This document shows, in pieces, positions 1-64,000 of a stretch of DNA of 64,000 nucleotides. The position numbers and the translations under genes are program-made. How positions within the stretch are numbered: position 1 is the stretch's first letter; every line of letters starts with the position of its first letter. The stretch comes from Streptomyces sp. NBC_01298 (GTDB taxonomy: Bacteria; Actinomycetota; Actinomycetes; Streptomycetales; Streptomycetaceae), in NCBI RefSeq assembly GCF_035978755.1, contig NZ_CP108414.1, forward strand, positions 5,704,001 through 5,768,000, written 5' to 3'. The notes beneath the pieces are model-generated. The model was given only the letters and a program-made list of their open reading frames with translations, had not been told where the DNA came from and ran no database searches.

Positions 1-749
1 GCGAGGCCCTCGACATCCCCGTCTTCCACGACGACCAGCACGGCACCGCCATCGTGGTCCTCGCCGCCCTCACCAACGCACTGCGCGTGGTGGGCAAGGC
101 CGTTGGCGACGTCAAGGTCGTCATGTCGGGCGCCGGCGCCGCCGGTACCGCGATCCTCAAGCTGCTCCTCGCCGCCGGCGTCAAGAACGCCGTCAGCGCC
201 GACATCCACGGTGTCGTGCACGCGGACCGCCCCGACCTCGTCGACGCGGCCGCGGACTCCCCGCTGCGCTGGATCGCCGACAACACCAACCCCGAGGGCT
301 ACACGGGCACTCTGAAGGAGGCCGTGGTCGGCGCCGACGTGTTCATCGGCGTCTCGGCCCCCAACGTCCTGTCCGGCGAGGACGTGGCCGCCATGGCGGA
401 AGGCGCGATCGTGTTCGCGCTCGCGAACCCGGACCCCGAGGTGGACCCGGCGATCGCCCGCCAGACCGCGGCCGTCGTGGCCACGGGCCGGTCCGACTTC
501 CCGAACCAGATCAACAACGTGCTGGTCTTCCCGGGCGTCTTCCGCGGTCTGCTGGACGCCCAGTCCCGCACCGTGAACACCGACATGATGCTGGCCGCCG
601 CGAGCGCCCTGGCCGACGTGGTCGGCGAGGACGAGCTGAACGCGAACTACATCATCCCGTCGGTCTTCAACGACAAGGTCGCCGGCGCGGTCGCCGGAGC
701 CGTCCGCAAGGCCGCCTCCGCGGCCGTGACGGCGCCCACCTCCGTCTGA
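1..749 (+). CDS. NAD(P)-dependent malic enzyme, C-terminal part (5' end outside window)
   Basis: Oxidative decarboxylation of malate to pyruvate in the cytoplasm. The reading frame is open from base 3, so the N-terminal half lies before the window. The visible part begins with the conserved FHDDQHGTA segment. It then has a Rossmann dinucleotide-binding stretch with a glycine-rich SGAGAAGTA motif (about 110-160 nt) and the typical FALANPDPEV and SDFPNQINN segments of malic enzymes. It stops at TGA 747-749. The hupA gene follows in the same direction after about 320 bp, so the two are probably separate transcripts. In streptomycetes I recall the same pair as neighbours. The cofactor (NAD or NADP) cannot be read from the sequence. 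Confidence 0.93.
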   Translation, partial: EALDIPVFHDDQHGTAIVVLAALTNALRVVGKAVGDVKVVMSGAGAAGTAILKLLLAAGVKNAVSADIHGVVHADRPDLVDAAADSPLRWIADNTNPEGYTGTLKEAVVGADVFIGVSAPNVLSGEDVAAMAEGAIVFALANPDPEVDPAIARQTAAVVATGRSDFPNQINNVLVFPGVFRGLLDAQSRTVNTDMMLAAASALADVVGEDELNANYIIPSVFNDKVAGAVAGAVRKAASAAVTAPTSV

Positions 750-970
750 TCCCCGGCGCGTCGCGGGATGCGGGCCCCCCGGGCCGCCCATAGGGTTGCG
801 GGGATGCCCGCGTGGCCCGCGGTCCGCGTCGTCCGGACACCCGTCCGGACGCCTTCTGGCGCGGACGGAGCGTCACCGCGGCGTGACTGTGGCGCTTTTC
901 GTGTGACCCCGGCGGGTGCCGGATTGGCTTTCCCGCCGGTGGTGGGGGCAGGATGCGTAACCGGGCGAGA

Positions 971-988
971 GGGTCTGACGTCAGACCC
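971..988. promoter_or_regulatory. Perfect 18-bp palindrome upstream of hupA
   Basis: GGGTCTGACGTCAGACCC is its own reverse complement over 18 bases and ends 82 bp before the hupA ATG. It is the only clear structure in the 321-bp gap 750-1070 between malic enzyme and hupA; the rest is GC-rich with short GTCCGGAC repeats near 831-853. A perfect two-fold site at this distance suggests a dimeric regulator of hupA. The protein is unknown. Confidence 0.5.
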
Positions 989-1070
989 GGGTCCGGGGAC
1001 TGTCCTAGGGCCCTGGCAGCATCGGCTTCGATCTCACGCCTCTAAGGCACGTTGAACACGGGAGTACAAC

Positions 1071-1352
1071 ATGAACCGCAGTGAGCTGGTGGCCGCTCTG
1101 TCCGAGCGCGCCGAGGTGACCCGCAAGGACGCCGACGCCGTTCTGGCCGCGCTCGCCGAGACCGTCGGCGAGATTGTCGCCAAGGGCGACGAGAAGGTCA
1201 CCATCCCCGGCTTCCTGACCTTCGAGCGCACCCACCGTGCCGCTCGCACCGCGCGCAACCCGCAGACCGGCGACCCCATCCAGATCCCGGCCGGCTACAG
1301 CGTGAAGGTCTCCGCGGGCTCCAAGCTCAAGGAAGCCGCCAAGGGCAAGTAG
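1071..1352 (+). CDS. hupA: HU-family nucleoid-associated DNA-binding protein
   Basis: A 93-residue histone-like protein that bends and compacts DNA as a dimer. The HU fold is visible from MNRSELVAALSERA (helix 1), through KVTIPGFLTFERT, to the beta-arm signature RTARNPQTGDPIQIPA that inserts in the minor groove. The length is that of the short vegetative HupA type; it lacks the long lysine/alanine-rich tail of HupS. The ATG at 1071 follows GGGAG closely. A palindrome lies upstream (971-988) and two strong hairpins follow (1427-1458, 1492-1539), so it is probably monocistronic. Confidence 0.95.
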   Translation: MNRSELVAALSERAEVTRKDADAVLAALAETVGEIVAKGDEKVTIPGFLTFERTHRAARTARNPQTGDPIQIPAGYSVKVSAGSKLKEAAKGK

Positions 1353-1426
1353 TCCGCCCTTGTGCCGAGGGCCGCACCGGCCCCCGGGACGGCAGTAGGA
1401 CGCAGTACGTGACAAGCGGTACGCCA

Positions 1427-1458
1427 GAGGCGGCCACCCGGCACCGGGTGGCCGCCTC
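1427..1458 (+). terminator. Hairpin terminator after hupA
   Basis: A 14-bp perfect stem (arms 1427-1440 and 1445-1458) closes a GCAC loop. It lies 75 bp after the hupA stop. No U-tract follows, which is usual in streptomycetes. Confidence 0.7.
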
Positions 1459-1491
1459 CGGCGCTTCCGGAGGGCGAGTGGCCTCCGGGAG

Positions 1492-1539
1492 CCAGAACGC
1501 CCCCACGGGCCCTGTACGGGGCCCGTGGGGGCGTTCTGG
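1492..1539. terminator. Perfect 21-bp hairpin between convergent hupA and murA
   Basis: Arms 1492-1512 and 1519-1539 are exact reverse complements over 21 bases with a 6-base loop. It sits 27 bp beyond the murA stop and after the hupA terminator, so it can stop transcription from either side. Confidence 0.8.
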
Positions 1540-1566
1540 GACGGTCTGGGTGGATCTACGCCCGTG

Positions 1567-2910
1567 TCAGACGAGGTCCCCGCCCGGGAGCTCGACCTTG
1601 GCGCCCAGTTCCACGAGCTTCTCCATGAAGTTCTCGTAGCCCCGGTTGATCAGGTCGATGCCGTGGACCCGCGAGGTGCCCTCGGCGGCGAGCGCCGCGA
1701 TCAGGTACGAGAACCCGCCGCGCAGGTCGGGGATGACCAGGTCGGCGCCCTGGAGCTTGGTGGGCCCCGAGACGACGGCCGAGTGCAGGAAGTTGCGCTG
1801 GCCGAAACGGCAGGCGCTGCCGCCCAGGCACTCCCGGTAGAGCTGGATGTGCGCACCCATCTGGTTGAGCGCGGAGGTGAAGCCCAGGCGGGATTCGTAG
1901 ACCGTCTCGTGGACGATCGACAGGCCGGCGGCCTGGGTCAGCGCCACGACCAGCGGCTGCTGCCAGTCGGTCTGGAAGCCGGGGTGGACGTCCGTCTCCA
2001 GCGCGATGGCGTTGAGCGGACCGCCCGGGTGCCAGAAGCGGATGCCGTCGTCGTCGATCTCGAACGCCCCGCCGACCCGGCGGAAGGTGTTCAGGAAGGT
2101 CATCATCGAACGCTGCTGCGCGCCGCGCACGTAGATGTTGCCGCCCGTGGCGAGGGCCGCGGACGCCCAGGAGGCGGCTTCCAGCCGGTCCGGGAGCGCC
2201 TTGTGGTTGTAGCCGCCGAGGCGGTCCACGCCGGTGATCCGGATGGTCCGGTCGGTGTCGACGGAGATGATCGCGCCCATCTTCTGCAGGACGCAGATGA
2301 GGTCTTCGATCTCCGGTTCGACGGCGGCGTTGCTGAGCTCGGTGACGCCCTCGGCCAGGACGGCCGTCAGCAGCACCTGCTCGGTCGAGCCGACCGACGG
2401 GTAGGGCAGGCGGATCTTGCAGCCGCGCAGGCGCTGCGGGGCCTCCAGGTACTGACCGCCCTCGCGCTTCTCGATGGTCGCGCCGAACTGGCGGAGCACC
2501 TCGAAGTGGAAGTCGATCGGCCGGCCGCCGATGTCGCAGCCGCCCAGGCCCGGGATGAAGGCGTGGCCGAGGCGGTGCAGCAGCGGGCCGCAGAAGAGGA
2601 TCGGGATGCGCGAGGAGCCCGCGTGCGCGTCGATGTCGGCGACGTTCGCGCTCTCGACGTGCGAGGGGTCGAGCACCAGCTCGCCCGGTTCGTCGCCGGG
2701 CCTGACGGTCACCCCGTGCAGCTGGAGCAGCCCGCGCACGACCCGGACGTCCCGGATGTCGGGAACGTTGCGCAGCCGGCTGGGCTCACTGCCGAGCAGG
2801 GCGGCGACCATCGCCTTGGGTACGAGGTTCTTCGCGCCGCGGACACGGATCTCGCCCTCGAGCGGGGTTCCGCCGTGGACAAGCAGTACATCGTCACTGA
2901 TGCCGGTCAT
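1567..2910 (-). CDS. murA: UDP-N-acetylglucosamine 1-carboxyvinyltransferase
   Basis: First committed step of peptidoglycan synthesis: transfer of enolpyruvate from PEP to UDP-GlcNAc in the cytoplasm. The 447-residue protein shows the EPSP-synthase-like fold with the N-terminal GAKNLVPKAMVAALL segment. The active-site cysteine is in GLGGCDIGGRPID (about C125), so it should be of the fosfomycin-sensitive Cys type. The ATG at 2910 (MTGISDDVLL) was chosen because homologues begin there. The frame stays open 19 codons further upstream, but with proline-rich sequence unlike the family. It converges with hupA and is divergent from the YqgE-like gene. Streptomycetes often carry a second MurA, which is not seen here. 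Confidence 0.95.
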   Translation of the reverse strand: MTGISDDVLLVHGGTPLEGEIRVRGAKNLVPKAMVAALLGSEPSRLRNVPDIRDVRVVRGLLQLHGVTVRPGDEPGELVLDPSHVESANVADIDAHAGSSRIPILFCGPLLHRLGHAFIPGLGGCDIGGRPIDFHFEVLRQFGATIEKREGGQYLEAPQRLRGCKIRLPYPSVGSTEQVLLTAVLAEGVTELSNAAVEPEIEDLICVLQKMGAIISVDTDRTIRITGVDRLGGYNHKALPDRLEAASWASAALATGGNIYVRGAQQRSMMTFLNTFRRVGGAFEIDDDGIRFWHPGGPLNAIALETDVHPGFQTDWQQPLVVALTQAAGLSIVHETVYESRLGFTSALNQMGAHIQLYRECLGGSACRFGQRNFLHSAVVSGPTKLQGADLVIPDLRGGFSYLIAALAAEGTSRVHGIDLINRGYENFMEKLVELGAKVELPGGDLV

Positions 2911-3183
2911 GAATCTCGCGTTCCGGAGAGGGGTGGGCAGGGGGCCAGTGAAAAGGGTAAGGGGCATGCCCCCCTTGTTCGTAAGGCTGACGGGGCCGTA
3001 GGACTGTCATGAATTCGGCACAACACCCTGGGTGCCCGCCAGGTGGCGGAGCGTCTCCTTCCGCCCGGGGTCCGGCCGGAGGGCCGTGCGCGCCCCGAAC
3101 TGCCGCCGTGCGCCCTGAGCTGCGCGGGATCCCGATGTGCCGCTCACTCCCCCTCACGGGCGAATGTGCGAGACCATGTGGCC

Positions 3184-3744
3184 ATGACCGAGGTGTCCTC
3201 CCTCACAGGGCGGCTGCTCGTGGCCACCCCCGCCCTCGCGGACCCGAATTTCGACCGCGCGGTCGTCCTGCTGCTCGACCACGACGACCAAGGCTCGCTC
3301 GGTGTCGTCCTCAACCGCCCCACCCCGGTGGGCGTCGGCGACGTCCTGCTGCCCTGGGCTCCGCTGGCCAAGGACCCCGGCGTGGTCTTCCAGGGCGGCC
3401 CGGTGGCGCTGGACTCGGCGCTGGGGCTGGCGGTCATCCCGGGCGAGGAGGGGCCGCTCGGCTGGCGCCGGGTGCACGGGGCGATCGGCCTGGTGGACCT
3501 GGAGGCCCCGCCCGAACTCCTCGCGGCGGCCCTGGGGGGCCTGCGCATCTTCGCCGGGTACTCGGGCTGGGGCCCGGGGCAGCTGGAGGAGGAACTGGGC
3601 GTGGGCGCCTGGTACGTGGTCGATTCCGAGCCGGGCGACGTCTCCTTCCCGGATCCGGAACGGCTGTGGCGAGCCGTGCTGCGGCGCCAGCGCAGCGAGC
3701 TGGCCATGGTGGCCACGTACGCGGACGACCCGTCGCTGAACTGA
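3184..3744 (+). CDS. YqgE/AlgH family protein (UPF0301)
   Basis: A 186-residue cytoplasmic protein of the YqgE/AlgH family, whose biochemical role is not established. Typical family segments are visible: LTGRLLVATPALADPNFDRAV at the start, GVVLNRPT, FQGGPV and the GYSGWGPGQLEEEL motif near residue 120. The ATG at 3184 is preferred because the open frame upstream codes for non-conserved Arg/Pro-rich sequence. The gene is divergent from murA (273 bp between starts) and is followed 72 bp later by the DUF3039 gene. Confidence 0.88.
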   Translation: MTEVSSLTGRLLVATPALADPNFDRAVVLLLDHDDQGSLGVVLNRPTPVGVGDVLLPWAPLAKDPGVVFQGGPVALDSALGLAVIPGEEGPLGWRRVHGAIGLVDLEAPPELLAAALGGLRIFAGYSGWGPGQLEEELGVGAWYVVDSEPGDVSFPDPERLWRAVLRRQRSELAMVATYADDPSLN

Positions 3745-3816
3745 GCCCGGGGCCGGGGCGGCCGCGGGGGCCGGTGCGGATCCCTCGCGCGCGAGGGACT
3801 CGGTACCCTGGCAGTC

Positions 3817-4104
3817 ATGAGCACTCTTGAGCCCGATCGCGGGACTGGTACGGGGACCCTCGTAGAGCCGACGCCGCAGGTGTCCCACGGCGACGGCGAC
3901 CACGAGCGCTTCGCCCACTACGTCCAGAAGGACAAGATCATGGAGAGCGCGCTCGGGGGCACCCCCGTCGTCGCGCTCTGCGGCAAGGTCTGGGTGCCGG
4001 GCCGGGACCCGAAGAAGTACCCGGTCTGCCCCATGTGCAAGGAGATCTACGAGTCCATGGGCCCCGGCGGGGACAAGGACAAGGGCGGCAAGGACGGGAA
4101 GTAG
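3817..4104 (+). CDS. DUF3039 family protein
   Basis: A 95-residue protein matching the actinobacterial DUF3039 pattern. It has the conserved core DKIMESALGGTPVVALCGK, then a cysteine pair in VCPMCKEIY that with the upstream ALC could hold a metal. The N-terminus (Gly/Thr-rich) and C-terminus (Lys/Gly-rich, ending GGKDGK) are low complexity. Function is unknown. A terminator hairpin follows 26 bp later. Confidence 0.85.
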   Translation: MSTLEPDRGTGTGTLVEPTPQVSHGDGDHERFAHYVQKDKIMESALGGTPVVALCGKVWVPGRDPKKYPVCPMCKEIYESMGPGGDKDKGGKDGK

Positions 4105-4130
4105 TCCTCCGGCCCTCCTGGAACGGGACG

Positions 4131-4169
4131 AAGGCCCTCGGTGCGCACACGTGCGCCCGGGGGCCTTTT
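4131..4169 (+). terminator. Hairpin terminator after DUF3039 gene
   Basis: AAGGCCC...GGGCCTT outer arms with an inner GTGCGCAC/GTGCGC stem are followed by TTTT. It lies between the DUF3039 stop and the hexosaminidase gene. Confidence 0.8.
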
Positions 4170-4221
4170 CCGTGCCCCGGGGGCGGGTTAGGGTCGCCGC
4201 ATCAGCGCCATGTGAAACGTG

Positions 4222-4240
4222 CGTTGCACATGCTGCAACG
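4222..4240. promoter_or_regulatory. Inverted repeat at the hexosaminidase ribosome-binding site
   Basis: CGTTGCA and TGCAACG flank the 5-base spacer CATGC and end 1-2 bases before the GTGGAGGAG ribosome-binding site of the GH20 gene. The TTGCA...TGCAA form resembles operators of LacI/GalR-type sugar regulators. It does not match the dre site of DasR. Binding here would block transcription or translation start. Confidence 0.45.
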
Positions 4241-4257
4241 GTGGAGGAGCCGATCCC

Positions 4258-5907
4258 ATGCCCGAGTTGATCCCGCAGCCCCGGTACGCGCGATTCCTGC
4301 CCGACGCCGGCACCTACGAGCTCACCGACCCGCTGCTCGACGCCGCTCCCGGTACCGAGGGCGCCGCCCGCTGGCTGCGCCGCGAACTCGGCGCGGCCAC
4401 CGGCTGGGCGCTGCCGGCCCCGGCCCGCGGGGAGGCGTCCGGCGAACGCCCGGTCATCCGGCTCGCGCTGCGCCCGGACATCGCGCGGGGGACCGGGGCC
4501 GAGTCGTACGAGGTCCACGTCGCGGCCTGCTCCGTCCTCCTGGAGGGCGCCGATGAGGCGGGCCTCTTCTATGCCGCCCAGACGCTGCGTCAGCTCCTGG
4601 GCGCCGACGCGTACCGGCGGGCGCCGCTGCCCGGAGCGGTGTGGCGGCTGCCGGTCGGCGATCTCCAGGACGGGCCCCGCTTCGGCTGGCGCGGGCTGAT
4701 GCTCGACGTGGCCCGGCACTTCATGCCCAAGGACGCGGTGCTGCGGTACGTCGACCTGCTCGCCGCCCACAAGCTCAACGTGCTGCACCTGCACCTGACG
4801 GACGACCAGGGCTGGCGGGTCGAGATCAAGCGCTACCCGCGGCTCACCGAGGTCGGCGCCTGGCGGGCCCGCAGCCGGTGGGGCCACCGGGCCTCGCCGC
4901 TCTGGAACGAGACCCCGCACGGCGGCTTCTACACCCAGGACGACCTGCGCGAGATCGTCGCGTACGCGGCGGAGCGGCACGTGCGGGTGGTGCCGGAGAT
5001 CGACGTGCCGGGGCACTCGCAGGCCGCGATCGCCGCGTACCCGGAGCTCGGGAACACCGACGTGGTGGACACGGCGGCGCTGGAGGTGTGGGACGACTGG
5101 GGCGTCAACGAGAACGTGCTCGCGCCCACCGAGGCCGTCCTGCGGTTCTACGAGGGGGTCTTCGAGGAGCTGCTGGAGATCTTCCCGCCGGAGGTCTCGC
5201 CCTTCGTGCACGTGGGCGGCGACGAGTGCCCCAAGGCGCAGTGGAAGGCCTCCGCGGCGGCGCGGGAGCGGATCCGGGAGCTGGGGGTCGACGGCGAGGA
5301 CGGTCTGCAGTCCTGGTTCATCCGGCACTTCGACGGCTGGCTCGCGGAGCGCGGCCGCCGGCTCATCGGCTGGGACGAGATCCTGGAGGGCGGACTGGCC
5401 CCGGGAGCGGCCGTGTCCTCCTGGCGCGGCTACGAGGGCGGCATCGCCGCCGCGGAGGCCGGCCACGACGTGGTGATGTGCCCCGAGCAGCAGGTGTACC
5501 TGGACCACCGTCAGGCGGGCGGCGAGGACGAGCCGATGCCCATCGGGTACGTGAGGACATTGGAGGATGTGTACCGGTTCGAGCCGGTTCCGCCGAAGTT
5601 GTCCGAGGAGGCCGCCGCCCACGTGCTGGGCGCGCAGGCCAACGTGTGGACCGAGGTGATGGAGGACCAGAGCCGCGTCGACTACCAGGTGTTCCCGCGC
5701 CTCGCGGCCTTCGCCGAGGTGGTGTGGTCCCGGCTGCCGGAGCCCGCGGAGCGGGACTACGCGGACTTCGAGGCGCGGATGGCGGCCCACTACCGGCGGC
5801 TGGACGCCCTCGGGGTCGACTACCGGCGACCGGGCGGCCCGTTGCCGTGGCAGCGCCGGCCCGGAGTGCTCGGACGCCCGATCGAGGGAGCGCCCCCGAA
5901 CGTGTGA
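4258..5907 (+). CDS. Beta-N-acetylhexosaminidase, glycoside hydrolase family 20
   Basis: Removes terminal GlcNAc/GalNAc from chitobiose-like or peptidoglycan-derived sugars by substrate-assisted catalysis. In the 549-residue protein an N-terminal GH20b-like domain (about 1-130) precedes the TIM barrel, which starts near FGWRGLMLDVARHFM. The catalytic pair is D322-E323 in HVGGDECPK, and the DDQGWR and EIDVPGHSQA segments are conserved. The ATG at 4258 has GGAGG 8 bases upstream. No signal peptide is visible, so the enzyme is probably intracellular and acts on imported di- or oligosaccharides. This fits the GlcNAc PTS genes at 52.6-56.1 kb. Confidence 0.93.
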   Translation: MPELIPQPRYARFLPDAGTYELTDPLLDAAPGTEGAARWLRRELGAATGWALPAPARGEASGERPVIRLALRPDIARGTGAESYEVHVAACSVLLEGADEAGLFYAAQTLRQLLGADAYRRAPLPGAVWRLPVGDLQDGPRFGWRGLMLDVARHFMPKDAVLRYVDLLAAHKLNVLHLHLTDDQGWRVEIKRYPRLTEVGAWRARSRWGHRASPLWNETPHGGFYTQDDLREIVAYAAERHVRVVPEIDVPGHSQAAIAAYPELGNTDVVDTAALEVWDDWGVNENVLAPTEAVLRFYEGVFEELLEIFPPEVSPFVHVGGDECPKAQWKASAAARERIRELGVDGEDGLQSWFIRHFDGWLAERGRRLIGWDEILEGGLAPGAAVSSWRGYEGGIAAAEAGHDVVMCPEQQVYLDHRQAGGEDEPMPIGYVRTLEDVYRFEPVPPKLSEEAAAHVLGAQANVWTEVMEDQSRVDYQVFPRLAAFAEVVWSRLPEPAERDYADFEARMAAHYRRLDALGVDYRRPGGPLPWQRRPGVLGRPIEGAPPNV

Positions 5908-5948
5908 CGGGCCCGCGGCGCGGGCCCCGGCTCGGGCCTCCGTCGCGG

Positions 5949-5996
5949 CCGCTGTCCCGGCGGCTGTCCCGGCCGCTGTCCCGACCCCTGTCCAGG
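5949..5996. repeat. Four tandem 12-bp repeats
   Basis: Four head-to-tail variants of CCGCTGTCCCGG (5949-5960, 5961-5972, 5973-5984, 5985-5996). They lie just after the hexosaminidase stop in the 425-bp gap 5908-6332, which otherwise holds the 11-bp repeats at 6061-6115 and a GC-rich promoter region for the oxidoreductase operon. Confidence 0.8.
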
Positions 5997-6060
5997 CGCC
6001 CGGACCGAGGCCCGGACGGAGGCCCGGGGCAGGGTCCCCGGAGCGAGGTCGGGGCGGGGC

Positions 6061-6115
6061 CGGATCACGGGCGGATCGCAGTCGGATTGCAGTCGGATCG
6101 CGGCCGGATCACGGT
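6061..6115. repeat. Five tandem 11-bp repeats
   Basis: Five consecutive 11-mers of the form CGGATCNCGGN start at 6061, 6072, 6083, 6094 and 6105. The 11-bp period is about one helical turn, so each unit would face the same side of the DNA. They end 217 bp before the FAD-subunit start. They could be an iterated binding site or a simple slippage repeat. Confidence 0.8.
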
Positions 6116-6332
6116 GAACGCCGCGGGTGGTGCGGGGGCCCCGCGGAGGGCGTGTTCGCGGGCGGGGGCGGGGTCTTGCGGGGGTGGTGCGCCGGTGGTG
6201 CGCGGGCGGTGGACCCTCGCGTCCGGTGCTCCGGAAGATGTGCCAGAGTTGCCACGTCCCGGCGGTGAGCACGTACCGTACGGCGGACAGGCGTGAGCGC
6301 CGGGACCGGGACATCGGGAAGGGGCAGCTGGG

Positions 6333-7265
6333 TTGACCACGCACGCACCGCACGCACCGCAGGCACGGGACTCGTCCCAGGGGCCCCGCAGCGACCCGCG
6401 GGCGGGGAACGCGGAGCAGTCCGTGACGCTGCCGGCCTCGCTCGACGAGGCCGTGGCGGCGCTCGCGGCCATGCCCGCCGCCGTCCCCGTCGCGGGCGGC
6501 ACCGACCTCATGGCCGCCGTCAACGCGGGACTCCTGCGCCCCGCCGCCCTGGTGGGCCTCGGCCGGATCAACGAGATCCGCGGCTGGCAGTACCAGGACG
6601 GCCACGCGCTGCTCGGCGCCGGTCTCACCCACGCGCGCATGGGCCGGCCCGACTTCGCCGCCCTGATCCCGGCCCTGGCCGCCGCCGCGCGCGCCGCGGG
6701 CCCGCCGCAGATCCGCAACGCCGGCACGCTCGGCGGCAACATCGCCACGGCCGCGCCCACGGGCGACGCGCTGCCCGTGCTGGCCGCGCTGGAGGCCGTG
6801 CTCGTCATCGTCGGGCCCGGCGGGTCGCGGCGCGAGATCCCGGTCTCGCACCTGCTCGCCGGCCGGGAGATGCTCCGCCCCGGAGAGCTGATCGGCTTCG
6901 TGCGGGTGCCGTTGCTGCACGCGCCGCAGGTGTTCCTCAAGGCCACGGGCCGTACGGGACCGGGGCGCGCGGTGGCGTCCGTAGGGCTCGTACTGGACCC
7001 CGCGCGCCGAGGTGTCCGCTGCGCGATCGGCGCGGTCGCCCCGATGCCGCTGCGGCCGCTGGAAGCCGAGCAGTGGGTTGCTTCGTTGATCGACTGGGAC
7101 GGGGACCGCAGCCTGGCCCCCGAGGCGCTCGAAGCCTTCGGCGAGTACGTCGCGGCGGCGTGCGTGCCCGACCAGGGGGAGCCGGTGGCTCCCGCAGTAC
7201 TGCATTTGCGGCGGACGGTGGCCGTGCTGGCACGGAGGGCCCTGGGGAGGGCGCTGAGCTCATGA
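6333..7265 (+). CDS. Xanthine dehydrogenase family, FAD-binding subunit
   Basis: FAD-binding subunit of a three-component molybdenum hydroxylase (xanthine dehydrogenase / CO dehydrogenase medium-chain type). It shuttles electrons from the 2Fe-2S subunit to the acceptor. The 310-residue protein has the FAD-contacting VPVAGGTDLMAAV (about 50-62) and the QIRNAGTLGGNIATAAPTGD pyrophosphate loop. The start is a TTG at 6333 preceded by GGAAGGGG. A GTG at 6422 would drop a 30-residue low-complexity N-terminus and cannot be excluded. Its stop overlaps the next start by 4 bases (ATGA), so the three subunits are translationally coupled. Confidence 0.9.
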   Translation: MTTHAPHAPQARDSSQGPRSDPRAGNAEQSVTLPASLDEAVAALAAMPAAVPVAGGTDLMAAVNAGLLRPAALVGLGRINEIRGWQYQDGHALLGAGLTHARMGRPDFAALIPALAAAARAAGPPQIRNAGTLGGNIATAAPTGDALPVLAALEAVLVIVGPGGSRREIPVSHLLAGREMLRPGELIGFVRVPLLHAPQVFLKATGRTGPGRAVASVGLVLDPARRGVRCAIGAVAPMPLRPLEAEQWVASLIDWDGDRSLAPEALEAFGEYVAAACVPDQGEPVAPAVLHLRRTVAVLARRALGRALSS

Positions 7266-9259
7266 GTGAGAACGACAACACGGGTGCCGCGGGCTCCACG
7301 GGCCCCCACTGGGGCTGGGAGCCGGTGCCGCACGGCGGCGAGTACGACTCCGACGCCACGGCCTTCGTGAAACTGCCGCAGGACATGCTGGACGCGCTCG
7401 GCACCGGGGAGCCCCTCGCGGCCCCCGGGCACGGCTACGTGCCGCCGCCGATGATCGTGCCGCTGGGCACGGGGAGCACGGACCCCGCGGCCACGGGTAC
7501 CTGGACGATCCCGGTGCAGTGGCCCGAGGCGGGCGCGGCGGCTCCGGCGGACGCGGGTGCGGACGCGGGCGCTCCGGGGGTCGCTGCGCGGGCGCCGATC
7601 CCGGCGTCGGTGCCGATCCCGGCCTCGGTGGCCGCGGCGTTCGCCGATCCGGCGGCCGAGCCGGTGGCCGAGCCCGTCGCGGATCCCTACCGGGAGTCGT
7701 TCGGCGAGCCCTTCGCGGAGCCCTTCGCGGGGCCCTACGGGGACCCCGTCGGGGAGTCCTTCGGGGGCTCCGCCGGGGACTCCATCGGGTCCGCCGGGGA
7801 GTCCTTCGCGGGGAGCCGGGCCGGCGCGCACGAACCGGGGGCGACCGCCGAGTGGCACTTCCCCGAGGCGGCGGCGAGCGACGTGTGGACCCCGGGCGGC
7901 GCCGGCGACACCGGCAGCTTCGGGCAGCTCGCGGCGGCGGCCGACTGGAGCCGGGCCCCCGCGACGCTGCCGGGCGGGGCCGCGGCCCCGTGGGCGACGC
8001 ATCCGGACTTCGAGGGTGCGCGCGGGTACCTGGCGCAGCAGCCGGACGGGGACGGGGCGGGTTCCGATCCGCTGGGTTCCGGCCCGCTGGGCTCCGATGC
8101 GCTGGGCTCCGATCCGCTGGGCTCCGGGGTGCTTCCCGGGGATTCCGCACCGGCCGGCGGACCCTTCGGCCCGGCCCCGGGGCGCGGACCGCGCGTGCTG
8201 GGCGGCCCGGGCGTCGGTACCCCGCTGGAGGGGGAGCCGGTCCACCCGGCCCCGCACGACATCGAAGCCGCCCACGGCCCGGCGCAGGTTCCGGACTCGG
8301 GGGAGCGGCAGCATCCGGGGAGCGAGAGCGAACCCGGCGGCGAAGCCGGGGCCGAGGGCGAAGCCGGGGCCGCCGAGGCGGAGCCGGGGTTCGGCGCGGG
8401 CGTGCCGGGCCAGGGCGAAGCCGGGGCCGGGCCCGTGCCGAGTAGGGACGACGCCGACCTGGCTGTCGAGACGGCTCCGGCGGGGACGGCCGAAGGGGTT
8501 CCGGCCGAGGGGGAGACGTACGAAGAAGAATCCCTCGAGGGGGCGTCCGGAGCGGACGCCGGGGCCGTGGCCCAGCACGAGCACCCGTCGGCCTCCTACG
8601 TCCTGCGCGTCAACGGCGCCGACCGGCCCGTCACCGGCGCCTGGATCGGCGAGTCCCTCCTCTACGTGCTGCGCGAGCGCCTCGGCCTCGCCGGCGCCAA
8701 GGACGGCTGCTCCCAGGGCGAATGCGGCGCCTGCGCCGTGCAGGTCGACGGCCGGCTCGTCGCCTCCTGCCTCGTCCCCGCGGCCACCGCCGCGGGCAGT
8801 GAGGTCCGTACCGTGGAAGGCCTCGCGACCGACGGGGAACTGTCGGACGTGCAAGAGGCGTTGTGCAGGTCGGGTGCGGTGCAGTGCGGGTTCTGCGTGC
8901 CCGGCATGGCCATGACCATCCACGACCTGCTGGAAGGCAACCACGCCCCCAGCGAGCTGGAGACCCGCCAGGCGCTGTGCGGCAACCTCTGCCGCTGCTC
9001 CGGGTACTCGGGCGTCATCGAGGCCGTCCGCGAGGTCGTGGCCGAGCGCGGCTCGGCGGCGGAAGCCGCCGCCGCGGCCTCGGCCGAGGCACGGATCCCG
9101 CACCAGGCCCCGCCGGGCGAGGGCGGCTTCCACGGGCCGCAGGGCGACGCGGGCCGGCAGGGCGACCACGGAATCCAGGGCGACCACGGAGTCCAGGGCA
9201 ACCACGGAGTCCAGGGCAACCAGGGCAACCACGGCAACCACGAGGGAGGCACGGCGTGA
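7262..9259 (+). CDS. 2Fe-2S subunit of molybdenum hydroxylase with long low-complexity N-terminus and collagen-like tail
   Basis: Iron-sulfur electron-transfer subunit. The functional domain is only about residues 445-600. A plant-ferredoxin-like 2Fe-2S site uses C483, C488, C491 and C503 (GCSQGECGAC), and a second helical 2Fe-2S domain uses C542 and C545 (QCGFCVPGMA) and the CGNLCRC motif. The first 440 residues are Gly/Pro/Ala/Glu-rich with short repeats such as FAEPFAGPYGDP and SDPLGSGPLG, and have no fold I recognise. The C-terminus ends in about twelve Gly-X-Y triplets. At 665 residues it is about four times the usual 160. An N-terminal extension of this kind is, as I recall, seen in other streptomycetes. 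ATG 7262 overlaps the FAD gene stop. Confidence 0.9.
   Translation: MSENDNTGAAGSTGPHWGWEPVPHGGEYDSDATAFVKLPQDMLDALGTGEPLAAPGHGYVPPPMIVPLGTGSTDPAATGTWTIPVQWPEAGAAAPADAGADAGAPGVAARAPIPASVPIPASVAAAFADPAAEPVAEPVADPYRESFGEPFAEPFAGPYGDPVGESFGGSAGDSIGSAGESFAGSRAGAHEPGATAEWHFPEAAASDVWTPGGAGDTGSFGQLAAAADWSRAPATLPGGAAAPWATHPDFEGARGYLAQQPDGDGAGSDPLGSGPLGSDALGSDPLGSGVLPGDSAPAGGPFGPAPGRGPRVLGGPGVGTPLEGEPVHPAPHDIEAAHGPAQVPDSGERQHPGSESEPGGEAGAEGEAGAAEAEPGFGAGVPGQGEAGAGPVPSRDDADLAVETAPAGTAEGVPAEGETYEEESLEGASGADAGAVAQHEHPSASYVLRVNGADRPVTGAWIGESLLYVLRERLGLAGAKDGCSQGECGACAVQVDGRLVASCLVPAATAAGSEVRTVEGLATDGELSDVQEALCRSGAVQCGFCVPGMAMTIHDLLEGNHAPSELETRQALCGNLCRCSGYSGVIEAVREVVAERGSAAEAAAAASAEARIPHQAPPGEGGFHGPQGDAGRQGDHGIQGDHGVQGNHGVQGNQGNHGNHEGGTA
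9158..9241 (+). repeat. Tandem 18-bp repeat coding for Gly-X-Y triplets
   Basis: Units starting CAGGGCGACCACGGA occur at 9158, 9176, 9194 and 9212, with a degenerate end. In frame they give GDHGIQ, GDHGVQ and GNHGVQ, a collagen-like tract at the C-terminus of the 2Fe-2S subunit. Confidence 0.85.
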
Positions 9260-11589
9260 GCGCCCACGACGCGGCGACGGTCCCGGTATCGGTCACGACA
9301 CCGTTGCCCGAGGGCACGGAGCCGTCGGAGTCGGCGGTCCCGCGCGGCATCGGCGCGTCCGTCCCGGCCACCGACACCCGCGCCAAGACCGAGGGCACCT
9401 TCCCCTACGCCGCCGACCTGTGGGCCGAGGGCCTCCTCTGGGCCGCCGTGCTGCGCTCCCCGCACGCCCACGCCCGCATCCTCTCCATCGACACCTCCGC
9501 CGCCGCCGAGATGCCCGGCGTGCGCGCCGTCGTCACCCACGCCGACGTCCCCGGCGCCACCACGCACGGCCGCCGCATCGCCGACCGGCCCGTCTTCGCG
9601 CACGACGTGGTCCGCCACCACGGCGAGTCCATCGCCGCCGTCGCCGCCGACCACCCCGACACCGCACGCCTCGCGGCCGCCGCGATCGCCGTCGAGTACG
9701 AGCTCCTCGACCCGGTCACCGACCCCGAACAGGCCTTCGGCGCCCCCGACCTGCACCCCGACGGCAACCTGATCCGGCACATCCCGCTGCGCTACGGCGA
9801 CCCCGAAGCCACCGGCGACGTCGTCGTCGAGGGCCTCTACCGCATCGGCCGCCAGGACCCCGCCCCCATCGGCGCCGAGGCCGGGCTGGCCGTACCGCGC
9901 CCGGACGGCGGCGTGGAGATCTACACCGCCTCCACCGACCCGCACACCGACCGCGACCTGGCCGCCGCCTGCTTCGGGCTGGAACCGGACCGCGTACGGG
10001 TCGTGGTCACCGGGGTCCCGGGCGCGACGGCGGACCGCGAGGACGCCGCGTTCCAGCTCCCGCTCGGCCTGCTGGCCCTGCGCACCGGCTGCCCCGTGAA
10101 GCTGGCCGCCACCCGCGAGGAGTCCTTCCTCGGCCACGCCCACCGCCACCCGACGCTGCTGCGCTACCGCCACCACGCGGACCTGGAGGGCCGGCTGGTC
10201 AAGGTCGAGGCCCAGATCCTGATGGACGCCGGCGCCTACGCCGACGCCTCCTCGGAATCCCTGGCCGCCGCGGTGGCCTTCGCCTGCGGCCCGTACGTGG
10301 TTCCGCACGCCTTCGTGGAAGGCTGGGCGGTCCGTACGAACAACCCCCCGTCGGGCCACGTGCGCGGCGAAGGCGCCATGCAGGTCTGCGCGGCCTACGA
10401 GGGCCAGATGGACAAGCTGGCGGCCGCCCTCGGCATCGACGGCGCCGAACTGCGCCTGCGCAACGTCCTGGCCACCGGCGACCTCCTCCCGACCGGCCAG
10501 ACGGTCACCTGCCCCGCCCCCGTGGCGGAACTCCTGCGCGCGGTCCGCGACCACGAGCTGCCCGCCCTCCCCAAGGACACCCCGGAGGAGGACTGGCTGC
10601 TCCCCGGCGGCCTGGAGGGCGCGGGCGAGCCGGGCGCGGTGCGGCGCGGGGTCGGGTACGGGGTCGGCATGGTCCACATGCTCGGCGCCGAGGGCACCGA
10701 CGAGGTGTCCACGGCCACGGTGAAGATCGTCGGCGGCGCCGCGACGGTCATCTGCGCGGCCGTCGACACCGGCCAGGGCTTCTCCACGCTCGCCCGCCAG
10801 ATCGTCCAGGAGACCCTGGGCGTCGACGAGGTCGTCACGGCCCCGGTCGACACCGACCAGCCGCCGGCGGGCCCCTCGGCCCACGGCCGCCACACCTGGG
10901 TCTCGGGCGGCGCGGTGGAACGCGCGGCGAAGATGGTCCGCACCCAGCTCCTCCAGCCGATGGCGCACAAACTGGGCATGTCCACCGAACTCCTCCAGAT
11001 CGCGGATGGCCGGATCACGTCGTACGACGGCGCGTTCTCCACGACCGTCGCGGAGGCGATGGAGGGCAAGGAACTCTGGGCCACGGCCCAGTGCCGCCCG
11101 CACCCGACGGAGCCGCTGGACGGCGACGGCCAGGGCGACGCCTTCGTCGGCCTCGCCTTCTGCGCGATCCGCGCGGTGGTCGACGTGGACATCGAGCTGG
11201 GCTCCGTGCGCGTCGTGGAGCTCGCGGTAGCCCAGGACGTCGGCCGCGTCCTCAACCCCCGCCAGCTGGAAGCCCGTATCGAAGCGGGCGTCATCCAGGG
11301 CGTGGGCGCGGCCCTGACGGAGAACCTCCGCACGGCCTCGGGCCTGATCCGCCACCCGGACCTGACGGGCTACGCCCTGCCCACCTCCCTGGACGCCCCG
11401 ACGGTCCGCATCGTCAAACTCGTCGAGGAACGCGACGTGGTGGCCCCCTTCGGCGCCAAGCCGGCGAGCGCCGTCCCGGTGGTCACGGCCCCGGCGGCGG
11501 TGGCCTCGGCGGTCCGCGCGGCCACGGGCCGCCCGGTCAACAGGCTCCCGATCCGGCCATCGGCGGCGGTGGCGGCGCCCAACTCGTGA
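9256..11589 (+). CDS. Xanthine dehydrogenase family, molybdopterin-binding catalytic subunit
   Basis: Large catalytic subunit that binds the molybdenum-pterin cofactor and hydroxylates an aldehyde, purine or other heterocycle. The 777-residue protein has an N-terminal a/b hammerhead domain (RAKTEGTFPYAADL to about residue 170) followed by the Mo-cofactor domains with DTGQGFSTLARQ and the C-terminal GGVIQG-type segment VIQGVGAALTE. GTG 9256 overlaps the previous stop by 4 bases. The substrate cannot be read from the sequence. No XdhC-type maturation gene or purine gene is adjacent, so xanthine as substrate is only a family-level guess. Confidence 0.9.
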   Translation: MSAHDAATVPVSVTTPLPEGTEPSESAVPRGIGASVPATDTRAKTEGTFPYAADLWAEGLLWAAVLRSPHAHARILSIDTSAAAEMPGVRAVVTHADVPGATTHGRRIADRPVFAHDVVRHHGESIAAVAADHPDTARLAAAAIAVEYELLDPVTDPEQAFGAPDLHPDGNLIRHIPLRYGDPEATGDVVVEGLYRIGRQDPAPIGAEAGLAVPRPDGGVEIYTASTDPHTDRDLAAACFGLEPDRVRVVVTGVPGATADREDAAFQLPLGLLALRTGCPVKLAATREESFLGHAHRHPTLLRYRHHADLEGRLVKVEAQILMDAGAYADASSESLAAAVAFACGPYVVPHAFVEGWAVRTNNPPSGHVRGEGAMQVCAAYEGQMDKLAAALGIDGAELRLRNVLATGDLLPTGQTVTCPAPVAELLRAVRDHELPALPKDTPEEDWLLPGGLEGAGEPGAVRRGVGYGVGMVHMLGAEGTDEVSTATVKIVGGAATVICAAVDTGQGFSTLARQIVQETLGVDEVVTAPVDTDQPPAGPSAHGRHTWVSGGAVERAAKMVRTQLLQPMAHKLGMSTELLQIADGRITSYDGAFSTTVAEAMEGKELWATAQCRPHPTEPLDGDGQGDAFVGLAFCAIRAVVDVDIELGSVRVVELAVAQDVGRVLNPRQLEARIEAGVIQGVGAALTENLRTASGLIRHPDLTGYALPTSLDAPTVRIVKLVEERDVVAPFGAKPASAVPVVTAPAAVASAVRAATGRPVNRLPIRPSAAVAAPNS

Positions 11590-11623
11590 CCTTGTGACCC
11601 TGATTGCACCTGCAACTCGGAAC

Positions 11624-11652
11624 TTGGGCCTGTCGGACTCTCTCGATACAGT
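11624..11652 (+). promoter_or_regulatory. Sigma70-type promoter of the ESX-like operon
   Basis: TTGGGC (11624-11629) and TACAGT (11647-11652) are separated by exactly 17 bases. They lie about 84 bp before the first gene of the six-gene operon and 35 bp after the molybdenum-subunit stop. The spacing and the TANNNT -10 fit the main vegetative (HrdB-type) sigma factor. Confidence 0.6.
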
Positions 11653-11735
11653 GTTTGTGGACACTGGCGACGTGCGTGTGCGAATGCGCGCGAAGCGGGT
11701 GTGAACGGGGACGACGGGGAGTCGGGGAGGCCATC

Positions 11736-12236
11736 GTGGCAGTGGACTATGGGCCGGGCGTGTTCGGAGTGGACTTCGGTGTGGGCGTGGCCTCACCGGC
11801 GGCTCTGGGCGCGCTCCAGGTCGAGTACGAATCGCTGACGGACTACAAGAAGCGGGTCGACGGTCTGCTGGAGAAGCTGGACGGCTCCCCGGCGAGCGAC
11901 AAAAAACTGGCGGACGGCACCCTCCCGGAGAACTCCCTGGGCGAGGGCTTCGCGGAGGCCAAGCGACTGTTCACGGCCTACTCGACGGTGCACACGCAGT
12001 TGCTCGCGCTGTCCAAGGGGCTGGCGGATCAGATCGAGGGGCTCGGTATCGCGATCCAGACGGCGGGACGGGGCTTCGGGAACGTGGACGAGGACACGAA
12101 GCGGCGGATGCTGGCGATCAGTGAGCAGGCGAAGGCCAACTACGTCCCGGAACGGGACCCTCTCGCGCCTCCGCCGCCGCACAGTTCTGCCTCGCAGGGC
12201 GCAACTCCCGGTGCGACGCAAGGTGGTGGCTTCTAA
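11736..12236 (+). CDS. Small helical protein, first gene of ESX-like operon
   Basis: A 166-residue protein with no signal peptide. It has a helical region (ALQVEYESLTDYKKRVDGLLEKL), a turn containing LPENSLGEGF where WXG-type proteins carry their turn, a second long helix (EAKRLFTAYSTVHTQLL to about residue 115) and a Pro/Ser/Gly-rich end. The helix-turn-helix layout and position next to a WXG protein suggest an ESX-type substrate or chaperone, but the W-x-G is absent. GTG 11736 has GGGGAGG 6 bases upstream. The open frame further upstream is Cys/Arg-rich and unlikely. Its stop overlaps the next start by one base. Confidence 0.75.
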   Translation: MAVDYGPGVFGVDFGVGVASPAALGALQVEYESLTDYKKRVDGLLEKLDGSPASDKKLADGTLPENSLGEGFAEAKRLFTAYSTVHTQLLALSKGLADQIEGLGIAIQTAGRGFGNVDEDTKRRMLAISEQAKANYVPERDPLAPPPPHSSASQGATPGATQGGGF

Positions 12237-13714
12237 TGGCGACGAACTTCGAGAACCACACGCACCAGCAGCTGCTGGCCATGCTCGCCTCGGCCAACGC
12301 GGAGACCCTCAAGGAGCGCGGCGCGCAGCTGACGGACGCCGCGGCGACCATCAAGGAGATCGGCGAGAGCCTCAAGGACCACCGGGTGACCGGCTGGGAA
12401 GGCGAATCGGGCACGGCCTTCCAGGACTGGGTCAGCCGCGCGGGCAACGCGACGCTGCGCCTGAGCGAGTACAGCGCCGAGGGCGGCAAGCAGCTGACGC
12501 AGGCCAGCCAGGTCGTCATCGAGGTCAAGGCCAACATGCCGACGTACGACTCGACGGCGGCGGCCAACCTCGAAGCGGCCCGCGAGTACCACAACGACCC
12601 GGACGCGCAGCAGATCGGCCAGCAGGCCCACTCGAAGCTGAGCGGCGACCGGCAGCAGGCGATCCAGCAGATGACGAAGCTGGCCCAGGGGTACGAGGCT
12701 TCGGCCACCGGGATGGAGATGGCGGAGGTTCCGACGTTTCCGGAGCCGCCGCCGGCGTTCGTTCCACCGAGGGTGCACGGGTCTGAAGATGTAGCCCGCT
12801 CCAGTGGCGGCACCGGAGGGACCGGATCAGGCGGATCGTCGTATGCGCCGGTAACGGCGACGCACAGTGGTTCATCGCCCGATTCTGACTCCTCAGGTGG
12901 TGCGGGCAGTACCGGTCTGACGCCAACTGCTCCGACGCCGGGCCCCGTTCCGGTGCCACCGGACCGCAGCATTGGCACTGGACTCGACACCGTCGGCCCG
13001 GTACCGAGTACGACCCTTCCCCCGGCCCCGGGAGTACCCGGCGGTCCGGGGCCGGTCGGGCCGGGCGGAGGCGGTCCGGGTGTCACCCCCGGAGGGTTCG
13101 TCCCGCCTCTGACGCTACCGCCGGGTGTTGGCACACAGAAGCCGATCGGGGGTGTCGGCCCTGGTGGCTTCGGTCCCGGCGGGAGCATTCCCGGAGCCGG
13201 CGGGATCGGCGGTAAGGGTGGCGGACTAGGCGGTGTTGCTGGGCTGCCCCCGCGCGACAGCGGGATCAGTGGCGGTAGGCCTGTCACGCCCGGTGGGCCG
13301 GGTACGAGCATTCCTCGTGGCACGGTCATCGGCGGTGAGGGCTCTCAGGCAGCTGGTCGCGGCATGGGCATGGGTGGCGGCATGGGCGGAGGCCCGCACG
13401 GCGGTTCCGGCGGTGCTTCCATGGCCGGTCGTCGTCTCGCCACCGAACCGGGCGGTGTCGTCGGTGGGCGTCAGCCGGGGGCGGGGGGGCGCTCGATCGC
13501 AGGTGGTCAGCCGTTCACTCAGGGCGGTACGGGACTGGTTCGTGGTGGATCGGGTGCTGGTCCGGTGGGTGGACCGATGGGTCACGGTGGCGCGGGTGCA
13601 CATGCTTCGGGCAGGCGGGGCGACGGGCAGCGGGGTGAGCGCGCTGACTATCTGGCTGAGGATGCAGAGACGTGGCAGGACGGCCGTGGCGTCGTTCCGC
13701 CGGTGATTGACTGA
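12236..13714 (+). CDS. WXG100/PPE-like protein with Gly-Pro-rich tail
   Basis: A 492-residue candidate type VII (ESX) substrate. The first about 165 residues form a helical hairpin with the W-x-G turn at W54-E55-G56 (TGWEGESG) and long helices on both sides. Residues about 165-450 are Gly/Pro/Ser-rich with GG-x-G repeats. The end carries an acidic-aromatic block (DYLAEDAETW) then VVPPVID, which I recall as a common end of streptomycete PPE-type proteins. The ATG overlaps the previous TAA (TAATG). The gene sits directly before the mycosin gene with 12 bases between. It has no signal peptide, consistent with ESX export rather than Sec. Confidence 0.85.
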   Translation: MATNFENHTHQQLLAMLASANAETLKERGAQLTDAAATIKEIGESLKDHRVTGWEGESGTAFQDWVSRAGNATLRLSEYSAEGGKQLTQASQVVIEVKANMPTYDSTAAANLEAAREYHNDPDAQQIGQQAHSKLSGDRQQAIQQMTKLAQGYEASATGMEMAEVPTFPEPPPAFVPPRVHGSEDVARSSGGTGGTGSGGSSYAPVTATHSGSSPDSDSSGGAGSTGLTPTAPTPGPVPVPPDRSIGTGLDTVGPVPSTTLPPAPGVPGGPGPVGPGGGGPGVTPGGFVPPLTLPPGVGTQKPIGGVGPGGFGPGGSIPGAGGIGGKGGGLGGVAGLPPRDSGISGGRPVTPGGPGTSIPRGTVIGGEGSQAAGRGMGMGGGMGGGPHGGSGGASMAGRRLATEPGGVVGGRQPGAGGRSIAGGQPFTQGGTGLVRGGSGAGPVGGPMGHGGAGAHASGRRGDGQRGERADYLAEDAETWQDGRGVVPPVID

Positions 13715-13726
13715 CTGGAGTAGACG

Positions 13727-14914
13727 TTGCACGGGATGCGTATGCGCAAGGCGACCGCGGTCTTGGCGGGTTTCCTGCTGGCGGGGGTCGCTGCGACTCC
13801 AGCTCACGCAGAGACCATTAGGTCGAAGCAGTGGCACCTCACGTCGATGAAGGCCGATGACATCTGGAAGTCCAGTACTGGTAAGGGTGTCACGGTCGCT
13901 GTCATCGACGGTGGAGTTAATCGCATCCCTGAACTGGAAGGGCAGGTAGTCCCCGGAAAGGACTTCGCCACGACCTATGACGGAGACGAACGAACGGACT
14001 CGAACGAGCACGGTACTGCGATGGCTGCGTTGATCGCGGGAACCGGTAAGCACCCAAGCGGTGATGGGTCGTTCGGCCTTGCTCCAGGGGCTAAGATCCT
14101 CCCGATCCGCGTGCCCGAAGCCGTCGACGTAAGGAATGCATCCTGGACTGCGGCGATTCGGTACGCGGCGGACTCGGAAGCGAAGATCATAAACATTTCG
14201 CTGGCGTCTTCTGACGAAGACCCGGCGCGCCTTGATGTAGTGAAGTACGCGCTTTCTAAAGGCAAGTTGATCTTTGCCGGTGTCGGCAATGACGGGGACT
14301 CGACGAACAAGTTGATGTATCCGGCAGGGACGCCCGGCGTGGTGGGTGTCGGGGCTGTCGATTCCACTGGCAAGGCGACTGCGGAGTCACAGCATGGTTC
14401 GCAGGTGGATCTGTCGGCCCCGGGTATCGACATCATCTCGGCCTGTTCTGGGAAGACGGGCTTGTGCAAAAGCCACGGCACAAGTGACGCCACCGCCCTC
14501 GCCTCCGCCTCCGCCGCGCTGATCTGGTCCGCCCACCCGGAGTGGACCAACAACCAGGTTCTCCGGGTCATGATGAACACCGCCGGCAAGCCCCTCGACG
14601 GCGCCGAGCGCAGTGACTTCATTGGGTACGGCACCGTCCGCCCCCGCATCGCCGTGCCCAACCCCGGCGACCCCGGTCCCGCGGACGTCTACCCGCTCCC
14701 CGACCTCGCCGCAGCCGGCGGCGGTACCGGGACCAAGGTCCCCTCGGCGCCGTCCTCCGCCGCACCCTCCGGCCAGGCGGCCACCCCCGCCCCCCAAGCC
14801 GAGGCAAAGGCAGAGGGCAGTGGCAGCCTCCCCTGGCTCGCCCTCGGCCTCGGCGCCTGCGTGCTCATCGGTGGAGCCGTCACCGCGGTCGTCGTCCGGC
14901 GCAGGGCACGCTGA
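13727..14914 (+). CDS. Type VII secretion-associated serine protease (mycosin), subtilase S8 family
   Basis: Membrane-anchored subtilisin-like protease of the mycosin (MycP) type. It has a signal peptide (residues 1-28, ending THAHA-like), a catalytic triad D61 (VIDGGV), H95 (NEHGTAMA) and S253 (SHGTSDATALAS), and oxyanion N188 (GVGNDG). A Pro/Ala-rich linker follows, then a C-terminal transmembrane helix (about 365-388) ending VVRRRAR, so the catalytic domain faces outside. TTG 13727 was chosen because GGAG lies 6 bases upstream. ATG at 13736 or 13742 are alternatives. In mycobacterial ESX systems MycP processes substrates and stabilises the translocon. Codon use in 13730-14450 looks less GC-biased than neighbours. 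Confidence 0.92.
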   Translation: MHGMRMRKATAVLAGFLLAGVAATPAHAETIRSKQWHLTSMKADDIWKSSTGKGVTVAVIDGGVNRIPELEGQVVPGKDFATTYDGDERTDSNEHGTAMAALIAGTGKHPSGDGSFGLAPGAKILPIRVPEAVDVRNASWTAAIRYAADSEAKIINISLASSDEDPARLDVVKYALSKGKLIFAGVGNDGDSTNKLMYPAGTPGVVGVGAVDSTGKATAESQHGSQVDLSAPGIDIISACSGKTGLCKSHGTSDATALASASAALIWSAHPEWTNNQVLRVMMNTAGKPLDGAERSDFIGYGTVRPRIAVPNPGDPGPADVYPLPDLAAAGGGTGTKVPSAPSSAAPSGQAATPAPQAEAKAEGSGSLPWLALGLGACVLIGGAVTAVVVRRRAR

Positions 14915-14970
14915 GTCGCTGAGCCGCGTACAGCCGTACCGCCGTACAGGCAGAAAAGGGAGCGCACGCC

Positions 14971-15396
14971 GTGTCATTCGACGAGGAGTGGTCCGAGGCC
15001 CGGACCACCGCCGCCGCCAACGTCGCCACGCGGCTCAACAGCGTCCCGGCCGCGCCCGGGCCCGGCGGCGGCAGCGCCGATCTGGAGCTGAACCAGGACC
15101 ACATCGGCGAGGTCGGCTCCGAGGCCTACAAGCTCCACACCCGGCTCTCCACCGACGGCAAGCACGCCGCCGCCTCCACCGCCGAGGCGGCCGGCGCGCT
15201 CACGCGCGAGGGCTTCGCGAGCGGTGCGGCCCTGCTCAAGGTCAACAGCCGCTGGGAGAGCCAGCTCAAGACCCTCGTCGCCGCCTGCGCGAACATCTCC
15301 AACGGCCTGAACTACTCGCTCTCCTCGCACAGCAAGGAAGAGCAGCAGCTGCACGCCGATTTCACGGCCTCCAAGATCGACGAGCTCCTCAAGTGA
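14971..15396 (+). CDS. Small WXG100-like helical protein
   Basis: A 141-residue, mostly helical protein without a signal peptide. Two long helices are predicted around KLHTRLSTDGKHAAAS and LLKVNSRWESQLKTLVAACANIS, with W-E-S where WXG proteins have W-x-G, then a polar end. It is in the size range of ESX partner proteins. GTG 14971 follows AAAAGGGAG. It lies between the mycosin gene and the DUF6571-like gene (16 bases to the next start), suggesting it acts as partner or chaperone for that large protein. Function is inferred from context only. Confidence 0.75.
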   Translation: MSFDEEWSEARTTAAANVATRLNSVPAAPGPGGGSADLELNQDHIGEVGSEAYKLHTRLSTDGKHAAASTAEAAGALTREGFASGAALLKVNSRWESQLKTLVAACANISNGLNYSLSSHSKEEQQLHADFTASKIDELLK

Positions 15397-15412
15397 CGAA
15401 GGTTTCGCACAC

Positions 15413-17773
15413 GTGCTGACGTACGAGAACGTCGTGAACGCGCCCCTCGGTCCGCTCCAGACCGCGATCACCGACTGGGCCGCGATGGTCAAGAAGCTGG
15501 ACGAACTGGCGGAGTCGGCCCGCAACGGCATGAAGGCCAAGTCGGACAAGGCCCAGTGGAACGGCGTCACGGCAGGCGTCGCCCGCCCCTTTATCGACAA
15601 GACGGCCAAGGAGTTCGACGACGCGGCCCGCGAGGCGAAGGGCATCCACAAGGCGCTGGCCGAGGGGCACGAGACCTTCAAGGCCTCGCGTGAGCAGCTC
15701 CGGAAGATCGCCGACGTCGAGGCCCCCGCGGCCGGTTTCCGGGTGAGTGCCGACGGCAAAGTCGAGACGGCGCCCTTCGCGAGCGACGCGGACCGGTATG
15801 CGGCCCGCCACGATCCGGACTACCTGGAGTCCGTCCGTGTGAACCTTCCGCTCTGGCAGGCGAAGGTCGATGCCGTCGTCGATGCCTGCGACGACGTCGA
15901 TCAGTCGCTCGCCCGCCTGCTCACCGCCAATGTCGCGGACGACCACGACTTCACCGCGGCCAAGTACGGCAGCCTCGACGCCGAACAGGCCGCCCGTGCC
16001 GCGGAGCTCGCGAGGAAGGGCCGCGGACTCACGCACGAGGAGCTCGTCGAGCTCAACGAGCTGCTGGCCGACAACGCTAAGGTGCCGGAGTTCTCGACGA
16101 AGTTCTACGAGGCGCTCGGTCCCAAGGGCGCGCTGGAGTTCTTCGGAACGATGTCCACGGACACCTTCGACTATGCGAAGCAGGATCCGCAGCGGCTGGG
16201 GGACGTACGGGAACTCCAGCGAAACCTTGGCTTCAACCTCGCCACGGCCACGAACTCCAGGACCGAACCGCACCTTCCGGACAGCTTCGCCCAGGACCTG
16301 CGCAGACTCGGCACCGAGCGCATCCCGCTGGCCCGCTACGACCAGAACCCGCCCTACGGTTACCAGTTGCTCGGCGGCATCATGCGCTACGGCGCCTACG
16401 ACCCCAAGTTCCTGGTCCCGATCGCCGAGCACGCCACCCAGATCCACGCCAAAGACCCGAACTTCTTCAACGGGGCACGCCAGATCAACGGCTACGGCAA
16501 GAACATGCTCAACCCGTCGGGCATCAACGGCGCCGGCTACGACCCGGTGGTCAGCTTCCTGGAGGCCCTGGGGCACAGCCCGGAGGCGTCCCGGCAGTTC
16601 TTCGACCCGGAGGGGCGCCCGCACGCGTACAACCACGACGGCACGGAGAAGTCCGGCCCCGCCGACCTGGGCAAGGGGCCGGACAAGAAGCCGATCACGA
16701 GCTACCTCGACTTCTTCGCCAACGAGAAGTACGACTTCACCATCGATACGGAAGGTACGAACCCGGACGAGCTGAAGAAGGTCCAGCAGTACATGCCGGA
16801 TGCCCTCGGTCATGCTCTGGAGGCGGCAACCCTCGGTCACGCCTGGGACGACTCCAGGCCCGTCCTCGACCGGACCGAGGCGGGCGCACGGGTCATGGAC
16901 GAGGTCGTCGCGAAGTACGGGGGCGATGCGGGTCTGCTCAAGCACCAGGAGTCGCTCGCGGACAGCCTCGGCACCATGACGGCCGGGTACATCGACGATG
17001 TGAACCATGCGCTGAACGACGAAGAAGGCAAGAAGAACCAAACGGGCAACAGCGTCTTCGCCCCGGGTGCGGACGACAAGCAGGCGCACGCCTCGATGGA
17101 TCGCGCGGGTGCCCGTGATCTGTTGAGTGCGCTGGGGCAGCACCCCGACGCCTACGCGACCGTCTCCACGGCCGAACGGGTTTACGCGGCAAGCGTTCTC
17201 GAGACCCAGGCCGTGCACGACGGACAGGTCGATCAGGGCCGTGCCCGGTCGACCATCAGTACGACGGCAACGGTCCAGGGGATGCTCGATGAGTCCCGGG
17301 CCGGGCAGGTCGCGGCCGAGGGTGCGGACAAGTACGAGGAGTACGAGAAGGCCCACGAGAAGAAGGCGGCGTGGGTCGAGTTTGGCGCCGCCGGAGCGGT
17401 GGCGGCCGGTGTGGCCTTCCTGCCCGCCACCGTGGCTGCCGCAGGGGTCGCGGCGATCGTCGTTCCCCTGGCGACGGACCTGGCCAGCGGAGCGGTGGAG
17501 CAGGCGGCCTCGCAGGTCGTCGGCGAATGGTCCGACGGATCTGTCAAGAAGTACGAGGACGACACGAAGGAAAAGGTGCATCTGACCAACAAGCAGATGT
17601 ACGAAGCGGGTGAACGCAGCGCCGAAGCCCCTATGAATCAATTCATGGAGCGGCATAAAATCGACAGGAACAGTGAATTCGGGAGAGATCTCATCACTGA
17701 AATGGGTTCCGGCTACAGGGATGGGGATTTCCGGGCCGAGCGCCAAGGGCACTCTCCTGAGACGGGTAAGTGA
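15413..17773 (+). CDS. DUF6571-like large ESX-associated protein
   Basis: A 786-residue protein resembling the streptomycete DUF6571 family (function unknown). The first 90 residues are helical with W49-N50-G51 (KAQWNGVTAG), so a WXG-like export module seems fused to a large body. The middle has conserved-looking blocks (ALGPKGALEFFGTM, YGYQLLGGIMRYGAYD, FFNGARQINGYGKNML). A hydrophobic alanine/valine-rich stretch at about 658-690 could be a membrane or pore segment. No toxin motif is recognised at the C-terminus. GTG 15413. It ends flush against the lipoprotein gene. The last 150 bp are less GC-rich. Confidence 0.8.
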   Translation: MLTYENVVNAPLGPLQTAITDWAAMVKKLDELAESARNGMKAKSDKAQWNGVTAGVARPFIDKTAKEFDDAAREAKGIHKALAEGHETFKASREQLRKIADVEAPAAGFRVSADGKVETAPFASDADRYAARHDPDYLESVRVNLPLWQAKVDAVVDACDDVDQSLARLLTANVADDHDFTAAKYGSLDAEQAARAAELARKGRGLTHEELVELNELLADNAKVPEFSTKFYEALGPKGALEFFGTMSTDTFDYAKQDPQRLGDVRELQRNLGFNLATATNSRTEPHLPDSFAQDLRRLGTERIPLARYDQNPPYGYQLLGGIMRYGAYDPKFLVPIAEHATQIHAKDPNFFNGARQINGYGKNMLNPSGINGAGYDPVVSFLEALGHSPEASRQFFDPEGRPHAYNHDGTEKSGPADLGKGPDKKPITSYLDFFANEKYDFTIDTEGTNPDELKKVQQYMPDALGHALEAATLGHAWDDSRPVLDRTEAGARVMDEVVAKYGGDAGLLKHQESLADSLGTMTAGYIDDVNHALNDEEGKKNQTGNSVFAPGADDKQAHASMDRAGARDLLSALGQHPDAYATVSTAERVYAASVLETQAVHDGQVDQGRARSTISTTATVQGMLDESRAGQVAAEGADKYEEYEKAHEKKAAWVEFGAAGAVAAGVAFLPATVAAAGVAAIVVPLATDLASGAVEQAASQVVGEWSDGSVKKYEDDTKEKVHLTNKQMYEAGERSAEAPMNQFMERHKIDRNSEFGRDLITEMGSGYRDGDFRAERQGHSPETGK

Positions 17774-18487
17774 GTGATGGTGCGAAGCGGTTCACGGCTC
17801 CTGCGGGCGGGCAGTGTCGGCCTGGTCTTGGTGGGTGTGTTGACGTCCGGATGCGCGTCGCCGGAGGAGCCTGAGGAGCCGGTGCTCGAGCCGAGAGTGG
17901 TTGCGGCTACCGGTGTCTGCGGGGGGACGCTCTTCCCGGCCGGCGCGGGTCCGTCCCTTGAGCGCGTTCTGGAATCCTCGAAGTTCGTCATCCGGGACGA
18001 GGACAAGGATCTGAGCACTGCGGAGAGCGCCAAGATGCTGGAGGACGCCTACCGCTCCGGGAAGGATGTGCGCAACAAGCCCACGGCTGACTGCAAAATC
18101 TCCGGGGAAGAACGGCTCGTCGGTGATTACGAGCGCTACGTGTCGGCCCTGGTGAGATTCAAAGCATTCAGTAAGAAGGCCTGGACCTCCGGGGTGGGGG
18201 AAGAGGTTTATGACGAGGGTGTCTCGGTGACGGGGGCGAAGCGCCAGCGCAGCATCGAGTTCGACTGCGTCAGCGCACGCGTCGGCTCCAGTGTCGAGAT
18301 CCCCCTTCGGGTCACCGTCACCTTCATGAACCAGTTCGGCGAGGGCGCCGACGATGAGGCGGTCCTCGTCAACGACTACCTCCTGCTGGCCCACGCGGCC
18401 GGCCTCTCGATGTCCAAGGAGCTGGGCTGCGCCGACAACGGCGGCCTCCCCGCCGGTCCCGAGGGCCTGCCGGCCATGATCCCCTGA
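17774..18487 (+). CDS. Lipoprotein of ESX-like operon
   Basis: A 237-residue predicted lipoprotein: basic N-terminus, hydrophobic core and lipobox LTSGC with the lipidated cysteine at residue 27, followed by an acidic PEEPEEP linker. The mature part has two further cysteine contexts (ADCKIS, ELGCAD) and no family I recognise. GTG 17774 directly follows the TGA of the preceding gene; an ATG one codon later is an equal choice. As last gene of the operon it may be an extracellular partner or immunity-type protein for the 786-residue product. That is inference from position only. Confidence 0.75.
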   Translation: MMVRSGSRLLRAGSVGLVLVGVLTSGCASPEEPEEPVLEPRVVAATGVCGGTLFPAGAGPSLERVLESSKFVIRDEDKDLSTAESAKMLEDAYRSGKDVRNKPTADCKISGEERLVGDYERYVSALVRFKAFSKKAWTSGVGEEVYDEGVSVTGAKRQRSIEFDCVSARVGSSVEIPLRVTVTFMNQFGEGADDEAVLVNDYLLLAHAAGLSMSKELGCADNGGLPAGPEGLPAMIP

Positions 18488-18500
18488 GGCTGCGTACGAC

Positions 18501-18540
18501 GAAGGCCGCTCGGGGGAGCGCCTTCCCCTGAGCGGCCTTC
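18501..18540 (+). terminator. Terminator closing the ESX-like operon
   Basis: Arms GAAGGCCGCTC (18501-18511) and GAGCGGCCTTC (18530-18540) pair perfectly, with further inner G/C pairs. It lies 13 bp after the lipoprotein stop and 8 bp before the tRNA-Cys 3' end. Confidence 0.85.
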
Positions 18541-18547
18541 GGTCTGG

Positions 18548-18619
18548 AAGCCGTGACCGGAATCGAACCGGCGTAACTCGCTTTGCAGGCGAGTCCCTCA
18601 ACCACTCGGGCACACGGCT
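18548..18619 (-). tRNA. tRNA-Cys (GCA)
   Basis: Read on the minus strand it forms a complete cloverleaf. The acceptor AGCCGTG pairs with CACGGCT (18613-18619 with 18549-18555). The anticodon stem CTCGC/GCGAG carries anticodon GCA, the T-loop is GGTTCGATTCC, and the discriminator base is U73, as expected for cysteine. CCA is not encoded. Its 3' end faces the ESX-like operon. Confidence 0.93.
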
Positions 18620-18821
18620 GGGTGGTGGTGATGTGTATGACCGTACGAGGGGGAGGGAGCGTGGGGAAGGGGTACGGCGGGCGTGCAATGTGACTGCCAT
18701 GCCGCGTTCACAGAGGGAGTGGGGGAGGGGGCGCGGGACCTTTGGCCTAGGGCTGGGGGAGGGGGTGGGATCGGTCGGAATGACAGGGTCGAAATAGAGG
18801 TATGAGCCTTACTCTGGGGCG

Positions 18822-20279
18822 ATGAGCGTCCTCCCCCAGCGAGCTGCTGTCACACCCGCCGAAGCGATACCCGACCCGAAGGGCGGGGTCCTCGGGCCCG
18901 CGTACCGGACGCTCAGCATCGGGATCATTTCCGTTGTCTTCTTGATCGCCTTCGAGGCCACAGCCGTCGGGACCGCCATGCCCGTGGCCGCCCGGGAGCT
19001 GGACGGGATCGCGCTCTACGCCTTCGCCTTCTCCGCCTACTTCACGACCAGCCTCTTCGGGATGGTGCTCTCCGGGCAGTGGGCCGACCGGCAGGGGCCG
19101 CTGCGGCCGCTGACCGTGGGGATCGGGTGCTTCGCCGCCGGGCTGGTGTGTTCCGGGACCGCCGGGGCGATGTGGATGTTCGTGCTCGGGCGGGCCGTGC
19201 AGGGGTTCGGGGGCGGGCTGGTCATCGTGGCGCTCTACGTGGTCGTCAGCCGGGCCTACGAGGAGCGGCTGAGGCCCGCGATCATGGCGGCCTTCGCCGC
19301 GAGCTGGGTCGTGCCGTCGATCGTCGGGCCGCTGGCCGCGGGGACGGTCACCGAGCACCTCGGGTGGCGCTGGGTGTTCCTCGGGATCCCCGCGCTGGTC
19401 TTCGTACCGCTGGCCGTGGCGCTGCCCGCGATACGGCGGAACGCGTCCGGGCCGGTGGACCCCGAGGCGCCGCCCGTGGCGTTCGACCGGCGGCGGATCC
19501 GGCTCGCCCTCGGGATCTCGGCCGGTGCGGGGCTGCTGCAGTACGCCGCGCAGGATCTGCGGTGGCTGTCGTTGCTGCCGGGGATCGCGGGGGCGGCCCT
19601 GCTGGTGCCCGCCGTGCTGGGGCTGCTGCCGCGCGGGACCTATCGGGCGCGGCGCGGGCTGCCGTCGGTGGTGCTGCTGCGCGGTGTGGCGGCGGGGTCG
19701 TTCATCGCGGCGGAGAGCTTCGTACCGCTGATGCTGGTCACCCAGCGGGGGCTGAGCCCGACGATGGCCGGGTTCTCGCTCGCGCTGGGCGGGGTGACGT
19801 GGGCGCTCGGCTCGTGGGTGCAGTCGAAGGGGCGGATGGATCCGCACCGGGAGCGGTTGATCGTGCTGGGCATGGTCATGGTCGCGGTGGCCATCGCCGG
19901 GGCGCCCGCGGTGCTCGTGGAGTGGGTGCCGGTGTGGACGATGGCGCTCGTGTGGGCGCTGGGGTGCCTGGGGATGGGGCTCGTGATCGGGTCCACGAGC
20001 GTGCTGCTGCTGAAGCTGTCGGCGCCGGAGGAGGCGGGGGCGAACTCCGCCTCGCTGCAGATCTCCGACGCGCTGGCGAACGTCGTGCTGCTGGCGGCGG
20101 GCGGGGCGGCGTTCGCCGCGCTGGGCGGGGGAGCGGTGGGGGCGGCGCACTCCGTGGCGGAGGGGGCCGGGGCTTCGCACCCCGGCGCGTTCGTGGTGGT
20201 GTTCCTGCCGATGGCCTGTGTGGCCTTGGTGGGGGCGTGGGTCGCCACCCGGCTGGACGCGGAGCCCCGGCGGGGCTGA
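18822..20279 (+). CDS. MFS transporter (drug/metabolite exporter type)
   Basis: A 485-residue integral membrane protein with about 12-14 hydrophobic helices. MFS motif A appears as GQWADRQGPL after helix 2, and the RAVQGFGGG segment of the DHA-type exporters lies near residue 125. Likely a proton-driven exporter with unknown substrate. The ATG at 18822 lies 200 bp after the tRNA-Cys gene. No regulator is adjacent. Confidence 0.87.
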   Translation: MSVLPQRAAVTPAEAIPDPKGGVLGPAYRTLSIGIISVVFLIAFEATAVGTAMPVAARELDGIALYAFAFSAYFTTSLFGMVLSGQWADRQGPLRPLTVGIGCFAAGLVCSGTAGAMWMFVLGRAVQGFGGGLVIVALYVVVSRAYEERLRPAIMAAFAASWVVPSIVGPLAAGTVTEHLGWRWVFLGIPALVFVPLAVALPAIRRNASGPVDPEAPPVAFDRRRIRLALGISAGAGLLQYAAQDLRWLSLLPGIAGAALLVPAVLGLLPRGTYRARRGLPSVVLLRGVAAGSFIAAESFVPLMLVTQRGLSPTMAGFSLALGGVTWALGSWVQSKGRMDPHRERLIVLGMVMVAVAIAGAPAVLVEWVPVWTMALVWALGCLGMGLVIGSTSVLLLKLSAPEEAGANSASLQISDALANVVLLAAGGAAFAALGGGAVGAAHSVAEGAGASHPGAFVVVFLPMACVALVGAWVATRLDAEPRRG

Positions 20280-20341
20280 GGCGATGGCCCGGTGGCCCGG
20301 CCCGGTGGCCCGGGGTCCGGGCGGGCGGCGCCTGGCCCGTG

Positions 20342-20409
20342 GTGCGGCGCCGTTGCCGGGGGCCAGCCCCCGGACCCCCGCTCCTCAAACGCCGGAGGGG
20401 CTGGATTTT
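20342..20409. repeat. Dispersed intergenic repeat, copy 1
   Basis: Contains GTGCGGCGCCGTTGCCGGGG (20342-20361), shared exactly with 50477-50496. It also has CCTCAAACGCCGG (20383-20395), the reverse complement of a 13-mer found at 43923-43935, 50518-50530 and 50597-50609. It lies in the 262-bp gap before the toxin-antitoxin pair. It looks like a short non-coding repeat that can fold (GGGGGCTGG...CCAGCCCC). Confidence 0.75.
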
Positions 20410-20541
20410 CGCCGGTGTCGCCTTGTTTGTAGGGCCCGGTGGCCCAGCCGGCCCAGCCGGCCGGCGGGGTCGGGTGCTCGGCGGGGTGGGGCGGACGGAA
20501 TGTGGGGGCGGGTCCGGGACGATCCGGCTTAGCATCCGGGG

Positions 20542-20742
20542 ATGAGTGAGCTGATCATCGTCATGCCCGACGCCGAGCGGGCGGAGCTGGCCGATCTTGC
20601 CGATGCCACCGGGCAGAGCGTCGAGGACGCGGTGCTGGCCGCCGTGCGGGGCTGGGTGCGGGGTGAGCGGGAGCGGGCCGGGAGTGAGGCCCTGAGGTTG
20701 GCCGGGCGGCATGCCGGGCTGTTGCGGAGGCTCGGGGAATGA
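20542..20742 (+). CDS. Putative antitoxin of Doc-type module
   Basis: A 66-residue protein with an N-terminal beta strand (SELIIVMPDAE) followed by helices, including LADLADATGQSVEDAVLAAVRGW, which resembles the ribbon-helix-helix type of antitoxin DNA-binding domain. The C-terminal helix is Arg/Leu-rich and could wrap the toxin. Its stop overlaps the Doc start by 4 bases (ATGA), the usual antitoxin-first order. It probably autoregulates the pair. ATG 20542; no strong ribosome-binding site is seen. Confidence 0.75.
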   Translation: MSELIIVMPDAERAELADLADATGQSVEDAVLAAVRGWVRGERERAGSEALRLAGRHAGLLRRLGE

Positions 20743-21137
20743 GCACCACCAGGCACCTGACCCTCGGAGAGGTCCTCGACCTCGCGCGGTACGCCTGCCT
20801 CGCCCAGGACCAGCCCGTCGAGCTGCGCGCCCCCGGGCTGCTGGAGTCGGCCGTGCACCGGCCGCGGGCCCGGATGTTCGGGACGGCGGCGTACGCGGAC
20901 ACCTTCGAGCAGGCCGCCGCGCTGCTGCACGCGATCGCGACGAACCATCCGCTCGTCGACGGGAACAAGCGGACCGCCTGGCTCGCCGCCGCGACCTTCC
21001 TCGCCCTCAACGGCGTGGATCTCGGCGACGCGGACCAGGACTCCGCGTACGGCCTGGTCATCGACGTGGCGGCGGGAAACGAGGAGCACATCGGGCGGAT
21101 CGCGGAGCGGCTGCGCGCGCTGAGCCGAAGAATGTGA
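20739..21137 (+). CDS. Doc/Fic-family toxin (death-on-curing type)
   Basis: A 132-residue Fic-fold protein. The motif H70-P-L-V-D-G-N-K-R-T-A is the Doc form of the Fic motif (Lys instead of Gly before Arg). In phage P1 Doc this form phosphorylates EF-Tu and stops translation. An N-terminal segment LTLGEVLDLARYAC and helices around FEQAAALLHAIATNHP are family-typical. Translationally coupled to the upstream small protein. All motif residues are intact, so it should be active unless neutralised. Confidence 0.88.
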   Translation: MSTTRHLTLGEVLDLARYACLAQDQPVELRAPGLLESAVHRPRARMFGTAAYADTFEQAAALLHAIATNHPLVDGNKRTAWLAAATFLALNGVDLGDADQDSAYGLVIDVAAGNEEHIGRIAERLRALSRRM

Positions 21138-21330
21138 CGCTCGCCGCACGCGCCGAGGTCACGGGCCTGTCCCTCCGCGAGGGGCGGGCCCGGGCCGGTA
21201 GGGTGGCCCGGTTGTCCTACGTACGACTGCCCGTACCGCCGGCCGTAGCGATACCCGGAACGCACCCCCGGAAGATGCCCGGAGTGCGTGCCCGGAACGG
21301 ATACGCCGCCGAGAGACCGAACCGGAGACC

Positions 21331-23115
21331 GTGACTACTACCGCCTCCCACCACCTCTCACCCGCCTTCCCCGGCCGCGCGCCGTGGGGTACCGCCAGCG
21401 CCCTGCGAGCTTGGCAGCAGGGTGCGCTGGACCGGTACCTGGAGACCCAGCCGCGCGACTTCCTCGCCGTCGCCACCCCCGGCGCCGGCAAGACCACCTT
21501 CGCGCTGACCCTCGCCTCCTGGCTGCTCCACCACCACGTGGTGCAGCAGGTGACCGTCGTCGCGCCCACCGAGCACCTGAAGAAGCAGTGGGCGGAGGCC
21601 GCCGCCCGGATAGGGATCCGGCTGGATCCGGATTACTCCGCGGGGCCGCTCAGCAAGGATTACCACGGGGTCGCCGTCACGTACGCGGGTGTGGGCGTGC
21701 GGCCGATGCTGCACCGCAACCGGTGCGAGCAGCGCAAGACGCTGGTCATTCTCGACGAGATCCACCACGCCGGTGACTCGAAGTCCTGGGGCGAGGCCTG
21801 CCTGGAGGCCTTCGACCCGGCGACCCGGCGGCTCGCGCTCACCGGTACGCCTTTCCGGTCCGATACGAATCCCATTCCTTTCGTGGCGTATGAGGAAGGG
21901 AACGACGGAATTCGGCGGTCCTCCGCCGATTACACGTACGGCTACGGGAACGCGCTCGGGGACGGGGTCGTGCGGCCCGTCATCTTCCTTTCCTACAGCG
22001 GCAACATGCGCTGGCGCACCAAGGCGGGCGACGAGATCGCCGCCCGCCTCGGCGAGCCGATGACCAAGGACGCCATCTCGCAGGCCTGGCGTACGGCGCT
22101 CGACGCGCGCGGCGACTGGATGCCGAACGTGCTGCGCGCCGCCGACCAGCGGCTGACCGAGGTCCGCAAGGGCATCCCGGACGCGGGCGGGCTGGTCATC
22201 GCCGCCGATCAGGACTCCGCGCGGGCCTACGCCAAGCTCATCCGGGAGATCACCGGGAGCAAGGCCACCGTCGTGTTGTCCGACGACACCGGTGCCTCGA
22301 AGCGGATCGACGAGTTCGCCGCGAGCAACGACCGGTGGATGGTCGCCGTCCGCATGGTGTCCGAGGGCGTCGACGTACCGCGGCTCGCCGTCGGCGTGTA
22401 CGCCACCACCATCTCGACCCCGCTGTTCTTCGCGCAGGCCGTCGGGCGCTTCGTGCGCTCGCGCCGGCGCGGCGAGACGGCGTCGGTGTTCCTGCCGACG
22501 ATTCCCTACCTGCTGGGCTTCGCGAACGAGATGGAAGTCGAGCGCGACCACGTCCTCGACAAGCCGAAGAAGCAGGGCGAGGAAGACCCGTACGCCGACT
22601 CCGAGAAGGAGATGGAGGAGGCGAACAAGCAGGAGGACGAGGACACCGGCGACGAGGAGCAGATGTCCTTCGAGGCCCTGGAGTCCGACGCCGTCTTCGA
22701 CCGGGTGCTCTACGACGGCGCCGAGTTCGGCATGCAGGCGCACCCGGGAAGCGAAGAGGAGCAGGACTACCTCGGCATCCCGGGACTGCTGGAGCCCGAC
22801 CAGGTGCAGATGCTGCTCCAGAAGCGGCAGTCGCGGCAGATCGCGCACAGCAAGCGCAAGCCCGACTCGGAGGCGGACCTGCTGGAGCTGCCGGCCGACC
22901 GGCGGCCCGTGGTCTCGCACAAGGAACTGCTGGAGCTGAGGAAGTCGCTCAACACGATGGTGGGCGCCTACGTCCACCAGAGCGGCAAACCGCACGGGGT
23001 GCTCCACACCGAACTGCGCCGCGTGTGCGGCGGACCGCCGAGCGCGGAAGCCACGGCGGGACAGCTGCGCGAGCGGATCAAGAAGGTCCAGGAGTGGGCC
23101 ACCCGGATGCGGTGA
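21331..23115 (+). CDS. SF2 DEAD/DEAH-box helicase
   Basis: A 594-residue superfamily-2 helicase. Walker A is TPGAGKTT (about 49-56), motif II is LDEIHHAG (DEIH), motif III is LTGTPFR, motif V is MVSEGVDVPR and motif VI is QAVGRFVRSRRRG. An acidic stretch (EKEMEEANKQEDEDTGDEEQ, about 430) separates the motor from a C-terminal domain with several KRQ/KRK patches. The layout recalls the restriction/XPB-like helicases conserved in actinobacteria; the substrate (DNA or RNA) is not known. GTG 21331. Upstream at 21250-21310 are imperfect CCCGGAA repeats. Confidence 0.88.
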   Translation: MTTTASHHLSPAFPGRAPWGTASALRAWQQGALDRYLETQPRDFLAVATPGAGKTTFALTLASWLLHHHVVQQVTVVAPTEHLKKQWAEAAARIGIRLDPDYSAGPLSKDYHGVAVTYAGVGVRPMLHRNRCEQRKTLVILDEIHHAGDSKSWGEACLEAFDPATRRLALTGTPFRSDTNPIPFVAYEEGNDGIRRSSADYTYGYGNALGDGVVRPVIFLSYSGNMRWRTKAGDEIAARLGEPMTKDAISQAWRTALDARGDWMPNVLRAADQRLTEVRKGIPDAGGLVIAADQDSARAYAKLIREITGSKATVVLSDDTGASKRIDEFAASNDRWMVAVRMVSEGVDVPRLAVGVYATTISTPLFFAQAVGRFVRSRRRGETASVFLPTIPYLLGFANEMEVERDHVLDKPKKQGEEDPYADSEKEMEEANKQEDEDTGDEEQMSFEALESDAVFDRVLYDGAEFGMQAHPGSEEEQDYLGIPGLLEPDQVQMLLQKRQSRQIAHSKRKPDSEADLLELPADRRPVVSHKELLELRKSLNTMVGAYVHQSGKPHGVLHTELRRVCGGPPSAEATAGQLRERIKKVQEWATRMR

Positions 23116-23519
23116 TTTCCTACGGAATACGGCACGGCGGGTGGGCGGAGATTTGTACGGTCTGCGCCCGCCCGGGTCGTCGTAGCGGTGGCGCCGCACC
23201 CGTGGTGGGAGGCCCTGACGGGCCGCCCGGGCGGCCCGGGGACACGAGCGGCGACCGGAGGGCCGAAGGTCACGAATCTGCGGCGATGTGCGATTTCAAC
23301 CGGCACAAAACGCCAGTAGGCGCCCGGATTCTGGACGAGCCCTTCCGCTGAGCGAACCCGCTCGCTACTGTCCCCGCATCGAACGCCCCGTGGCAGCGCC
23401 GCCGCGGGAGCGCAGCCGGTGCCATGGCCGCTACCGGCGGCCTCTCCGTGCGTCGCCGAGGGACCGGCGGCGCTATCCCCAGAGAGTCACCGCCGCCCAC
23501 CGAAAGAGGGAGAGGCGTC
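23116..23519. other. 404-bp gap between helicase and IclR gene
   Basis: No open frame with coding character and no tRNA are seen. GC-rich runs near 23200-23265 (GGGCCGCCCGGGCGGCCCGGGG) could form a local hairpin acting as helicase terminator. The last 20 bases hold the AGAGGGAGAGG ribosome-binding site of the IclR gene. Confidence 0.5.
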
Positions 23520-24161
23520 GTGACCGCGGAAACCTCCCAGACTCTCGACCGAGGACTCCGAGTTCTCAAACTGCTCGCCGACACCGACCACGGTCTGACC
23601 GTCACCGAGCTCTCCAACCGCCTCGGTGTCAACCGCACCGTGGTCTACCGCCTCCTGGCCACCCTCGAACAGCACGCCCTGGTCCGCCGCGACCTCGGCG
23701 GCCGCGCCCGCGTCGGGCTCGGCGTGCTGCGCCTGGGCCGCCAGGTGCACCCCCTCGTGCGCGAGGCGGCACTGCCGGCGCTGCGCTCCCTCGCCGAGGA
23801 CATAGGCGCCACCGCGCACCTGACCCTCGTGGACGGAACCGAGGCGCTCGCCGTGGCGGTCGTCGAGCCGACCTGGACCGACTACCACGTGGCCTACCGG
23901 CCCGGCTTCCGGCATCCGCTGGACCGCGGGGCGGCCGGCCGGGCCATCCTGGCCGCCCGTCAGGGCACGCTCATCGAGCCCGGGTACACGCTCACCCACG
24001 GTGAGCTCGAAGCGGGCGCCAGCGGCGCTGCCGCGCCCCTCGTGGGCATCACCGGGCTGGAGGGCAGCGTGGGAGTCGTCATGCTGGCCGACGCCGTGCC
24101 CGAGCGGGTCGGCCCGCGCGTGGTGGACGCCGCCCGAGAAGTGGCCGACGCCCTGCGCTGA
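23520..24161 (+). CDS. IclR-family transcriptional regulator
   Basis: A 213-residue regulator. An N-terminal winged helix (TLDRGLRVLKLLADTDHGLTV...VNRTVVYRLLATLEQH, residues 8-60) is followed by the IclR effector domain (VREAALPALRSLAEDIGATAHL onward). GTG 23520 is preferred over an upstream in-frame ATG because AGGGAGAGG lies just before it and the upstream residues are not IclR-like. The effector and targets are unknown. No catabolic operon flanks it. Confidence 0.9.
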   Translation: MTAETSQTLDRGLRVLKLLADTDHGLTVTELSNRLGVNRTVVYRLLATLEQHALVRRDLGGRARVGLGVLRLGRQVHPLVREAALPALRSLAEDIGATAHLTLVDGTEALAVAVVEPTWTDYHVAYRPGFRHPLDRGAAGRAILAARQGTLIEPGYTLTHGELEAGASGAAAPLVGITGLEGSVGVVMLADAVPERVGPRVVDAAREVADALR

Positions 24162-24259
24162 GCCGCGCGGCAGGTTGTGGAACAGGACACCGAGCCGTGT
24201 CCCCGATCACCGGGGGCGCGGCTCGACCCGTTGCCGGGCACCCGCGCTAGATTGGCCCG

Positions 24260-25057
24260 GTGCTCTCTCGCCTCACACGTCTGCCGCGTCCCGCCGCCCT
24301 CGTCGTCTGCGCCGTGCCCGTGCTCGCGCTGTTCGCCGTCGCGGCCTTCGCACCGCTGCCCTTCGTGATCGCGCAGCCGGGCCTTACGGCCGACGTGCTC
24401 GGCTCCCGCGACGGCAAGCAGGTCATCAGCATCACCGGGGCCCCCACCCGCCAGACCACGGGCCAGCTGCGGATGACCACCATCCAGGCCACCGGTCCCT
24501 CCACCTCCGTCACCCTCTCCGAACTGGTCGGCGACTGGTTCGACACCACCCGGGCGGTCATGCCCAGGGCGTCGGTGTACGGATCGGGCGGAAGCGACAA
24601 GGAGATCGAGGAGCACAACCTGGAGGAGATGACCAAGTCGCAGTCGACGGCCTCCCAGGCCGCCCTCGGCTACCTCCGCAAGGACCCGAAGGACGTGAAG
24701 GTCGAGCTCAACCTCGCCGACGTCGGCGGTCCGAGCGCCGGACTGCTCTTCTCCCTGGGCATCGTCGACAAGCTCGACGGGAACGGCAGCGGCGGCGATC
24801 TCACCGGCGGCCGCAGCATCGCCGGTACCGGCACCATCAGCGCGGACGGCGAGGTCGGCGCGGTCGGCGGGGTGGCCCTGAAGACTCAGGCCGCGCGGCG
24901 CGACGGGGCGAGCGTGTTCCTCGTACCGAAGGCGGAGTGCTCGGACGCGAAGTCCGAACTCCCCGAGGGGCTCCGGCTGGTCCCCGTCACTTCGCTGACG
25001 GATGCGGTCGACGCGCTGCGGGCTCTGCAGAAGGGCGCGTCGGTTCCGTCCTGCTGA
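24260..25057 (+). CDS. Membrane-anchored Lon-like (S16) serine protease
   Basis: A 265-residue protein with one N-terminal membrane helix (about 12-35) and a C-terminal Lon proteolytic domain outside the cell. The catalytic dyad is S159 (GGPSAGLLFSL) and K208 (GGVALKTQAARRDGA). It resembles YlbL but has no PDZ domain between helix and protease. GTG 24260. The last 71 bases overlap the end of the convergent MFS gene, so the C-terminal about 23 codons are read on both strands. The protein ends in a cysteine (VPSC). Confidence 0.87.
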   Translation: MLSRLTRLPRPAALVVCAVPVLALFAVAAFAPLPFVIAQPGLTADVLGSRDGKQVISITGAPTRQTTGQLRMTTIQATGPSTSVTLSELVGDWFDTTRAVMPRASVYGSGGSDKEIEEHNLEEMTKSQSTASQAALGYLRKDPKDVKVELNLADVGGPSAGLLFSLGIVDKLDGNGSGGDLTGGRSIAGTGTISADGEVGAVGGVALKTQAARRDGASVFLVPKAECSDAKSELPEGLRLVPVTSLTDAVDALRALQKGASVPSC

Positions 25058-26282
25058 ACCGGGGCTCCGCCTCCATGCTCCGCCAGGACGGGAACACCAG
25101 GGGGGAGAGCGTGGCGAGGAAGTAGACCCCGCCGAACACCAGCAGCGCCGTGGTCACCCCGAAGCCGTCGATGAGCAGCCCCGCGGCCAGCCCGCCCAGC
25201 GGCATCGTCAGCTCGCAGCCCGCCTGGGTCACGCCCGCGACCCGGCTGCGCAGCTCGTCGGGCACCTTCTCCAGCATGACCGTGGTCAGGATCGGGTTGA
25301 GCACGCCCGCGCCCAGCCCCGACAGCGCCATCGTCACCGCGAGCGGCAGCGAGGTGTCGGTGAAGGCGGCGACCGCGTAGCGCGGGGCCCCGCACAGCAG
25401 GAACGCCGCCGCGAACACGGTCCTCCGGGGGAACCGCTCGCCCCAGGCTCCGTAGAGCAGGGCGCCCAGCAGCGCGAACCCGCCGAAGAGGGCGACCATC
25501 AGGCCCAGCGCGGTGGCCCCGCCGAGCGCGTCGCGGCCGTGCACGGGCAGCAGGACCGAGGACCAGCCCTGGTCGAGGCCGTTGGTCATCATCACCATCA
25601 CCGTGACGCCGAGCAGCAGCCGCGTGCGGATCAGGAACCGCCAGCCCTCGGCGAGCTCCGCCCGGTAGCCGGCCAGCGACACCTTCCCGGTGGCGCGCTG
25701 CGGCTCGGCGGCCGGTATCCCGCGCACGAAGGCGGCGACCAGCAGCGCGGAGGCGCAGAAGGTGGCGGCGTCCAGCAGCAGCACCGACTCGGCGCCGAGC
25801 GTGGCGATCAGTACGCCGGCCAGCGCGGCCCCGATCATGCGGGCCCCGCGCGAGACGGCGTCGTAGAGGCTGGCGGCGCGGGCGACGGTGGTACCGGCGT
25901 GCTCGGCGAGATGGGGGAGCAGCACGTAGCGCGAGGCCAGTCCGGGGGTGTGCACGAGGCCGCCGACGGCCATCAGCGCGCACAGCATCCAGAACTCCAG
26001 CAGCCCCGCGTAGTGCAGCAGCGGGATGGCGCCCACGGACAGTCCGCAGATCAGGTCGGAGCCGGCGGAGACCCGGCGGCGGCCGAGCCGGTCGATGACC
26101 GGGCCCCCGACCAGGGCGGCGATCGCGACGGGCAGGGTGGCGCAGAAGGCGACGATCCCGGCCCGGCCGGCGCTGCCGGTGGTCTGGAGCACGAACCACG
26201 GGACGCCGATGAGGGTCAGCGAACTCCCGGCTATCGAGATGGTGTTGGCGACCAGGACGGCGGTGAAGGGGCGACGGTTCAC
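24987..26282 (-). CDS. MFS transporter (EntS-like)
   Basis: A 431-residue 12-helix MFS protein of the MFS_3/EntS group. It has the N-terminal SIAGSSLTLIGVPWFVLQ, the loop GGPVIDRLGRRRV between helices 2 and 3, and a basic soluble tail (RRPHPSAK). Likely an exporter of a small molecule. Its start overlaps the stop of the small gene upstream by 4 bases, placing it third in the regulator operon under the 27201-27234 operator. The 3' end overlaps the convergent Lon-like gene by 71 bp. Confidence 0.87.
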   Translation of the reverse strand: MNRRPFTAVLVANTISIAGSSLTLIGVPWFVLQTTGSAGRAGIVAFCATLPVAIAALVGGPVIDRLGRRRVSAGSDLICGLSVGAIPLLHYAGLLEFWMLCALMAVGGLVHTPGLASRYVLLPHLAEHAGTTVARAASLYDAVSRGARMIGAALAGVLIATLGAESVLLLDAATFCASALLVAAFVRGIPAAEPQRATGKVSLAGYRAELAEGWRFLIRTRLLLGVTVMVMMTNGLDQGWSSVLLPVHGRDALGGATALGLMVALFGGFALLGALLYGAWGERFPRRTVFAAAFLLCGAPRYAVAAFTDTSLPLAVTMALSGLGAGVLNPILTTVMLEKVPDELRSRVAGVTQAGCELTMPLGGLAAGLLIDGFGVTTALLVFGGVYFLATLSPLVFPSWRSMEAEPRFSRTEPTRPSAEPAARRPHPSAK

Positions 26283-26524
26283 GCGATGCCGCCGTGCGGG
26301 CGGGAGATCCGGGCGTTGCGGGCGATGCGTGCGTGCAGGTGCGCGGGCTGGATCAGGTGGATGCCGGTGGCGATCAGGGCCTCGCCGACCCGGTTGCGCA
26401 GGGCGGCGGCGGGGTGCCGGCGCAGGTGCGGTGCGGCCTCCCGCGCACGGCGCCAGGCGGCGGCCTCGGCGGTGCGGGTGGTGTGGGTGGCGGCGTGGAT
26501 CTGGGCATGGCTGAAGGCGTGCAC
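26279..26524 (-). CDS. Small hypothetical protein between regulator and MFS gene
   Basis: An 81-residue, His/Arg/Ala-rich protein with no recognised domain. It is supported by its position: 37 bases after the regulator stop with GAAGGAGC just before its ATG, and an ATGA overlap with the MFS start. These features suggest translation coupled to the transporter. No membrane segment is seen. Confidence 0.6.
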   Translation of the reverse strand: MHAFSHAQIHAATHTTRTAEAAAWRRAREAAPHLRRHPAAALRNRVGEALIATGIHLIQPAHLHARIARNARISRPHGGIA

Positions 26525-26561
26525 GGCAGGGCTCCTTCTGCGAAAGGGGGTGTGGAGGGCG

Positions 26562-27185
26562 CTACTTGGTGTTGACCGGGAAGGCGTGCGTGTGGAAGCG
26601 GACCAACTCGGTGCCCTCCGAAGGAGGCAGGTCGCGGTAGCTGTTGATCAGGTCGTGGACCTTGAGGACCAGCTCGTGGGTCTGATCGGCCGTCAGCTTC
26701 AGCGAGAAGTCGCTGAGTTCGGAACTCCGCCGCCAGTCCATGGCCCAGGTGTGGGCTTCGCCCAGCCAGGTGGACAGTTCCTGTTCGTGGATCTTCACGA
26801 TCTCGGCGAGGAAGACCTCCGCGGCGCTGCGCGTGACGGGGTCGTTGTCGTAGATCAGCGCCTCGTCGAACTGGGTGCCGTCCTGGCAGGCCCGCCACCA
26901 GCGCTCGCGGCCCTTGCCGTGTTCGGGGGCGTCCTCGACGAACCCGTGCGCGGCGAGCTGGCGCAGGTGGTAGCTGGTGGCGCCGCTCGATTCCCCGAGC
27001 CGCTCCGCCAGTTGTGAGGCGGTGGCCGGCCCGTGCCGGCCCAGATCGCCCAGCAGGCGGATGCGCAGCGGGTGGGCCAGGCCGCGAAGGGAGTGCGGGT
27101 CGAGCCTGCGGACCTTCGGATCGGTCGGCTTCTGGAGGTCGGGGTTCTCGGGGTCGAGGTTCTCGGGGTCGGGGTTCTCGGGCAT
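26562..27185 (-). CDS. ArsR-type helix-turn-helix regulator
   Basis: A 207-residue regulator. A winged helix of the ArsR/HTH_20 type covers about residues 27-100 (LRGLAHPLRIRLLGDLGRHGPATASQLAERLG, then GATSYHLRQLAAHGFV). A C-terminal domain probably binds a ligand. No CxC metal site of classical ArsR is present, so the inducer is probably organic. The N-terminus is a short repeat (PENPDPENLDPENPD) coded by three 15-bp units. It is first in an operon with a small protein and an MFS exporter. A strong inverted repeat sits 16 bp before its start and is the likely autoregulatory operator. Confidence 0.87.
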   Translation of the reverse strand: MPENPDPENLDPENPDLQKPTDPKVRRLDPHSLRGLAHPLRIRLLGDLGRHGPATASQLAERLGESSGATSYHLRQLAAHGFVEDAPEHGKGRERWWRACQDGTQFDEALIYDNDPVTRSAAEVFLAEIVKIHEQELSTWLGEAHTWAMDWRRSSELSDFSLKLTADQTHELVLKVHDLINSYRDLPPSEGTELVRFHTHAFPVNTK

Positions 27186-27200
27186 GCCTCAACAGTAGAG

Positions 27201-27247
27201 TTGCAAAGAACCCTATGCAAGGGTTTCTTTGCAACTACTTCTTTGCA
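27201..27247. promoter_or_regulatory. Operator-like inverted repeat for the ArsR-type regulator
   Basis: TTGCAAAGAA (27201-27210) and TTCTTTGCAA (27225-27234) are exact reverse complements; the similarity extends through CCC/GGG. A further half-site TTCTTTGCA follows at 27239-27247. The block is strikingly AT-rich for this genome and lies just upstream of the regulator ATG (27185), ending 25 bp from the stop of the ABC binding-protein gene. Confidence 0.75.
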
Positions 27248-27272
27248 TCCACTCGTCCGGGTGAGGCGGGGC

Positions 27273-28265
27273 TCAGCCCTCCCTGATGAACCCCTCCGCC
27301 ACCAGCCAGTCCTTCGCCACCTCGTGCGGGTCCTGCCCCTCCACGTCCACCAGCGCGTTGAGCCGCTGCGCCGTCTCCGTCGTCAGCCGCTTCGACAGGG
27401 GGTCCAGCAGGCCCGCGATCGCCGGGTACTTCTCCAGGGTCTTCGCGTGCAGTTCCGGCGCCGCGTTGTAGTTGGGGAAGAAGTGCCGGTCGTCGGCGAG
27501 GGTGTCCAGGTCCATGGCCTTGATCCGGCCGTCGGTGGTGAAGGCCTCGCCCAGCAGGCAGGAATCGGACTTGGAGACCTGCGTGTAGATGATCCCGGCG
27601 TCCATCTTCATGACGTTGCCCGCCGGGATCTTCATCCCGTAGGCCTTCTCCATCCCCGGCAGCCCGTCCTCCCGCGAGGCGAACTCGTTCTCCACGCAGA
27701 CCGTCACCGCCTTGGGGTCGCGCTGCGACAGCGCCGCCACGTCCGACATGGTCTTCAGCCCGTACTTGGCGTTGTTCTTCTTGCTGATGGCCAGCGTGTA
27801 GGTGTTGTTGAGCGTGGACGGCGGCAGCCAGGCCACGCCGTTCTTCACGTCCGCGTCCCGCACCGCCTTCCACTGTTCGTACGGGTCCGTGATCGGCTTG
27901 TCGTTGCCCAGGTAGGTGATCCACGCCGTGCCCGTGTACTCGTACATGGCGTCCGCGTCGCCCTGGATGATCGCCTCGCGGGCGCTGATCGATCCCGGCA
28001 GGTTGGTGCGGTCCAGGACCTCCGCGCCGGCCGCCTTGAAGATCAGGCCGATCATCTGGCCGAGCACGATGTTCTCGCTGAAGTTCTTCGAGGTGACCGT
28101 GAGCGAGGCGCCCTTGAGGGGCTGTCCCTGGCCCACCGAGCCCGGGAGGACGTCGTCCACCATCGGGGACCCGCTCTTGAGCCCGCAGCCCGCGAGCGGC
28201 AGCCCCAGCGCCAGCAGGGCCGCGCAGGCCGTGGCCATCCGCACGGAGAGGGAGAGCTTGTCCAT
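27273..28265 (-). CDS. Glycine betaine/choline-type ABC importer, substrate-binding lipoprotein
   Basis: A 330-residue OpuAC/ProX-like binding protein. The signal peptide has lipobox LAGC (C27 or near), followed by SLTVTSKNFSENIVLGQMIGLIFK, typical of quaternary-ammonium binding proteins, and the SREAIIQGDADAMYEYTGT hinge segment. It captures an osmoprotectant or choline outside the membrane for the ABC proteins coded upstream. It is last in the four-gene operon 31094-27273; its ATG directly abuts the preceding permease stop. Confidence 0.9.
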   Translation of the reverse strand: MDKLSLSVRMATACAALLALGLPLAGCGLKSGSPMVDDVLPGSVGQGQPLKGASLTVTSKNFSENIVLGQMIGLIFKAAGAEVLDRTNLPGSISAREAIIQGDADAMYEYTGTAWITYLGNDKPITDPYEQWKAVRDADVKNGVAWLPPSTLNNTYTLAISKKNNAKYGLKTMSDVAALSQRDPKAVTVCVENEFASREDGLPGMEKAYGMKIPAGNVMKMDAGIIYTQVSKSDSCLLGEAFTTDGRIKAMDLDTLADDRHFFPNYNAAPELHAKTLEKYPAIAGLLDPLSKRLTTETAQRLNALVDVEGQDPHEVAKDWLVAEGFIREG

Positions 28266-29132
28266 CTACGCCTCCAGCCCGCGCGGGGTCAGGACCGTCT
28301 CGGCCAGTGAGGCCAGCCAGTCCACGAACAGCGCCAGCGCCACCGTCAGCACCGAGCCCAGCACCAGCACCGGCATCCGCTGCGTCTGGATCCCGGAGGT
28401 GATCAGGTCGCCGAGGCCCCCGCCGCCGCCGAAGGTGGCCAGGGTCGCGGTGCCGACGTTGAGGACGAGGGCCGTCCGTACGCCCGCCAGGATCAGCGGG
28501 ACGGCCAGCGGGAGTTCCACCTTCGTCAGGGTGCCCATGGAGGACATCCCGATCCCGCGCGAGGCCTCCACCAGCTGGGGGTCGATCCCGCGCAGCCCCG
28601 CGACGGTGTTGGACAGCACGGGCAGGACGGCGTAGGCGACCATGCCGATGATCGCCGTCGAGGGGCCGATGCCGAGCCAGATGACCAGCAGGGCCAGCAG
28701 CCCGATGGCCGGGGTGGCCTGGCCGATGTTGGCGATCGCGGTGACCAGCGGGGCCGCCCGGCGCAGGCCGCGGCGGGTCAGGGCGATGCCGAGCGGGATC
28801 GCGATGATCAGTACCCAGAAGGTGGAGATCGCGGTGAGTTTGACGTGCTGCCACAGCCGGAGCTCGACGTTGCCGTCCTTGAGGGAGTTCTCCGCGATCG
28901 TGTCCAGGGTGGCGTTGGTGATCCACAGGTACGTGGCCAGCAGCACCAGCGCCAGCACGATGGGCAGGGTCACCAGCCGGGCCCAGGTGAGCCGGCTCCC
29001 GGGGCGGGGCGGTGCGATGGAGGCCATCACCGTCTCGTCGGGCACGGGCTCCTCCGGATCCCGGAAGACGTGCCCCTTGAGCTCGTGCTCGCCGGGCGGG
29101 CGTTCGGGGGAGACCGGGTTCCGGGGGCTCAT
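28266..29132 (-). CDS. ABC importer permease (betaine/choline type), second permease
   Basis: A 288-residue permease with about six membrane helices and the EAA-type loop GLRGIDPQLVEASRGIGMSSMGTLTKVELPLA. The hydrophilic N-terminal 50 residues are longer than in the first permease of this operon. The ATG (29130-29132) overlaps the ATPase stop by 4 bases. It pairs with the permease at 30447-31094 to form the transmembrane channel. Confidence 0.9.
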   Translation of the reverse strand: MSPRNPVSPERPPGEHELKGHVFRDPEEPVPDETVMASIAPPRPGSRLTWARLVTLPIVLALVLLATYLWITNATLDTIAENSLKDGNVELRLWQHVKLTAISTFWVLIIAIPLGIALTRRGLRRAAPLVTAIANIGQATPAIGLLALLVIWLGIGPSTAIIGMVAYAVLPVLSNTVAGLRGIDPQLVEASRGIGMSSMGTLTKVELPLAVPLILAGVRTALVLNVGTATLATFGGGGGLGDLITSGIQTQRMPVLVLGSVLTVALALFVDWLASLAETVLTPRGLEA

Positions 29133-30454
29133 GAGCCCTCCGAACCGTCCCGGAGCCCCTCCAGGTCCCGCTCGGTGCGGTGGTGGCGCAGCTCCTCGAG
29201 GTCGTGCGCGTGCTCGGCCGCCGTCAGCCGGTCGGCCTCCAGCATCTCGTGCACGGAGTTCATCAGGGTCTCCATGTCCACGACGCCGATGTACTCGCCG
29301 CGCCGCCCGGTGACGGCCACCCGGCCGCCGCTGTCGGTCAGTACGGCCTCCAGGGCGTCGTGCAGCGTCGCGTCCCGGGTCACCGTGTCGTGCACGAGCT
29401 GCCCGGCCCGGGCCAGCGAGCCCTTGGCGCGCATCAGGTCGCCTCGGCGCAGCCATTTGTACGGGCGGCCGCGCCGGTCCAGCATCAGCAGTTCGTTGCC
29501 CTGGCCGGCGCGCAGGGTGTTGAAGATCTGCTGGAGCGGGTCGTCGACGGAGACGGTCGGGAACTCGGCGATCTCCACGTCCCGCACGCGGGTGAGGTTG
29601 AGCCGTTTGAGGGCGGCGCCCGCGCCGACGAAGCCGGAGACGAAGTCGTCGGCGGGGTTGGTGAGGATCGCCTCGGGGGTGTCGAACTGCGCGATGTGCG
29701 AGCGCTCGCGCAGGACGGCGATGCGGTCGCCCAGCTTGATGGCCTCGTCGAAGTCATGGGTGACGAAGACGATCGTCTTGTGCAGCTCGTGCTGGAGCCG
29801 GATCAGCTCGTCCTGGAGGTGGTCGCGGGTGATCGGGTCGACGGCGCCGAAGGGCTCGTCCATCAGCAGGACGGGCGGGTCGGCGGCGAGCGCCCGGGCC
29901 ACGCCCACGCGCTGCTGCTGGCCGCCGGAGAGCTGGCGCGGGTAGCGGCCGTGGAACTCGCGCGGGTCCAGGCCGACCAGGTCGAGCATCTCCTCCACCC
30001 GGTCCTTCACGCGGGACTTGGACCAGCCGGTCATCTTCGGGACCAGGGCGATGTTCTCGGCGACCGTCATGTGCGGGAAGAGCCCCGAGGACTGGATCGC
30101 GTACCCGATCTTGCGGCGGAGTTTGACCGGGTCCATGTCGGTGACGTCCTCGTCGCCGATGCGGATCCGGCCGGAGGTGGGCTCGATCAGCCGGTTGATC
30201 ATCTTGAGGGTGGTGGACTTCCCGCAGCCGGAGGGGCCCACGAAGACCACGAGCTCGCCCGCCTTGATCTCCATCGAGACGTCGTCCACGGAGGGGTTGG
30301 GGTTGCCGGGGTAGCGCTTGGTGAGATTCTCCAGCTGGATGGTGGCGCCGGAGGCGGAGGCGGAGGCGGAGGCGGAGGCCGGCACGGGTTCGGCCGGCAC
30401 GTTCTCGGTCGGCGGGTGCTCGGTCGGCGGGCTCGCGGGCGTCGGCTCAGACAC
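29129..30454 (-). CDS. ABC importer ATP-binding protein with CBS domains
   Basis: A 441-residue ATPase: Walker A GPSGCGKST, signature LSGGQQQRVGVARALA, Walker B VLLMDEPFGAVD and the H-loop FVTHDFDEA. The C-terminal third holds two CBS motifs (DDPLQQIFNTLR, then VTRDATLHDALEAVLTDSGGRVAVTGRRGEYIGVV). In OpuA-type transporters such domains sense ionic strength or cyclic dinucleotides. The N-terminus is unusual: a Pro/Glu/Thr stretch and an (Ala-Ser)5 run coded by five hexamers GGAGGC (30350-30379 on the plus strand). The start overlaps the previous gene by 8 bases. Confidence 0.93.
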   Translation of the reverse strand: MSEPTPASPPTEHPPTENVPAEPVPASASASASASGATIQLENLTKRYPGNPNPSVDDVSMEIKAGELVVFVGPSGCGKSTTLKMINRLIEPTSGRIRIGDEDVTDMDPVKLRRKIGYAIQSSGLFPHMTVAENIALVPKMTGWSKSRVKDRVEEMLDLVGLDPREFHGRYPRQLSGGQQQRVGVARALAADPPVLLMDEPFGAVDPITRDHLQDELIRLQHELHKTIVFVTHDFDEAIKLGDRIAVLRERSHIAQFDTPEAILTNPADDFVSGFVGAGAALKRLNLTRVRDVEIAEFPTVSVDDPLQQIFNTLRAGQGNELLMLDRRGRPYKWLRRGDLMRAKGSLARAGQLVHDTVTRDATLHDALEAVLTDSGGRVAVTGRRGEYIGVVDMETLMNSVHEMLEADRLTAAEHAHDLEELRHHRTERDLEGLRDGSEGS

Positions 30455-31094
30455 GGATTCCCCTCGGGATGGTGAGACGGCCGAGCAGGACGTACGCGGC
30501 GTCGAAGAGCAGGGCGAGGATGACGACGCCGAGCGTCCCCGCCAGGACCTGGTTGATGGCGTTGGCGCTGCCGAGCGAGGCGATCCCGCGGAAGATCTCG
30601 TTGCCCAGGCCCGGCCCGGAGGCGTAGGCGGCGATGGCCGCGATGCCCATCAGCATCTGTGTGGAGACCCGGATGCCGGTCAGGATCGGCGGCCAGGCGA
30701 GCGGCAGTTCCACCTTCAGCAGCTGGGCGGAGCGCGACATCCCGATGCCCTTGGCGGCGTCGACCAGGGCCGGGTCCACCCCGCGCAGCCCCACGATGGA
30801 GTTGCGGACGATGGGCAGCAGCCCGTACAGCGTCAGGGCGATCACGGTCGGCGCGACGCCGAGGCCGACGATCGGGATCAGCAGGCCGATCATGGCCAGG
30901 GAGGGGATGGTCAGCACCGTGGAGGTGGAGGTGACCGCGAGGTTCCCGGCCCAGCCGCTGCGGTAGGTGAGGACGCCGATGGCGACGCCGAGGGCGGTCG
31001 CGATCACCATGCACTGGAAGACGGCGCTGGCGTGCTGGAAGGCGTCGGTCAGGAGCTGCTGGTGGCGGTTGGACAGGTAGGCCCAGAAACTCAC
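30447..31094 (-). CDS. ABC importer permease (betaine/choline type), first permease
   Basis: A 215-residue permease with five to six membrane helices and the loop GLRGVDPALVDAAKGIGMSRSAQLLKVELPLAWP, the contact site for the ATPase. First gene of the four-gene importer operon. It ends 8 bases inside the ATPase gene. The 94 bp upstream hold a tandem repeat and hairpin (31134-31178) after the AsnC-family gene. Confidence 0.9.
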   Translation of the reverse strand: MSFWAYLSNRHQQLLTDAFQHASAVFQCMVIATALGVAIGVLTYRSGWAGNLAVTSTSTVLTIPSLAMIGLLIPIVGLGVAPTVIALTLYGLLPIVRNSIVGLRGVDPALVDAAKGIGMSRSAQLLKVELPLAWPPILTGIRVSTQMLMGIAAIAAYASGPGLGNEIFRGIASLGSANAINQVLAGTLGVVILALLFDAAYVLLGRLTIPRGIRV

Positions 31095-31133
31095 GCCGCG
31101 TCACCCCATCCGTAGTCGCCGCACGTCGATCGT

Positions 31134-31178
31134 CGGTCACCGGTGGTCGGTCACCGGTGGTCGGTCGTCGACCACCGG
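31134..31178. repeat. 14-bp tandem repeat with hairpin upstream of ABC importer
   Basis: CGGTCACCGGTGGT occurs twice head to tail (31134-31147, 31148-31161). CCGGTGGTCG (31154-31163) then pairs with CGACCACCGG (31169-31178) across a 5-base loop. It lies 11 bp from the stop of the AsnC-family gene and 40 bp before the importer start, so it can be a terminator for the former or an operator of the latter. Confidence 0.65.
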
Positions 31179-31188
31179 CGGTCGACCG

Positions 31189-31659
31189 TCAGTCGTCCTC
31201 GGCCGCCTGTTCGACCAGAGGGATGATCCGCAAGGGCACGGGATTCTCCATGACAATCGCCGTCGAAGCCCTCACGATGCCATCAAACGCGACAACTCGG
31301 TCGATCACCCGCTGGAGATCCGCGTTCGACCGGGCCACGAGCCGGCACAGCATGTCCCCGTGCCCGGTGGTCGTGTGCAGCTCCAGCACCTCCGGGACCC
31401 CGTCCAAGTGGGCCCGTACGTCCGCCCCTTGGCCCTGTTTGATCTCCAGCGTGGCGAAGGCCGTCACCGGGTACCCCAGGGCCGCCGGATCCACCTGCGG
31501 GCCGAACCCCCGGATGACTCCGTTCGACTGAAGCCGGTCCAGCCGGGCCTGCGCCGTGCCGCGCGCCACACCGAGCCGGCGCGAGACCTCCAGGACCCCG
31601 ATCCGGGGCTCGCGGGCGAGCAGGACGATGAGCCGGCCGTCGAGTTCGTCGATTCCCAT
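31189..31659 (-). CDS. Lrp/AsnC-family regulator
   Basis: A 156-residue regulator. An N-terminal helix-turn-helix (IDELDGRLIVLLAREPRIGVLEVSRRLGVARGTAQARLDRLQSNGVI, residues 3-50) precedes the RAM ligand-binding domain with the GHGDMLCRLVA segment. ATG 31659 was chosen because AsnC proteins begin with this DELD stretch and GGGAGG lies upstream. It is divergent from hppD with 133 bp between the starts, so it probably controls tyrosine breakdown by sensing an aromatic amino acid. I recall the same pair in S. coelicolor. Confidence 0.9.
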   Translation of the reverse strand: MGIDELDGRLIVLLAREPRIGVLEVSRRLGVARGTAQARLDRLQSNGVIRGFGPQVDPAALGYPVTAFATLEIKQGQGADVRAHLDGVPEVLELHTTTGHGDMLCRLVARSNADLQRVIDRVVAFDGIVRASTAIVMENPVPLRIIPLVEQAAEDD

Positions 31660-31723
31660 GGGTGCCTCCCGGGCGGTCGGTCGGTGGTCATAGTGCACAG
31701 ATATCCCAGCAATGGTGGGCTGA

Positions 31724-32944
<1,221 letters not shown>

Positions 32945-32984
32945 AGAGCAACCCCTGGGGGGCAACCTCCAGAGACTGCGGGAA

Positions 32985-33031
32985 CGCGGACGCCGGTGGG
33001 GCCGGATCTTCCGGCCCCACCGGCGTCCGCG
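32985..33031. terminator. Perfect 21-bp hairpin between convergent hppD and TPR gene
   Basis: Arms 32985-33005 and 33011-33031 are exact reverse complements with loop ATCTT. It lies 40 bp after hppD and 9 bp after the stop of the minus-strand TPR gene, so it is a bidirectional terminator. Confidence 0.88.
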
Positions 33032-33040
33032 GCGAGCCCC

Positions 33041-34549
33041 CTACGGCTTCGCCTTCGGCTTGGGCACCGCCTTCGGCCTGGGCACCGGCTTCGCCTTCGG
33101 GAGTTCCGGGGCCACCCACGGGGTGGTGGGCTGCATGTTCTCCGGGCCGCCCGACGGGGGCTTGCCGATCGACGCCAGGGCCGCCTTCGCCAGGGGTCCG
33201 CGTACCGGGGAGAAGCGCGGGTTCGTCCGCATCGTCTCCTCCAGGTGCCGCCGCGCCCCCGCCTCGTCGCCCAGGCCCCGCTCGATCACCGCCCGGTGGT
33301 AGGAGAACTCCGCGAGCCGCAGCCCCTGCTCCGTGGCCTTCTTCGCGTACTCCAGCGCCGCCGTGTCGTCGCCCGTCTTGTGCAGCGCCCAGCCCAGCGC
33401 GTCCGCCACCGGCAGGCTCTTGTGCCGGGCCCACTCCGCCGTGAGGCGCCGTACGGCCGCGCCCGGGTCGCCGTGGTCCGCCTCGAAGCGGCCCAGGACC
33501 AGCTCCTCGTTCACCCCGCTCCGGGCGGCCTGCGCCGCCAGCCCGTCGTACACCGCCTTCGCCTCCTCGCCCCGGCCCAGCGACTCCAGCAGCTCGCCCA
33601 GCTCCAGCGACAGCGCCGGCAACGCGGCCCGGCCCAGCGCCAGCCGGTAGTCCCGTACGGCCTCACCGCCGCGGCCCAGCGCCGCCAGCACCCGCGCCCG
33701 GCCGCCCAGCGCCGCCGCCTGGCCCGGATCGGTGCGCAGCGCGGCCTCGTACTGCTTCAGCGCCTCCGCGTCGTCACCGCGCTCCCACGCCAGCTCCCCG
33801 AGCCGGAACAGTACGTAGGCCTTCTCCGCCGGGGCCTTCGCCGCGCCCCCCGCGTGCTCCATGGACATGGCCGCGTCCTCGCGCCAGCCCCGGTCCCGGT
33901 ACACCTGCGAGGCCTTCGTGAAGGCCGCCAGCCCCGGCCGCAGGTCCACCAGGCTCTCCATCGCCTTCTCGGCGGCCTTGTAGTCCCCGAGACCGCCGTA
34001 CGCGTCCACGAGCACCGGGTACGCCGTCCACCGCTTCGGCGCCTGCGCCCGTACGAGCTCGCCCCACTTCTTCCCGGTCCCGAAGTCCCGCCGGGCGTTG
34101 GCCAGCGCGCCCATGCCCGTCATCGCGTCGAAGTTGCCCTTCTCCGCCGGGCGCAGCTCCAGCGAGCGCTTCAGGGCGCCCTCCGCCTTCGGGTACCAGG
34201 CGGCATCGGCCGTCCGCCGGGCCTGCTCCAGGTACGCCGATCCGAGCACCGCCCACGAGCCCTCGTCGTCCGGGTGCTCCGCGACCCACTTCTCCCGGTC
34301 GGCGACCAGCGCCGACAGGTCCACCGCCGCCGCCGGAGCACCCATGCCGACCGCCGCCCGGGCCCGCTCGCTGGGCCCCGGCGGGCGCGCGTCGTCGCCC
34401 GTGCGGGCCGGCCGGATCACCAGGGCCCCGGCGATCAGGACCACCAGGGCCGCCGCCGCCACGAGCGTCTTGCGGCCGGTGAAGGTCACGGGCGGGGCAG
34501 CCTGCCGCTGCCTCTCCTGAGAGACGGATGCGTCGCGCATAGGGTCCAT
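33041..34549 (-). CDS. Tetratricopeptide-repeat membrane-anchored protein
   Basis: A protein of about 502 residues. A short cytoplasmic start and one membrane helix (TLVAAAALVVLIAGALVI, about 26-43) precede an Arg/Pro-rich linker. At least eight degenerate TPR units (for example WAVLGSAYLEQARRT, AALGGRARVLAALGRGGEAVRDYRLAL, ADALGWALHKTGDDTAALEYAKKA) form a protein-binding solenoid outside the cell. The tail is a Pro/Lys repeat (PKAKPVPRPKAVPKPK). ATG 34549 or 34540 are both possible, neither with a strong ribosome-binding site. It is divergent from the FAD oxidase gene. The partner is unknown. Confidence 0.8.
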   Translation of the reverse strand: MDPMRDASVSQERQRQAAPPVTFTGRKTLVAAAALVVLIAGALVIRPARTGDDARPPGPSERARAAVGMGAPAAAVDLSALVADREKWVAEHPDDEGSWAVLGSAYLEQARRTADAAWYPKAEGALKRSLELRPAEKGNFDAMTGMGALANARRDFGTGKKWGELVRAQAPKRWTAYPVLVDAYGGLGDYKAAEKAMESLVDLRPGLAAFTKASQVYRDRGWREDAAMSMEHAGGAAKAPAEKAYVLFRLGELAWERGDDAEALKQYEAALRTDPGQAAALGGRARVLAALGRGGEAVRDYRLALGRAALPALSLELGELLESLGRGEEAKAVYDGLAAQAARSGVNEELVLGRFEADHGDPGAAVRRLTAEWARHKSLPVADALGWALHKTGDDTAALEYAKKATEQGLRLAEFSYHRAVIERGLGDEAGARRHLEETMRTNPRFSPVRGPLAKAALASIGKPPSGGPENMQPTTPWVAPELPKAKPVPRPKAVPKPKAKP

Positions 34550-34645
34550 GGAGTCACTGTGCGTCAATATGAAGAGTTCGCCGAGGTGTCCGAAGAGCGT
34601 CGCGGGCGTGTTCACACCGATGGCCCCGACTGTCACGCTGGCACC

Positions 34646-36037
34646 ATGGCTGACGAAGTTGACGATGGCTCACGCACGCTCCACGCGCTGCTCCTGGAAG
34701 GCCTCCCGCCCGAGGCCCTGCTGACGGACCCCCAGGTGACCGCCTCCTACTCCACCGACATGGCGAGCTTCTGCGCGGCCGGCACCCCGGCCGCCGTGGT
34801 CCTGCCCCGGACCGTCGAACAGGTCCAGCACGTGATGCGCACCGCCCACGCGCTGCGCGTGCCCGTGGTCCCCCAAGGAGCCCGTACGGGCCTGTCGGGC
34901 GCGGCCAACGCCTCCGACGGCTGCGTCGTGCTGTCCCTCGTGAAGATGGACCGGATCCTGGAGATCGACACCGTCGACCGGATCGCCGTCGTCGAACCGG
35001 GCGTCGTCAACGCCGTCCTCTCGCGCGCCGTCGCCGAGCGCGGCCTGCACTACCCGCCGGACCCCTCCAGCTGGGAGCAGTGCACCATCGGCGGGAACAT
35101 CGGCACCGCCGCCGGCGGTCTGTGCTGCGTCAAGTACGGGGTCACCGCCGAGTACGTGCTGGGCCTCGACGTGGTCCTCGCCGACGGCCGGCTCCTGCGG
35201 ACCGGCCGGCGCACCGCCAAGGGCGTCGCGGGGTACGACCTCACCCGCCTGTTCGTCGGCTCCGAAGGCAGCCTCGGCGTCGTCGTCCGGGCCGTCCTCG
35301 CCCTGCGCCCGGCACCGCCCCGCCAGCTCGCGCTGGCCGCCGAGTTCCCCTCCGCCGCGGCCGCCTGCGCGGCCGTCTGCGCCGTCATGGAGGCCGGACT
35401 GACGCCCTCGCTGCTGGAGCTGATGGACCGTACGACCGTCCGCGCCGTCAACGCGCTCGGCAAGATGGGCCTGCCCGACACCACCGAGGCCCTGCTGCTC
35501 GCCGCCTTCGACACCCCGCACGCGCCCGAGGACCTGGCCGCCGTGGGGGCGCTGTGCACCGCCGCCGGGGCGAGCGCCGTCGTACCGGCCGAGGACGCGG
35601 CGGAGTCCGAACTGCTCCTCCAGGCGCGCCGGATGGCCCTGCCCGCCCTGGAGGCCCTGCGGCCCGCGACGATGATCGACGACGTGTGCGTACCGCGGAC
35701 GCGGCTCGCCGAGATGCTGGACGGGACCGCCGCCATCGCCCGTACGCACGACCTGCTCATCGGGGTCTGCGCGCATGCCGGCGACGGGAACACCCACCCC
35801 ATCGTCTGCTTCGACCCCGCCGACGAGGACGAGACCCGGCGGGCCCGCGCGTCCTTCGAGGAGATCATGGCGCTGGGACTCGAACTGGGCGGGACCATCA
35901 CGGGGGAGCACGGGGTCGGCGTCCTGAAGAAGGAGTGGCTCGCCCGCGAACTCGGCCCGGTGGGACTGGAGATGCAGCGCGCCGTCAAGCACGCCTTCGA
36001 TCCGGAGGGGCTGCTCAACCCGGGCAAGCTCTTCTGA
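34646..36037 (+). CDS. FAD-linked oxidase (GlcD / D-lactate dehydrogenase type)
   Basis: A 463-residue flavoprotein of the PCMH/VAO family that oxidises a 2-hydroxy acid such as glycolate or D-lactate. FAD-binding segments are VPVVPQGARTGLSGAAN and SSWEQCTIGGNIGTAAGGL, and the KGVAGYDLTRLFVGSEGSLG motif is conserved. The C-terminal oxidase domain ends with GEHGVGVLKKEWLARELG and FDPEGLLNPGKLF. ATG 34646 is preferred; the frame stays open upstream but overlaps the minus-strand TPR gene start region. No GlcE/GlcF subunits are adjacent. Confidence 0.9.
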   Translation: MADEVDDGSRTLHALLLEGLPPEALLTDPQVTASYSTDMASFCAAGTPAAVVLPRTVEQVQHVMRTAHALRVPVVPQGARTGLSGAANASDGCVVLSLVKMDRILEIDTVDRIAVVEPGVVNAVLSRAVAERGLHYPPDPSSWEQCTIGGNIGTAAGGLCCVKYGVTAEYVLGLDVVLADGRLLRTGRRTAKGVAGYDLTRLFVGSEGSLGVVVRAVLALRPAPPRQLALAAEFPSAAAACAAVCAVMEAGLTPSLLELMDRTTVRAVNALGKMGLPDTTEALLLAAFDTPHAPEDLAAVGALCTAAGASAVVPAEDAAESELLLQARRMALPALEALRPATMIDDVCVPRTRLAEMLDGTAAIARTHDLLIGVCAHAGDGNTHPIVCFDPADEDETRRARASFEEIMALGLELGGTITGEHGVGVLKKEWLARELGPVGLEMQRAVKHAFDPEGLLNPGKLF

Positions 36038-36038
36038 G

Positions 36039-36518
36039 TCACAGGTCCCCGTCCGCGGACTCGTCCGACGGCCACGGGTCGCGCATCCACAGCTCGTCGG
36101 CCGGGGTCGGGGCGAGCAGCTCGGCCAGCGCCGCGTCCAGGCCGAGCCGGTCGGCCTCGGTGCCGGGCGGCACGATCCGCAGGGTCCGCTCCAGCCAGGC
36201 CGACACCGACACGGCGGGGGCCTCCAGCAGGGCGTCGCCGTCGGGCGAGCTGAGGGCCATGCACAGGACGGCCTGCTGGCCGACCTTCGTGGGCCAGATC
36301 CGCACGTCTCCGTGGCCGCACGGACGGAACACCCCCTCGACCAGCAGCTCGCGGGCGAAGGTCCAGTTGACCGGGGTGCTGGAGCCGGTGTGGAAGGTGA
36401 TGTGCACGGCGTACGGGTCGTCCGTCAGGTACAGCAGGCGGGCGGGGACGGGCACGCTGCGCTCGGGGGACAGGACCAGCTTCAGTTCCAGCTCGCGCTC
36501 GACGACGGGGTGCTGCAT
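36039..36518 (-). CDS. ssgG: SsgA-family sporulation/cell division regulator, probably SsgG
   Basis: A 159-residue SsgA-like protein, a family limited to sporulating actinomycetes. It controls septum placement and spore wall maturation. Family features: the beta-barrel start ELKLVLSPERSVPVPARLLY, YLTDDPYAVHITFHTG, the WTFARELLVEG segment and GDVRIWP. The symbol rests on my memory that SsgG lies close to hppD in S. coelicolor, so treat the paralogue assignment as tentative. ATG 36518. It converges with the oxidase gene with one base between stops. Confidence 0.85.
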   Translation of the reverse strand: MQHPVVERELELKLVLSPERSVPVPARLLYLTDDPYAVHITFHTGSSTPVNWTFARELLVEGVFRPCGHGDVRIWPTKVGQQAVLCMALSSPDGDALLEAPAVSVSAWLERTLRIVPPGTEADRLGLDAALAELLAPTPADELWMRDPWPSDESADGDL

Positions 36519-36813
36519 GGCGGCCTCACTTCGGTACGGGTGCGTGTTCGGGTGGTGCGCGGGGCCCTGGAGCGGCCCACACCCGGAGAGAGCGCCGAAG
36601 TGCCCGGGTATGACGCGAGTTCGCGAGGCAGATCGAGGATTGGCCGAAATCTATCGGCTGACCGAATTCTTTCGTACGGGGCTGCGCTCGTCAGGGTTCG
36701 TCAGGGTTCGCCCGAACGCTTGGATTCTCCCGTTACCGGACCTGTCGGGGGGCGGTTCTTGGCTATGGTCCACCCCTGCAAGAAGCCTCAAGCCACGATC
36801 GGAGTTGGGGACA

Positions 36814-38394
36814 TTGACGGCCTCCCCTGGTGACGGCGAGCACGCGGCCCGCGAGGGCTACTACCCCGATCCGTCCATCCCCGGGTACGTCAGGTTCTGG
36901 AACGGCCTGAACTGGGTTCCCGGTACGAGCCGCCCCGCGGCCCCTGCCGACGAGACGGGTCCCGTGTTCCTCGACCAGACGGGCATGAGCGAGGCGCTGC
37001 GCGAGCCGGAACGGGCTGAACACAGACCGCGGCCCCGGCCCGCCCCGGCACCCGCCCCGGTACCCGCACCGCCGTCCTGGCCGGAGCCCGCGGGCTCCGC
37101 CGCGGCTCCGGCCGCGCGGTCGGAGGTGGAGTCCTGGGCGGAGTCCGCTTCGCGGTCGGACTTCGGGTCCTGGCCGGCGGCGGGGGCGGGGGCCGCGGAC
37201 GCGGCCGGGGACGCGGGCGGATACGAGCCCGGATACGCGTCCGGATCCGAGCCCGGATACGAGTCGGGATACGCGTCGGGGTCCGAGCCCGGGTCCGCGG
37301 CCGCGGAATGGCAGGCCGACCCGCTCCACCAGTCCGGCTTCGGCGGGCCGCGCGACCGCCGGGTGTCCTGGGGGCACGAGGAGGAGGCCGCGGCCCGCCC
37401 CGGCGGGATCTCCCTGGCCCGCCCGTCGGTACCGGCCCCCACTCCGCACCAGGCAGCGGCACCGGCACCGGCACCACTACGAGCCCAGGCGCCCGGACAG
37501 TTCCAGGCCCAGGCGCCGCTCCAGGCGCAGGCGCCGGCTCACGCCCCGGCGCCGGCCCACCGCGCGGCTCAGGACCCGGCCCCGGCCCCGGCCCGGCACT
37601 CGGCCCCGGCCCCCGTGTCGGCCGCCCTGCCCGCGCAGGCGTCCGGCTCCGCCGCCCCGGGCGGGCTCGGCATCCTGTCGGCGCCCTCCCCGGTCGCGGC
37701 CCATGCCCCCGCTCCCGCGCGGCCCGGCGCTCCGGGTGCGGACCCGGAGCCGGTGGAACGCGTACGGCGCCCGGAGCGCCCCGCCCCGGCCGCCCCGGCG
37801 GAGCCCGCCCGGCGCGCGGCCCCCGTAGAGCGGGCCGACCGTGCGGAGCGGGCCGGGGCCGACGTGCCCCCGGCTCCGCGTCCCGAGCGGACCGGACGCG
37901 CGGTGTTCGAGCGGATGGCGGAGCGGGCCGTGCGCCCCGCCGGGCTCGTGCGCCGCGCGACCGCCCGGCTGCTGGACTCCCTCGTGTACGCCGCCGTCGC
38001 GACCGGGGTGGCGCTGCCCCTCGTGCCGGGGACGACCGCGCACCTCGAGGCCAAGGTGGACGCCGCCCGGGCGGCCGGCCGGACCACCACCGTGTGGCTG
38101 CTGGACGGGACCACCGGCGGCTCGCTGGGCCTCGTGCTCGGCGTCGTCCTCCTCTTCGGCGTCTTCTACGAGGCCCTGCCCACCGCCCGTTGGGGCCGCA
38201 CCCCGGGCAAGAAGCTGCTCGGCGTACGGGTCCTGGCCACCGCCACGCTCCGCCCGCCCCGCTTCGGCGCGGCGCTGCGCCGCTGGCTCGTGTACGCCCT
38301 CCTGGGCCTCCCGGGGGCCCTGTGGGCCCTCGCGGACCGGCAGCGGCGCCGGACCCTCCACGACCGCGCCGCACGCACGTACGTGGCCCGCTAG
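36814..38394 (+). CDS. RDD-domain membrane protein with DUF2510 start and long low-complexity linker
   Basis: A 526-residue protein. Residues about 10-40 (REGYYPDPSIPGYVRFWNGLNWVPGT) match the DUF2510 pattern. A Pro/Ala/Gln-rich linker with repeats (GYESGYASGSEPG, QAQAPLQAQAPAHAPAPAH) spans about 50-365. The RDD domain with membrane helices covers about 370-520 (RATARLLDSLVYAAVATGVALP, WGRTPGKKLLGVRVL). TTG 36814 was chosen: GGAG lies 9 bases upstream and DUF2510 starts just after. TTG 36805 is an alternative. Function of RDD proteins is poorly known; some act as ion exchangers. The next gene is a second RDD protein. Confidence 0.82.
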   Translation: MTASPGDGEHAAREGYYPDPSIPGYVRFWNGLNWVPGTSRPAAPADETGPVFLDQTGMSEALREPERAEHRPRPRPAPAPAPVPAPPSWPEPAGSAAAPAARSEVESWAESASRSDFGSWPAAGAGAADAAGDAGGYEPGYASGSEPGYESGYASGSEPGSAAAEWQADPLHQSGFGGPRDRRVSWGHEEEAAARPGGISLARPSVPAPTPHQAAAPAPAPLRAQAPGQFQAQAPLQAQAPAHAPAPAHRAAQDPAPAPARHSAPAPVSAALPAQASGSAAPGGLGILSAPSPVAAHAPAPARPGAPGADPEPVERVRRPERPAPAAPAEPARRAAPVERADRAERAGADVPPAPRPERTGRAVFERMAERAVRPAGLVRRATARLLDSLVYAAVATGVALPLVPGTTAHLEAKVDAARAAGRTTTVWLLDGTTGGSLGLVLGVVLLFGVFYEALPTARWGRTPGKKLLGVRVLATATLRPPRFGAALRRWLVYALLGLPGALWALADRQRRRTLHDRAARTYVAR

Positions 38395-38482
38395 GGCCCC
38401 TGCGGGCCGTCCCAGAGCGCGGTGTCCCCCGAATGGACGCGTCCCCGTTGCGGGCCGCTCCGGGCCGGGTTCGACTCGGGCC

Positions 38483-39253
38483 ATGAGCACCGACCAGCCG
38501 CCGCCGGGCCAGCCGCCCGAGGACGACCCGTTCCTCAAGAAGCCCCAGGAACCGACGCCTCCGCCGTCGGGTGGTTCGCCGTACGGCTCACCGCCCGCAG
38601 GCGCCGGCGGGGCCTTCCCGCCTCCGCCGCCCGGAGGCGGCGGGGGCTACCCGCCGCCGCCCCCGCCCGGGGGAGGCGGCTACCCGCCCCCGCCGCCCCC
38701 GTACGGCGGAGGCGGCAACGACCCGTACGGCGGTGGTGGGGGCGGCTACGGCATGCCCGACCCGCTCGCCGGGATGCCGCCGCTCGCCGACTTCGGCAAG
38801 CGGCTCGCCGCGCGCGTCATCGACCTGCTGATCATCGCCGTCCCGCTGTTCGTCATCCAGCTCTTCGCCGGTGACCGCAACCGCTACACGGTGAAGACGA
38901 ACGAGGGCGAGGACGTCACCGAGGTCATCACCAAGTCCTACAGCGGCAGCGGACTGATCATGACGCTGATCTCGATCGTCGCGTACGTCGGCTACGACTG
39001 GTGGTTCGTCAAGAAGAACGGCCAGACCCTCGGCAAGAAGTGGATGGGCCTGCGCGTCGCGATGCTCAACGACGGCAGCGTCCCGCAGTCCAACGCCGCC
39101 CTCTCCCGCGCCGCCGTGCTCTGGCTGCCGACGCTGATCTGCTGCTTCTGCCTGTGGCCGATCGCGCTCGTCATCTCGATGCTCGTCGACAAGCCCTACA
39201 AGCAGGGTCTGCACGACAAGGTGGCCAAGACCGTGGTGGTCCAAGCCGCGTAG
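38483..39253 (+). CDS. RDD-domain membrane protein with Pro-Gly-rich N-terminus
   Basis: A 256-residue protein. The first about 95 residues are Pro/Gly-rich repeats (GGGYPPPPPPGGGG). The RDD domain follows with helices AARVIDLLIIAVPLFVIQLF, LIMTLISIVAYVGYDWWFV and a third near LWLPTLICCFCLWPIALVISML, plus the GQTLGKKWMGLRV loop. ATG 38483 lies 88 bp after the first RDD gene. It is probably a diverged paralogue of that gene. The proline-rich cytoplasmic arm suggests protein contacts. Confidence 0.87.
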   Translation: MSTDQPPPGQPPEDDPFLKKPQEPTPPPSGGSPYGSPPAGAGGAFPPPPPGGGGGYPPPPPPGGGGYPPPPPPYGGGGNDPYGGGGGGYGMPDPLAGMPPLADFGKRLAARVIDLLIIAVPLFVIQLFAGDRNRYTVKTNEGEDVTEVITKSYSGSGLIMTLISIVAYVGYDWWFVKKNGQTLGKKWMGLRVAMLNDGSVPQSNAALSRAAVLWLPTLICCFCLWPIALVISMLVDKPYKQGLHDKVAKTVVVQAA

Positions 39254-39271
39254 AAGTACCCGGTCCGGTGT

Positions 39272-39308
39272 GCGCGGGCGGTCTCCCCACGGGGGAGGCC
39301 GCCCGCGC
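39272..39308 (+). terminator. Terminator after RDD gene
   Basis: GCGCGGGCGG (39272-39281) pairs with CCGCCCGCGC (39299-39308), extended by six inner pairs. It stands 18 bp after the RDD gene stop and between convergent genes. Confidence 0.8.
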
Positions 39309-39357
39309 CGCGCTGTGCGCGGGGGCGGAGCGGTGGTGTCGGAGCGGTGGCGTCCCG

Positions 39358-39657
39358 TCAGTGGTGCACGGGGTGCTCGACCGGGGCCGGAGCCGCGGCC
39401 GGGGCGCCCGCCGGCACGTCCTGCGGGACGGTGTCCGGCACGGGCGAGGCGGTCCTCGTACGGGTCGCCGCGTGCCGTCCGCGCCGGCGGGGCAGCGGAA
39501 CGGTGAGGGCGACGAGGACCCCGAGGGCGAGGGCGGCGGCGGAGATGACCGCGATGCCGAGTCCCGTACTCGTCTGCGAGAGCAGCAGCATGGCGATCGT
39601 CGAGACGATGACGGTGGCGGACCCGTAGGCGAGCTGTGCGGCAGTCGGACGCGGCAT
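39358..39657 (-). CDS. Small membrane protein, function unknown
   Basis: A 99-residue protein with two hydrophobic helices (LAYGSATVIVSTIAMLLLS and GIAVISAAALALGVLVALTV) and a long Arg-then-Pro/Val-rich cytoplasmic tail ending EHPVHH. No family is recognised. Codon bias fits a real gene. ATG 39657; the region upstream is the G-rich gap. Confidence 0.7.
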   Translation of the reverse strand: MPRPTAAQLAYGSATVIVSTIAMLLLSQTSTGLGIAVISAAALALGVLVALTVPLPRRRGRHAATRTRTASPVPDTVPQDVPAGAPAAAPAPVEHPVHH

Positions 39658-39769
39658 GGCGATATCCGTCCTCGAAGCGGGAGGGGGGGTCGGCTCGGCC
39701 GGGGCTGGCGCCGAGTGACCCTACGACGGTGGATGCCCGAGCGGAACTGTCGGTAAGCGTGACCTCACT

Positions 39770-39960
39770 CATGTGGGGGGAGGCAGCGGAGCACAGGGGG
39801 CGCACGGGGGGCACCGAAGGGGTCCGGGGGGCGGGGAGGGGTGGACGGGACCGAGGGGATTCCCTCTGGTTCGATGGGGCCCGACGACTGCCGGGGGATG
39901 GTCCGGGGCGAGTCCGGGGCGGACCCGGGGCGGGTCCGATGGGGGGTCGGAAGTCCCCTT
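39770..39960 (+). other. G-run-rich segment in 504-bp gap before metalloprotease
   Basis: The gap 39658-40161 carries no coding frame I trust. On the plus strand 39770-39960 has more than a dozen runs of four or more G (for example TGTGGGGGGAGG, GGTCCGGGGGGCGGGG, GATGGGGGGTCGG) with short spacers, so G-quadruplex formation is plausible. The last 120 bp, more AT-rich, should hold the promoter of the metalloprotease. Confidence 0.6.
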
Positions 39961-40161
39961 CGTCCCCTATGGCCGCCGAACGTCCGAATAGCGGAACTCG
40001 GTGACCGCATAGTGCAGTTGTAAGGAACAAGTCAAGGTCTGTCTTTTCTCGCGTCTCTCCGGTCAAATGTCGTCACTTGAGACGCGCGCCGCACGGAACC
40101 CCCCAACTCCTACGGAGAAGTTCCGCACCACTTCGCGGCCGCGGGAGGGGAACGACATCAA

Positions 40162-42567
40162 GTGACCAGCAACTCGGCCAGACGACGAGCGCTGCGCGCC
40201 GCCGCAATCGGCGTGACCCTGGCAGCGACGGCGGCCACCGGCGCCGCCTTCACGATGGCCACGGCAGACCCGGGTGCGAAGGTGTCCGCCGCGGACCGCC
40301 AGGACCCGACCGCTCCTTCGAAGGAGCAGGTCAAGCACAACCTCGAAGGCCCGTTCAGCAAGCAGCAGGAGCAGGCCCGCAAGGCTGCCCTGGAGCAGGT
40401 GCTGAGCGGCAAGAAGACCGTCGAGCAGAAGGGCGCCTCCAAGGTCGTCAAGCTCGACGACAAGAAGTACGTCGAGCTCGGCCGCGAGAAGACCGACAAG
40501 ATCTTCACGATCCTCGTCGACTTCGGCGACCAGGTGGACAACACCACCACGTTCGACCCGGACGGTGCCGGCCCCAAGCCGCCCGTGCCCAAGTACGGCG
40601 GCAACCCGGGCCCGCAGCACAACCAGATCGCCCAGCCCGACCGCACTGTGAACAACAGCACGGCCTGGCGCAAGGACTTCAACCGCGCGTACTTCCAGGA
40701 CCTGTACTTCGGTACCGGCAAGGGCAAGAACTCGCTGAAGACCTACTACGAGAAGACCTCCTCGGGCCGTTACTCGGTCGACGGCGAGGTGGCCGACTGG
40801 GTCAAGGTCCCGTACAACGAGGCCCGTTACGGCTCGAACTACTGCGGCCAGAGCAACTGCGCCAACGTCTGGGACACGGTCAAGGACGGCGTGACCGCCT
40901 GGGCCGAGGGCCAGAAGAAGGCCGGGAAGACCGACGCGCAGATCAAGGCGCAGCTGGCCCAGTACGACCTCTGGGACCGCTACGACTTCGACGGCGACGG
41001 CAACTTCAACGAGCCCGACGGCTACATCGACCACTTCCAGATCGTCCACGCGGGCGAGGACGAGTCGGCCGGCGGCGGCGTGCAGGGCACCAACGCCCTG
41101 TGGGCCCACCGCTGGTACGCCTACGGGACCGAGGCCGGCAAGAACGGCCCCGCGAACAACAAGGCCGGCGGCACCCAGATCGGCAACACCGGCATCTGGG
41201 TCGGCGACTACACGATGCAGCCCGAGAACGGCGGCCTCGGCGTCTTCGCGCACGAGTACGGCCACGACCTGGGCCTGCCGGACCTCTACGACACCTCCGG
41301 TGGCGGCGAGAACTCGGTCGGCTTCTGGTCCCTGATGTCGGCGGGCTCCTGGCTCGGCAACGGCAAGGACTCCATAGGCGACCTCCCGGGCGACATGACC
41401 GCCTGGGACAAGTTCCAGCTGGGCTGGCTGAACTACGACAAGGCCAAGGCCGCGACGAAGTCCACCCACAAGCTGGGCGTCTCGGAGTACAACACCAAGG
41501 ACAAGCAGGCGCTGCTCGTCGACCTTCCCAAGAAGAAGGTCACCACCGACATCGTCGCTCCCGCCGAGGGTGCTTCGCAGTGGTGGAGCAACATGGGTGA
41601 CGACCTCAAGAACACCCTCACCCGCTCGGTCGACCTGACCGGCAAGTCCTCCGCGGCCCTGTCGCTCAAGGGCTGGTGGGACATCGAGGCGGAGTACGAC
41701 TTCCTGTACACCGAGGTCTCCACCGACGGCGGCGCCACCTGGACCGCGCTCGCCGGCACCGCCGACGGCGTGGCCATCCCGGTCGACGCTTCCAACAGCC
41801 CGTCGCTCACCGGCGTCTCGGGCGGCTGGAAGAACCTGGCCTACTCGCTGGACGCCTACGCGGGCAAGAAGGTCAACCTCCGCTTCCGCTACCAGACGGA
41901 CGGCGGCGCGGGCGGCAAGGGCTTCACCGGTGACGCCCTCGCCATCACGGCGGACGGCGCCACGGTCTTCACCGACGGCGCGGAGAACGGCGACAACGGC
42001 TGGACCGGCAAGGGCTTCTCCCGCGTCGGCTCCGGTTTCACCAAGGAGTACGCGCAGTACTACCTGGCCGAGAACCGCCGCTACGTCTCGTACGACAAGA
42101 CCCTCAAGGTCGGTCCGTACAACTTCGGCTTCACCAACACGAAGCCGAACTGGGTCGAGCACTACGCCTACCAGGACGGCCTCCTGATCTGGCAGTGGGA
42201 CACCTCCCAGAAGGACAACAACACCAGCCAGCACCCCGGCGCCGGTCTGATCCTTCCGATCGACGCCAACGCCAAGCCGATGAAGTGGTCGGACGGCACC
42301 CTGCTGCGCAACAAGATCCAGCCGTACGACGCCGCCTTCAGCGCGTACAAGACGGATGCGATCACCCTGCACAAGAACGGCCAGGAGCTCTTCCTGAAGC
42401 CCAAGCCCGCGCAGCTCGTCTTCGACGACCACAAGGGCAAGTACTTCTACGACGAGAACCCGACCGGCTCGGTGAAGACCACTGACACCAACACCAAGAT
42501 CAAGATCGTGAAGGAGACCTACGACGGTCTCGTCATGACGGTCGAGGTCGGTCCCTCCACCAAGTAA
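40162..42567 (+). CDS. Immune inhibitor A-type secreted metalloprotease (M6 family)
   Basis: A 801-residue secreted zinc protease. The signal peptide has twin arginines (RRRALRAAAIGVTLAATAATGAA, first 30 residues, so Tat or Sec). A pro-region follows to about residue 110. The catalytic HEXXH is H364-E-Y-G-H368 (FAHEYGHDLGLPDLYDT). Beyond about 500 come beta-rich domains (GWWDIEAEYDFLYTEVSTDGG, LRFRYQTDGG) typical of the InhA C-terminal part. Asp-rich loops (DFDGDGNFNEPDGYID) look like Ca-binding. GTG 40162 after GGGAGGGG. It probably degrades extracellular protein. A hairpin terminator follows. Confidence 0.93.
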   Translation: MTSNSARRRALRAAAIGVTLAATAATGAAFTMATADPGAKVSAADRQDPTAPSKEQVKHNLEGPFSKQQEQARKAALEQVLSGKKTVEQKGASKVVKLDDKKYVELGREKTDKIFTILVDFGDQVDNTTTFDPDGAGPKPPVPKYGGNPGPQHNQIAQPDRTVNNSTAWRKDFNRAYFQDLYFGTGKGKNSLKTYYEKTSSGRYSVDGEVADWVKVPYNEARYGSNYCGQSNCANVWDTVKDGVTAWAEGQKKAGKTDAQIKAQLAQYDLWDRYDFDGDGNFNEPDGYIDHFQIVHAGEDESAGGGVQGTNALWAHRWYAYGTEAGKNGPANNKAGGTQIGNTGIWVGDYTMQPENGGLGVFAHEYGHDLGLPDLYDTSGGGENSVGFWSLMSAGSWLGNGKDSIGDLPGDMTAWDKFQLGWLNYDKAKAATKSTHKLGVSEYNTKDKQALLVDLPKKKVTTDIVAPAEGASQWWSNMGDDLKNTLTRSVDLTGKSSAALSLKGWWDIEAEYDFLYTEVSTDGGATWTALAGTADGVAIPVDASNSPSLTGVSGGWKNLAYSLDAYAGKKVNLRFRYQTDGGAGGKGFTGDALAITADGATVFTDGAENGDNGWTGKGFSRVGSGFTKEYAQYYLAENRRYVSYDKTLKVGPYNFGFTNTKPNWVEHYAYQDGLLIWQWDTSQKDNNTSQHPGAGLILPIDANAKPMKWSDGTLLRNKIQPYDAAFSAYKTDAITLHKNGQELFLKPKPAQLVFDDHKGKYFYDENPTGSVKTTDTNTKIKIVKETYDGLVMTVEVGPSTK

Positions 42568-42593
42568 TTCGGTAAAACCGCAGGTCAAAACAT

Positions 42594-42629
42594 GATCGGC
42601 CGTCGCCCCCTAGCGGGCGGCGGCCGATC
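42594..42629 (+). terminator. Terminator after metalloprotease gene
   Basis: GATCGGCCGTCGCCC (42594-42608) pairs with GGGCGGCGGCCGATC (42615-42629) with one G-U pair, closing a 6-base loop, 26 bp after the stop. Confidence 0.85.
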
Positions 42630-42678
42630 GCGTTTAGATGCGTGGGCTGAGTTTCTTATTGACGGGGGAGATGAAGAC

Positions 42679-43047
42679 ATGCCCGGTGGAGGTTTCGTCC
42701 GATTGCCAGGCGGCAGCGTGGTCGTCGCGCTCACGCTGCCCAGACCGTCCGTGGAAGGTGCCGTCGGCGCCGTCAAGGGCGGACTCGTAGGGCGCAGCAC
42801 AGCCGGCGTCGCAGGCGCCGCCGAAGGTGGAAACGTCCGCGTGCTGGTGCACGCGGTGAACCGGGCCCGCGCCCTGACCAGGCTGCGGAACCTCGGACTG
42901 CGCGCCGTCTACCTGCGCGGGAACGCGCAGCCGCCCACGCCGGACGAGATCACCGCCGTCCTGCACCACCCCGACGGCCTGCTCTGGCGCTCCGCCCCGG
43001 ACCGGGCGGCGGAGCTGTGGCACCCGATCAGGGCCCTGCTGGGGTGA
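42679..43047 (+). CDS. Hypothetical protein
   Basis: A 122-residue protein with no recognised domain. It begins with a glycine-rich stretch (MPGGGFVRLPGGS) and a beta strand, then shows RVLVHAVNRARALTRLRNLGLRAVYLRGNAQPPTPDEI, which looks like an alpha/beta fold. The ATG at 42679 has GGGGGAG 9 bases upstream; an upstream in-frame ATG lies inside the terminator. Plausible conserved streptomycete protein without known role. Confidence 0.7.
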   Translation: MPGGGFVRLPGGSVVVALTLPRPSVEGAVGAVKGGLVGRSTAGVAGAAEGGNVRVLVHAVNRARALTRLRNLGLRAVYLRGNAQPPTPDEITAVLHHPDGLLWRSAPDRAAELWHPIRALLG

Positions 43048-43141
43048 CCGGGCGGGGCCGGGCCCCGGGGCGGGGCCGGGCGGCCCCGGTGACGTGGCCG
43101 GGGCCTCAGGCGGGGCCTCAGCCTGGGCCTCAGCCGGGTTC

Positions 43142-43741
43142 TCAGCCGGCCACCACGGGGGTCCCGCTCAGCTCCACCCCGGCTTCCCGGAGCTCCGCCA
43201 GCGCTCGGGTCGTGGTGTGCGGGGCCACGCCTGCGGTCAGGTCCAGCAGCACGTGCGTACGGAACCCCGCGCGGGCCGCGTCCAGGGCGGTGGCCTTCAC
43301 GCAGTGGTCGGTGGCGATGCCGACCACGTCGACCTCGGTGACCTGCCGGTCGCGCAGCCACTCCACGAGCCCGCGGCCGTTCTCGTCCGCGCCCTCGAAA
43401 CCGCTGTACGCGGCCTCGTACGCCCCCTTGTCGAAGACGGCGGCCACGGCCCCCGAGGCGACGGCGGGCGCGAAGTTCGGGTGGAAGCCCACGCCCTCGG
43501 TCCCGGCGACGCAGTGCACCGGCCAGGAGGTCTCGTAGTCCGGCTGGGCCGGGGGGTGCGCGAAGTGGGACCCGGGGTCGACGTGGTGGTCGCGGGTGGC
43601 GACGACGTGCCGGTACCCGGCGGTGGCCTGGCCGATGAGCTCGGTGATGGAGGCGGCGATGTCGGCCCCGCCGGTGACCGCGAGGCTGCCGCCCTCGCAG
43701 AAGTCGTTCTGGACGTCGACGACGATCAGTGCGCGGTGCAT
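43142..43741 (-). CDS. pncA: Nicotinamidase
   Basis: Hydrolyses nicotinamide to nicotinate for NAD salvage. The 199-residue isochorismatase-fold protein has the catalytic triad D9 (IVVDVQNDF), K105 (FDKGAY) and C147 (ATDHCVKA), and the metal site [11 protein letters not shown] (D51, H53, H59). The same organisation is known in mycobacterial PncA. It lies downstream of pncB on the same strand (263 bp apart with a dispersed repeat between), so the two steps of nicotinamide use are genetically linked. Confidence 0.93.
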
Positions 43742-43910
43742 GTCCGGTGCCCTTCGGTTGGGTGTTCTTGTGGGGCGGAGTGGTCCTGGCGAGACGGCGC
43801 GGGGCCCTGCGGGGCCTTTCCCCCACCCCGCCCCTTCCCGAAACTGGGGCTCCGCCCCAGGCCCGCGAGGCGCGCACGCGCAGGCCGGGCCGCAGGCCGG
43901 GCCTCAGCCG

Positions 43911-43960
43911 AATCCAGCCCCGCCGGCGTTTGAGGCGCGGGGTCTGGGGCGGAGCCCCAG
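43911..43960. repeat. Dispersed intergenic repeat, copy 2
   Basis: Carries the 13-mer CCGGCGTTTGAGG (43923-43935) within CCAGCCC...GGGGTCTGGGGCGGAG, followed by GGAGCCCCAGGGGCC. It sits in the gap between pncB and pncA (43742-44004), which holds no gene. Confidence 0.75.
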
Positions 43961-44004
43961 GGGCCCCGGCTGCGCCGGGTTCGCGGCCCGGCCCCGCCCC
44001 GGCG

Positions 44005-45333
44005 CTACGCGTACTCGGTCGGGATCACGGCCTCGCCGCGGGACAGCTGCGTGGCCGACAGGGGCAGGCCCGCCAGGACCTCGCGGTGGCGGTCCCGGGC
44101 CGTCTCCAGGGACTCGCGGGCCACGACCTCGCCGCCCTTGACCAGCTCCACGAGCAGCTGCCTGTCCGCCAGCGCGGCCGGCACCGGCCCGGTGCCGAGG
44201 ACCTCCGCCTCCGCGATCCCCTCGGAGTCGGCCCGCCGGGCCGCCCACTTGCGTCCCCCGACGGAGGTCTTGCCGCCGGAGGACTTCTTCGCCACCGACA
44301 CCAGCGGCGCCTTCGGGTCGGCCGAGGCCGCCCGCGCCACCAGCTTGTAGACCATCGAGCACGTCGGGTGCCCGCTGCCCGTCACCAGCTGGGTGCCGAC
44401 CCCGTACGCGTCCACCGGAGCGGCCGCCAGCGAGGCGATCGCGTACTCGTCCAGGTCCGAGGTCACCACGATCTTCGTCCCCGTGGCCCCCAGCTCGTCG
44501 AGCTGCTGCCGCACCCGGTGCGCGACCAGCAGCAGGTCCCCGGAGTCGATGCGGACGGCGCCCAGGTCCGTCCCGGCGACCTCCACGGCCGTGCGGACCG
44601 CCTCCGCGACGTCGTAGGTGTCCACCAGCAGCGTGGTGGAGCCGCCCAGCGAGGCGACCTGGGCGGTGAAGGCGTCCCGCTCGCTGTCGTGCAGCAGGGT
44701 GAAGGCGTGGGCGCTGGTGCCGACCGTCGGGATCCCGTACCGGAATCCGGCCGCCAGGTCCGAGGTCGAGGTGAAACCGCCGACGTACGCGGCGCGCGCC
44801 GAGGCGACGGCCGCCAGCTCGTGCGTGCGCCGGGCGCCCATCTCGATCAGCGGCCGGCCGCCGGCGGCCGAGGACATCCGGGAGGCGGCCGCGGCGATCG
44901 CGGAGTCGTGGTTGAGGATCGACAGGATCACGGTCTCCAGCAGCACGCACTCGGCGAAGCTGCCCTCGACGCGCAGGACCGGGGAGCCGGGGAAGTAGAC
45001 CTCGCCCTCCGGGTAGCCCCAGATGTCTCCGGAGAAGCGGTACGAGGCGAGCCAGTCGAGGGTGCGGGCGTCGACGACGCCGCGCTCGCGCAGGAACTCC
45101 AGTACGGCGCCGTCGAAGCGGAAGTTCTCCACCGCGTCGAGCACCCGGCCGGTCCCCGCGATCACTCCGTAGCGGCGCCCCTCGGGGAGCCGGCGGGTGA
45201 ACACCTCGAAGACCGAGCGGCGGTCGGCCGTGCCGCTGGCCAGCGCGGCCTGCAGCATCGTGAGCTCGTAATGGTCCGTGAAGAGCGCTGTCGACGGCAC
45301 GTCCACCGGCAGGCCCAGGTCCGCAGGGTTCAT
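44005..45333 (-). CDS. pncB: Nicotinate phosphoribosyltransferase
   Basis: Converts nicotinate and PRPP to nicotinate mononucleotide, the entry step of NAD salvage. The 442-residue protein begins [15 protein letters not shown] and has the conserved [23 protein letters not shown] and [12 protein letters not shown] segments, with a PRPP-binding RIDSGDL region. ATG 45333 was chosen because the frame upstream runs into clpS antisense. A perfect palindrome (45351-45375) starts 18 bp before the gene. pncA follows downstream. Confidence 0.94.
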
Positions 45334-45350
45334 GTGACGGATGCTAGCGC

Positions 45351-45375
45351 ACATCTCGTCAGAGTGACGAGATGT
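45351..45375. promoter_or_regulatory. Perfect 11-bp inverted repeat between pncB and clpS
   Basis: ACATCTCGTCA (45351-45361) and TGACGAGATGT (45365-45375) are exact reverse complements with spacer GAG. Centred 30 bp before pncB and 52 bp before clpS, divergently placed, it is well suited as an operator for one or both. It matches no operator I can name (not dre, not the ClgR GTTCGC site). Confidence 0.65.
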
Positions 45376-45414
45376 AGGGGCCCGTTTGTGCGACGGGCCC
45401 CTGTCAGTGGCAGC

Positions 45415-45729
45415 ATGGGACAAGTGAGTGTTGCTCCCATTGAGATCGAACGCACCGAATCCGCCGAAGAGACCTTCGCGGTCCCCGAACCCGACGTCCC
45501 GTGGGTGACCCTGGTGCACAACGACCCGGTCAACCTCATGAGCTACGTGACGTACGTGTTCCAGGCGTACTTCGGCTACTCCAAGGACAAGGCGAACAAG
45601 CTGATGATGGACGTCCACCACAAGGGTCGGGCGGTCGTCTCCAGCGGCAGCCGCGAGGAGATGGAACGGGACGTGCAGGCCATGCACGGCTACGGCCTCT
45701 GGGCGACCATGTCCCAGGACCGCAACTGA
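45415..45729 (+). CDS. clpS: ATP-dependent Clp protease adaptor ClpS
   Basis: Adaptor that delivers N-degron substrates to ClpAP/ClpCP. A 104-residue protein: flexible N-terminus, then [22 protein letters not shown], which holds the N-degron pocket, and [26 protein letters not shown] 45415 has no clear ribosome-binding site. GTG 45424 (SVAPIEIER) is a plausible alternative start. The gene overlaps the DUF2017 start by one base. Confidence 0.93.
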
Positions 45730-46343
45730 TGGGCGGCGTCTTCGAACCCCTGAAGGCCGGCGGGGCCGCCATCGCGCTGGACGAGATCGAGATCTCGATC
45801 CTGCGCTCCCTGGCCGTACAGCTGCTGGAGCTCATCGGACCCGGCGAGCCGGAGCCCGAGCCGGACGCCGACCCGCTGGCCGCGCTCTTCGCCGCCTCCG
45901 ACGGCCCCACCGAGCCCCCCTCCGACCCGGCCCTGGCCCGGCTCTTCCCCGACGCCTACGGCGGCCCGGAGACCCCGGCGAACGCCGACACGGAGGAGCT
46001 GCGGGCCCACTCGGCCGAGTTCCGCCGCTTCACCGAGAACGACCTGCGCACCCGCAAGCGGGAGGACGCGCTGGCCGTCGTACGGAGCCTGGACGGGCTG
46101 AGCCCCGCGGGCGACGGCGCGGCCGTCCTGGAGGTCGACGGGGAGCTGCGCCTGCGCTGGCTGGGCGCCCTGAACGACCTGCGGCTCACCATCGCGGCCC
46201 GCCTCGACATCACGGAGGACGACGAGAGCGCGGTGCTGTTCCGGCTCCCGGACGACGACCCGCGCAAGCCGATGGTGATGGCCTACCTCTGGCTCGGCGG
46301 TCTCCAGGAGACCTTGATCGAGACGCTCGCCGGGACCCTCTGA
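45729..46343 (+). CDS. DUF2017 family protein
   Basis: A 204-residue acidic, mostly helical protein of the actinobacterial DUF2017 family, always near clpS as I recall. Conserved-looking parts: LDEIEISILRSLAVQLLELIG at the start, LARLFPDAY, and the C-terminal LRWLGALNDLRLTIAARL and AYLWLGGLQETLIETL. Function unknown; coupling to clpS (TGATG overlap) suggests a role in regulated proteolysis. Confidence 0.85.
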   Translation: MGGVFEPLKAGGAAIALDEIEISILRSLAVQLLELIGPGEPEPEPDADPLAALFAASDGPTEPPSDPALARLFPDAYGGPETPANADTEELRAHSAEFRRFTENDLRTRKREDALAVVRSLDGLSPAGDGAAVLEVDGELRLRWLGALNDLRLTIAARLDITEDDESAVLFRLPDDDPRKPMVMAYLWLGGLQETLIETLAGTL

Positions 46344-46444
46344 GGGACCGCCCGTGGAACCTCCGGGGGTACCTCCCGGGGAACCCTCTGAAGATCCTCA
46401 AGTACGTCCGCCGTTCGCTCAGCGGACGCTCAAATCCGGATAAC

Positions 46445-46475
46445 GATCAGATCACCACGATGTGGTGATCTGATC
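46445..46475. promoter_or_regulatory. Perfect 14-bp inverted repeat upstream of permease
   Basis: GATCAGATCACCAC (46445-46458) and GTGGTGATCTGATC (46462-46475) pair perfectly around GAT. The block is AT-rich compared with its surroundings. It is followed after 4 bases by a classical terminator hairpin. It may be part of a tandem DUF2017 terminator or an operator of the permease gene 236 bp away. Confidence 0.6.
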
Positions 46476-46479
46476 CATT

Positions 46480-46504
46480 TCAGGACCTCTGTCCTGATTT
46501 TTTT
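46480..46504 (+). terminator. U-tract terminator after clpS-DUF2017
   Basis: TCAGGAC (46480-46486) pairs with GTCCTGA (46491-46497) and is followed by seven T. It is the only classical intrinsic terminator with a long U-tract noticed in this window. Confidence 0.8.
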
Positions 46505-46710
46505 ATGCCCTGCGTCACATTTTCCGCCCTCTCGCACCGGTAAGCACGTGATAAATCTTCACGACCGCCGACGGGGCGCCACCCATGCCCCCCGGCCTGC
46601 TTGAACCGGCTGACCGCCGGCGTGCAACTCCATCCGTATCCGGGGGGATCGAGGACCCGATCCGCTGCCAGTCATGGCGCGGGTCGGCGTGGAGAAAGGC
46701 GCACCAAGAC

Positions 46711-48132
46711 ATGACCTCCGTACAGGTCGACGAGCAGCAGCACGACACGGGCGAGGGCGACGGCTACCACCGCGCACTCGGAGCCCGCCAGATCCAGATG
46801 ATCGCGATCGGCGGCGCCATCGGCACCGGCCTCTTCCTGGGCGCCGGCAAGGCCATCTCCAAGGCCGGCCCCAGCCTGATCCTGGCCTACGCCATCGCGG
46901 GCCTGGTCATCTTCTTCATCATGCGGGCGCTGGGCGAACTGCTCATGTACCGCCCGGTGTCCGGCTCCTTCTCGGACTACGCCCGGGAGTTCCTCGGCCC
47001 CTTCTGGGGGTACGTGACCGGCTGGACCTACTGGCTCTTCTGGGTGGTCACCGGCATCACCGAAGTCACCGCCGCGGCGCAGTACATGTCGTACTGGACC
47101 CATGACGGCTTCCCGCAATGGGCGTACGCGCTGATCTTCACCGTCATCCTCTACGGCGCCAACCTGATCTCCGTGAAGCTCTTCGGCGAGCTGGAGTTCT
47201 GGTTCTCCATGGTCAAGGTCACCGCCATCGTCGGCATGATCCTGATCTGCGCCGGCATCCTCACCATCGGCTTCTCCGACGCGGCCGACACCGCCACCGT
47301 CTCCAACCTGTGGAACGACGGCGGCTTCTTCCCCAAGGGCCTCGGCGGCACGCTGATGACCCTGCAGATCGTGATGTTCGCCTTCCTCGCCGTCGAACTG
47401 GTCGGCGTCACCGCCGGCGAGTCCAAGGACCCCGAGAAGACCCTGCCCAAGGCCATCAACACCGTGCCGTGGCGCATCGCCGTCTTCTACGTCGGCGCGC
47501 TCATCATGATCCTGTCGGTCGTCCCGTGGCACGAGTTCCAGCCCGGCGTCAGCCCCTTCGTCGCCGCCTTCGAGAAGATGGGCCTCGGCGTCGGCGCCGC
47601 GATCGTCAACTTCGTCGTCCTGACCGCGGCCCTTTCCTCCTGCAACTCGGGCATGTACTCCACCGGCCGCATGCTGCGCGACCTCGCCCTCAACGGCCAG
47701 GGCCCGAAGTTCTTCACCAAGCTCACCAAGAGCGGCACCCCGCTGGTCGGCACCACCTTCTCCGCCGCGCTGATGCTGGTGGGCGTCTGGATCAACTACG
47801 TCGCCCCGGGCAAGGCCTTCGACTACGTCGTCTCCTTCGCCACCATCTCCGGCATGTGGGCCTGGATCATGATCCTGGTCTGCCAGATCCGCTACCGCGC
47901 CGCCTCCGACCGCGGCGACCTCCCCGCGTCCCCGTTCCGCGCCCCCGGCGCCCCGTTCACGAGCTACTTCGCCCTGGCCTTCATCGGCATGGTCATCGTG
48001 ATGATGGGCATCGACAAGGACGCCCGGGTCTCGCTCTACTGCGCCCCCCTGTGGGGTCTGCTGCTCGGCGTCTCCTACCTGGTGATGAAGTCCCGCGACC
48101 CGCGCGGCGCGGCCTTCACCAAGGCCTCGTAG
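46711..48132 (+). CDS. Amino-acid permease (APC superfamily, GABA/proline-type)
   Basis: A 473-residue, 12-helix amino acid/proton symporter of the AAT family. The signature first helix is RQIQMIAIGGAIGTGLFLGAGKAI. Further helices include the AELLMYRPVSGSFSDYAREF loop and the ELVGVTAGESKDPEKTLPKAIN loop. The substrate may be GABA, asparagine or an aromatic amino acid; sequence alone does not decide. ATG 46711 after GGAGAAAGG; upstream in-frame residues are not conserved. Confidence 0.9.
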   Translation: MTSVQVDEQQHDTGEGDGYHRALGARQIQMIAIGGAIGTGLFLGAGKAISKAGPSLILAYAIAGLVIFFIMRALGELLMYRPVSGSFSDYAREFLGPFWGYVTGWTYWLFWVVTGITEVTAAAQYMSYWTHDGFPQWAYALIFTVILYGANLISVKLFGELEFWFSMVKVTAIVGMILICAGILTIGFSDAADTATVSNLWNDGGFFPKGLGGTLMTLQIVMFAFLAVELVGVTAGESKDPEKTLPKAINTVPWRIAVFYVGALIMILSVVPWHEFQPGVSPFVAAFEKMGLGVGAAIVNFVVLTAALSSCNSGMYSTGRMLRDLALNGQGPKFFTKLTKSGTPLVGTTFSAALMLVGVWINYVAPGKAFDYVVSFATISGMWAWIMILVCQIRYRAASDRGDLPASPFRAPGAPFTSYFALAFIGMVIVMMGIDKDARVSLYCAPLWGLLLGVSYLVMKSRDPRGAAFTKAS

Positions 48133-48307
48133 CGCCTCCAAGGCCTCGTAAGGCCTCCACGAACCGCGGGTCCCGGCCGCCTGTCACGGGCGGGAACCGC
48201 GCGGCATTCGGGCGCGATCCCTTGTGAACGGCGGATCGTGTCCACCATCCGGGCCGTCCCGTACCAGTCCTCGGTACGGGAGGGCCCGTCTGCTTATCCT
48301 GTCGCTC

Positions 48308-48730
48308 ATGCTGACCATCACCCAGGACCTGTACGACCAGATCGTCGCGCACGCCCGTCAGGACCACCCCGACGAGGCCTGCGGCGTGGTGGCCGGCCCG
48401 GCCGGCACGGACCGCCCCGAGCGGTTCGTACCGATGCTGAACGCGGCCCGGTCGCCCACGTTCTACGAGTTCGACTCCAAGGACCTGCTGAAGCTGTACC
48501 GCGAGCTGGACGACCGGGACGAGGAGCCCGTCGTCGTCTACCACTCGCACACCGCCACCGAGGCCTACCCCTCGCGCACGGACGTCACGTACGCGAACGA
48601 GCCCGGAGCGCACTACGTCCTGGTCTCCACGGCGGACAAGGACGGCCTCGGGGAGTTCCAGTTCCGGTCGTACCGGATCGTCGAAGGCGTGATCACGGAG
48701 GAAGAAGTGCAGGTCGTAGCGGCCTACTGA
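48308..48730 (+). CDS. mec: JAMM metalloprotease Mec-like (M67)
   Basis: A 140-residue JAB1/MPN+ zinc protease. Catalytic residues: E23 (DEACGVV), H79 and H81 (YHSHTAT), S89 and D92 (PSRTD). In Mycobacterium tuberculosis the orthologous Mec releases cysteine from the CysO-cysteine adduct made by CysM; the same three genes are clustered here. The extra role of trimming CysO is suggested by CysO ending in GGSK. ATG 48308. The leader peptide and cysO follow within 300 bp. Confidence 0.9.
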   Translation: MLTITQDLYDQIVAHARQDHPDEACGVVAGPAGTDRPERFVPMLNAARSPTFYEFDSKDLLKLYRELDDRDEEPVVVYHSHTATEAYPSRTDVTYANEPGAHYVLVSTADKDGLGEFQFRSYRIVEGVITEEEVQVVAAY

Positions 48731-48829
48731 GGCACCCCCACAGGGCTACTTCTCAGTATGTGAGCGAGATCCGTCCACGATGCGGGATCACACTCCAAAC
48801 CAGGGACCGGGAATCGTTAACATGACCGC

Positions 48830-50264
<1,435 letters not shown>

Positions 50265-50476
50265 CCCGCACCTCCTTCTCAACGCGTCGCTCGCACCGCT
50301 GCGCGGGCTTCGCGGCGCTGCGCCGGACTCCGTCCGGCGGTGGCGGGTCGGCGGTGCCGCCACTGCGGTCTCGGCGTGGGGCTGGTGGGCGGGTGCGGGT
50401 GGGTTGGCCCTGCGGGGCTGGGTCCCCTACCCGCCCTTCGCCCGTTCCCCGGGGCTGCGCCCCGGACCCCGGCCAC

Positions 50477-50609
50477 GTGCGGCGCCGTTGCCGGGGGGCT
50501 GGGGATATCCAGCCTCGCCGGCGTTTGAGGCGCGGGGTCTGGGGCGGAGCCCCAGGGGGTCCGGGCGCAGCCCGGGGCCTGTTCCTTTCAGCCCGTCCGG
50601 CGTTTGAGG
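50477..50609. repeat. Dispersed intergenic repeats, copies 3 and 4
   Basis: Two copies of CCGGCGTTTGAGG (50518-50530, 50597-50609) and the 20-mer shared with copy 1 at 50477-50496. They lie in the 484-bp gap 50265-50748, which holds no gene. The rest of the gap is G/C-rich with CGGGGC runs. Confidence 0.75.
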
Positions 50610-50748
50610 ACCGGGTCCGGGCTGGCCCGGGGAACGGTGGAAGGGTGGGTAGGGGACAGCCCCGCAGGGCCTCCACCCGCACTCGCCCGCCGGGCACCGC
50701 GCCGGGGCGGCAGGGCCGAGCGCCCCGACCGGCCACCGCCGGACGGCG

Positions 50749-51105
50749 TTAAGAAGGCGGCCCCGCCAACAGTGCGGCCAGCACCCCCGCATGGCTGCCC
50801 CCCGGATCCTTGACGGCAGTCAGCAGCGTGACCGGCCCGGCCGCGGCCACGGCCCGCAGCCGGGCCAGTTCGGCCACGGCCTCCTCCCCGCGGAGCTACG
50901 CCCCGTACCGCTCCCGGAACTCCGCCACAGACCCGCCCCCGTGAAACCACTTCCGCAGCTCCCCCGACGGGGCGACCGCCTTCGCCCACTCGTCGACCCC
51001 CGCCGCCTCCTTCGAGAGCCCCCGCGGCCACAGCCGGTCCACGAGCACCCGGACCCCGTCCAGCTCCGGGTCCGGGGGATCGTAGACCCGCTTCAGCCGG
51101 ACGAC
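50749..51105 (-). pseudogene. DUF488 family gene broken by an in-frame amber codon
   Basis: The minus-strand frame reads VRLKRVYDPPDPELDGVRVLVDRLWPRG at the start (DUF488). After about 69 codons a TAG (50896-50898) follows FRERYGA. In the same frame the family continues (VAELARLRAVAAAGPVTLLTAVKDPGGSHAGVLAALL) to TAA 50749-50751. Single-base reversal of TAG to GAG restores a Glu that fits the A-E-L pattern. The first codon at 51105 is GTC and no ATG or GTG fits nearby, so the start is decayed too. It overlaps the preceding gene's stop by 13 bases. No function is expected unless amber readthrough occurs. Confidence 0.75.
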
Positions 51106-51527
51106 CCCGGCGCCCCGGGCCCCGGCCCCCCGAGCCCCTTCACCTCGTCCCACACCGCCGGATCCACCGCCCCCAGCGGCCGCGCCCTCGCGAACTCCCA
51201 CACCGACACCTCCACCGCCCGGTCCGCCTCCAGGAACGCGCCCCGCGCCCCCACCACCCCCGGCGGCAGCGGGATCACCCCGGCGCGCCGGTCGTCGTAC
51301 TTCCCGGTGATCCGCGCGATCCGCGCCCGGTGGCCCCGTACGCCCAGCACCAGGACGGGCCGCCCGTCCTCCAGGGACCACAGCTCGCCGGCCTCCGGCC
51401 GCGGCAGCGGGCCCGGTCCGTGCGGCGGATCCGCGGCCCGCCGCAGCGGCCGCGCCCGCCGGGGGAGGAGCACCAGCAGGATCACGACCACCACGGCGGC
51501 GACCGCCGGCCACCAGGACGTGTCCAT
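51093..51527 (-). CDS. Membrane-anchored PemK/MazF-like protein
   Basis: A 144-residue protein. An N-terminal membrane helix (SWWPAVAAVVVVILLVLLP) is followed by basic residues and a PemK/MazF-like beta barrel: ELWSLEDGRPVLVLGVRGHRARIARITGKYDDRRAGVIPLPPG, then SVWEFARARPLG and DPAVWDEV. It resembles membrane-tethered PemK-type proteins that I recall in other streptomycetes. No antitoxin gene is adjacent. ATG 51527. A nuclease role is uncertain because membrane anchoring is unusual for RNases of this family. Confidence 0.72.
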   Translation of the reverse strand: MDTSWWPAVAAVVVVILLVLLPRRARPLRRAADPPHGPGPLPRPEAGELWSLEDGRPVLVLGVRGHRARIARITGKYDDRRAGVIPLPPGVVGARGAFLEADRAVEVSVWEFARARPLGAVDPAVWDEVKGLGGPGPGAPGSSG

Positions 51528-51765
51528 ACTCCGACCGTAGTCCTGCCCGACGCCCCCGGCACGGCAGCGGCACACCCACCGCGCCGCGCCACACCGCGCC
51601 CGCACGGCAACCCGGGTCCGCCCCGTCGCTCCCCCGGGTGACAGCTCAGGTGATTCGCCCCACAACGGCCTGCCGCGGAGGAGCGACCGGACCTTTCGCG
51701 CCTTACGCTCGACCCACGCACGGCCCGCATTCCGTCCACGGACCGTCCACGGAGGTTCACGCTCC

Positions 51766-52518
51766 ATGAAGCTCACCGTCGTCGGCTGTTCGGGGTCGTT
51801 CCCGTCCGCGGAATCGGCCTGTTCGAGCTACCTCGTCGAGGCCGACGGCTTCCGGCTGCTCCTCGACATGGGCAACGGCTCCCTCGGCGAGCTCCAGCGC
51901 CACATCGGGCTCTACGACCTCGACGCGATCTTCCTCAGCCACCTGCACGCCGATCACTGCATCGACATGTGCGCGTACTTCGTCGCCCGCTTCTACCGCC
52001 ACGAGGGCGGCCGCTGCGGCACCATCCCCGTCTACGGCCCCGAGGGCACCGAGAAGCGGCTGTCCACCGCCTACGAGGACGTCCCCGACGAGCGTTCCAT
52101 GAGCGAGGTCTTCGACTTCCGGACCCTGAAGTCCGGCACCTTCGAGATCGGCCCGTTCCAGGTCCGCACCGAGAAGGTCTGCCACCCGGTCGAGTCCTAC
52201 GGGATCCGCGTCGAGCACGGCGGCCGCTCCCTGACGTACTCCGGCGACACCGGTGTCTGCCGCGAGCTGGGCCTGCTCACCGAGGACACCGACCTCTTCC
52301 TGTGCGAGGCCTCCTTCACGCACGGCAAGGAGGACATCCCGGACCTCCACCTCAACGGGCGCGAGGCCGGGGAGTTCGCCCGCGCCGGCCGCGCCGGCCG
52401 GCTCGTCCTGACCCACATCCCGCCGTGGACGGACGCCGAACGCAACCTGGCGGACGCCCGCGCCGTCTACGACGGCCCGGTGGAGCTGGCGTACACGGGC
52501 GCGGTGTACGAGGTCTGA
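51766..52518 (+). CDS. MBL-fold metallo-hydrolase
   Basis: A 250-residue metallo-beta-lactamase-fold hydrolase of the RNase Z/ElaC-like cytosolic group. It has the start LTVVGCSGSFPS, the metal motif HLHADHCID (H-x-H-x-D-H), a later metal histidine in KVCHPVESYGIRVEH, the DTGVCREL aspartate and the last histidine in VLTHIPPW. Substrate unknown. ATG 51766; the start region overlaps the divergent PemK gene's upstream sequence but not the gene. A strong terminator follows. Confidence 0.88.
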   Translation: MKLTVVGCSGSFPSAESACSSYLVEADGFRLLLDMGNGSLGELQRHIGLYDLDAIFLSHLHADHCIDMCAYFVARFYRHEGGRCGTIPVYGPEGTEKRLSTAYEDVPDERSMSEVFDFRTLKSGTFEIGPFQVRTEKVCHPVESYGIRVEHGGRSLTYSGDTGVCRELGLLTEDTDLFLCEASFTHGKEDIPDLHLNGREAGEFARAGRAGRLVLTHIPPWTDAERNLADARAVYDGPVELAYTGAVYEV

Positions 52519-52550
52519 GCCGGGCTTCTGCGCACGCAGGTCGCAGGTAC

Positions 52551-52594
52551 GGAAAAGCCCCCGCCCTCCCTTCCGGGAGAGCGGGGGCTTTTCC
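52551..52594. terminator. Terminator between MBL gene and nagE2
   Basis: GGAAAAGCCCCCGC (52551-52564) pairs with GCGGGGGCTTTTCC (52581-52594), extended by inner pairs. It serves the convergent MBL and nagE2 transcripts. Confidence 0.9.
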
Positions 52595-52613
52595 GTGGTG
52601 TGGGGCGGGAGAC

Positions 52614-53879
52614 CTACTTGGCCTCGGCCTTCTCCATCTCGGCGAGCTCCTCGTCGGACTCGCGGCCCGGCGTCGGAAGGTTGAACTTGGTGATCGCGAA
52701 GCGGAAGCCGAAGTAGTAGACCGCTGCGAAGACCAGGCCGATCGGAAGGATCAGCCAGGGCGAGGTCGCCTTGCTCCAGCCGAGGCCCAGGTCGATCAGG
52801 CCGGCGGAGAAGTTGAAGCCGGCGTGCACCCCGAGTGCCCAGGTGACGGCCATGGAAACGGCCGTCAGCACCGCGTGGATGGCGAACAGGACCGGGGCGA
52901 TGAACATGAAGGAGAACTCGATCGGCTCGGTGACACCCGTGACGAACGAGGTGAGGGCGAGCGAGACCATCATGCCGGTGACCGCCTTGCGGCGCTCCGG
53001 ACGGGCGCTGTGGGCGATGGCCAGAGCGGCGGCCGGCAGACCGAACATCATGATCGGGAAGAAGCCGGACATGAACATGCCCGCATCCGGGTCGCCGGCG
53101 AAGAAGCGGGTGAGGTCACCGTGGACGACGTCGCCGGCGGCGGTGGTGAAGTCACCGATCTGGAACCAGGCGATGGTGTTGACGAACTGGTGCATGCCGA
53201 TCGGGATCAGCCCGCGGTTGATGAGGCCGAAGAGGCCCGCACCGCCGGCGCCGAGGCCGGTCATCCACTCGCCGAAGTTGGAGATGACCTCACCGATCGG
53301 CTCCCAGACGACGCCGAAGAACACACCGGCGAGGACGCCGACGAAGGCCATGACGATCGGGACCAGGCGGCGGCCGTTGAAGAAGCCGAGCCAGTCCACC
53401 AGCTTGGTGCGGTGGAAGCGCTGCCACAGGACCGCGGCGAGCAGACCCATGATGATGCCGCCGAGGACACCCGGGTCGTTGATCACCGCGGGGACGTCGA
53501 CACCCTTGTTCTCGGTGGTGTTGATGATGGCCTCGTGTACCGGGAAGGCCGTGAGGACCTTCTGGTAGACCAGGAAGCCGACCAGCGCCGCGAGGGCGGT
53601 GGAGCCGTCGGACTTCTTCGCGAAGCCGATCGCGACACCGATGCAGAAGAGCAGCGGCAGGTTGCCGAAGACAGCGCTGCCGGCGGCGGCGAACACCCCG
53701 GCGACCTTGTCCCAGCCGAGGCCGTCGACGCCGAAGACGTCGGGCTGGCCGAGGCGCAGCAGGATACCGGCGGCCGGCAGAACGGCGATCGGCAGCTGAA
53801 GGCTGCGGCCGACCTTCTGCAGACCCTGGATCAGGCCGGAGCCCCGCTTCTTGGCGGGAGCGGCGGTGGCCGTACTCAT
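52614..53879 (-). CDS. nagE2: GlcNAc-specific PTS permease EIIC (NagE2-like)
   Basis: Membrane permease of the phosphotransferase system that imports and phosphorylates N-acetylglucosamine. A 421-residue EIIC with about 8-10 hydrophobic helices. Family features: LQLPIAVLPAAGILLRLGQPDVFG at the start, the GFFNGRRLVPI loop, and GDPDAGMFMSGFFPIMMFGLPAAALA. It lacks IIA and IIB domains; IIB is coded by nagF. ATG 53879 has GGAGGAA upstream. DasR-type sites lie 102-132 bp upstream. In S. coelicolor NagE2 is, as I recall, the main GlcNAc permease. Confidence 0.9.
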   Translation of the reverse strand: MSTATAAPAKKRGSGLIQGLQKVGRSLQLPIAVLPAAGILLRLGQPDVFGVDGLGWDKVAGVFAAAGSAVFGNLPLLFCIGVAIGFAKKSDGSTALAALVGFLVYQKVLTAFPVHEAIINTTENKGVDVPAVINDPGVLGGIIMGLLAAVLWQRFHRTKLVDWLGFFNGRRLVPIVMAFVGVLAGVFFGVVWEPIGEVISNFGEWMTGLGAGGAGLFGLINRGLIPIGMHQFVNTIAWFQIGDFTTAAGDVVHGDLTRFFAGDPDAGMFMSGFFPIMMFGLPAAALAIAHSARPERRKAVTGMMVSLALTSFVTGVTEPIEFSFMFIAPVLFAIHAVLTAVSMAVTWALGVHAGFNFSAGLIDLGLGWSKATSPWLILPIGLVFAAVYYFGFRFAITKFNLPTPGRESDEELAEMEKAEAK

Positions 53880-53978
53880 CAACTTCCTCCAGTGGACAAG
53901 ACGCTGCCTGGGGACATGGCAAAAAAGGGGGGATGGCGGCGTCTCAGGAAAGGGGAGGACCCCGGGCCGAAAGGCCTA

Positions 53979-54011
53979 CGTGGTCTACACCACTCAGTGG
54001 TGTAGACCAGT
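53979..54011. promoter_or_regulatory. Double dre-like site (DasR) upstream of nagE2
   Basis: AGTGGTGTAGACCAGT (53996-54011) matches the consensus ACTGGTCTAGACCAGT at 14 of 16 positions; a second, weaker copy lies on the other strand at 53979-53994. The outer arms TGGTCTACACCAC (53981-53993) and GTGGTGTAGACCA (53997-54009) form a perfect palindrome with spacer TCA. DasR would repress nagE2 until GlcNAc-6-P appears. Confidence 0.8.
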
Positions 54012-54083
54012 TGTAGCACGGTGAGGTCCGCGTAAGGAACCCACCAATTCCGTGGTGGAAGACACACCGGGACATACATGGCA

Positions 54084-54116
54084 AAGGCCTCCGGACCCTG
54101 TGGGTCCGGAGGCCTT
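54084..54116. terminator. Terminator after nagE1
   Basis: AAGGCCTCCGGACCC (54084-54098) pairs with GGGTCCGGAGGCCTT (54102-54116) perfectly. It lies in the 407-bp gap 53880-54286 between the two EIIC genes, beyond the nagE1 stop. The gap otherwise holds only the double dre site and GC-rich sequence. Confidence 0.85.
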
Positions 54117-54286
54117 CGTCTCTTATGTGGCTGTTTCTGGGAGGGCTTACGGCATCGCGCGGGAGGACGTTCGGCCACCCCCGGGAGGGGGCCTCGGGCG
54201 GGCCCCATGGGCCCTTCGCCGCGCCTCGGGGGTACGTCCGACCCTCGCCGCCGGGCGGCGCGCACGGGCCGGAAGTCCCTTCGGGC

Positions 54287-55588
54287 CTACGCCTTGGTGT
54301 TCTCCGCCTGCATCGCTTCGATCTCCTCGTCCGACTCCCGGCCGGGCGTCTTGATGTCCCACTTCGTGATCGCGAAGCGGAAGATGCCGTAGTAGACGAC
54401 CGCGAAGCAGAGGCCGATCGGAATGATCATCCAGGGCTTCGTCGCCAGGCTCCAGTTGATGCCGTAGTCGATCAGGCCGGCCGAGAAGCTGAAGCCGTCC
54501 TTGACCCCGAACGCCCAGGTCACCGCCATCGACACACCCGTGAGCACGGCGTGCACCGCGTAAAGCATCGGCGCCAGGAAGAGGAACGAGTACTCCAGCG
54601 GCTCCGTGATGCCGGTGACGAAGGAGGTCAGGCCCACCGACAGCATCAGACCGCCGACCTCCTTGCGCCGGGCCGGCTTCGCGCAGTGAGTGATCGCCAG
54701 CGCCGCCGCCGGGAGGGCGAACATCATGATCGGGAAGAAGCCGGTGAGGAACTGGCCGGCGTTCGGGTCTCCCGCCAGGAACATCGGGATGTCACCGTGC
54801 ACGGTCTGCCCGTCCGGCTTGGTGTAGCTGCCGAACTGGAACCACACCGGCACGTTCAGGAACTGGTGCAGGCCGATCACCAGCAGCGCGCGGTTCGCGA
54901 CGCCGAAGATGCCGGCGCCCAACGACCCCAGGCTGATCAGCCAGTCCGAGAAGCTCTCCAGCGCGTCGCCGATCGGCGGCCAGATCAACAGGCACAGGAC
55001 GGCGAAGGCGATCGCCACGAAGGTCATGATGATCGGGACCAGGCGGCGGCCGTTGAAGAAGCCGAGCCAGTCCACCAGCTTGACGCGGTGGAAGCGCTGC
55101 CAGAACCAGGCGGCCAGCAGGCCCATGACGATGCCGCCGAACACCCCGGGGTTCTGGAAGGTGTACTCGGCGAAGGTCTGGTCGGGCCCCAGGCAGCCAC
55201 CACCGATGTCCTTCGTCCCCGTCGGGCAGTCCTTGGGGAAGACGCGCAGCACGCTGCGGTAGACGAGGAAGCCGACCACCGCCGCGAGCGCGGTCGAACC
55301 GTCCGCCTTCTTGGCCATGCCGATCGCGACGCCGATGCAGAAGAGCAGGGGCAGGCCGAGGTCGGCGTTGAGCAGGGCGCCGCCCGCGGCGGCCATGACC
55401 TTGGCGACGGTCGTCCAGCCCAGGCCGTCCTTGCCGAGGAAGTCGTCCTGGCCGAACCGGTTCAGGATGCCGGCCGCGGGCAGCACGGCGATCGGCAGTT
55501 GCAGGCTCCGGCCCATCTTCTGCAGCCCTTGGAACAAGCCGTTCCACCACTTCGGCTGTGGCACTGCTGCGGCGCTGCTCGCGCTCAT
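54287..55588 (-). CDS. nagE1: GlcNAc-specific PTS permease EIIC (NagE1-like)
   Basis: Second EIIC, 433 residues, closely related to NagE2 (shared LQLPIAVLPAAGIL, GFFNGRRLVPI and GRESDEEIEAM). An insertion of about 18 residues with cysteines (FPKDCPTGTKDIGGGCLGPD) is absent from NagE2. ATG 55588 with GGGAGGAC upstream. A dre site lies upstream (55640-55655). It is divergent from nagF. The two EIIC genes are probably an old duplication; NagE1 is thought the minor permease in S. coelicolor. Confidence 0.88.
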   Translation of the reverse strand: MSASSAAAVPQPKWWNGLFQGLQKMGRSLQLPIAVLPAAGILNRFGQDDFLGKDGLGWTTVAKVMAAAGGALLNADLGLPLLFCIGVAIGMAKKADGSTALAAVVGFLVYRSVLRVFPKDCPTGTKDIGGGCLGPDQTFAEYTFQNPGVFGGIVMGLLAAWFWQRFHRVKLVDWLGFFNGRRLVPIIMTFVAIAFAVLCLLIWPPIGDALESFSDWLISLGSLGAGIFGVANRALLVIGLHQFLNVPVWFQFGSYTKPDGQTVHGDIPMFLAGDPNAGQFLTGFFPIMMFALPAAALAITHCAKPARRKEVGGLMLSVGLTSFVTGITEPLEYSFLFLAPMLYAVHAVLTGVSMAVTWAFGVKDGFSFSAGLIDYGINWSLATKPWMIIPIGLCFAVVYYGIFRFAITKWDIKTPGRESDEEIEAMQAENTKA

Positions 55589-55639
55589 CCGCGTCCTCCC
55601 TGACCGGCCCGTTTTTGGCAGTCGCGACACTTGCGGCAC

Positions 55640-55655
55640 ACTGGTGTAGACCACT
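55640..55655. promoter_or_regulatory. dre site (DasR) between nagE1 and nagF
   Basis: ACTGGTGTAGACCACT agrees with the dre consensus ACTGGTCTAGACCAGT at 14 of 16 positions. It is 52 bp before nagE1 and 217 bp before nagF, in the 284-bp divergent intergenic region, so it may control both. Confidence 0.85.
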
Positions 55656-55872
55656 TGTGTTGCGGTCGCATTTCACCCGCCTTGAGGGCAGGTTGGTGCT
55701 GATCATCATCATTCGGCAGATACCGGGCATGTGCCCGCGTAGCTGGGCCAATCGTGGGCTACCGTGACGAAGCGGACCGCCCTGTTGGTCGGTCGGTCGG
55801 GCGGCAGGCGTGCAGACGCCGGGCGCCGGATGTCAGTCGGACTCGTTCTTCGTAGAACTCAGGGAGAAACAC

Positions 55873-56106
55873 ATGGCCACCAAGGCTGAGAAGATCGTCG
55901 CCGGGCTCGGCGGCATCGAGAACATCGAAGAGGTCGAGGGCTGCATCACCCGCCTGCGCACCGAGGTCATCGACCCGAGCAAGGTCGACGAGGCCGCGCT
56001 GAAGGCCGCCGGCGCCCACGGCGTCGTCAAGATGGGCACCGCGATCCAGGTCGTCATCGGCACCGACGCCGACCCGATCGCCGCCGACATCGAAGACATG
56101 ATGTGA
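55873..56106 (+). CDS. nagF: PTS EIIB component for GlcNAc (NagF)
   Basis: A 77-residue IIB domain that passes phosphate from IIA to the sugar bound by NagE. The phosphorylated cysteine is C24 in VEGCITRLR, and the GVVKMGTAIQVVIG segment is typical. ATG 55873 after AGGGAG; the upstream in-frame region (from 55810) is not IIB-like. Transcribed away from nagE1. The pair of genes with no IIA relies on Crr-type IIA coded elsewhere. Confidence 0.93.
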   Translation: MATKAEKIVAGLGGIENIEEVEGCITRLRTEVIDPSKVDEAALKAAGAHGVVKMGTAIQVVIGTDADPIAADIEDMM

Positions 56107-56246
56107 GCTGAGCCCACCGGCTCACGCGCGCCCCTGCGCGCACCCGTACGAGCGCCCGCGCGCGCACCCGTACGTACGACAGGACCCCGACCGGACGCAC
56201 CCGGACGGGGTCTTCTCGTTCCCTCGCACCGGCTAGGCTCGGTGCC

Positions 56247-56978
<732 letters not shown>

Positions 56979-57021
56979 CGCTGGTGGCAACCGCGCGGCC
57001 CGTCCGCGCGTCTCTTGGCAT

Positions 57022-57053
57022 ACGGGTGCACGGCGTCGAAGCCGTGCGCCCGT
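57022..57053 (+). terminator. Hairpin after rph
   Basis: ACGGGTGCACGGC (57022-57034) pairs with GCCGTGCGCCCGT (57041-57053) with one G-U pair, 43 bp after the rph stop. Confidence 0.65.
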
Positions 57054-57102
57054 CCACGTATCTGCGTATCCGCGTATCCGCACCATCCTCCTGGGGGCCG
57101 AA

Positions 57103-57489
57103 GTGAAGCCGAAGTACCGCCTGGCAGCCGTCGCCCTGACGGCAGCGCTCGCCATACCCGCGATCACCTCCTGCGACGCGATCTCGACCGCGATGGACTG
57201 CGCGAGCACGGCGGTCGCCATCACGGACGGCGCCAACGACCTCCAGCAGGCGGTCTCGCAGGCCGGCAACAGCCCGCAGGACGCCCAGAACGCGCTCAAC
57301 GCGATCGAGGCCAACCTCAAGAAGGTCGGCGACCAGACGGACAACGCCGACCTGAGCAAGGCCATCTCCTCGATGAACACGGCCGTCCAGAACGTCCGCA
57401 CCTCCATCGAGAGTGGCACCACCACCCCCGACGTCACCCCGGTCGCGGACGCGGCCAGGGAGATCTCGAAGGTCTGCACCCCGGGCTGA
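57103..57489 (+). CDS. Predicted small lipoprotein
   Basis: A 128-residue protein. The N-terminal hydrophobic helix is followed by ITSC (residues 21-24), a lipobox, so the mature protein would start at C24. The rest is helical, Gln/Asn/Ala-rich, with three more cysteines (CASTA, SKVC). No family recognised. GTG 57103 after GGGGGCC. Lies between rph and rdgB. Confidence 0.7.
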   Translation: MKPKYRLAAVALTAALAIPAITSCDAISTAMDCASTAVAITDGANDLQQAVSQAGNSPQDAQNALNAIEANLKKVGDQTDNADLSKAISSMNTAVQNVRTSIESGTTTPDVTPVADAAREISKVCTPG

Positions 57490-57533
57490 GCCCGCGGCCC
57501 GGAGGCCGCCGGGCGGCCCGGGATAATGGCCGC

Positions 57534-58151
57534 ATGACCTCCACGCAGCCCAGCCGCCTGATCCTCGCCACGCGCAACGCGGGCAAGGTCACCGAACTCC
57601 GCGCCATCCTGTCCGCCGCCGGCCTGCCGCACGAGCTGGTCGGCGCGGACGCGTACCCGGAGATCCCGGACGTCAAGGAGACCGGCGTCACCTTCGCGGA
57701 GAACGCCCTCCTCAAGGCCCACGCCCTGGCCCAGGCCACCGGCCTGCCGGCCGTCGCCGACGACTCGGGCCTCTGCGTGGACGTCCTCAACGGCGCCCCG
57801 GGCATCTTCTCGGCCCGCTGGGCCGGTGCCCACGGCGACGACGCCGCGAACCTCGCGCTCCTCCTGGCCCAACTCGGCGACATCGCCGACGAACACCGCG
57901 GCGCCCACTTCTTCTGCGCGGCCGCCCTCGCCCTCCCGGACGGCACGGAACGCGTGGTCGAAGGCCGCCTCCTGGGCACCCTGCGCCACACCCCGGCGGG
58001 CACGGGCGGCTTCGGCTACGACCCGATCCTCCAGCCCCTGAACGAGTCCCGCACCTGCGCGGAACTCACGGCGGACGAAAAGAACGCCATCTCCCACCGA
58101 GGCCAGGCCTTCCGAGCCCTGGTCCCGGCGGTGAGGGAACTCCTGGGCTGA
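57534..58151 (+). CDS. rdgB: Non-canonical purine NTP pyrophosphatase RdgB/HAM1
   Basis: Removes ITP, dITP and XTP from the nucleotide pool. The 205-residue protein has the family start LILATRNAGKVTEL, VADDSGLCVDVLNGAPGIFSARW and GFGYDPILQP. ATG 57534. Followed by a 16-bp terminator. Functionally it protects DNA and RNA from deaminated purines. Confidence 0.94.
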   Translation: MTSTQPSRLILATRNAGKVTELRAILSAAGLPHELVGADAYPEIPDVKETGVTFAENALLKAHALAQATGLPAVADDSGLCVDVLNGAPGIFSARWAGAHGDDAANLALLLAQLGDIADEHRGAHFFCAAALALPDGTERVVEGRLLGTLRHTPAGTGGFGYDPILQPLNESRTCAELTADEKNAISHRGQAFRALVPAVRELLG

Positions 58152-58168
58152 CGCAGCCCGAACAATGC

Positions 58169-58204
58169 CGAAGGCCCCCTACGCGGCTGCGTAGGGGGCC
58201 TTCG
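58169..58204 (+). terminator. Perfect 16-bp terminator after rdgB
   Basis: Arms 58169-58184 and 58189-58204 are exact reverse complements around GGCT, 18 bp after the rdgB stop and 7 bp before the tRNA-Leu 3' end. Confidence 0.9.
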
Positions 58205-58210
58205 TGTAGG

Positions 58211-58294
58211 TGCGGTCGGAGGGACTCGAACCCTCAAGGGATTTCTCCCACAACTACCTAAAAGTTGCGTGTAGGCCAATTCCACCACGACCGC
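58211..58294 (-). tRNA. tRNA-Leu (UAG)
   Basis: Class II tRNA read on the minus strand. The acceptor GCGGTCG pairs with CGACCGC (58288-58294 with 58212-58218), and the anticodon stem CAACT/AGTTG holds TAG (reads CUA and family). A long variable arm fits leucine, as do the T-arm with GGTTCGAGTCC and discriminator A73. CCA not encoded. Confidence 0.92.
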
Positions 58295-58336
58295 GACTAG
58301 CCGGGCAATTCGGACATCAGGCTTGGCCGGCTGCGG

Positions 58337-59359
58337 CTAGTGTACGACTGCCTGGCTCCGGCGGGCGACACCATTGCGGCCGCGGCCCCCGCGGCACCAG
58401 GTGTCGGTCAGCGCATGGCAGTTGGGGCACAGGTAGCGGAGGTTTTCGCGGCGGTTGTCGAGCCAGTCCCCGTTGATGTGGTCGATGTGGAGCGTGATTG
58501 GCCGCCCTAGCCATTCGCCAGGGTTCCCGCAGTTCGCGCAGGTGCATGGAACTCCGACCTCCTGGAGTGCGCGGTGGAGGCGGGGTCGGTTGAGCCGGGC
58601 AGACCCCTCTGGGCGGACGTTGAGGGTGTCGGGTGCGACGGCTCTCGGGGCCACCGCTATGCCGGACGCCCAGGGGCGCCGCTTGAAGTGATTGACGTCG
58701 AGACCGAGTTGGGCGGCGCGTCGGCGTACCCGGCGGTGATTGACGTCGTTGACCTCGAGGCCGAGGGCGCGCATGAGGTCCGCGTAGCTGTTCGCCTTCG
58801 GCGTGGCGGAGCGCAGGAGTTCCTCGGGAATGGTCAGCCGGGAATTGCGGAAGTGTGTGGTGTCGATGCCGTAAGTCCGGAGCATTTTCCCGAGAACGGA
58901 TCGGGACCGACTGTCGTCGGCCATGCCCAGTGCGCGAGCCGTACCGCGGATGCTGTCAGCGTCGGCAGCCGCCTTGGCGAGCTCTGCGGAGGTGAACGGC
59001 AACTCGATCACCTCGCGCCGCATGCCTGTGAAGTGGCTTGTGTCGATGCCCGCTGCCGTCATGCGTCGGACGATGTGCGACAGAGCGCCGGTGGCAGGGC
59101 GTATGCCGAGCTTGAGGGCCACCTCGCGCAGCGTGCTGGATGACGCGGCGGCCGCTGCTATCGCCTCGTCCGGGTACTTGCGCCACGGGCTGCGCTTCGT
59201 GAAGTGGCTGCTATCGATCCCAAAGAAGGTGACTCTCTCCTGGATCATGCGGCGCTGCCCGCTGCTCTCCTTGATGTGGAGTCGCCGCATGAGGTCGGCC
59301 CAGCCCTTCGAGTCGGCGACGGCGGCGGTCAGTGTGTCTCGGTCGTACAGTTCGGCCAT
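58337..59359 (-). CDS. HNH nuclease with four N-terminal repeat modules
   Basis: A 340-residue protein. The C-terminal third is a zinc-bound HNH nuclease: cysteines C274/C277 and C311/C314 (CANC, CPNC) with H291-I-D-H294 and the RRENLRYLCPNCH core. The first 230 residues hold four degenerate modules of about 57 residues, each ending in GID-x-x-HF or GLD-x-x-HF (48-53, 104-110, 164-170, 219-225), with helix-turn-helix-like sequences (TLREVALKLGI, SIRGTARALGM). Each module could contact DNA. ATG 59359 with AGGGGAC upstream. It lies 42 bp from tRNA-Leu. Its target is unknown. Confidence 0.8.
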   Translation of the reverse strand: MAELYDRDTLTAAVADSKGWADLMRRLHIKESSGQRRMIQERVTFFGIDSSHFTKRSPWRKYPDEAIAAAAASSSTLREVALKLGIRPATGALSHIVRRMTAAGIDTSHFTGMRREVIELPFTSAELAKAAADADSIRGTARALGMADDSRSRSVLGKMLRTYGIDTTHFRNSRLTIPEELLRSATPKANSYADLMRALGLEVNDVNHRRVRRRAAQLGLDVNHFKRRPWASGIAVAPRAVAPDTLNVRPEGSARLNRPRLHRALQEVGVPCTCANCGNPGEWLGRPITLHIDHINGDWLDNRRENLRYLCPNCHALTDTWCRGGRGRNGVARRSQAVVH

Positions 59360-59452
59360 GGTCCCCTCCGGTTCGGCCGCGCGTGCGGCCCTCGTACGGA
59401 GTAACGGACCGATAGTCGGACAGTTACGGCTGGATTCGTCCGGCATGCAGAA

Positions 59453-59479
59453 CGGCCCGCACCGGGTGGGTGCGGGCCG
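59453..59479 (-). terminator. Terminator after bcp
   Basis: CGGCCCGCAC (59453-59462) pairs with GTGCGGGCCG (59470-59479). It lies 24 bp beyond the bcp stop, between bcp and the HNH gene, both on the minus strand. Confidence 0.7.
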
Positions 59480-59503
59480 CTGTGTAAGGAGGAGGGGGCG
59501 GGG

Positions 59504-59971
59504 TCAGATGCCCAGGTCCTTGATGATCTTGGCTACGTGGCCCGTGGCCTTGACGTTGTAGAGGGCGCGTTCGACCTTGCCCTCCTCGTCGACGATCACC
59601 GTGGAGCGGATGACCCCGGTGACGGTCTTGCCGTACAGCTTCTTCTCGCCGAACGCCCCGTACGCCGTCAGGACCTCCTTCGAGGGGTCGCCGACCAGGG
59701 TGACCTTCAGGTGTTCCTGCTCGCGGAACTTCGCCAGCTTCTCCGGCTTGTCGGGCGAGACGCCGATGACGTCGTAGCCGGCCGTGGCCAGCACCGCCAG
59801 GTTGTCCGTGAAGTCGCAGGCCTGCTTCGTGCAGCCCGGCGTCAGCGCGGCCGGGTAGAAGTAGACGATGACCTTGCGGCCCTTGTGGTCGGCGAGCGAG
59901 ATCTCGTTGCCGTCCGCGTCGGGCAGGGTGAAGGCGGGGGCGATGTCGCCCGGCTCAAGTCGCTCGCTCAT
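59504..59971 (-). CDS. bcp: Thioredoxin-dependent peroxiredoxin (BCP type)
   Basis: Reduces peroxides with thioredoxin. The 155-residue protein has the peroxidatic C47 in TPGCTKQACDF, resolving C52 in the same helix (atypical 2-Cys BCP), plus the conserved YFYPAALTPGC and VIGVSPDKPEKLAKF segments. ATG 59971; the extra upstream codons (MRRLLS) lack conservation, but GGAG is nearer to them. Divergent from the DUF3618 gene. Confidence 0.92.
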   Translation of the reverse strand: MSERLEPGDIAPAFTLPDADGNEISLADHKGRKVIVYFYPAALTPGCTKQACDFTDNLAVLATAGYDVIGVSPDKPEKLAKFREQEHLKVTLVGDPSKEVLTAYGAFGEKKLYGKTVTGVIRSTVIVDEEGKVERALYNVKATGHVAKIIKDLGI

Positions 59972-60086
59972 GCTCAACAGTCTCCTCAAGAGGGGATCGG
60001 TACGAAGTCGAGACTAAGCTGCTGACTGACTGTTCATGGCGGGCTACGCCCGCCATGGGACCGACCACGACGACGGAGGCAGCGCG

Positions 60087-60404
60087 GTGCCGGAAGCCAG
60101 GACCCCCGCACAGATCGAGGCGGACATCGTCCGCCGCCGCGAGCAGCTCGCCGAGGCGCTCGACGAGATCGGGGTGCGCATGCACCCCAAGACGATCGTC
60201 GGGGACGCCAAGGCGAAGATGGTCGGGAACATCGACCACGTCGTCGGTCGCGCCGTGGCGACGGTGAACCGGCTGGTGACCGATGCCGGCGACGGGCTGC
60301 GCCACGAGGACGGCGCCCCGCGCGTCGAGCGGATCGTGCCGGTCGCGCTGCTCGCGATCGGCGTCGTGGGGCTGCTGGTGATCTCGGCGCGACGCAAGCG
60401 CTGA
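60087..60404 (+). CDS. DUF3618 family membrane protein
   Basis: A 105-residue protein of DUF3618. The conserved start TPAQIEADIVRRREQLAEALDEIGVRMHPK is a coiled-coil-like helix, followed by a C-terminal membrane helix (VPVALLAIGVVGLLVISARRKR). GTG 60087 was chosen because GGAGG lies 7 bases upstream; an earlier in-frame ATG at 60036 adds a Gly/His stretch. Function unknown. Confidence 0.85.
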   Translation: MPEARTPAQIEADIVRRREQLAEALDEIGVRMHPKTIVGDAKAKMVGNIDHVVGRAVATVNRLVTDAGDGLRHEDGAPRVERIVPVALLAIGVVGLLVISARRKR

Positions 60405-60450
60405 GGCCCCGGCGGGGTGCGGGGCGGGTGTGGCCGGGTAGGTTCGGTGC

Positions 60451-60795
60451 GTGAGCGAGAACACCACCACCCACGACAAGCTGCCGATCCGCATGCTGCA
60501 CGACCGCGTGCTCGTGAAATCCGATTCGCCGGAGGGTGAGCGCCGCTCGGGCGGCGGCATCCTGATCCCGGCGACGGCCGCCGTCGGCAAGCGCCTGGCC
60601 TGGGCCGAGGTGGTCGCGGTCGGGCAGAACGTACGGACGGTCGAGCCCGGGGACCGGGTGCTGTACGACCCTGAGGAGCGGGCCGAGGTGGAGGTCCGCG
60701 GGGCGACGTACCTGCTGATGCGGGAGCGGGACCTGCACGCCGTGGCCGCCGAGCGGCTGGAGGGGTCGGAGGACTCCACGGGGCTTTATCTGTAG
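60451..60795 (+). CDS. GroES-like co-chaperonin family protein
   Basis: A 114-residue protein with the GroES fold pattern: LPIRMLHDRVLVKSDSPEGERRSGGGILIPATA, the mobile-loop region, and GDRVLYDPEERAEVEVRG-ATYLLMRERDLHAV. It is a little longer than standard GroES and stands alone, away from any groEL. So it is probably the GroES-like paralogue known in streptomycetes, not the main co-chaperonin. GTG 60451; a terminator follows at once. Confidence 0.85.
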   Translation: MSENTTTHDKLPIRMLHDRVLVKSDSPEGERRSGGGILIPATAAVGKRLAWAEVVAVGQNVRTVEPGDRVLYDPEERAEVEVRGATYLLMRERDLHAVAAERLEGSEDSTGLYL

Positions 60796-60810
60796 CGCCA
60801 AGAGATGTGG

Positions 60811-60845
60811 GAAAGGGCCGGTGACCATCGTCACCGGCCCTTTTC
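60811..60845 (+). terminator. Terminator after GroES-like gene
   Basis: AAAGGGCCGGTGAC (60812-60825) pairs with GTCACCGGCCCTTT (60830-60843), followed by TC. It separates the GroES-like gene from the riboswitch. Confidence 0.85.
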
Positions 60846-60872
60846 GTTCTGCTTTGCTACGGTAGGGGAGAA

Positions 60873-60942
60873 CCCCCGACGAGACGCGCCGTACCGGGTG
60901 GCTGTCGCGCTGTTGCCGATGGCTGCATGACAAGACGACGCA
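60873..60942 (+). ncRNA. Guanidine-III riboswitch (ykkC-III class) upstream of sugE
   Basis: The stretch has the class consensus blocks in order: CCCCGACGAG, then GCGCCGTACC and GGGT, a variable hairpin insert (60900-60926), then GACAAGACGACGC. CCCG pairs with CGGG as the first helix, and GCGCCGT can pair with ACGACGC as the pseudoknot with one C-A mismatch. A TACGGT -10-like box ends at 60863, placing the start just before the riboswitch. Guanidine binding would turn on the downstream exporter. The unusually long loop between the helices is typical for actinobacterial members. Assigned from memory of the consensus. Confidence 0.75.
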
Positions 60943-60975
60943 CCCCGTTCCGCTCTCGTCCCGGAGGTGCCTGTC

Positions 60976-61296
60976 ATGGCCTGGGTTCTGCTCATCGTCG
61001 CCGGTCTGATCGAAGTCGCTTGGTCGATCGGCATGAAGTTCACCGACGGATTCACCCGGCTCTGGCCGAGCGTGTTCACGGGCGCCGGCATCGTGGCGAG
61101 CATGGTGCTGCTGTCGATCGCGGTCAAGACCCTGCCGATCGGTACGGCGTACGGCGTGTGGGTCGGCATCGGCGCGGCCGGTGCGGCCGTGGTCGGGATG
61201 GTCGCCATGGGCGAGCCCGTCACCGCCGCCCGGATCTTCTTCATCTGCCTGCTGCTGGCCGCCGTCGTCGGGCTGAAGGCCACCTCCGGTCACTGA
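60976..61296 (+). CDS. sugE: SMR-family guanidinium exporter (SugE/Gdx)
   Basis: A 106-residue, four-helix dual-topology exporter. The central glutamate is E13 (VAGLIEVAWSIGMKF). The KFTDGFTRLWPS segment is the Gdx/SugE pattern rather than the EmrE multidrug pattern; the GTAYGVWVGIGAAG and MGEPVTAARIFFI helices follow. ATG 60976 has GGAGG 8 bases upstream; a GTG at 60967 overlaps that site. Under control of the riboswitch just upstream, it would expel guanidinium in exchange for protons. Confidence 0.92.
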   Translation: MAWVLLIVAGLIEVAWSIGMKFTDGFTRLWPSVFTGAGIVASMVLLSIAVKTLPIGTAYGVWVGIGAAGAAVVGMVAMGEPVTAARIFFICLLLAAVVGLKATSGH

Positions 61297-61630
61297 GTTC
61301 CGCCGGTGGTGGTTCTTGTCACAGGGGTCCCGGGCCGGGGAAGGGGACGGGGGGTGCGGGCCCCCCCGGACCGCTCGGCCGGGGGCCGGCGGGCATGCCG
61401 GAACCGGCGCCGGCGAAGTTCGGTTCACGGGCCTGTGCAGGGCCCCGGAATACAGCGGCGCTACAGGTCAGACCATCGTGGGGCGGCGGGGGTTGTATGT
61501 GCGGACGGGAATTTTTCCGGGGGCGCGGCACCGCGGGAAAACCCGAGGGGGGACGGGCCGGACGTGTGAGAGGGTTTGGCACCGCGGCGGTGATCTACAG
61601 GGCCGCGGGTTCATTCTCAGGGGGATACAC
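61297..61630. other. 334-bp gap before secreted VCBS gene
   Basis: No gene, tRNA or clear terminator is seen. The region is GC-rich with CGGGG runs to about 61430. A less GC-rich part near 61480-61620 should hold the promoter, and GGGGG at 61620-61624 is the likely ribosome-binding site of the VCBS gene. Confidence 0.5.
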
Positions 61631-62572
61631 ATGGCTTTCGGTAAGCGTTCCGCGGTCCTGCGCGGCGTCGTCGTCGGTACGGCAGTCGCGCTCGCGGCGG
61701 CCGTCGCGGGCGGTACGGCGTTCGCCGACGGCGGCTCGGCCGACGCTGCGGCCGCGAAGGCCGCGGCCTCGCAGCGCGGCGGACACCAGGCCGGGCAGCC
61801 GGCGGCGCGCGCACTGGCCTCGGTCGAGACGCCGACCTTCCCGCTGTACGGGGTCAACAAGAAGAACTCCTCGCTGGACCTGTTCTTCGCGAACGGGACG
61901 GGCGGTTTCCAGCCCGCGTACAACATCGACCTGGACTACTCGTACCTCACCGATTTCATCGATGTGGACAACGACAAGGACGGGGACGCCGAAGCCAGCT
62001 GGGTCGTGTACAAGGACGGCAAGCTCCGCTACGGCTGGTCCGACGACCAGGGCCAGTACCAGTCGAAGCAGGTCGGGACCGGGTACCAGATCTACGGTTC
62101 GACGATGCTGTCCCCGGGCAACCTGGGCGGTGGCACGTCGGCCGACCTGCTGGGCGTCGACAAGGCGGGCGTGCTCTACGAGTACCTGGCCTACCCGGAC
62201 GGCCGGGTCACCTCGCGGGTCAAGATCGGGGCCGGCTGGGGTCAGTACACCCAGATCGCCGGGCAGGGCGACCTGACCGGTGACGGCAAGGCCGACATCG
62301 TGGCGCGGGACGGCTCCGGGGTGCTGTGGCTCTACCGGGGCACCGGCAACTACGCGGCCCCGTTCGCGGCGCGCACGAAGATCGGTGCCGGCTGGAACAC
62401 CTACAACCGGCTGGTGTCGGTGGGTGACCTGACGGGTGACGGCAAGACCGACCTGGTCGCGCGGAAGTCCAACGGGGACCTCTACCGCTACACGGGGACC
62501 GGCAGCGCTGCCGCCCCGTTCAACAAGCCGGTGAAGATCGGCAGCGGTTTCCAGGCCTACAACCTGCTGTGA
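61631..62572 (+). CDS. Secreted VCBS/FG-GAP repeat protein
   Basis: A 313-residue secreted protein. The signal peptide (first about 32 residues, AVAGGTAFADGG cleavage region) is followed by an Ala/Gln linker. Then come repeats with Asp-rich Ca-binding loops of the FG-GAP/VCBS type (DVDNDKDGDAEAS, GDLTGDGKADIVARDGSG, GDLTGDGKTDLVARKSNG) and YRGTGN/YTGTGS ends. They probably form a partial beta propeller that binds an extracellular ligand. No enzyme domain is seen. ATG 61631 after GGGGG. Ends 11 bp before a perfect terminator. Confidence 0.88.
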   Translation: MAFGKRSAVLRGVVVGTAVALAAAVAGGTAFADGGSADAAAAKAAASQRGGHQAGQPAARALASVETPTFPLYGVNKKNSSLDLFFANGTGGFQPAYNIDLDYSYLTDFIDVDNDKDGDAEASWVVYKDGKLRYGWSDDQGQYQSKQVGTGYQIYGSTMLSPGNLGGGTSADLLGVDKAGVLYEYLAYPDGRVTSRVKIGAGWGQYTQIAGQGDLTGDGKADIVARDGSGVLWLYRGTGNYAAPFAARTKIGAGWNTYNRLVSVGDLTGDGKTDLVARKSNGDLYRYTGTGSAAAPFNKPVKIGSGFQAYNLL

Positions 62573-62583
62573 CCGGTCCGTAG

Positions 62584-62630
62584 GACATGCCAGTGGCCGC
62601 CCCCGAGGAGGGGGCGGCCACTGGCATGTC
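62584..62630. terminator. Perfect 21-bp terminator between VCBS and PBP genes
   Basis: Arms 62584-62604 and 62610-62630 are exact reverse complements around GAGGA. It serves the VCBS gene and the convergent PBP gene. Confidence 0.9.
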
Positions 62631-62669
62631 ACGGGCCCGCGGTGTCCCGGGTCCTGGGCTGAGCGGTGG

Positions 62670-64000
62670 CTACTCCAGTAGGTCCGCCGGTGGACGCAGG
62701 CCCTCGGTGGTGCCGCCTTGGGCGCCTGTCGTCGTGCCGTTCGTCGTGCCGTTCGTCGTGCCGTTCGTGGTGCCGCCGTCGGTCTGACCGCCCGTGGTCT
62801 GGCCTCCGGTGGTTTCGCCTCCGGTGGTCTGGCCGCCGGTGGTCTGGCCTCCGGTGGTTTGGCCGCCCGTGGTCTGGCCCCCGTCCGTCTGGCCTCCGGT
62901 GTTCTGGCCGCCCGTCGTGCGGCCTCCGTCCGTCTGCCCGCCCGTCGAAGGGGTCCGCGTCGGGCGGCCCGGCCGGCCCGAGGGACGGTCGCCCGGGGTC
63001 TCCTCCTCGGACTGGCTGGGGTTCGGTTCCACGGGCGGGGGCGGCGGGGGCCGGTTGGCGCCGGGCATGAGCTCCAGGTCGAAGTCCACGGGGTCGCTGT
63101 CCGCCAGGGCCGTCTTCGTGTACTGGGCCCAGATCCGGGCCGGGTAGCCGCCGCCTCCGATGCGGGCCTCGCCCAGGGCCCCGTAGAGGGATTCCAGGGA
63201 GCCGGTGTCCGGGTCCTGGCCCATCATCGAGACGACCGTGACCAGGTTCGGTGTGTACGCCGCGAACCAGGCCGAGCGGTCCAGTTCAGCGGTCCCCGTC
63301 TTGCCGGCGGCCGGGTGGCCGGCGGCCAGGGCGGCCGTACCGGTGCCGTTGTCCACGACGCTGACCAGCATGGACGTGGTGGTGTCGGCGGCTTCGCGGC
63401 TGACGGCCTGGACCGGGTCGCGGGGCGGGAGCGGGACGGTGTCCCCGGCCTTGGTGATCTTCTCGACGAAGGTGTACGGGGTGCGGCGGCCGTGGGAGGC
63501 GAGGGTCGCGTAGGCCTGGGTCATGTCCAGGACGCTGGCCTGCATGGTGCCCAGGGCCATGGCCGGTACCGGGGCGAAGTTCGGGGTGCTCTCGGGGATG
63601 CCGAGGGCGATGGCGGTCTGCTTGACCTTCTCGGTGCCGACGTCGACGACCATCTGGGCGAAGACGGTGTTGACGGAGAGGTCGGTGGCGGCGTTGACGG
63701 TGATGTTCCCGTAGCTGAGCTGCCCCTCGTTCTCGGGGTCGAAGGGGATGCGGCTGCCGACGACGGGCCGCTTGTTGTCGCCGTTGTAGATCGTGTACGG
63801 GGTGATCGTGCGGCCGCCCTGGGTGCGGGAGTCGTTCTGCACGGCGGAGGCGAAGACGAACGGCTTGAAGGTGGAGGCCACTTGGTAGTCGTGCCGGGTG
63901 GCGTTGTTGACGAACTGCTTGGTGTAGTCGATGCCGCCGTACAGGGCGACGACCTTGCCGGTGGCCGGGTCGATGGAGACGGCTCCGGTGCGTACGACGC
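62670..64000 (-). CDS. Penicillin-binding protein, transpeptidase part (5' end outside window)
   Basis: C-terminal portion of a class A-type PBP that cross-links peptidoglycan outside the membrane. The frame is open to the window end. The visible active-site motifs are STFKP (SxxK, catalytic serine) and KTGT (KTGTAELDRSAWFA), with SVN-like residues in between (DLSVNTVFAQM). The last 100 residues are low complexity: TTGGQ repeats (15-bp units at 62782-62946) and NGTT repeats (12-bp units at 62731-62766), preceded by a Pro-rich stretch. No glycosyltransferase part is in view. Stop TAG 62670-62672. Confidence 0.9.
   Translation of the reverse strand, partial: VVRTGAVSIDPATGKVVALYGGIDYTKQFVNNATRHDYQVASTFKPFVFASAVQNDSRTQGGRTITPYTIYNGDNKRPVVGSRIPFDPENEGQLSYGNITVNAATDLSVNTVFAQMVVDVGTEKVKQTAIALGIPESTPNFAPVPAMALGTMQASVLDMTQAYATLASHGRRTPYTFVEKITKAGDTVPLPPRDPVQAVSREAADTTTSMLVSVVDNGTGTAALAAGHPAAGKTGTAELDRSAWFAAYTPNLVTVVSMMGQDPDTGSLESLYGALGEARIGGGGYPARIWAQYTKTALADSDPVDFDLELMPGANRPPPPPPVEPNPSQSEEETPGDRPSGRPGRPTRTPSTGGQTDGGRTTGGQNTGGQTDGGQTTGGQTTGGQTTGGQTTGGETTGGQTTGGQTDGGTTNGTTNGTTNGTTTGAQGGTTEGLRPPADLLE
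62731..62946 (-). repeat. Minisatellite-like coding repeats in PBP tail
   Basis: Three exact 12-bp units GTCGTGCCGTTC (62731-62766) and eleven 15-bp units of the GTCTGGCCTCCGGTG type (62782-62946) on the plus strand encode NGTT and TTGGQ/TDGGQ repeats. Such arrays change length by slippage. Confidence 0.85.

Follow-up and report, generated by a model that had tools for sequence, protein, structure and literature searches.

Which secretion system could serve an operon that encodes its own mycosin and WXG-like proteins at a site without EccB, EccC or EccD? The question is raised by six adjacent open reading frames on the forward strand at 11736-18487 of the window, the whole stretch of 64,000 nucleotides that was analysed (G000:C1:5704001-5768000, from a Streptomyces genome of 9.7 Mb). 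The preferred reading, to which we give a probability of roughly 0.7, is that the operon is an accessory ESX segment away from its translocon, in which a PE/PPE-like pair with its own protease and a triad of Lap-like, effector and immunity proteins would be exported by a distant ESX. The reading rests on the genes, their motifs, a PPE-like fold model, a lone ESX locus, ESX linkage in relatives and two mycosin clades; export, partnering, proteolysis, toxicity and immunity are what we infer from them.

Operon layout and the lone ESX locus

The ORF coordinates bore out the originally predicted six genes with intergenic gaps of -1 to 56 bases. The operon comprises two modules, module A (g1, g2 and the mycosin g3) and module B (g4, g5 and g6). 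They are adjacent here, and tblastn searches and gene maps also found them apart in other genomes; the single six-gene unit of the original prediction thus holds for this locus and not as a fixed block. A possible promoter, TTGGGC-17-TACAGT on the forward strand (11624..11652), was readable by eye as predicted and failed a 9-of-12 consensus scan. A strong GC-rich hairpin was found on the same strand 3' of g6 (18498..18544; -41.3 kcal/mol, z -4.0, with 0 of 200 shuffles folding as well). The hairpin has no T-run and is not listed by the terminator scan; the transcript may end there, near the originally predicted operon end.

In the genome-wide search, EccB, EccC and EccD each yielded one match over the cut-off, all at 2.71-2.72 Mb and, as predicted, none in the window. 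EccE was identified by a search of the 2.71-2.72 Mb locus, and the same locus (L067) also carries a mycosin and two WXG100 proteins, one of which scored below the NCBIfam cut-off and above the Pfam cut-off. Of the set taken to define an ESX gene cluster (EccB, EccC, EccD and EccE), the first three were not found at the operon, which lies 3.0 Mb from the sole translocon found in the genome. According to the preferred reading, the operon would belong to the Streptomyces ESX (type VII) system as an accessory segment, placed off the translocon in this lineage, and the single chromosomal EccB-EccC-EccD-EccE complex would serve it in trans.

The mycobacterial espACD genes are unlinked to their ESX translocon and are not known to include a mycosin. 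The operon studied here would resemble them in encoding substrates at a distance from the translocon, whereas its gene content differs and includes a mycosin. In the available part of PMC8401907, the espACD loci are mentioned as gained by horizontal transfer and as acting together with ESX-1.

Module B, a large WXG-like protein between two putative partners

Module B consists of g4 (14971..15396, + strand), a small, putatively helical protein of 141 aa; g5 (15413..17773, + strand), a helical protein of 786 aa with a WXG-like leader; and g6 (17774..18487, + strand), a lipoprotein of 237 aa, as predicted, with a lipobox readable in the translation. In the Pfam and NCBIfam profile search, none of these three proteins, nor g1 or g2, matched a family over the curated cut-off, and g3 alone passed. 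The leader of g5 (residues 1-178) is followed by a helical body (about 179-640), a hydrophobic stretch (about 653-695, Kyte-Doolittle 2.19) and C-terminal helices. The turn and hydrophobic stretch agree with the original prediction, and the turn, W49-N-G51, was invariant in 22/22 aligned sequences. No Pfam or NCBIfam LXG match was found in g5 and its 22 aligned homologues, and a search of g5 and homologues for a toxic domain found none. Five of the 22 homologues gave a weak match to DUF6571 (PF20211, E up to 0.01), the window's g5 itself gave none, and some plasmid-borne relatives are annotated as DUF6571; the label denotes a family without an assigned function, and a literature search for it returned no paper.

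The 80 loci examined for neighbours were taken from GTDB records and are the best 80 of 104 stretches encoding a relative. Across these loci module B was near-obligate, with g4 directly upstream of g5 in 71/80 and a lipoprotein, recognised by lipobox or g6 profile, directly downstream in 78/80. A background count in the same loci placed a lipoprotein-like ORF directly downstream of 38/58 g5-type genes (a set that includes the leader-only genes of L122 and L124 and possible fragments) compared to 7/346 other genes. The lipoproteins diverge far faster than g5, with a median pairwise identity of 0.27 among the partners compared to 0.61 for the g5 body. The g5 homologues were even in length, and no swapped C-terminal domain was found among the aligned full-length ones; identity within the clade was 0.53 for the C-terminal part and 0.52 for the leader, and the last 85 residues were the most variable across 42 wider homologues. 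A g5-type leader also precedes other payloads in other genes, including records annotated as polymorphic toxin type 44, and one genome can hold several g5-type loci.

In the proposed mechanism, g4 would pair with the WXG-like leader of g5, as a Lap protein does with LXG, and g5 would be exported through the same ESX as module A. The hydrophobic C-terminal segment of g5 would then act on or in a membrane, and g6, on the outside of that membrane, would protect the producer or hold g5 there. The Lap-like assignment of g4 is suggested by position only, and no significant profile match of g4 to EsxA/EsxB was found. The roles first suggested for g5 as cargo and g6 as partner or self-protection are plausible, given a lipoprotein that is nearly always adjacent and fast-evolving; we put forward an effector-immunity role of g5 and g6 tentatively, and toxicity of g5, which we infer, is the weakest step of the explanation. 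In dozens of species, module B supplies a putative effector accompanied by a lipoprotein. The arrangement resembles the LXG loci and TslA-TilA of the Bacillota T7SSb, in which a small helical partner gene lies 5' and an immunity gene 3' of a gene for a large protein with a helical leader; g4 and g6 take those places here, and the immunity protein TilA is itself a lipoprotein (PMC10730906, available part). In contrast to those loci, g5 has no LXG or lipase domain match, its clade holds no swapped toxic domain, and the actinobacterial EccC system is present here instead of EssC.

The same observations could be read as development rather than antagonism: all six genes would encode secreted or envelope ESX proteins for sporulation or aerial growth, with g5 structural or adhesive, g6 its anchor and no toxin-immunity function. 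For S. coelicolor and S. scabies, the available part of PMC8401907 states an apparent role of ESX in development and sporulation, and the even length of the g5 homologues and the want of a swapped C-terminal or toxic domain among them agree with such a role. The fast divergence of the lipoproteins, the fact that a genome can have several g5-type loci and the sharing of the leader with other payloads, polymorphic toxin type 44 annotations among them, speak against it, and we consider development unlikely.

Module A and the two mycosin clades

On the preferred reading, g1 and g2 would form a PE/PPE-like heterodimer, with an export motif on g1 and a WXG turn and disordered tail on g2, and the pair would leave the cell through EccC. 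The small, putatively helical protein g1 (11736..12236, + strand, 166 aa) has the aromatic-xxx-acid motif F114-G-N-V-D, and [YF]xxx[DE] occupied the motif column in 32/32 aligned g1 rows, which correspond to 29 distinct genes with G072, G158 and G200 counted twice. No significant profile match of g1 to Esx was found, and g1 is a putative PE-like partner of g2. In g2 (12236..13714, + strand, 492 aa), residues 1-175 form a PPE/EspB-like helical domain and residues 179-492 a disordered Gly/Pro-rich tail. The structure model (pLDDT mostly >90 in the domain and <50 in the tail) displayed the helical fold of PPE domains, and no Pfam PPE match over the gathering score was obtained for g2. The predicted W54-E-G56 was present, with W54 and G56 invariant in 17/17 aligned sequences, and a C-terminus of the type DYLxEDEETW...PPVID was kept in the window's clade.

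The third gene, g3 (13727..14914, + strand, 395 aa), encodes an S8 protease of a second mycosin class. It scored 291.2 bits against the curated mycosin model TIGR03921 (cut-off 278.75) and is, by its sequence, a mycosin, the sole gene of the operon for which membership in a known family is claimed. The intact D61/H95/S253 triad of the original prediction was found together with N188, which completes the subtilase catalytic residues. Judged by hydropathy, its N-terminus is signal-peptide-like (1.48 in residues 1-45) and its C-terminus carries a hydrophobic anchor (2.33 at 372). The membrane-anchored g3 would trim the tail of g2 outside the membrane, as MycP1 trims EspB; processing of EspB by MycP1 in mycobacterial ESX-1 is described in the available part of PMC5082899. 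The odds that g1, g2 and g3 are a PE/PPE-like pair with a processing mycosin appear to us about even.

Three mycosins over the cut-off were found in this genome, at the ESX locus, in the window and at 7.2 Mb. In a maximum-likelihood tree of 61 mycosins, the EccB-linked core sequences (30 rows, 100/100) were separated from the g2-linked sequences (29 rows, 100/99) in a tree for which the tool warns that both clades meet on long branches and in which the long-branch rows G112 and the third mycosin of this genome are of unsure placement. The g2-linked mycosins clustered together whether remote or within an ESX locus, and core and module-A mycosins are two well-supported clades. The D/H/N/S residues were kept in 30/30 core rows and 27/29 module-A rows; one of the two exceptions is truncated and the other, from G068, lacks D, H and S. 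The core mycosin adjoins EccB in most mapped ESX loci (some fetched pieces stop before that gene), and the module-A mycosin gene goes with g2, not with EccB.

The retention of the G068 gene without D, H and S would suit a g3 that serves as a further, stabilising scaffold of the ESX membrane complex, with catalysis incidental and g2 not its substrate, and according to the available part of PMC5082899 mycosins stabilise ESX complexes while proteolysis is dispensable for secretion. Against a scaffold, the catalytic residues were kept in nearly all module-A mycosins, a separate core mycosin already stands beside EccB in most mapped loci, and the module-A gene accompanies g2; we judge a purely structural g3 to be improbable, at about one chance in four. 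In mycobacterial mycosins the two roles are hard to separate, since one gene does both. If Streptomyces splits both roles over the two clades, each would be separable by single deletions, outside mycobacteria.

Compared with EspB-MycP1, module A shares a mycosin and a PPE-like domain that continues into a long, disordered tail rich in Gly and Pro. EspB structures aligned to g2 from about residue 125 onward; unlike EspB, g2 has no PE half and is accompanied by a separate small partner, g1, and a dedicated second mycosin stands beside g2, away from this genome's ESX locus. Module A likewise shares with the PE-PPE heterodimers of the Mycolata the PPE fold with a WXG turn in g2 and the aromatic-xxx-acid motif in g1, whereas g2 has no Pfam PPE match over the cut-off. 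Membership in the EspB-MycP1, PE-PPE or Lap-LXG systems is not claimed because, for each of them, the parts lack one or more of the features tested. Streptomyces is not counted among the Mycolata and is not known to have a mycomembrane. A PPE-like fold in the ESX system of such an organism speaks to the question whether PPE proteins evolved to serve an outer membrane. The pe/ppe genes joined ESX clusters on plasmids and in the Mycolata (PMC4791881, available part).

Module and ESX linkage in relatives

The six proteins were compared by tblastn with the surroundings of g5 homologues (38 loci) and with two mycosin loci of this genome, and gene maps were drawn for 60 loci plus the window. Module A was located within 2.5 kb of module B in 10/20 fetched loci whose g5 was 41-74% identical (L047-L066). 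Of the 72 loci whose upstream flank reached 4.5 kb or more, the full trio of g1, g2 and mycosin was found beside g5 in 19, and no trio gene was found within the fetched flank in 37. Because of these two counts, we conclude that modules A and B move independently; the six-gene synteny proposed as a check on the original prediction was seen in part of the loci and was missing from about half.

Profiles of the six genes and of this genome's own ESX proteins served to map L067, L137 and 20 fetched stretches near EccC (L142-L161, of which three are continuation pieces), and 20 further ESX loci were mapped separately. A frequent order was EccE-EccB-core mycosin-g1-g2-second mycosin-EsxA-EsxB-EccC-EccD, often with g4-g5 in between. 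All six genes adjoined EccC in the window's order in G200 (L145), and five of six did so in G086 (L157). In L207 (Streptomyces coelicoflavus), L245 and L250, g4-g5-g6 were found within the ESX locus, between EccC and EccB, with a g5 51-52% identical to the window's. Many relatives have such genes within the ESX gene cluster itself, and in some both modules are there. Since the lone ESX locus of this genome is 3.0 Mb off and the same genes are inside that locus in relatives, dependence of the operon on ESX through a remote translocon, as originally predicted, seems probable. The converse arrangement was also consistent: in 15/15 chosen genomes with only a remote g2, g1, g2 and the second mycosin were absent from the fetched ESX locus (L067, L149, L162-L173, L180), and three of these loci (L149, L168, L180) do hold g4 or g5 matches.

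Co-occurrence was determined in a class draw of 394 genomes, 40 of the same genus. EccC exceeded the cut-off in 38/40 same-genus genomes, g5 was matched in 33/40 and g2 in 33/40, and EccC accompanied g5 in 33/33 and g2 in 33/33. A single g2 match was obtained in 29 of the 33 genomes, two in G113, G116 and G144 and three in G098; in G056 and G089 the g2 match reached E 1e-8 and 2e-7 only. A hand calculation gives 0.027 for the chance that both EccC-less genomes belong to the group of seven that lack g2, so that co-occurrence of g2 and EccC alone is modest evidence and position is the stronger. At least 24/33 genomes have a g2 gene no farther than 30 kb from a listed EccC, and at least 14/33 have a g5 no farther than 10 kb from EccC, with a rough chance expectation below 1; both counts are lower bounds, with few candidates scored per genome and places listed up to a cap, and some remote calls in G098, G142 and G152 could adjoin an EccC beyond those listed.

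Outside the genus, weak or partial g5 matches were found in 28 genomes, 15 of which (six families) have EccC. The other 13, of family f19, gave weak g5 matches and no EccC match at E 1e-100; these matches cover essentially the body, not the leader proper, one of them starting at profile position 151. Three g2-like genes of family f28 were 1-4 kb from EccC. The f19 genomes and the 37/72 module-B loci without a trio gene would suit an accidental sharing of the site by two unrelated functions, module A as an ESX component and module B independent of ESX. The position of module B close to EccC in at least 14/33 same-genus genomes and between EccC and EccB in three loci, the presence of EccC in every same-genus genome with g5 and the failure of the f19 matches to reach the leader argue against this, and we regard it as quite improbable. 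A mere grouping of ordinary Streptomyces orphan genes that are unrelated and carry WXG-like motifs by chance would be in keeping with the want of curated names for most single families and with motif matches that are weak alone, and is very improbable, being contradicted by the linkage counts, the conserved order, the mostly single-copy distribution and the mycosin tree.

To our knowledge, hardly any Streptomyces ESX substrates are known beyond EsxA/EsxB. We suggest, with somewhat less than even confidence, that Streptomyces, a non-mycolate genus, has a PE/PPE-like pair of ESX substrates served by a second mycosin class of their own, that translocon holding and substrate trimming are split over two genes, and that the pair and protease, usually single-copy, can move out of the ESX locus entirely to stand with an effector-immunity triad at another chromosomal site. 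The literature searched, as far as the sources were available, yielded no account of two such mycosin classes, of the two modules or of the unit. The novelty claimed at the outset is qualified by Sfla_1620/Sfla_1621 of Streptomyces pratensis, a mycosin adjoining an ESX-1 secretion-associated Ala/Pro-rich-like protein in an operon with bldB; the available part of that account (PMC4239341) treats the two in passing as divergent core genes and does not include a PPE fold, a second mycosin class, relocation or module B.

Copy number and distance of g2 were also recorded in 30 genomes picked for carrying g5 or an ESX-linked block. One g2 was found in 28 and two in 2, a rate biased by that choice. 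Fifteen of the 32 copies were within 30 kb of EccC and 17 were beyond, 9 of the latter on another contig than EccC in draft genomes, where the distance is undefined. S. lavendulae subsp. lavendulae CCM 3239 (L184) also carries the block, presumably at a remote site. As a separate observation, the core-mycosin tree looks compatible with module A having left the ESX locus once.

Flanks and 3' end of the operon

Gene maps indicated that the same two flanking genes enclose module B (g4-g5-g6), with or without module A (g1-g2-mycosin), in many mapped loci. In the window, these are located at 8863-11589, which we take from its sequence to be a molybdenum-hydroxylase-type gene, and at 18822-20279, presumably, on the same basis, an MFS-transporter-type gene. 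On the minus strand, a tRNA-Cys gene (18545-18619) terminates immediately next to the operon's 3' hairpin (18498-18544), indicating that the operon and the tRNA-Cys gene are convergent transcription units.

The g5 leader and body in other contexts

A second operon with a g4-like gene and a g5-leader gene was observed in the strain's own genome, at about 3211-5530 within locus L122 (G000:C1:4400500-4408500). According to the gene maps, the C-terminal payload behind its leader differs and is Ala/Gly-rich, and two small genes lie 3' of the g5-leader gene; relatives of both small genes follow in locus L123, as does a relative of one in L124.

In 13 genomes of f19, a family outside Streptomyces, g5 matches were weak and covered essentially its body; none of the 13 belonged to the set of genomes that have EccC at E 1e-100. 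The g5 body may have an ESX-independent use in this family.

Additional and altered mycosins

In genome G262 (locus L051, 11053-12929), tblastn with the six proteins revealed a second mycosin in tandem and another, shorter g6-like gene directly 3' of g6. A third own-genome mycosin scored above the curated TIGR03921 cut-off (G000:C1:7201239-7202363, locus L068); no ESX genes were recognised by eye among its listed neighbours. The module-A mycosin of genome G068, positioned within an ESX locus (L152, 8099-9436), has lost the catalytic D, H and S and is apparently a pseudoprotease.
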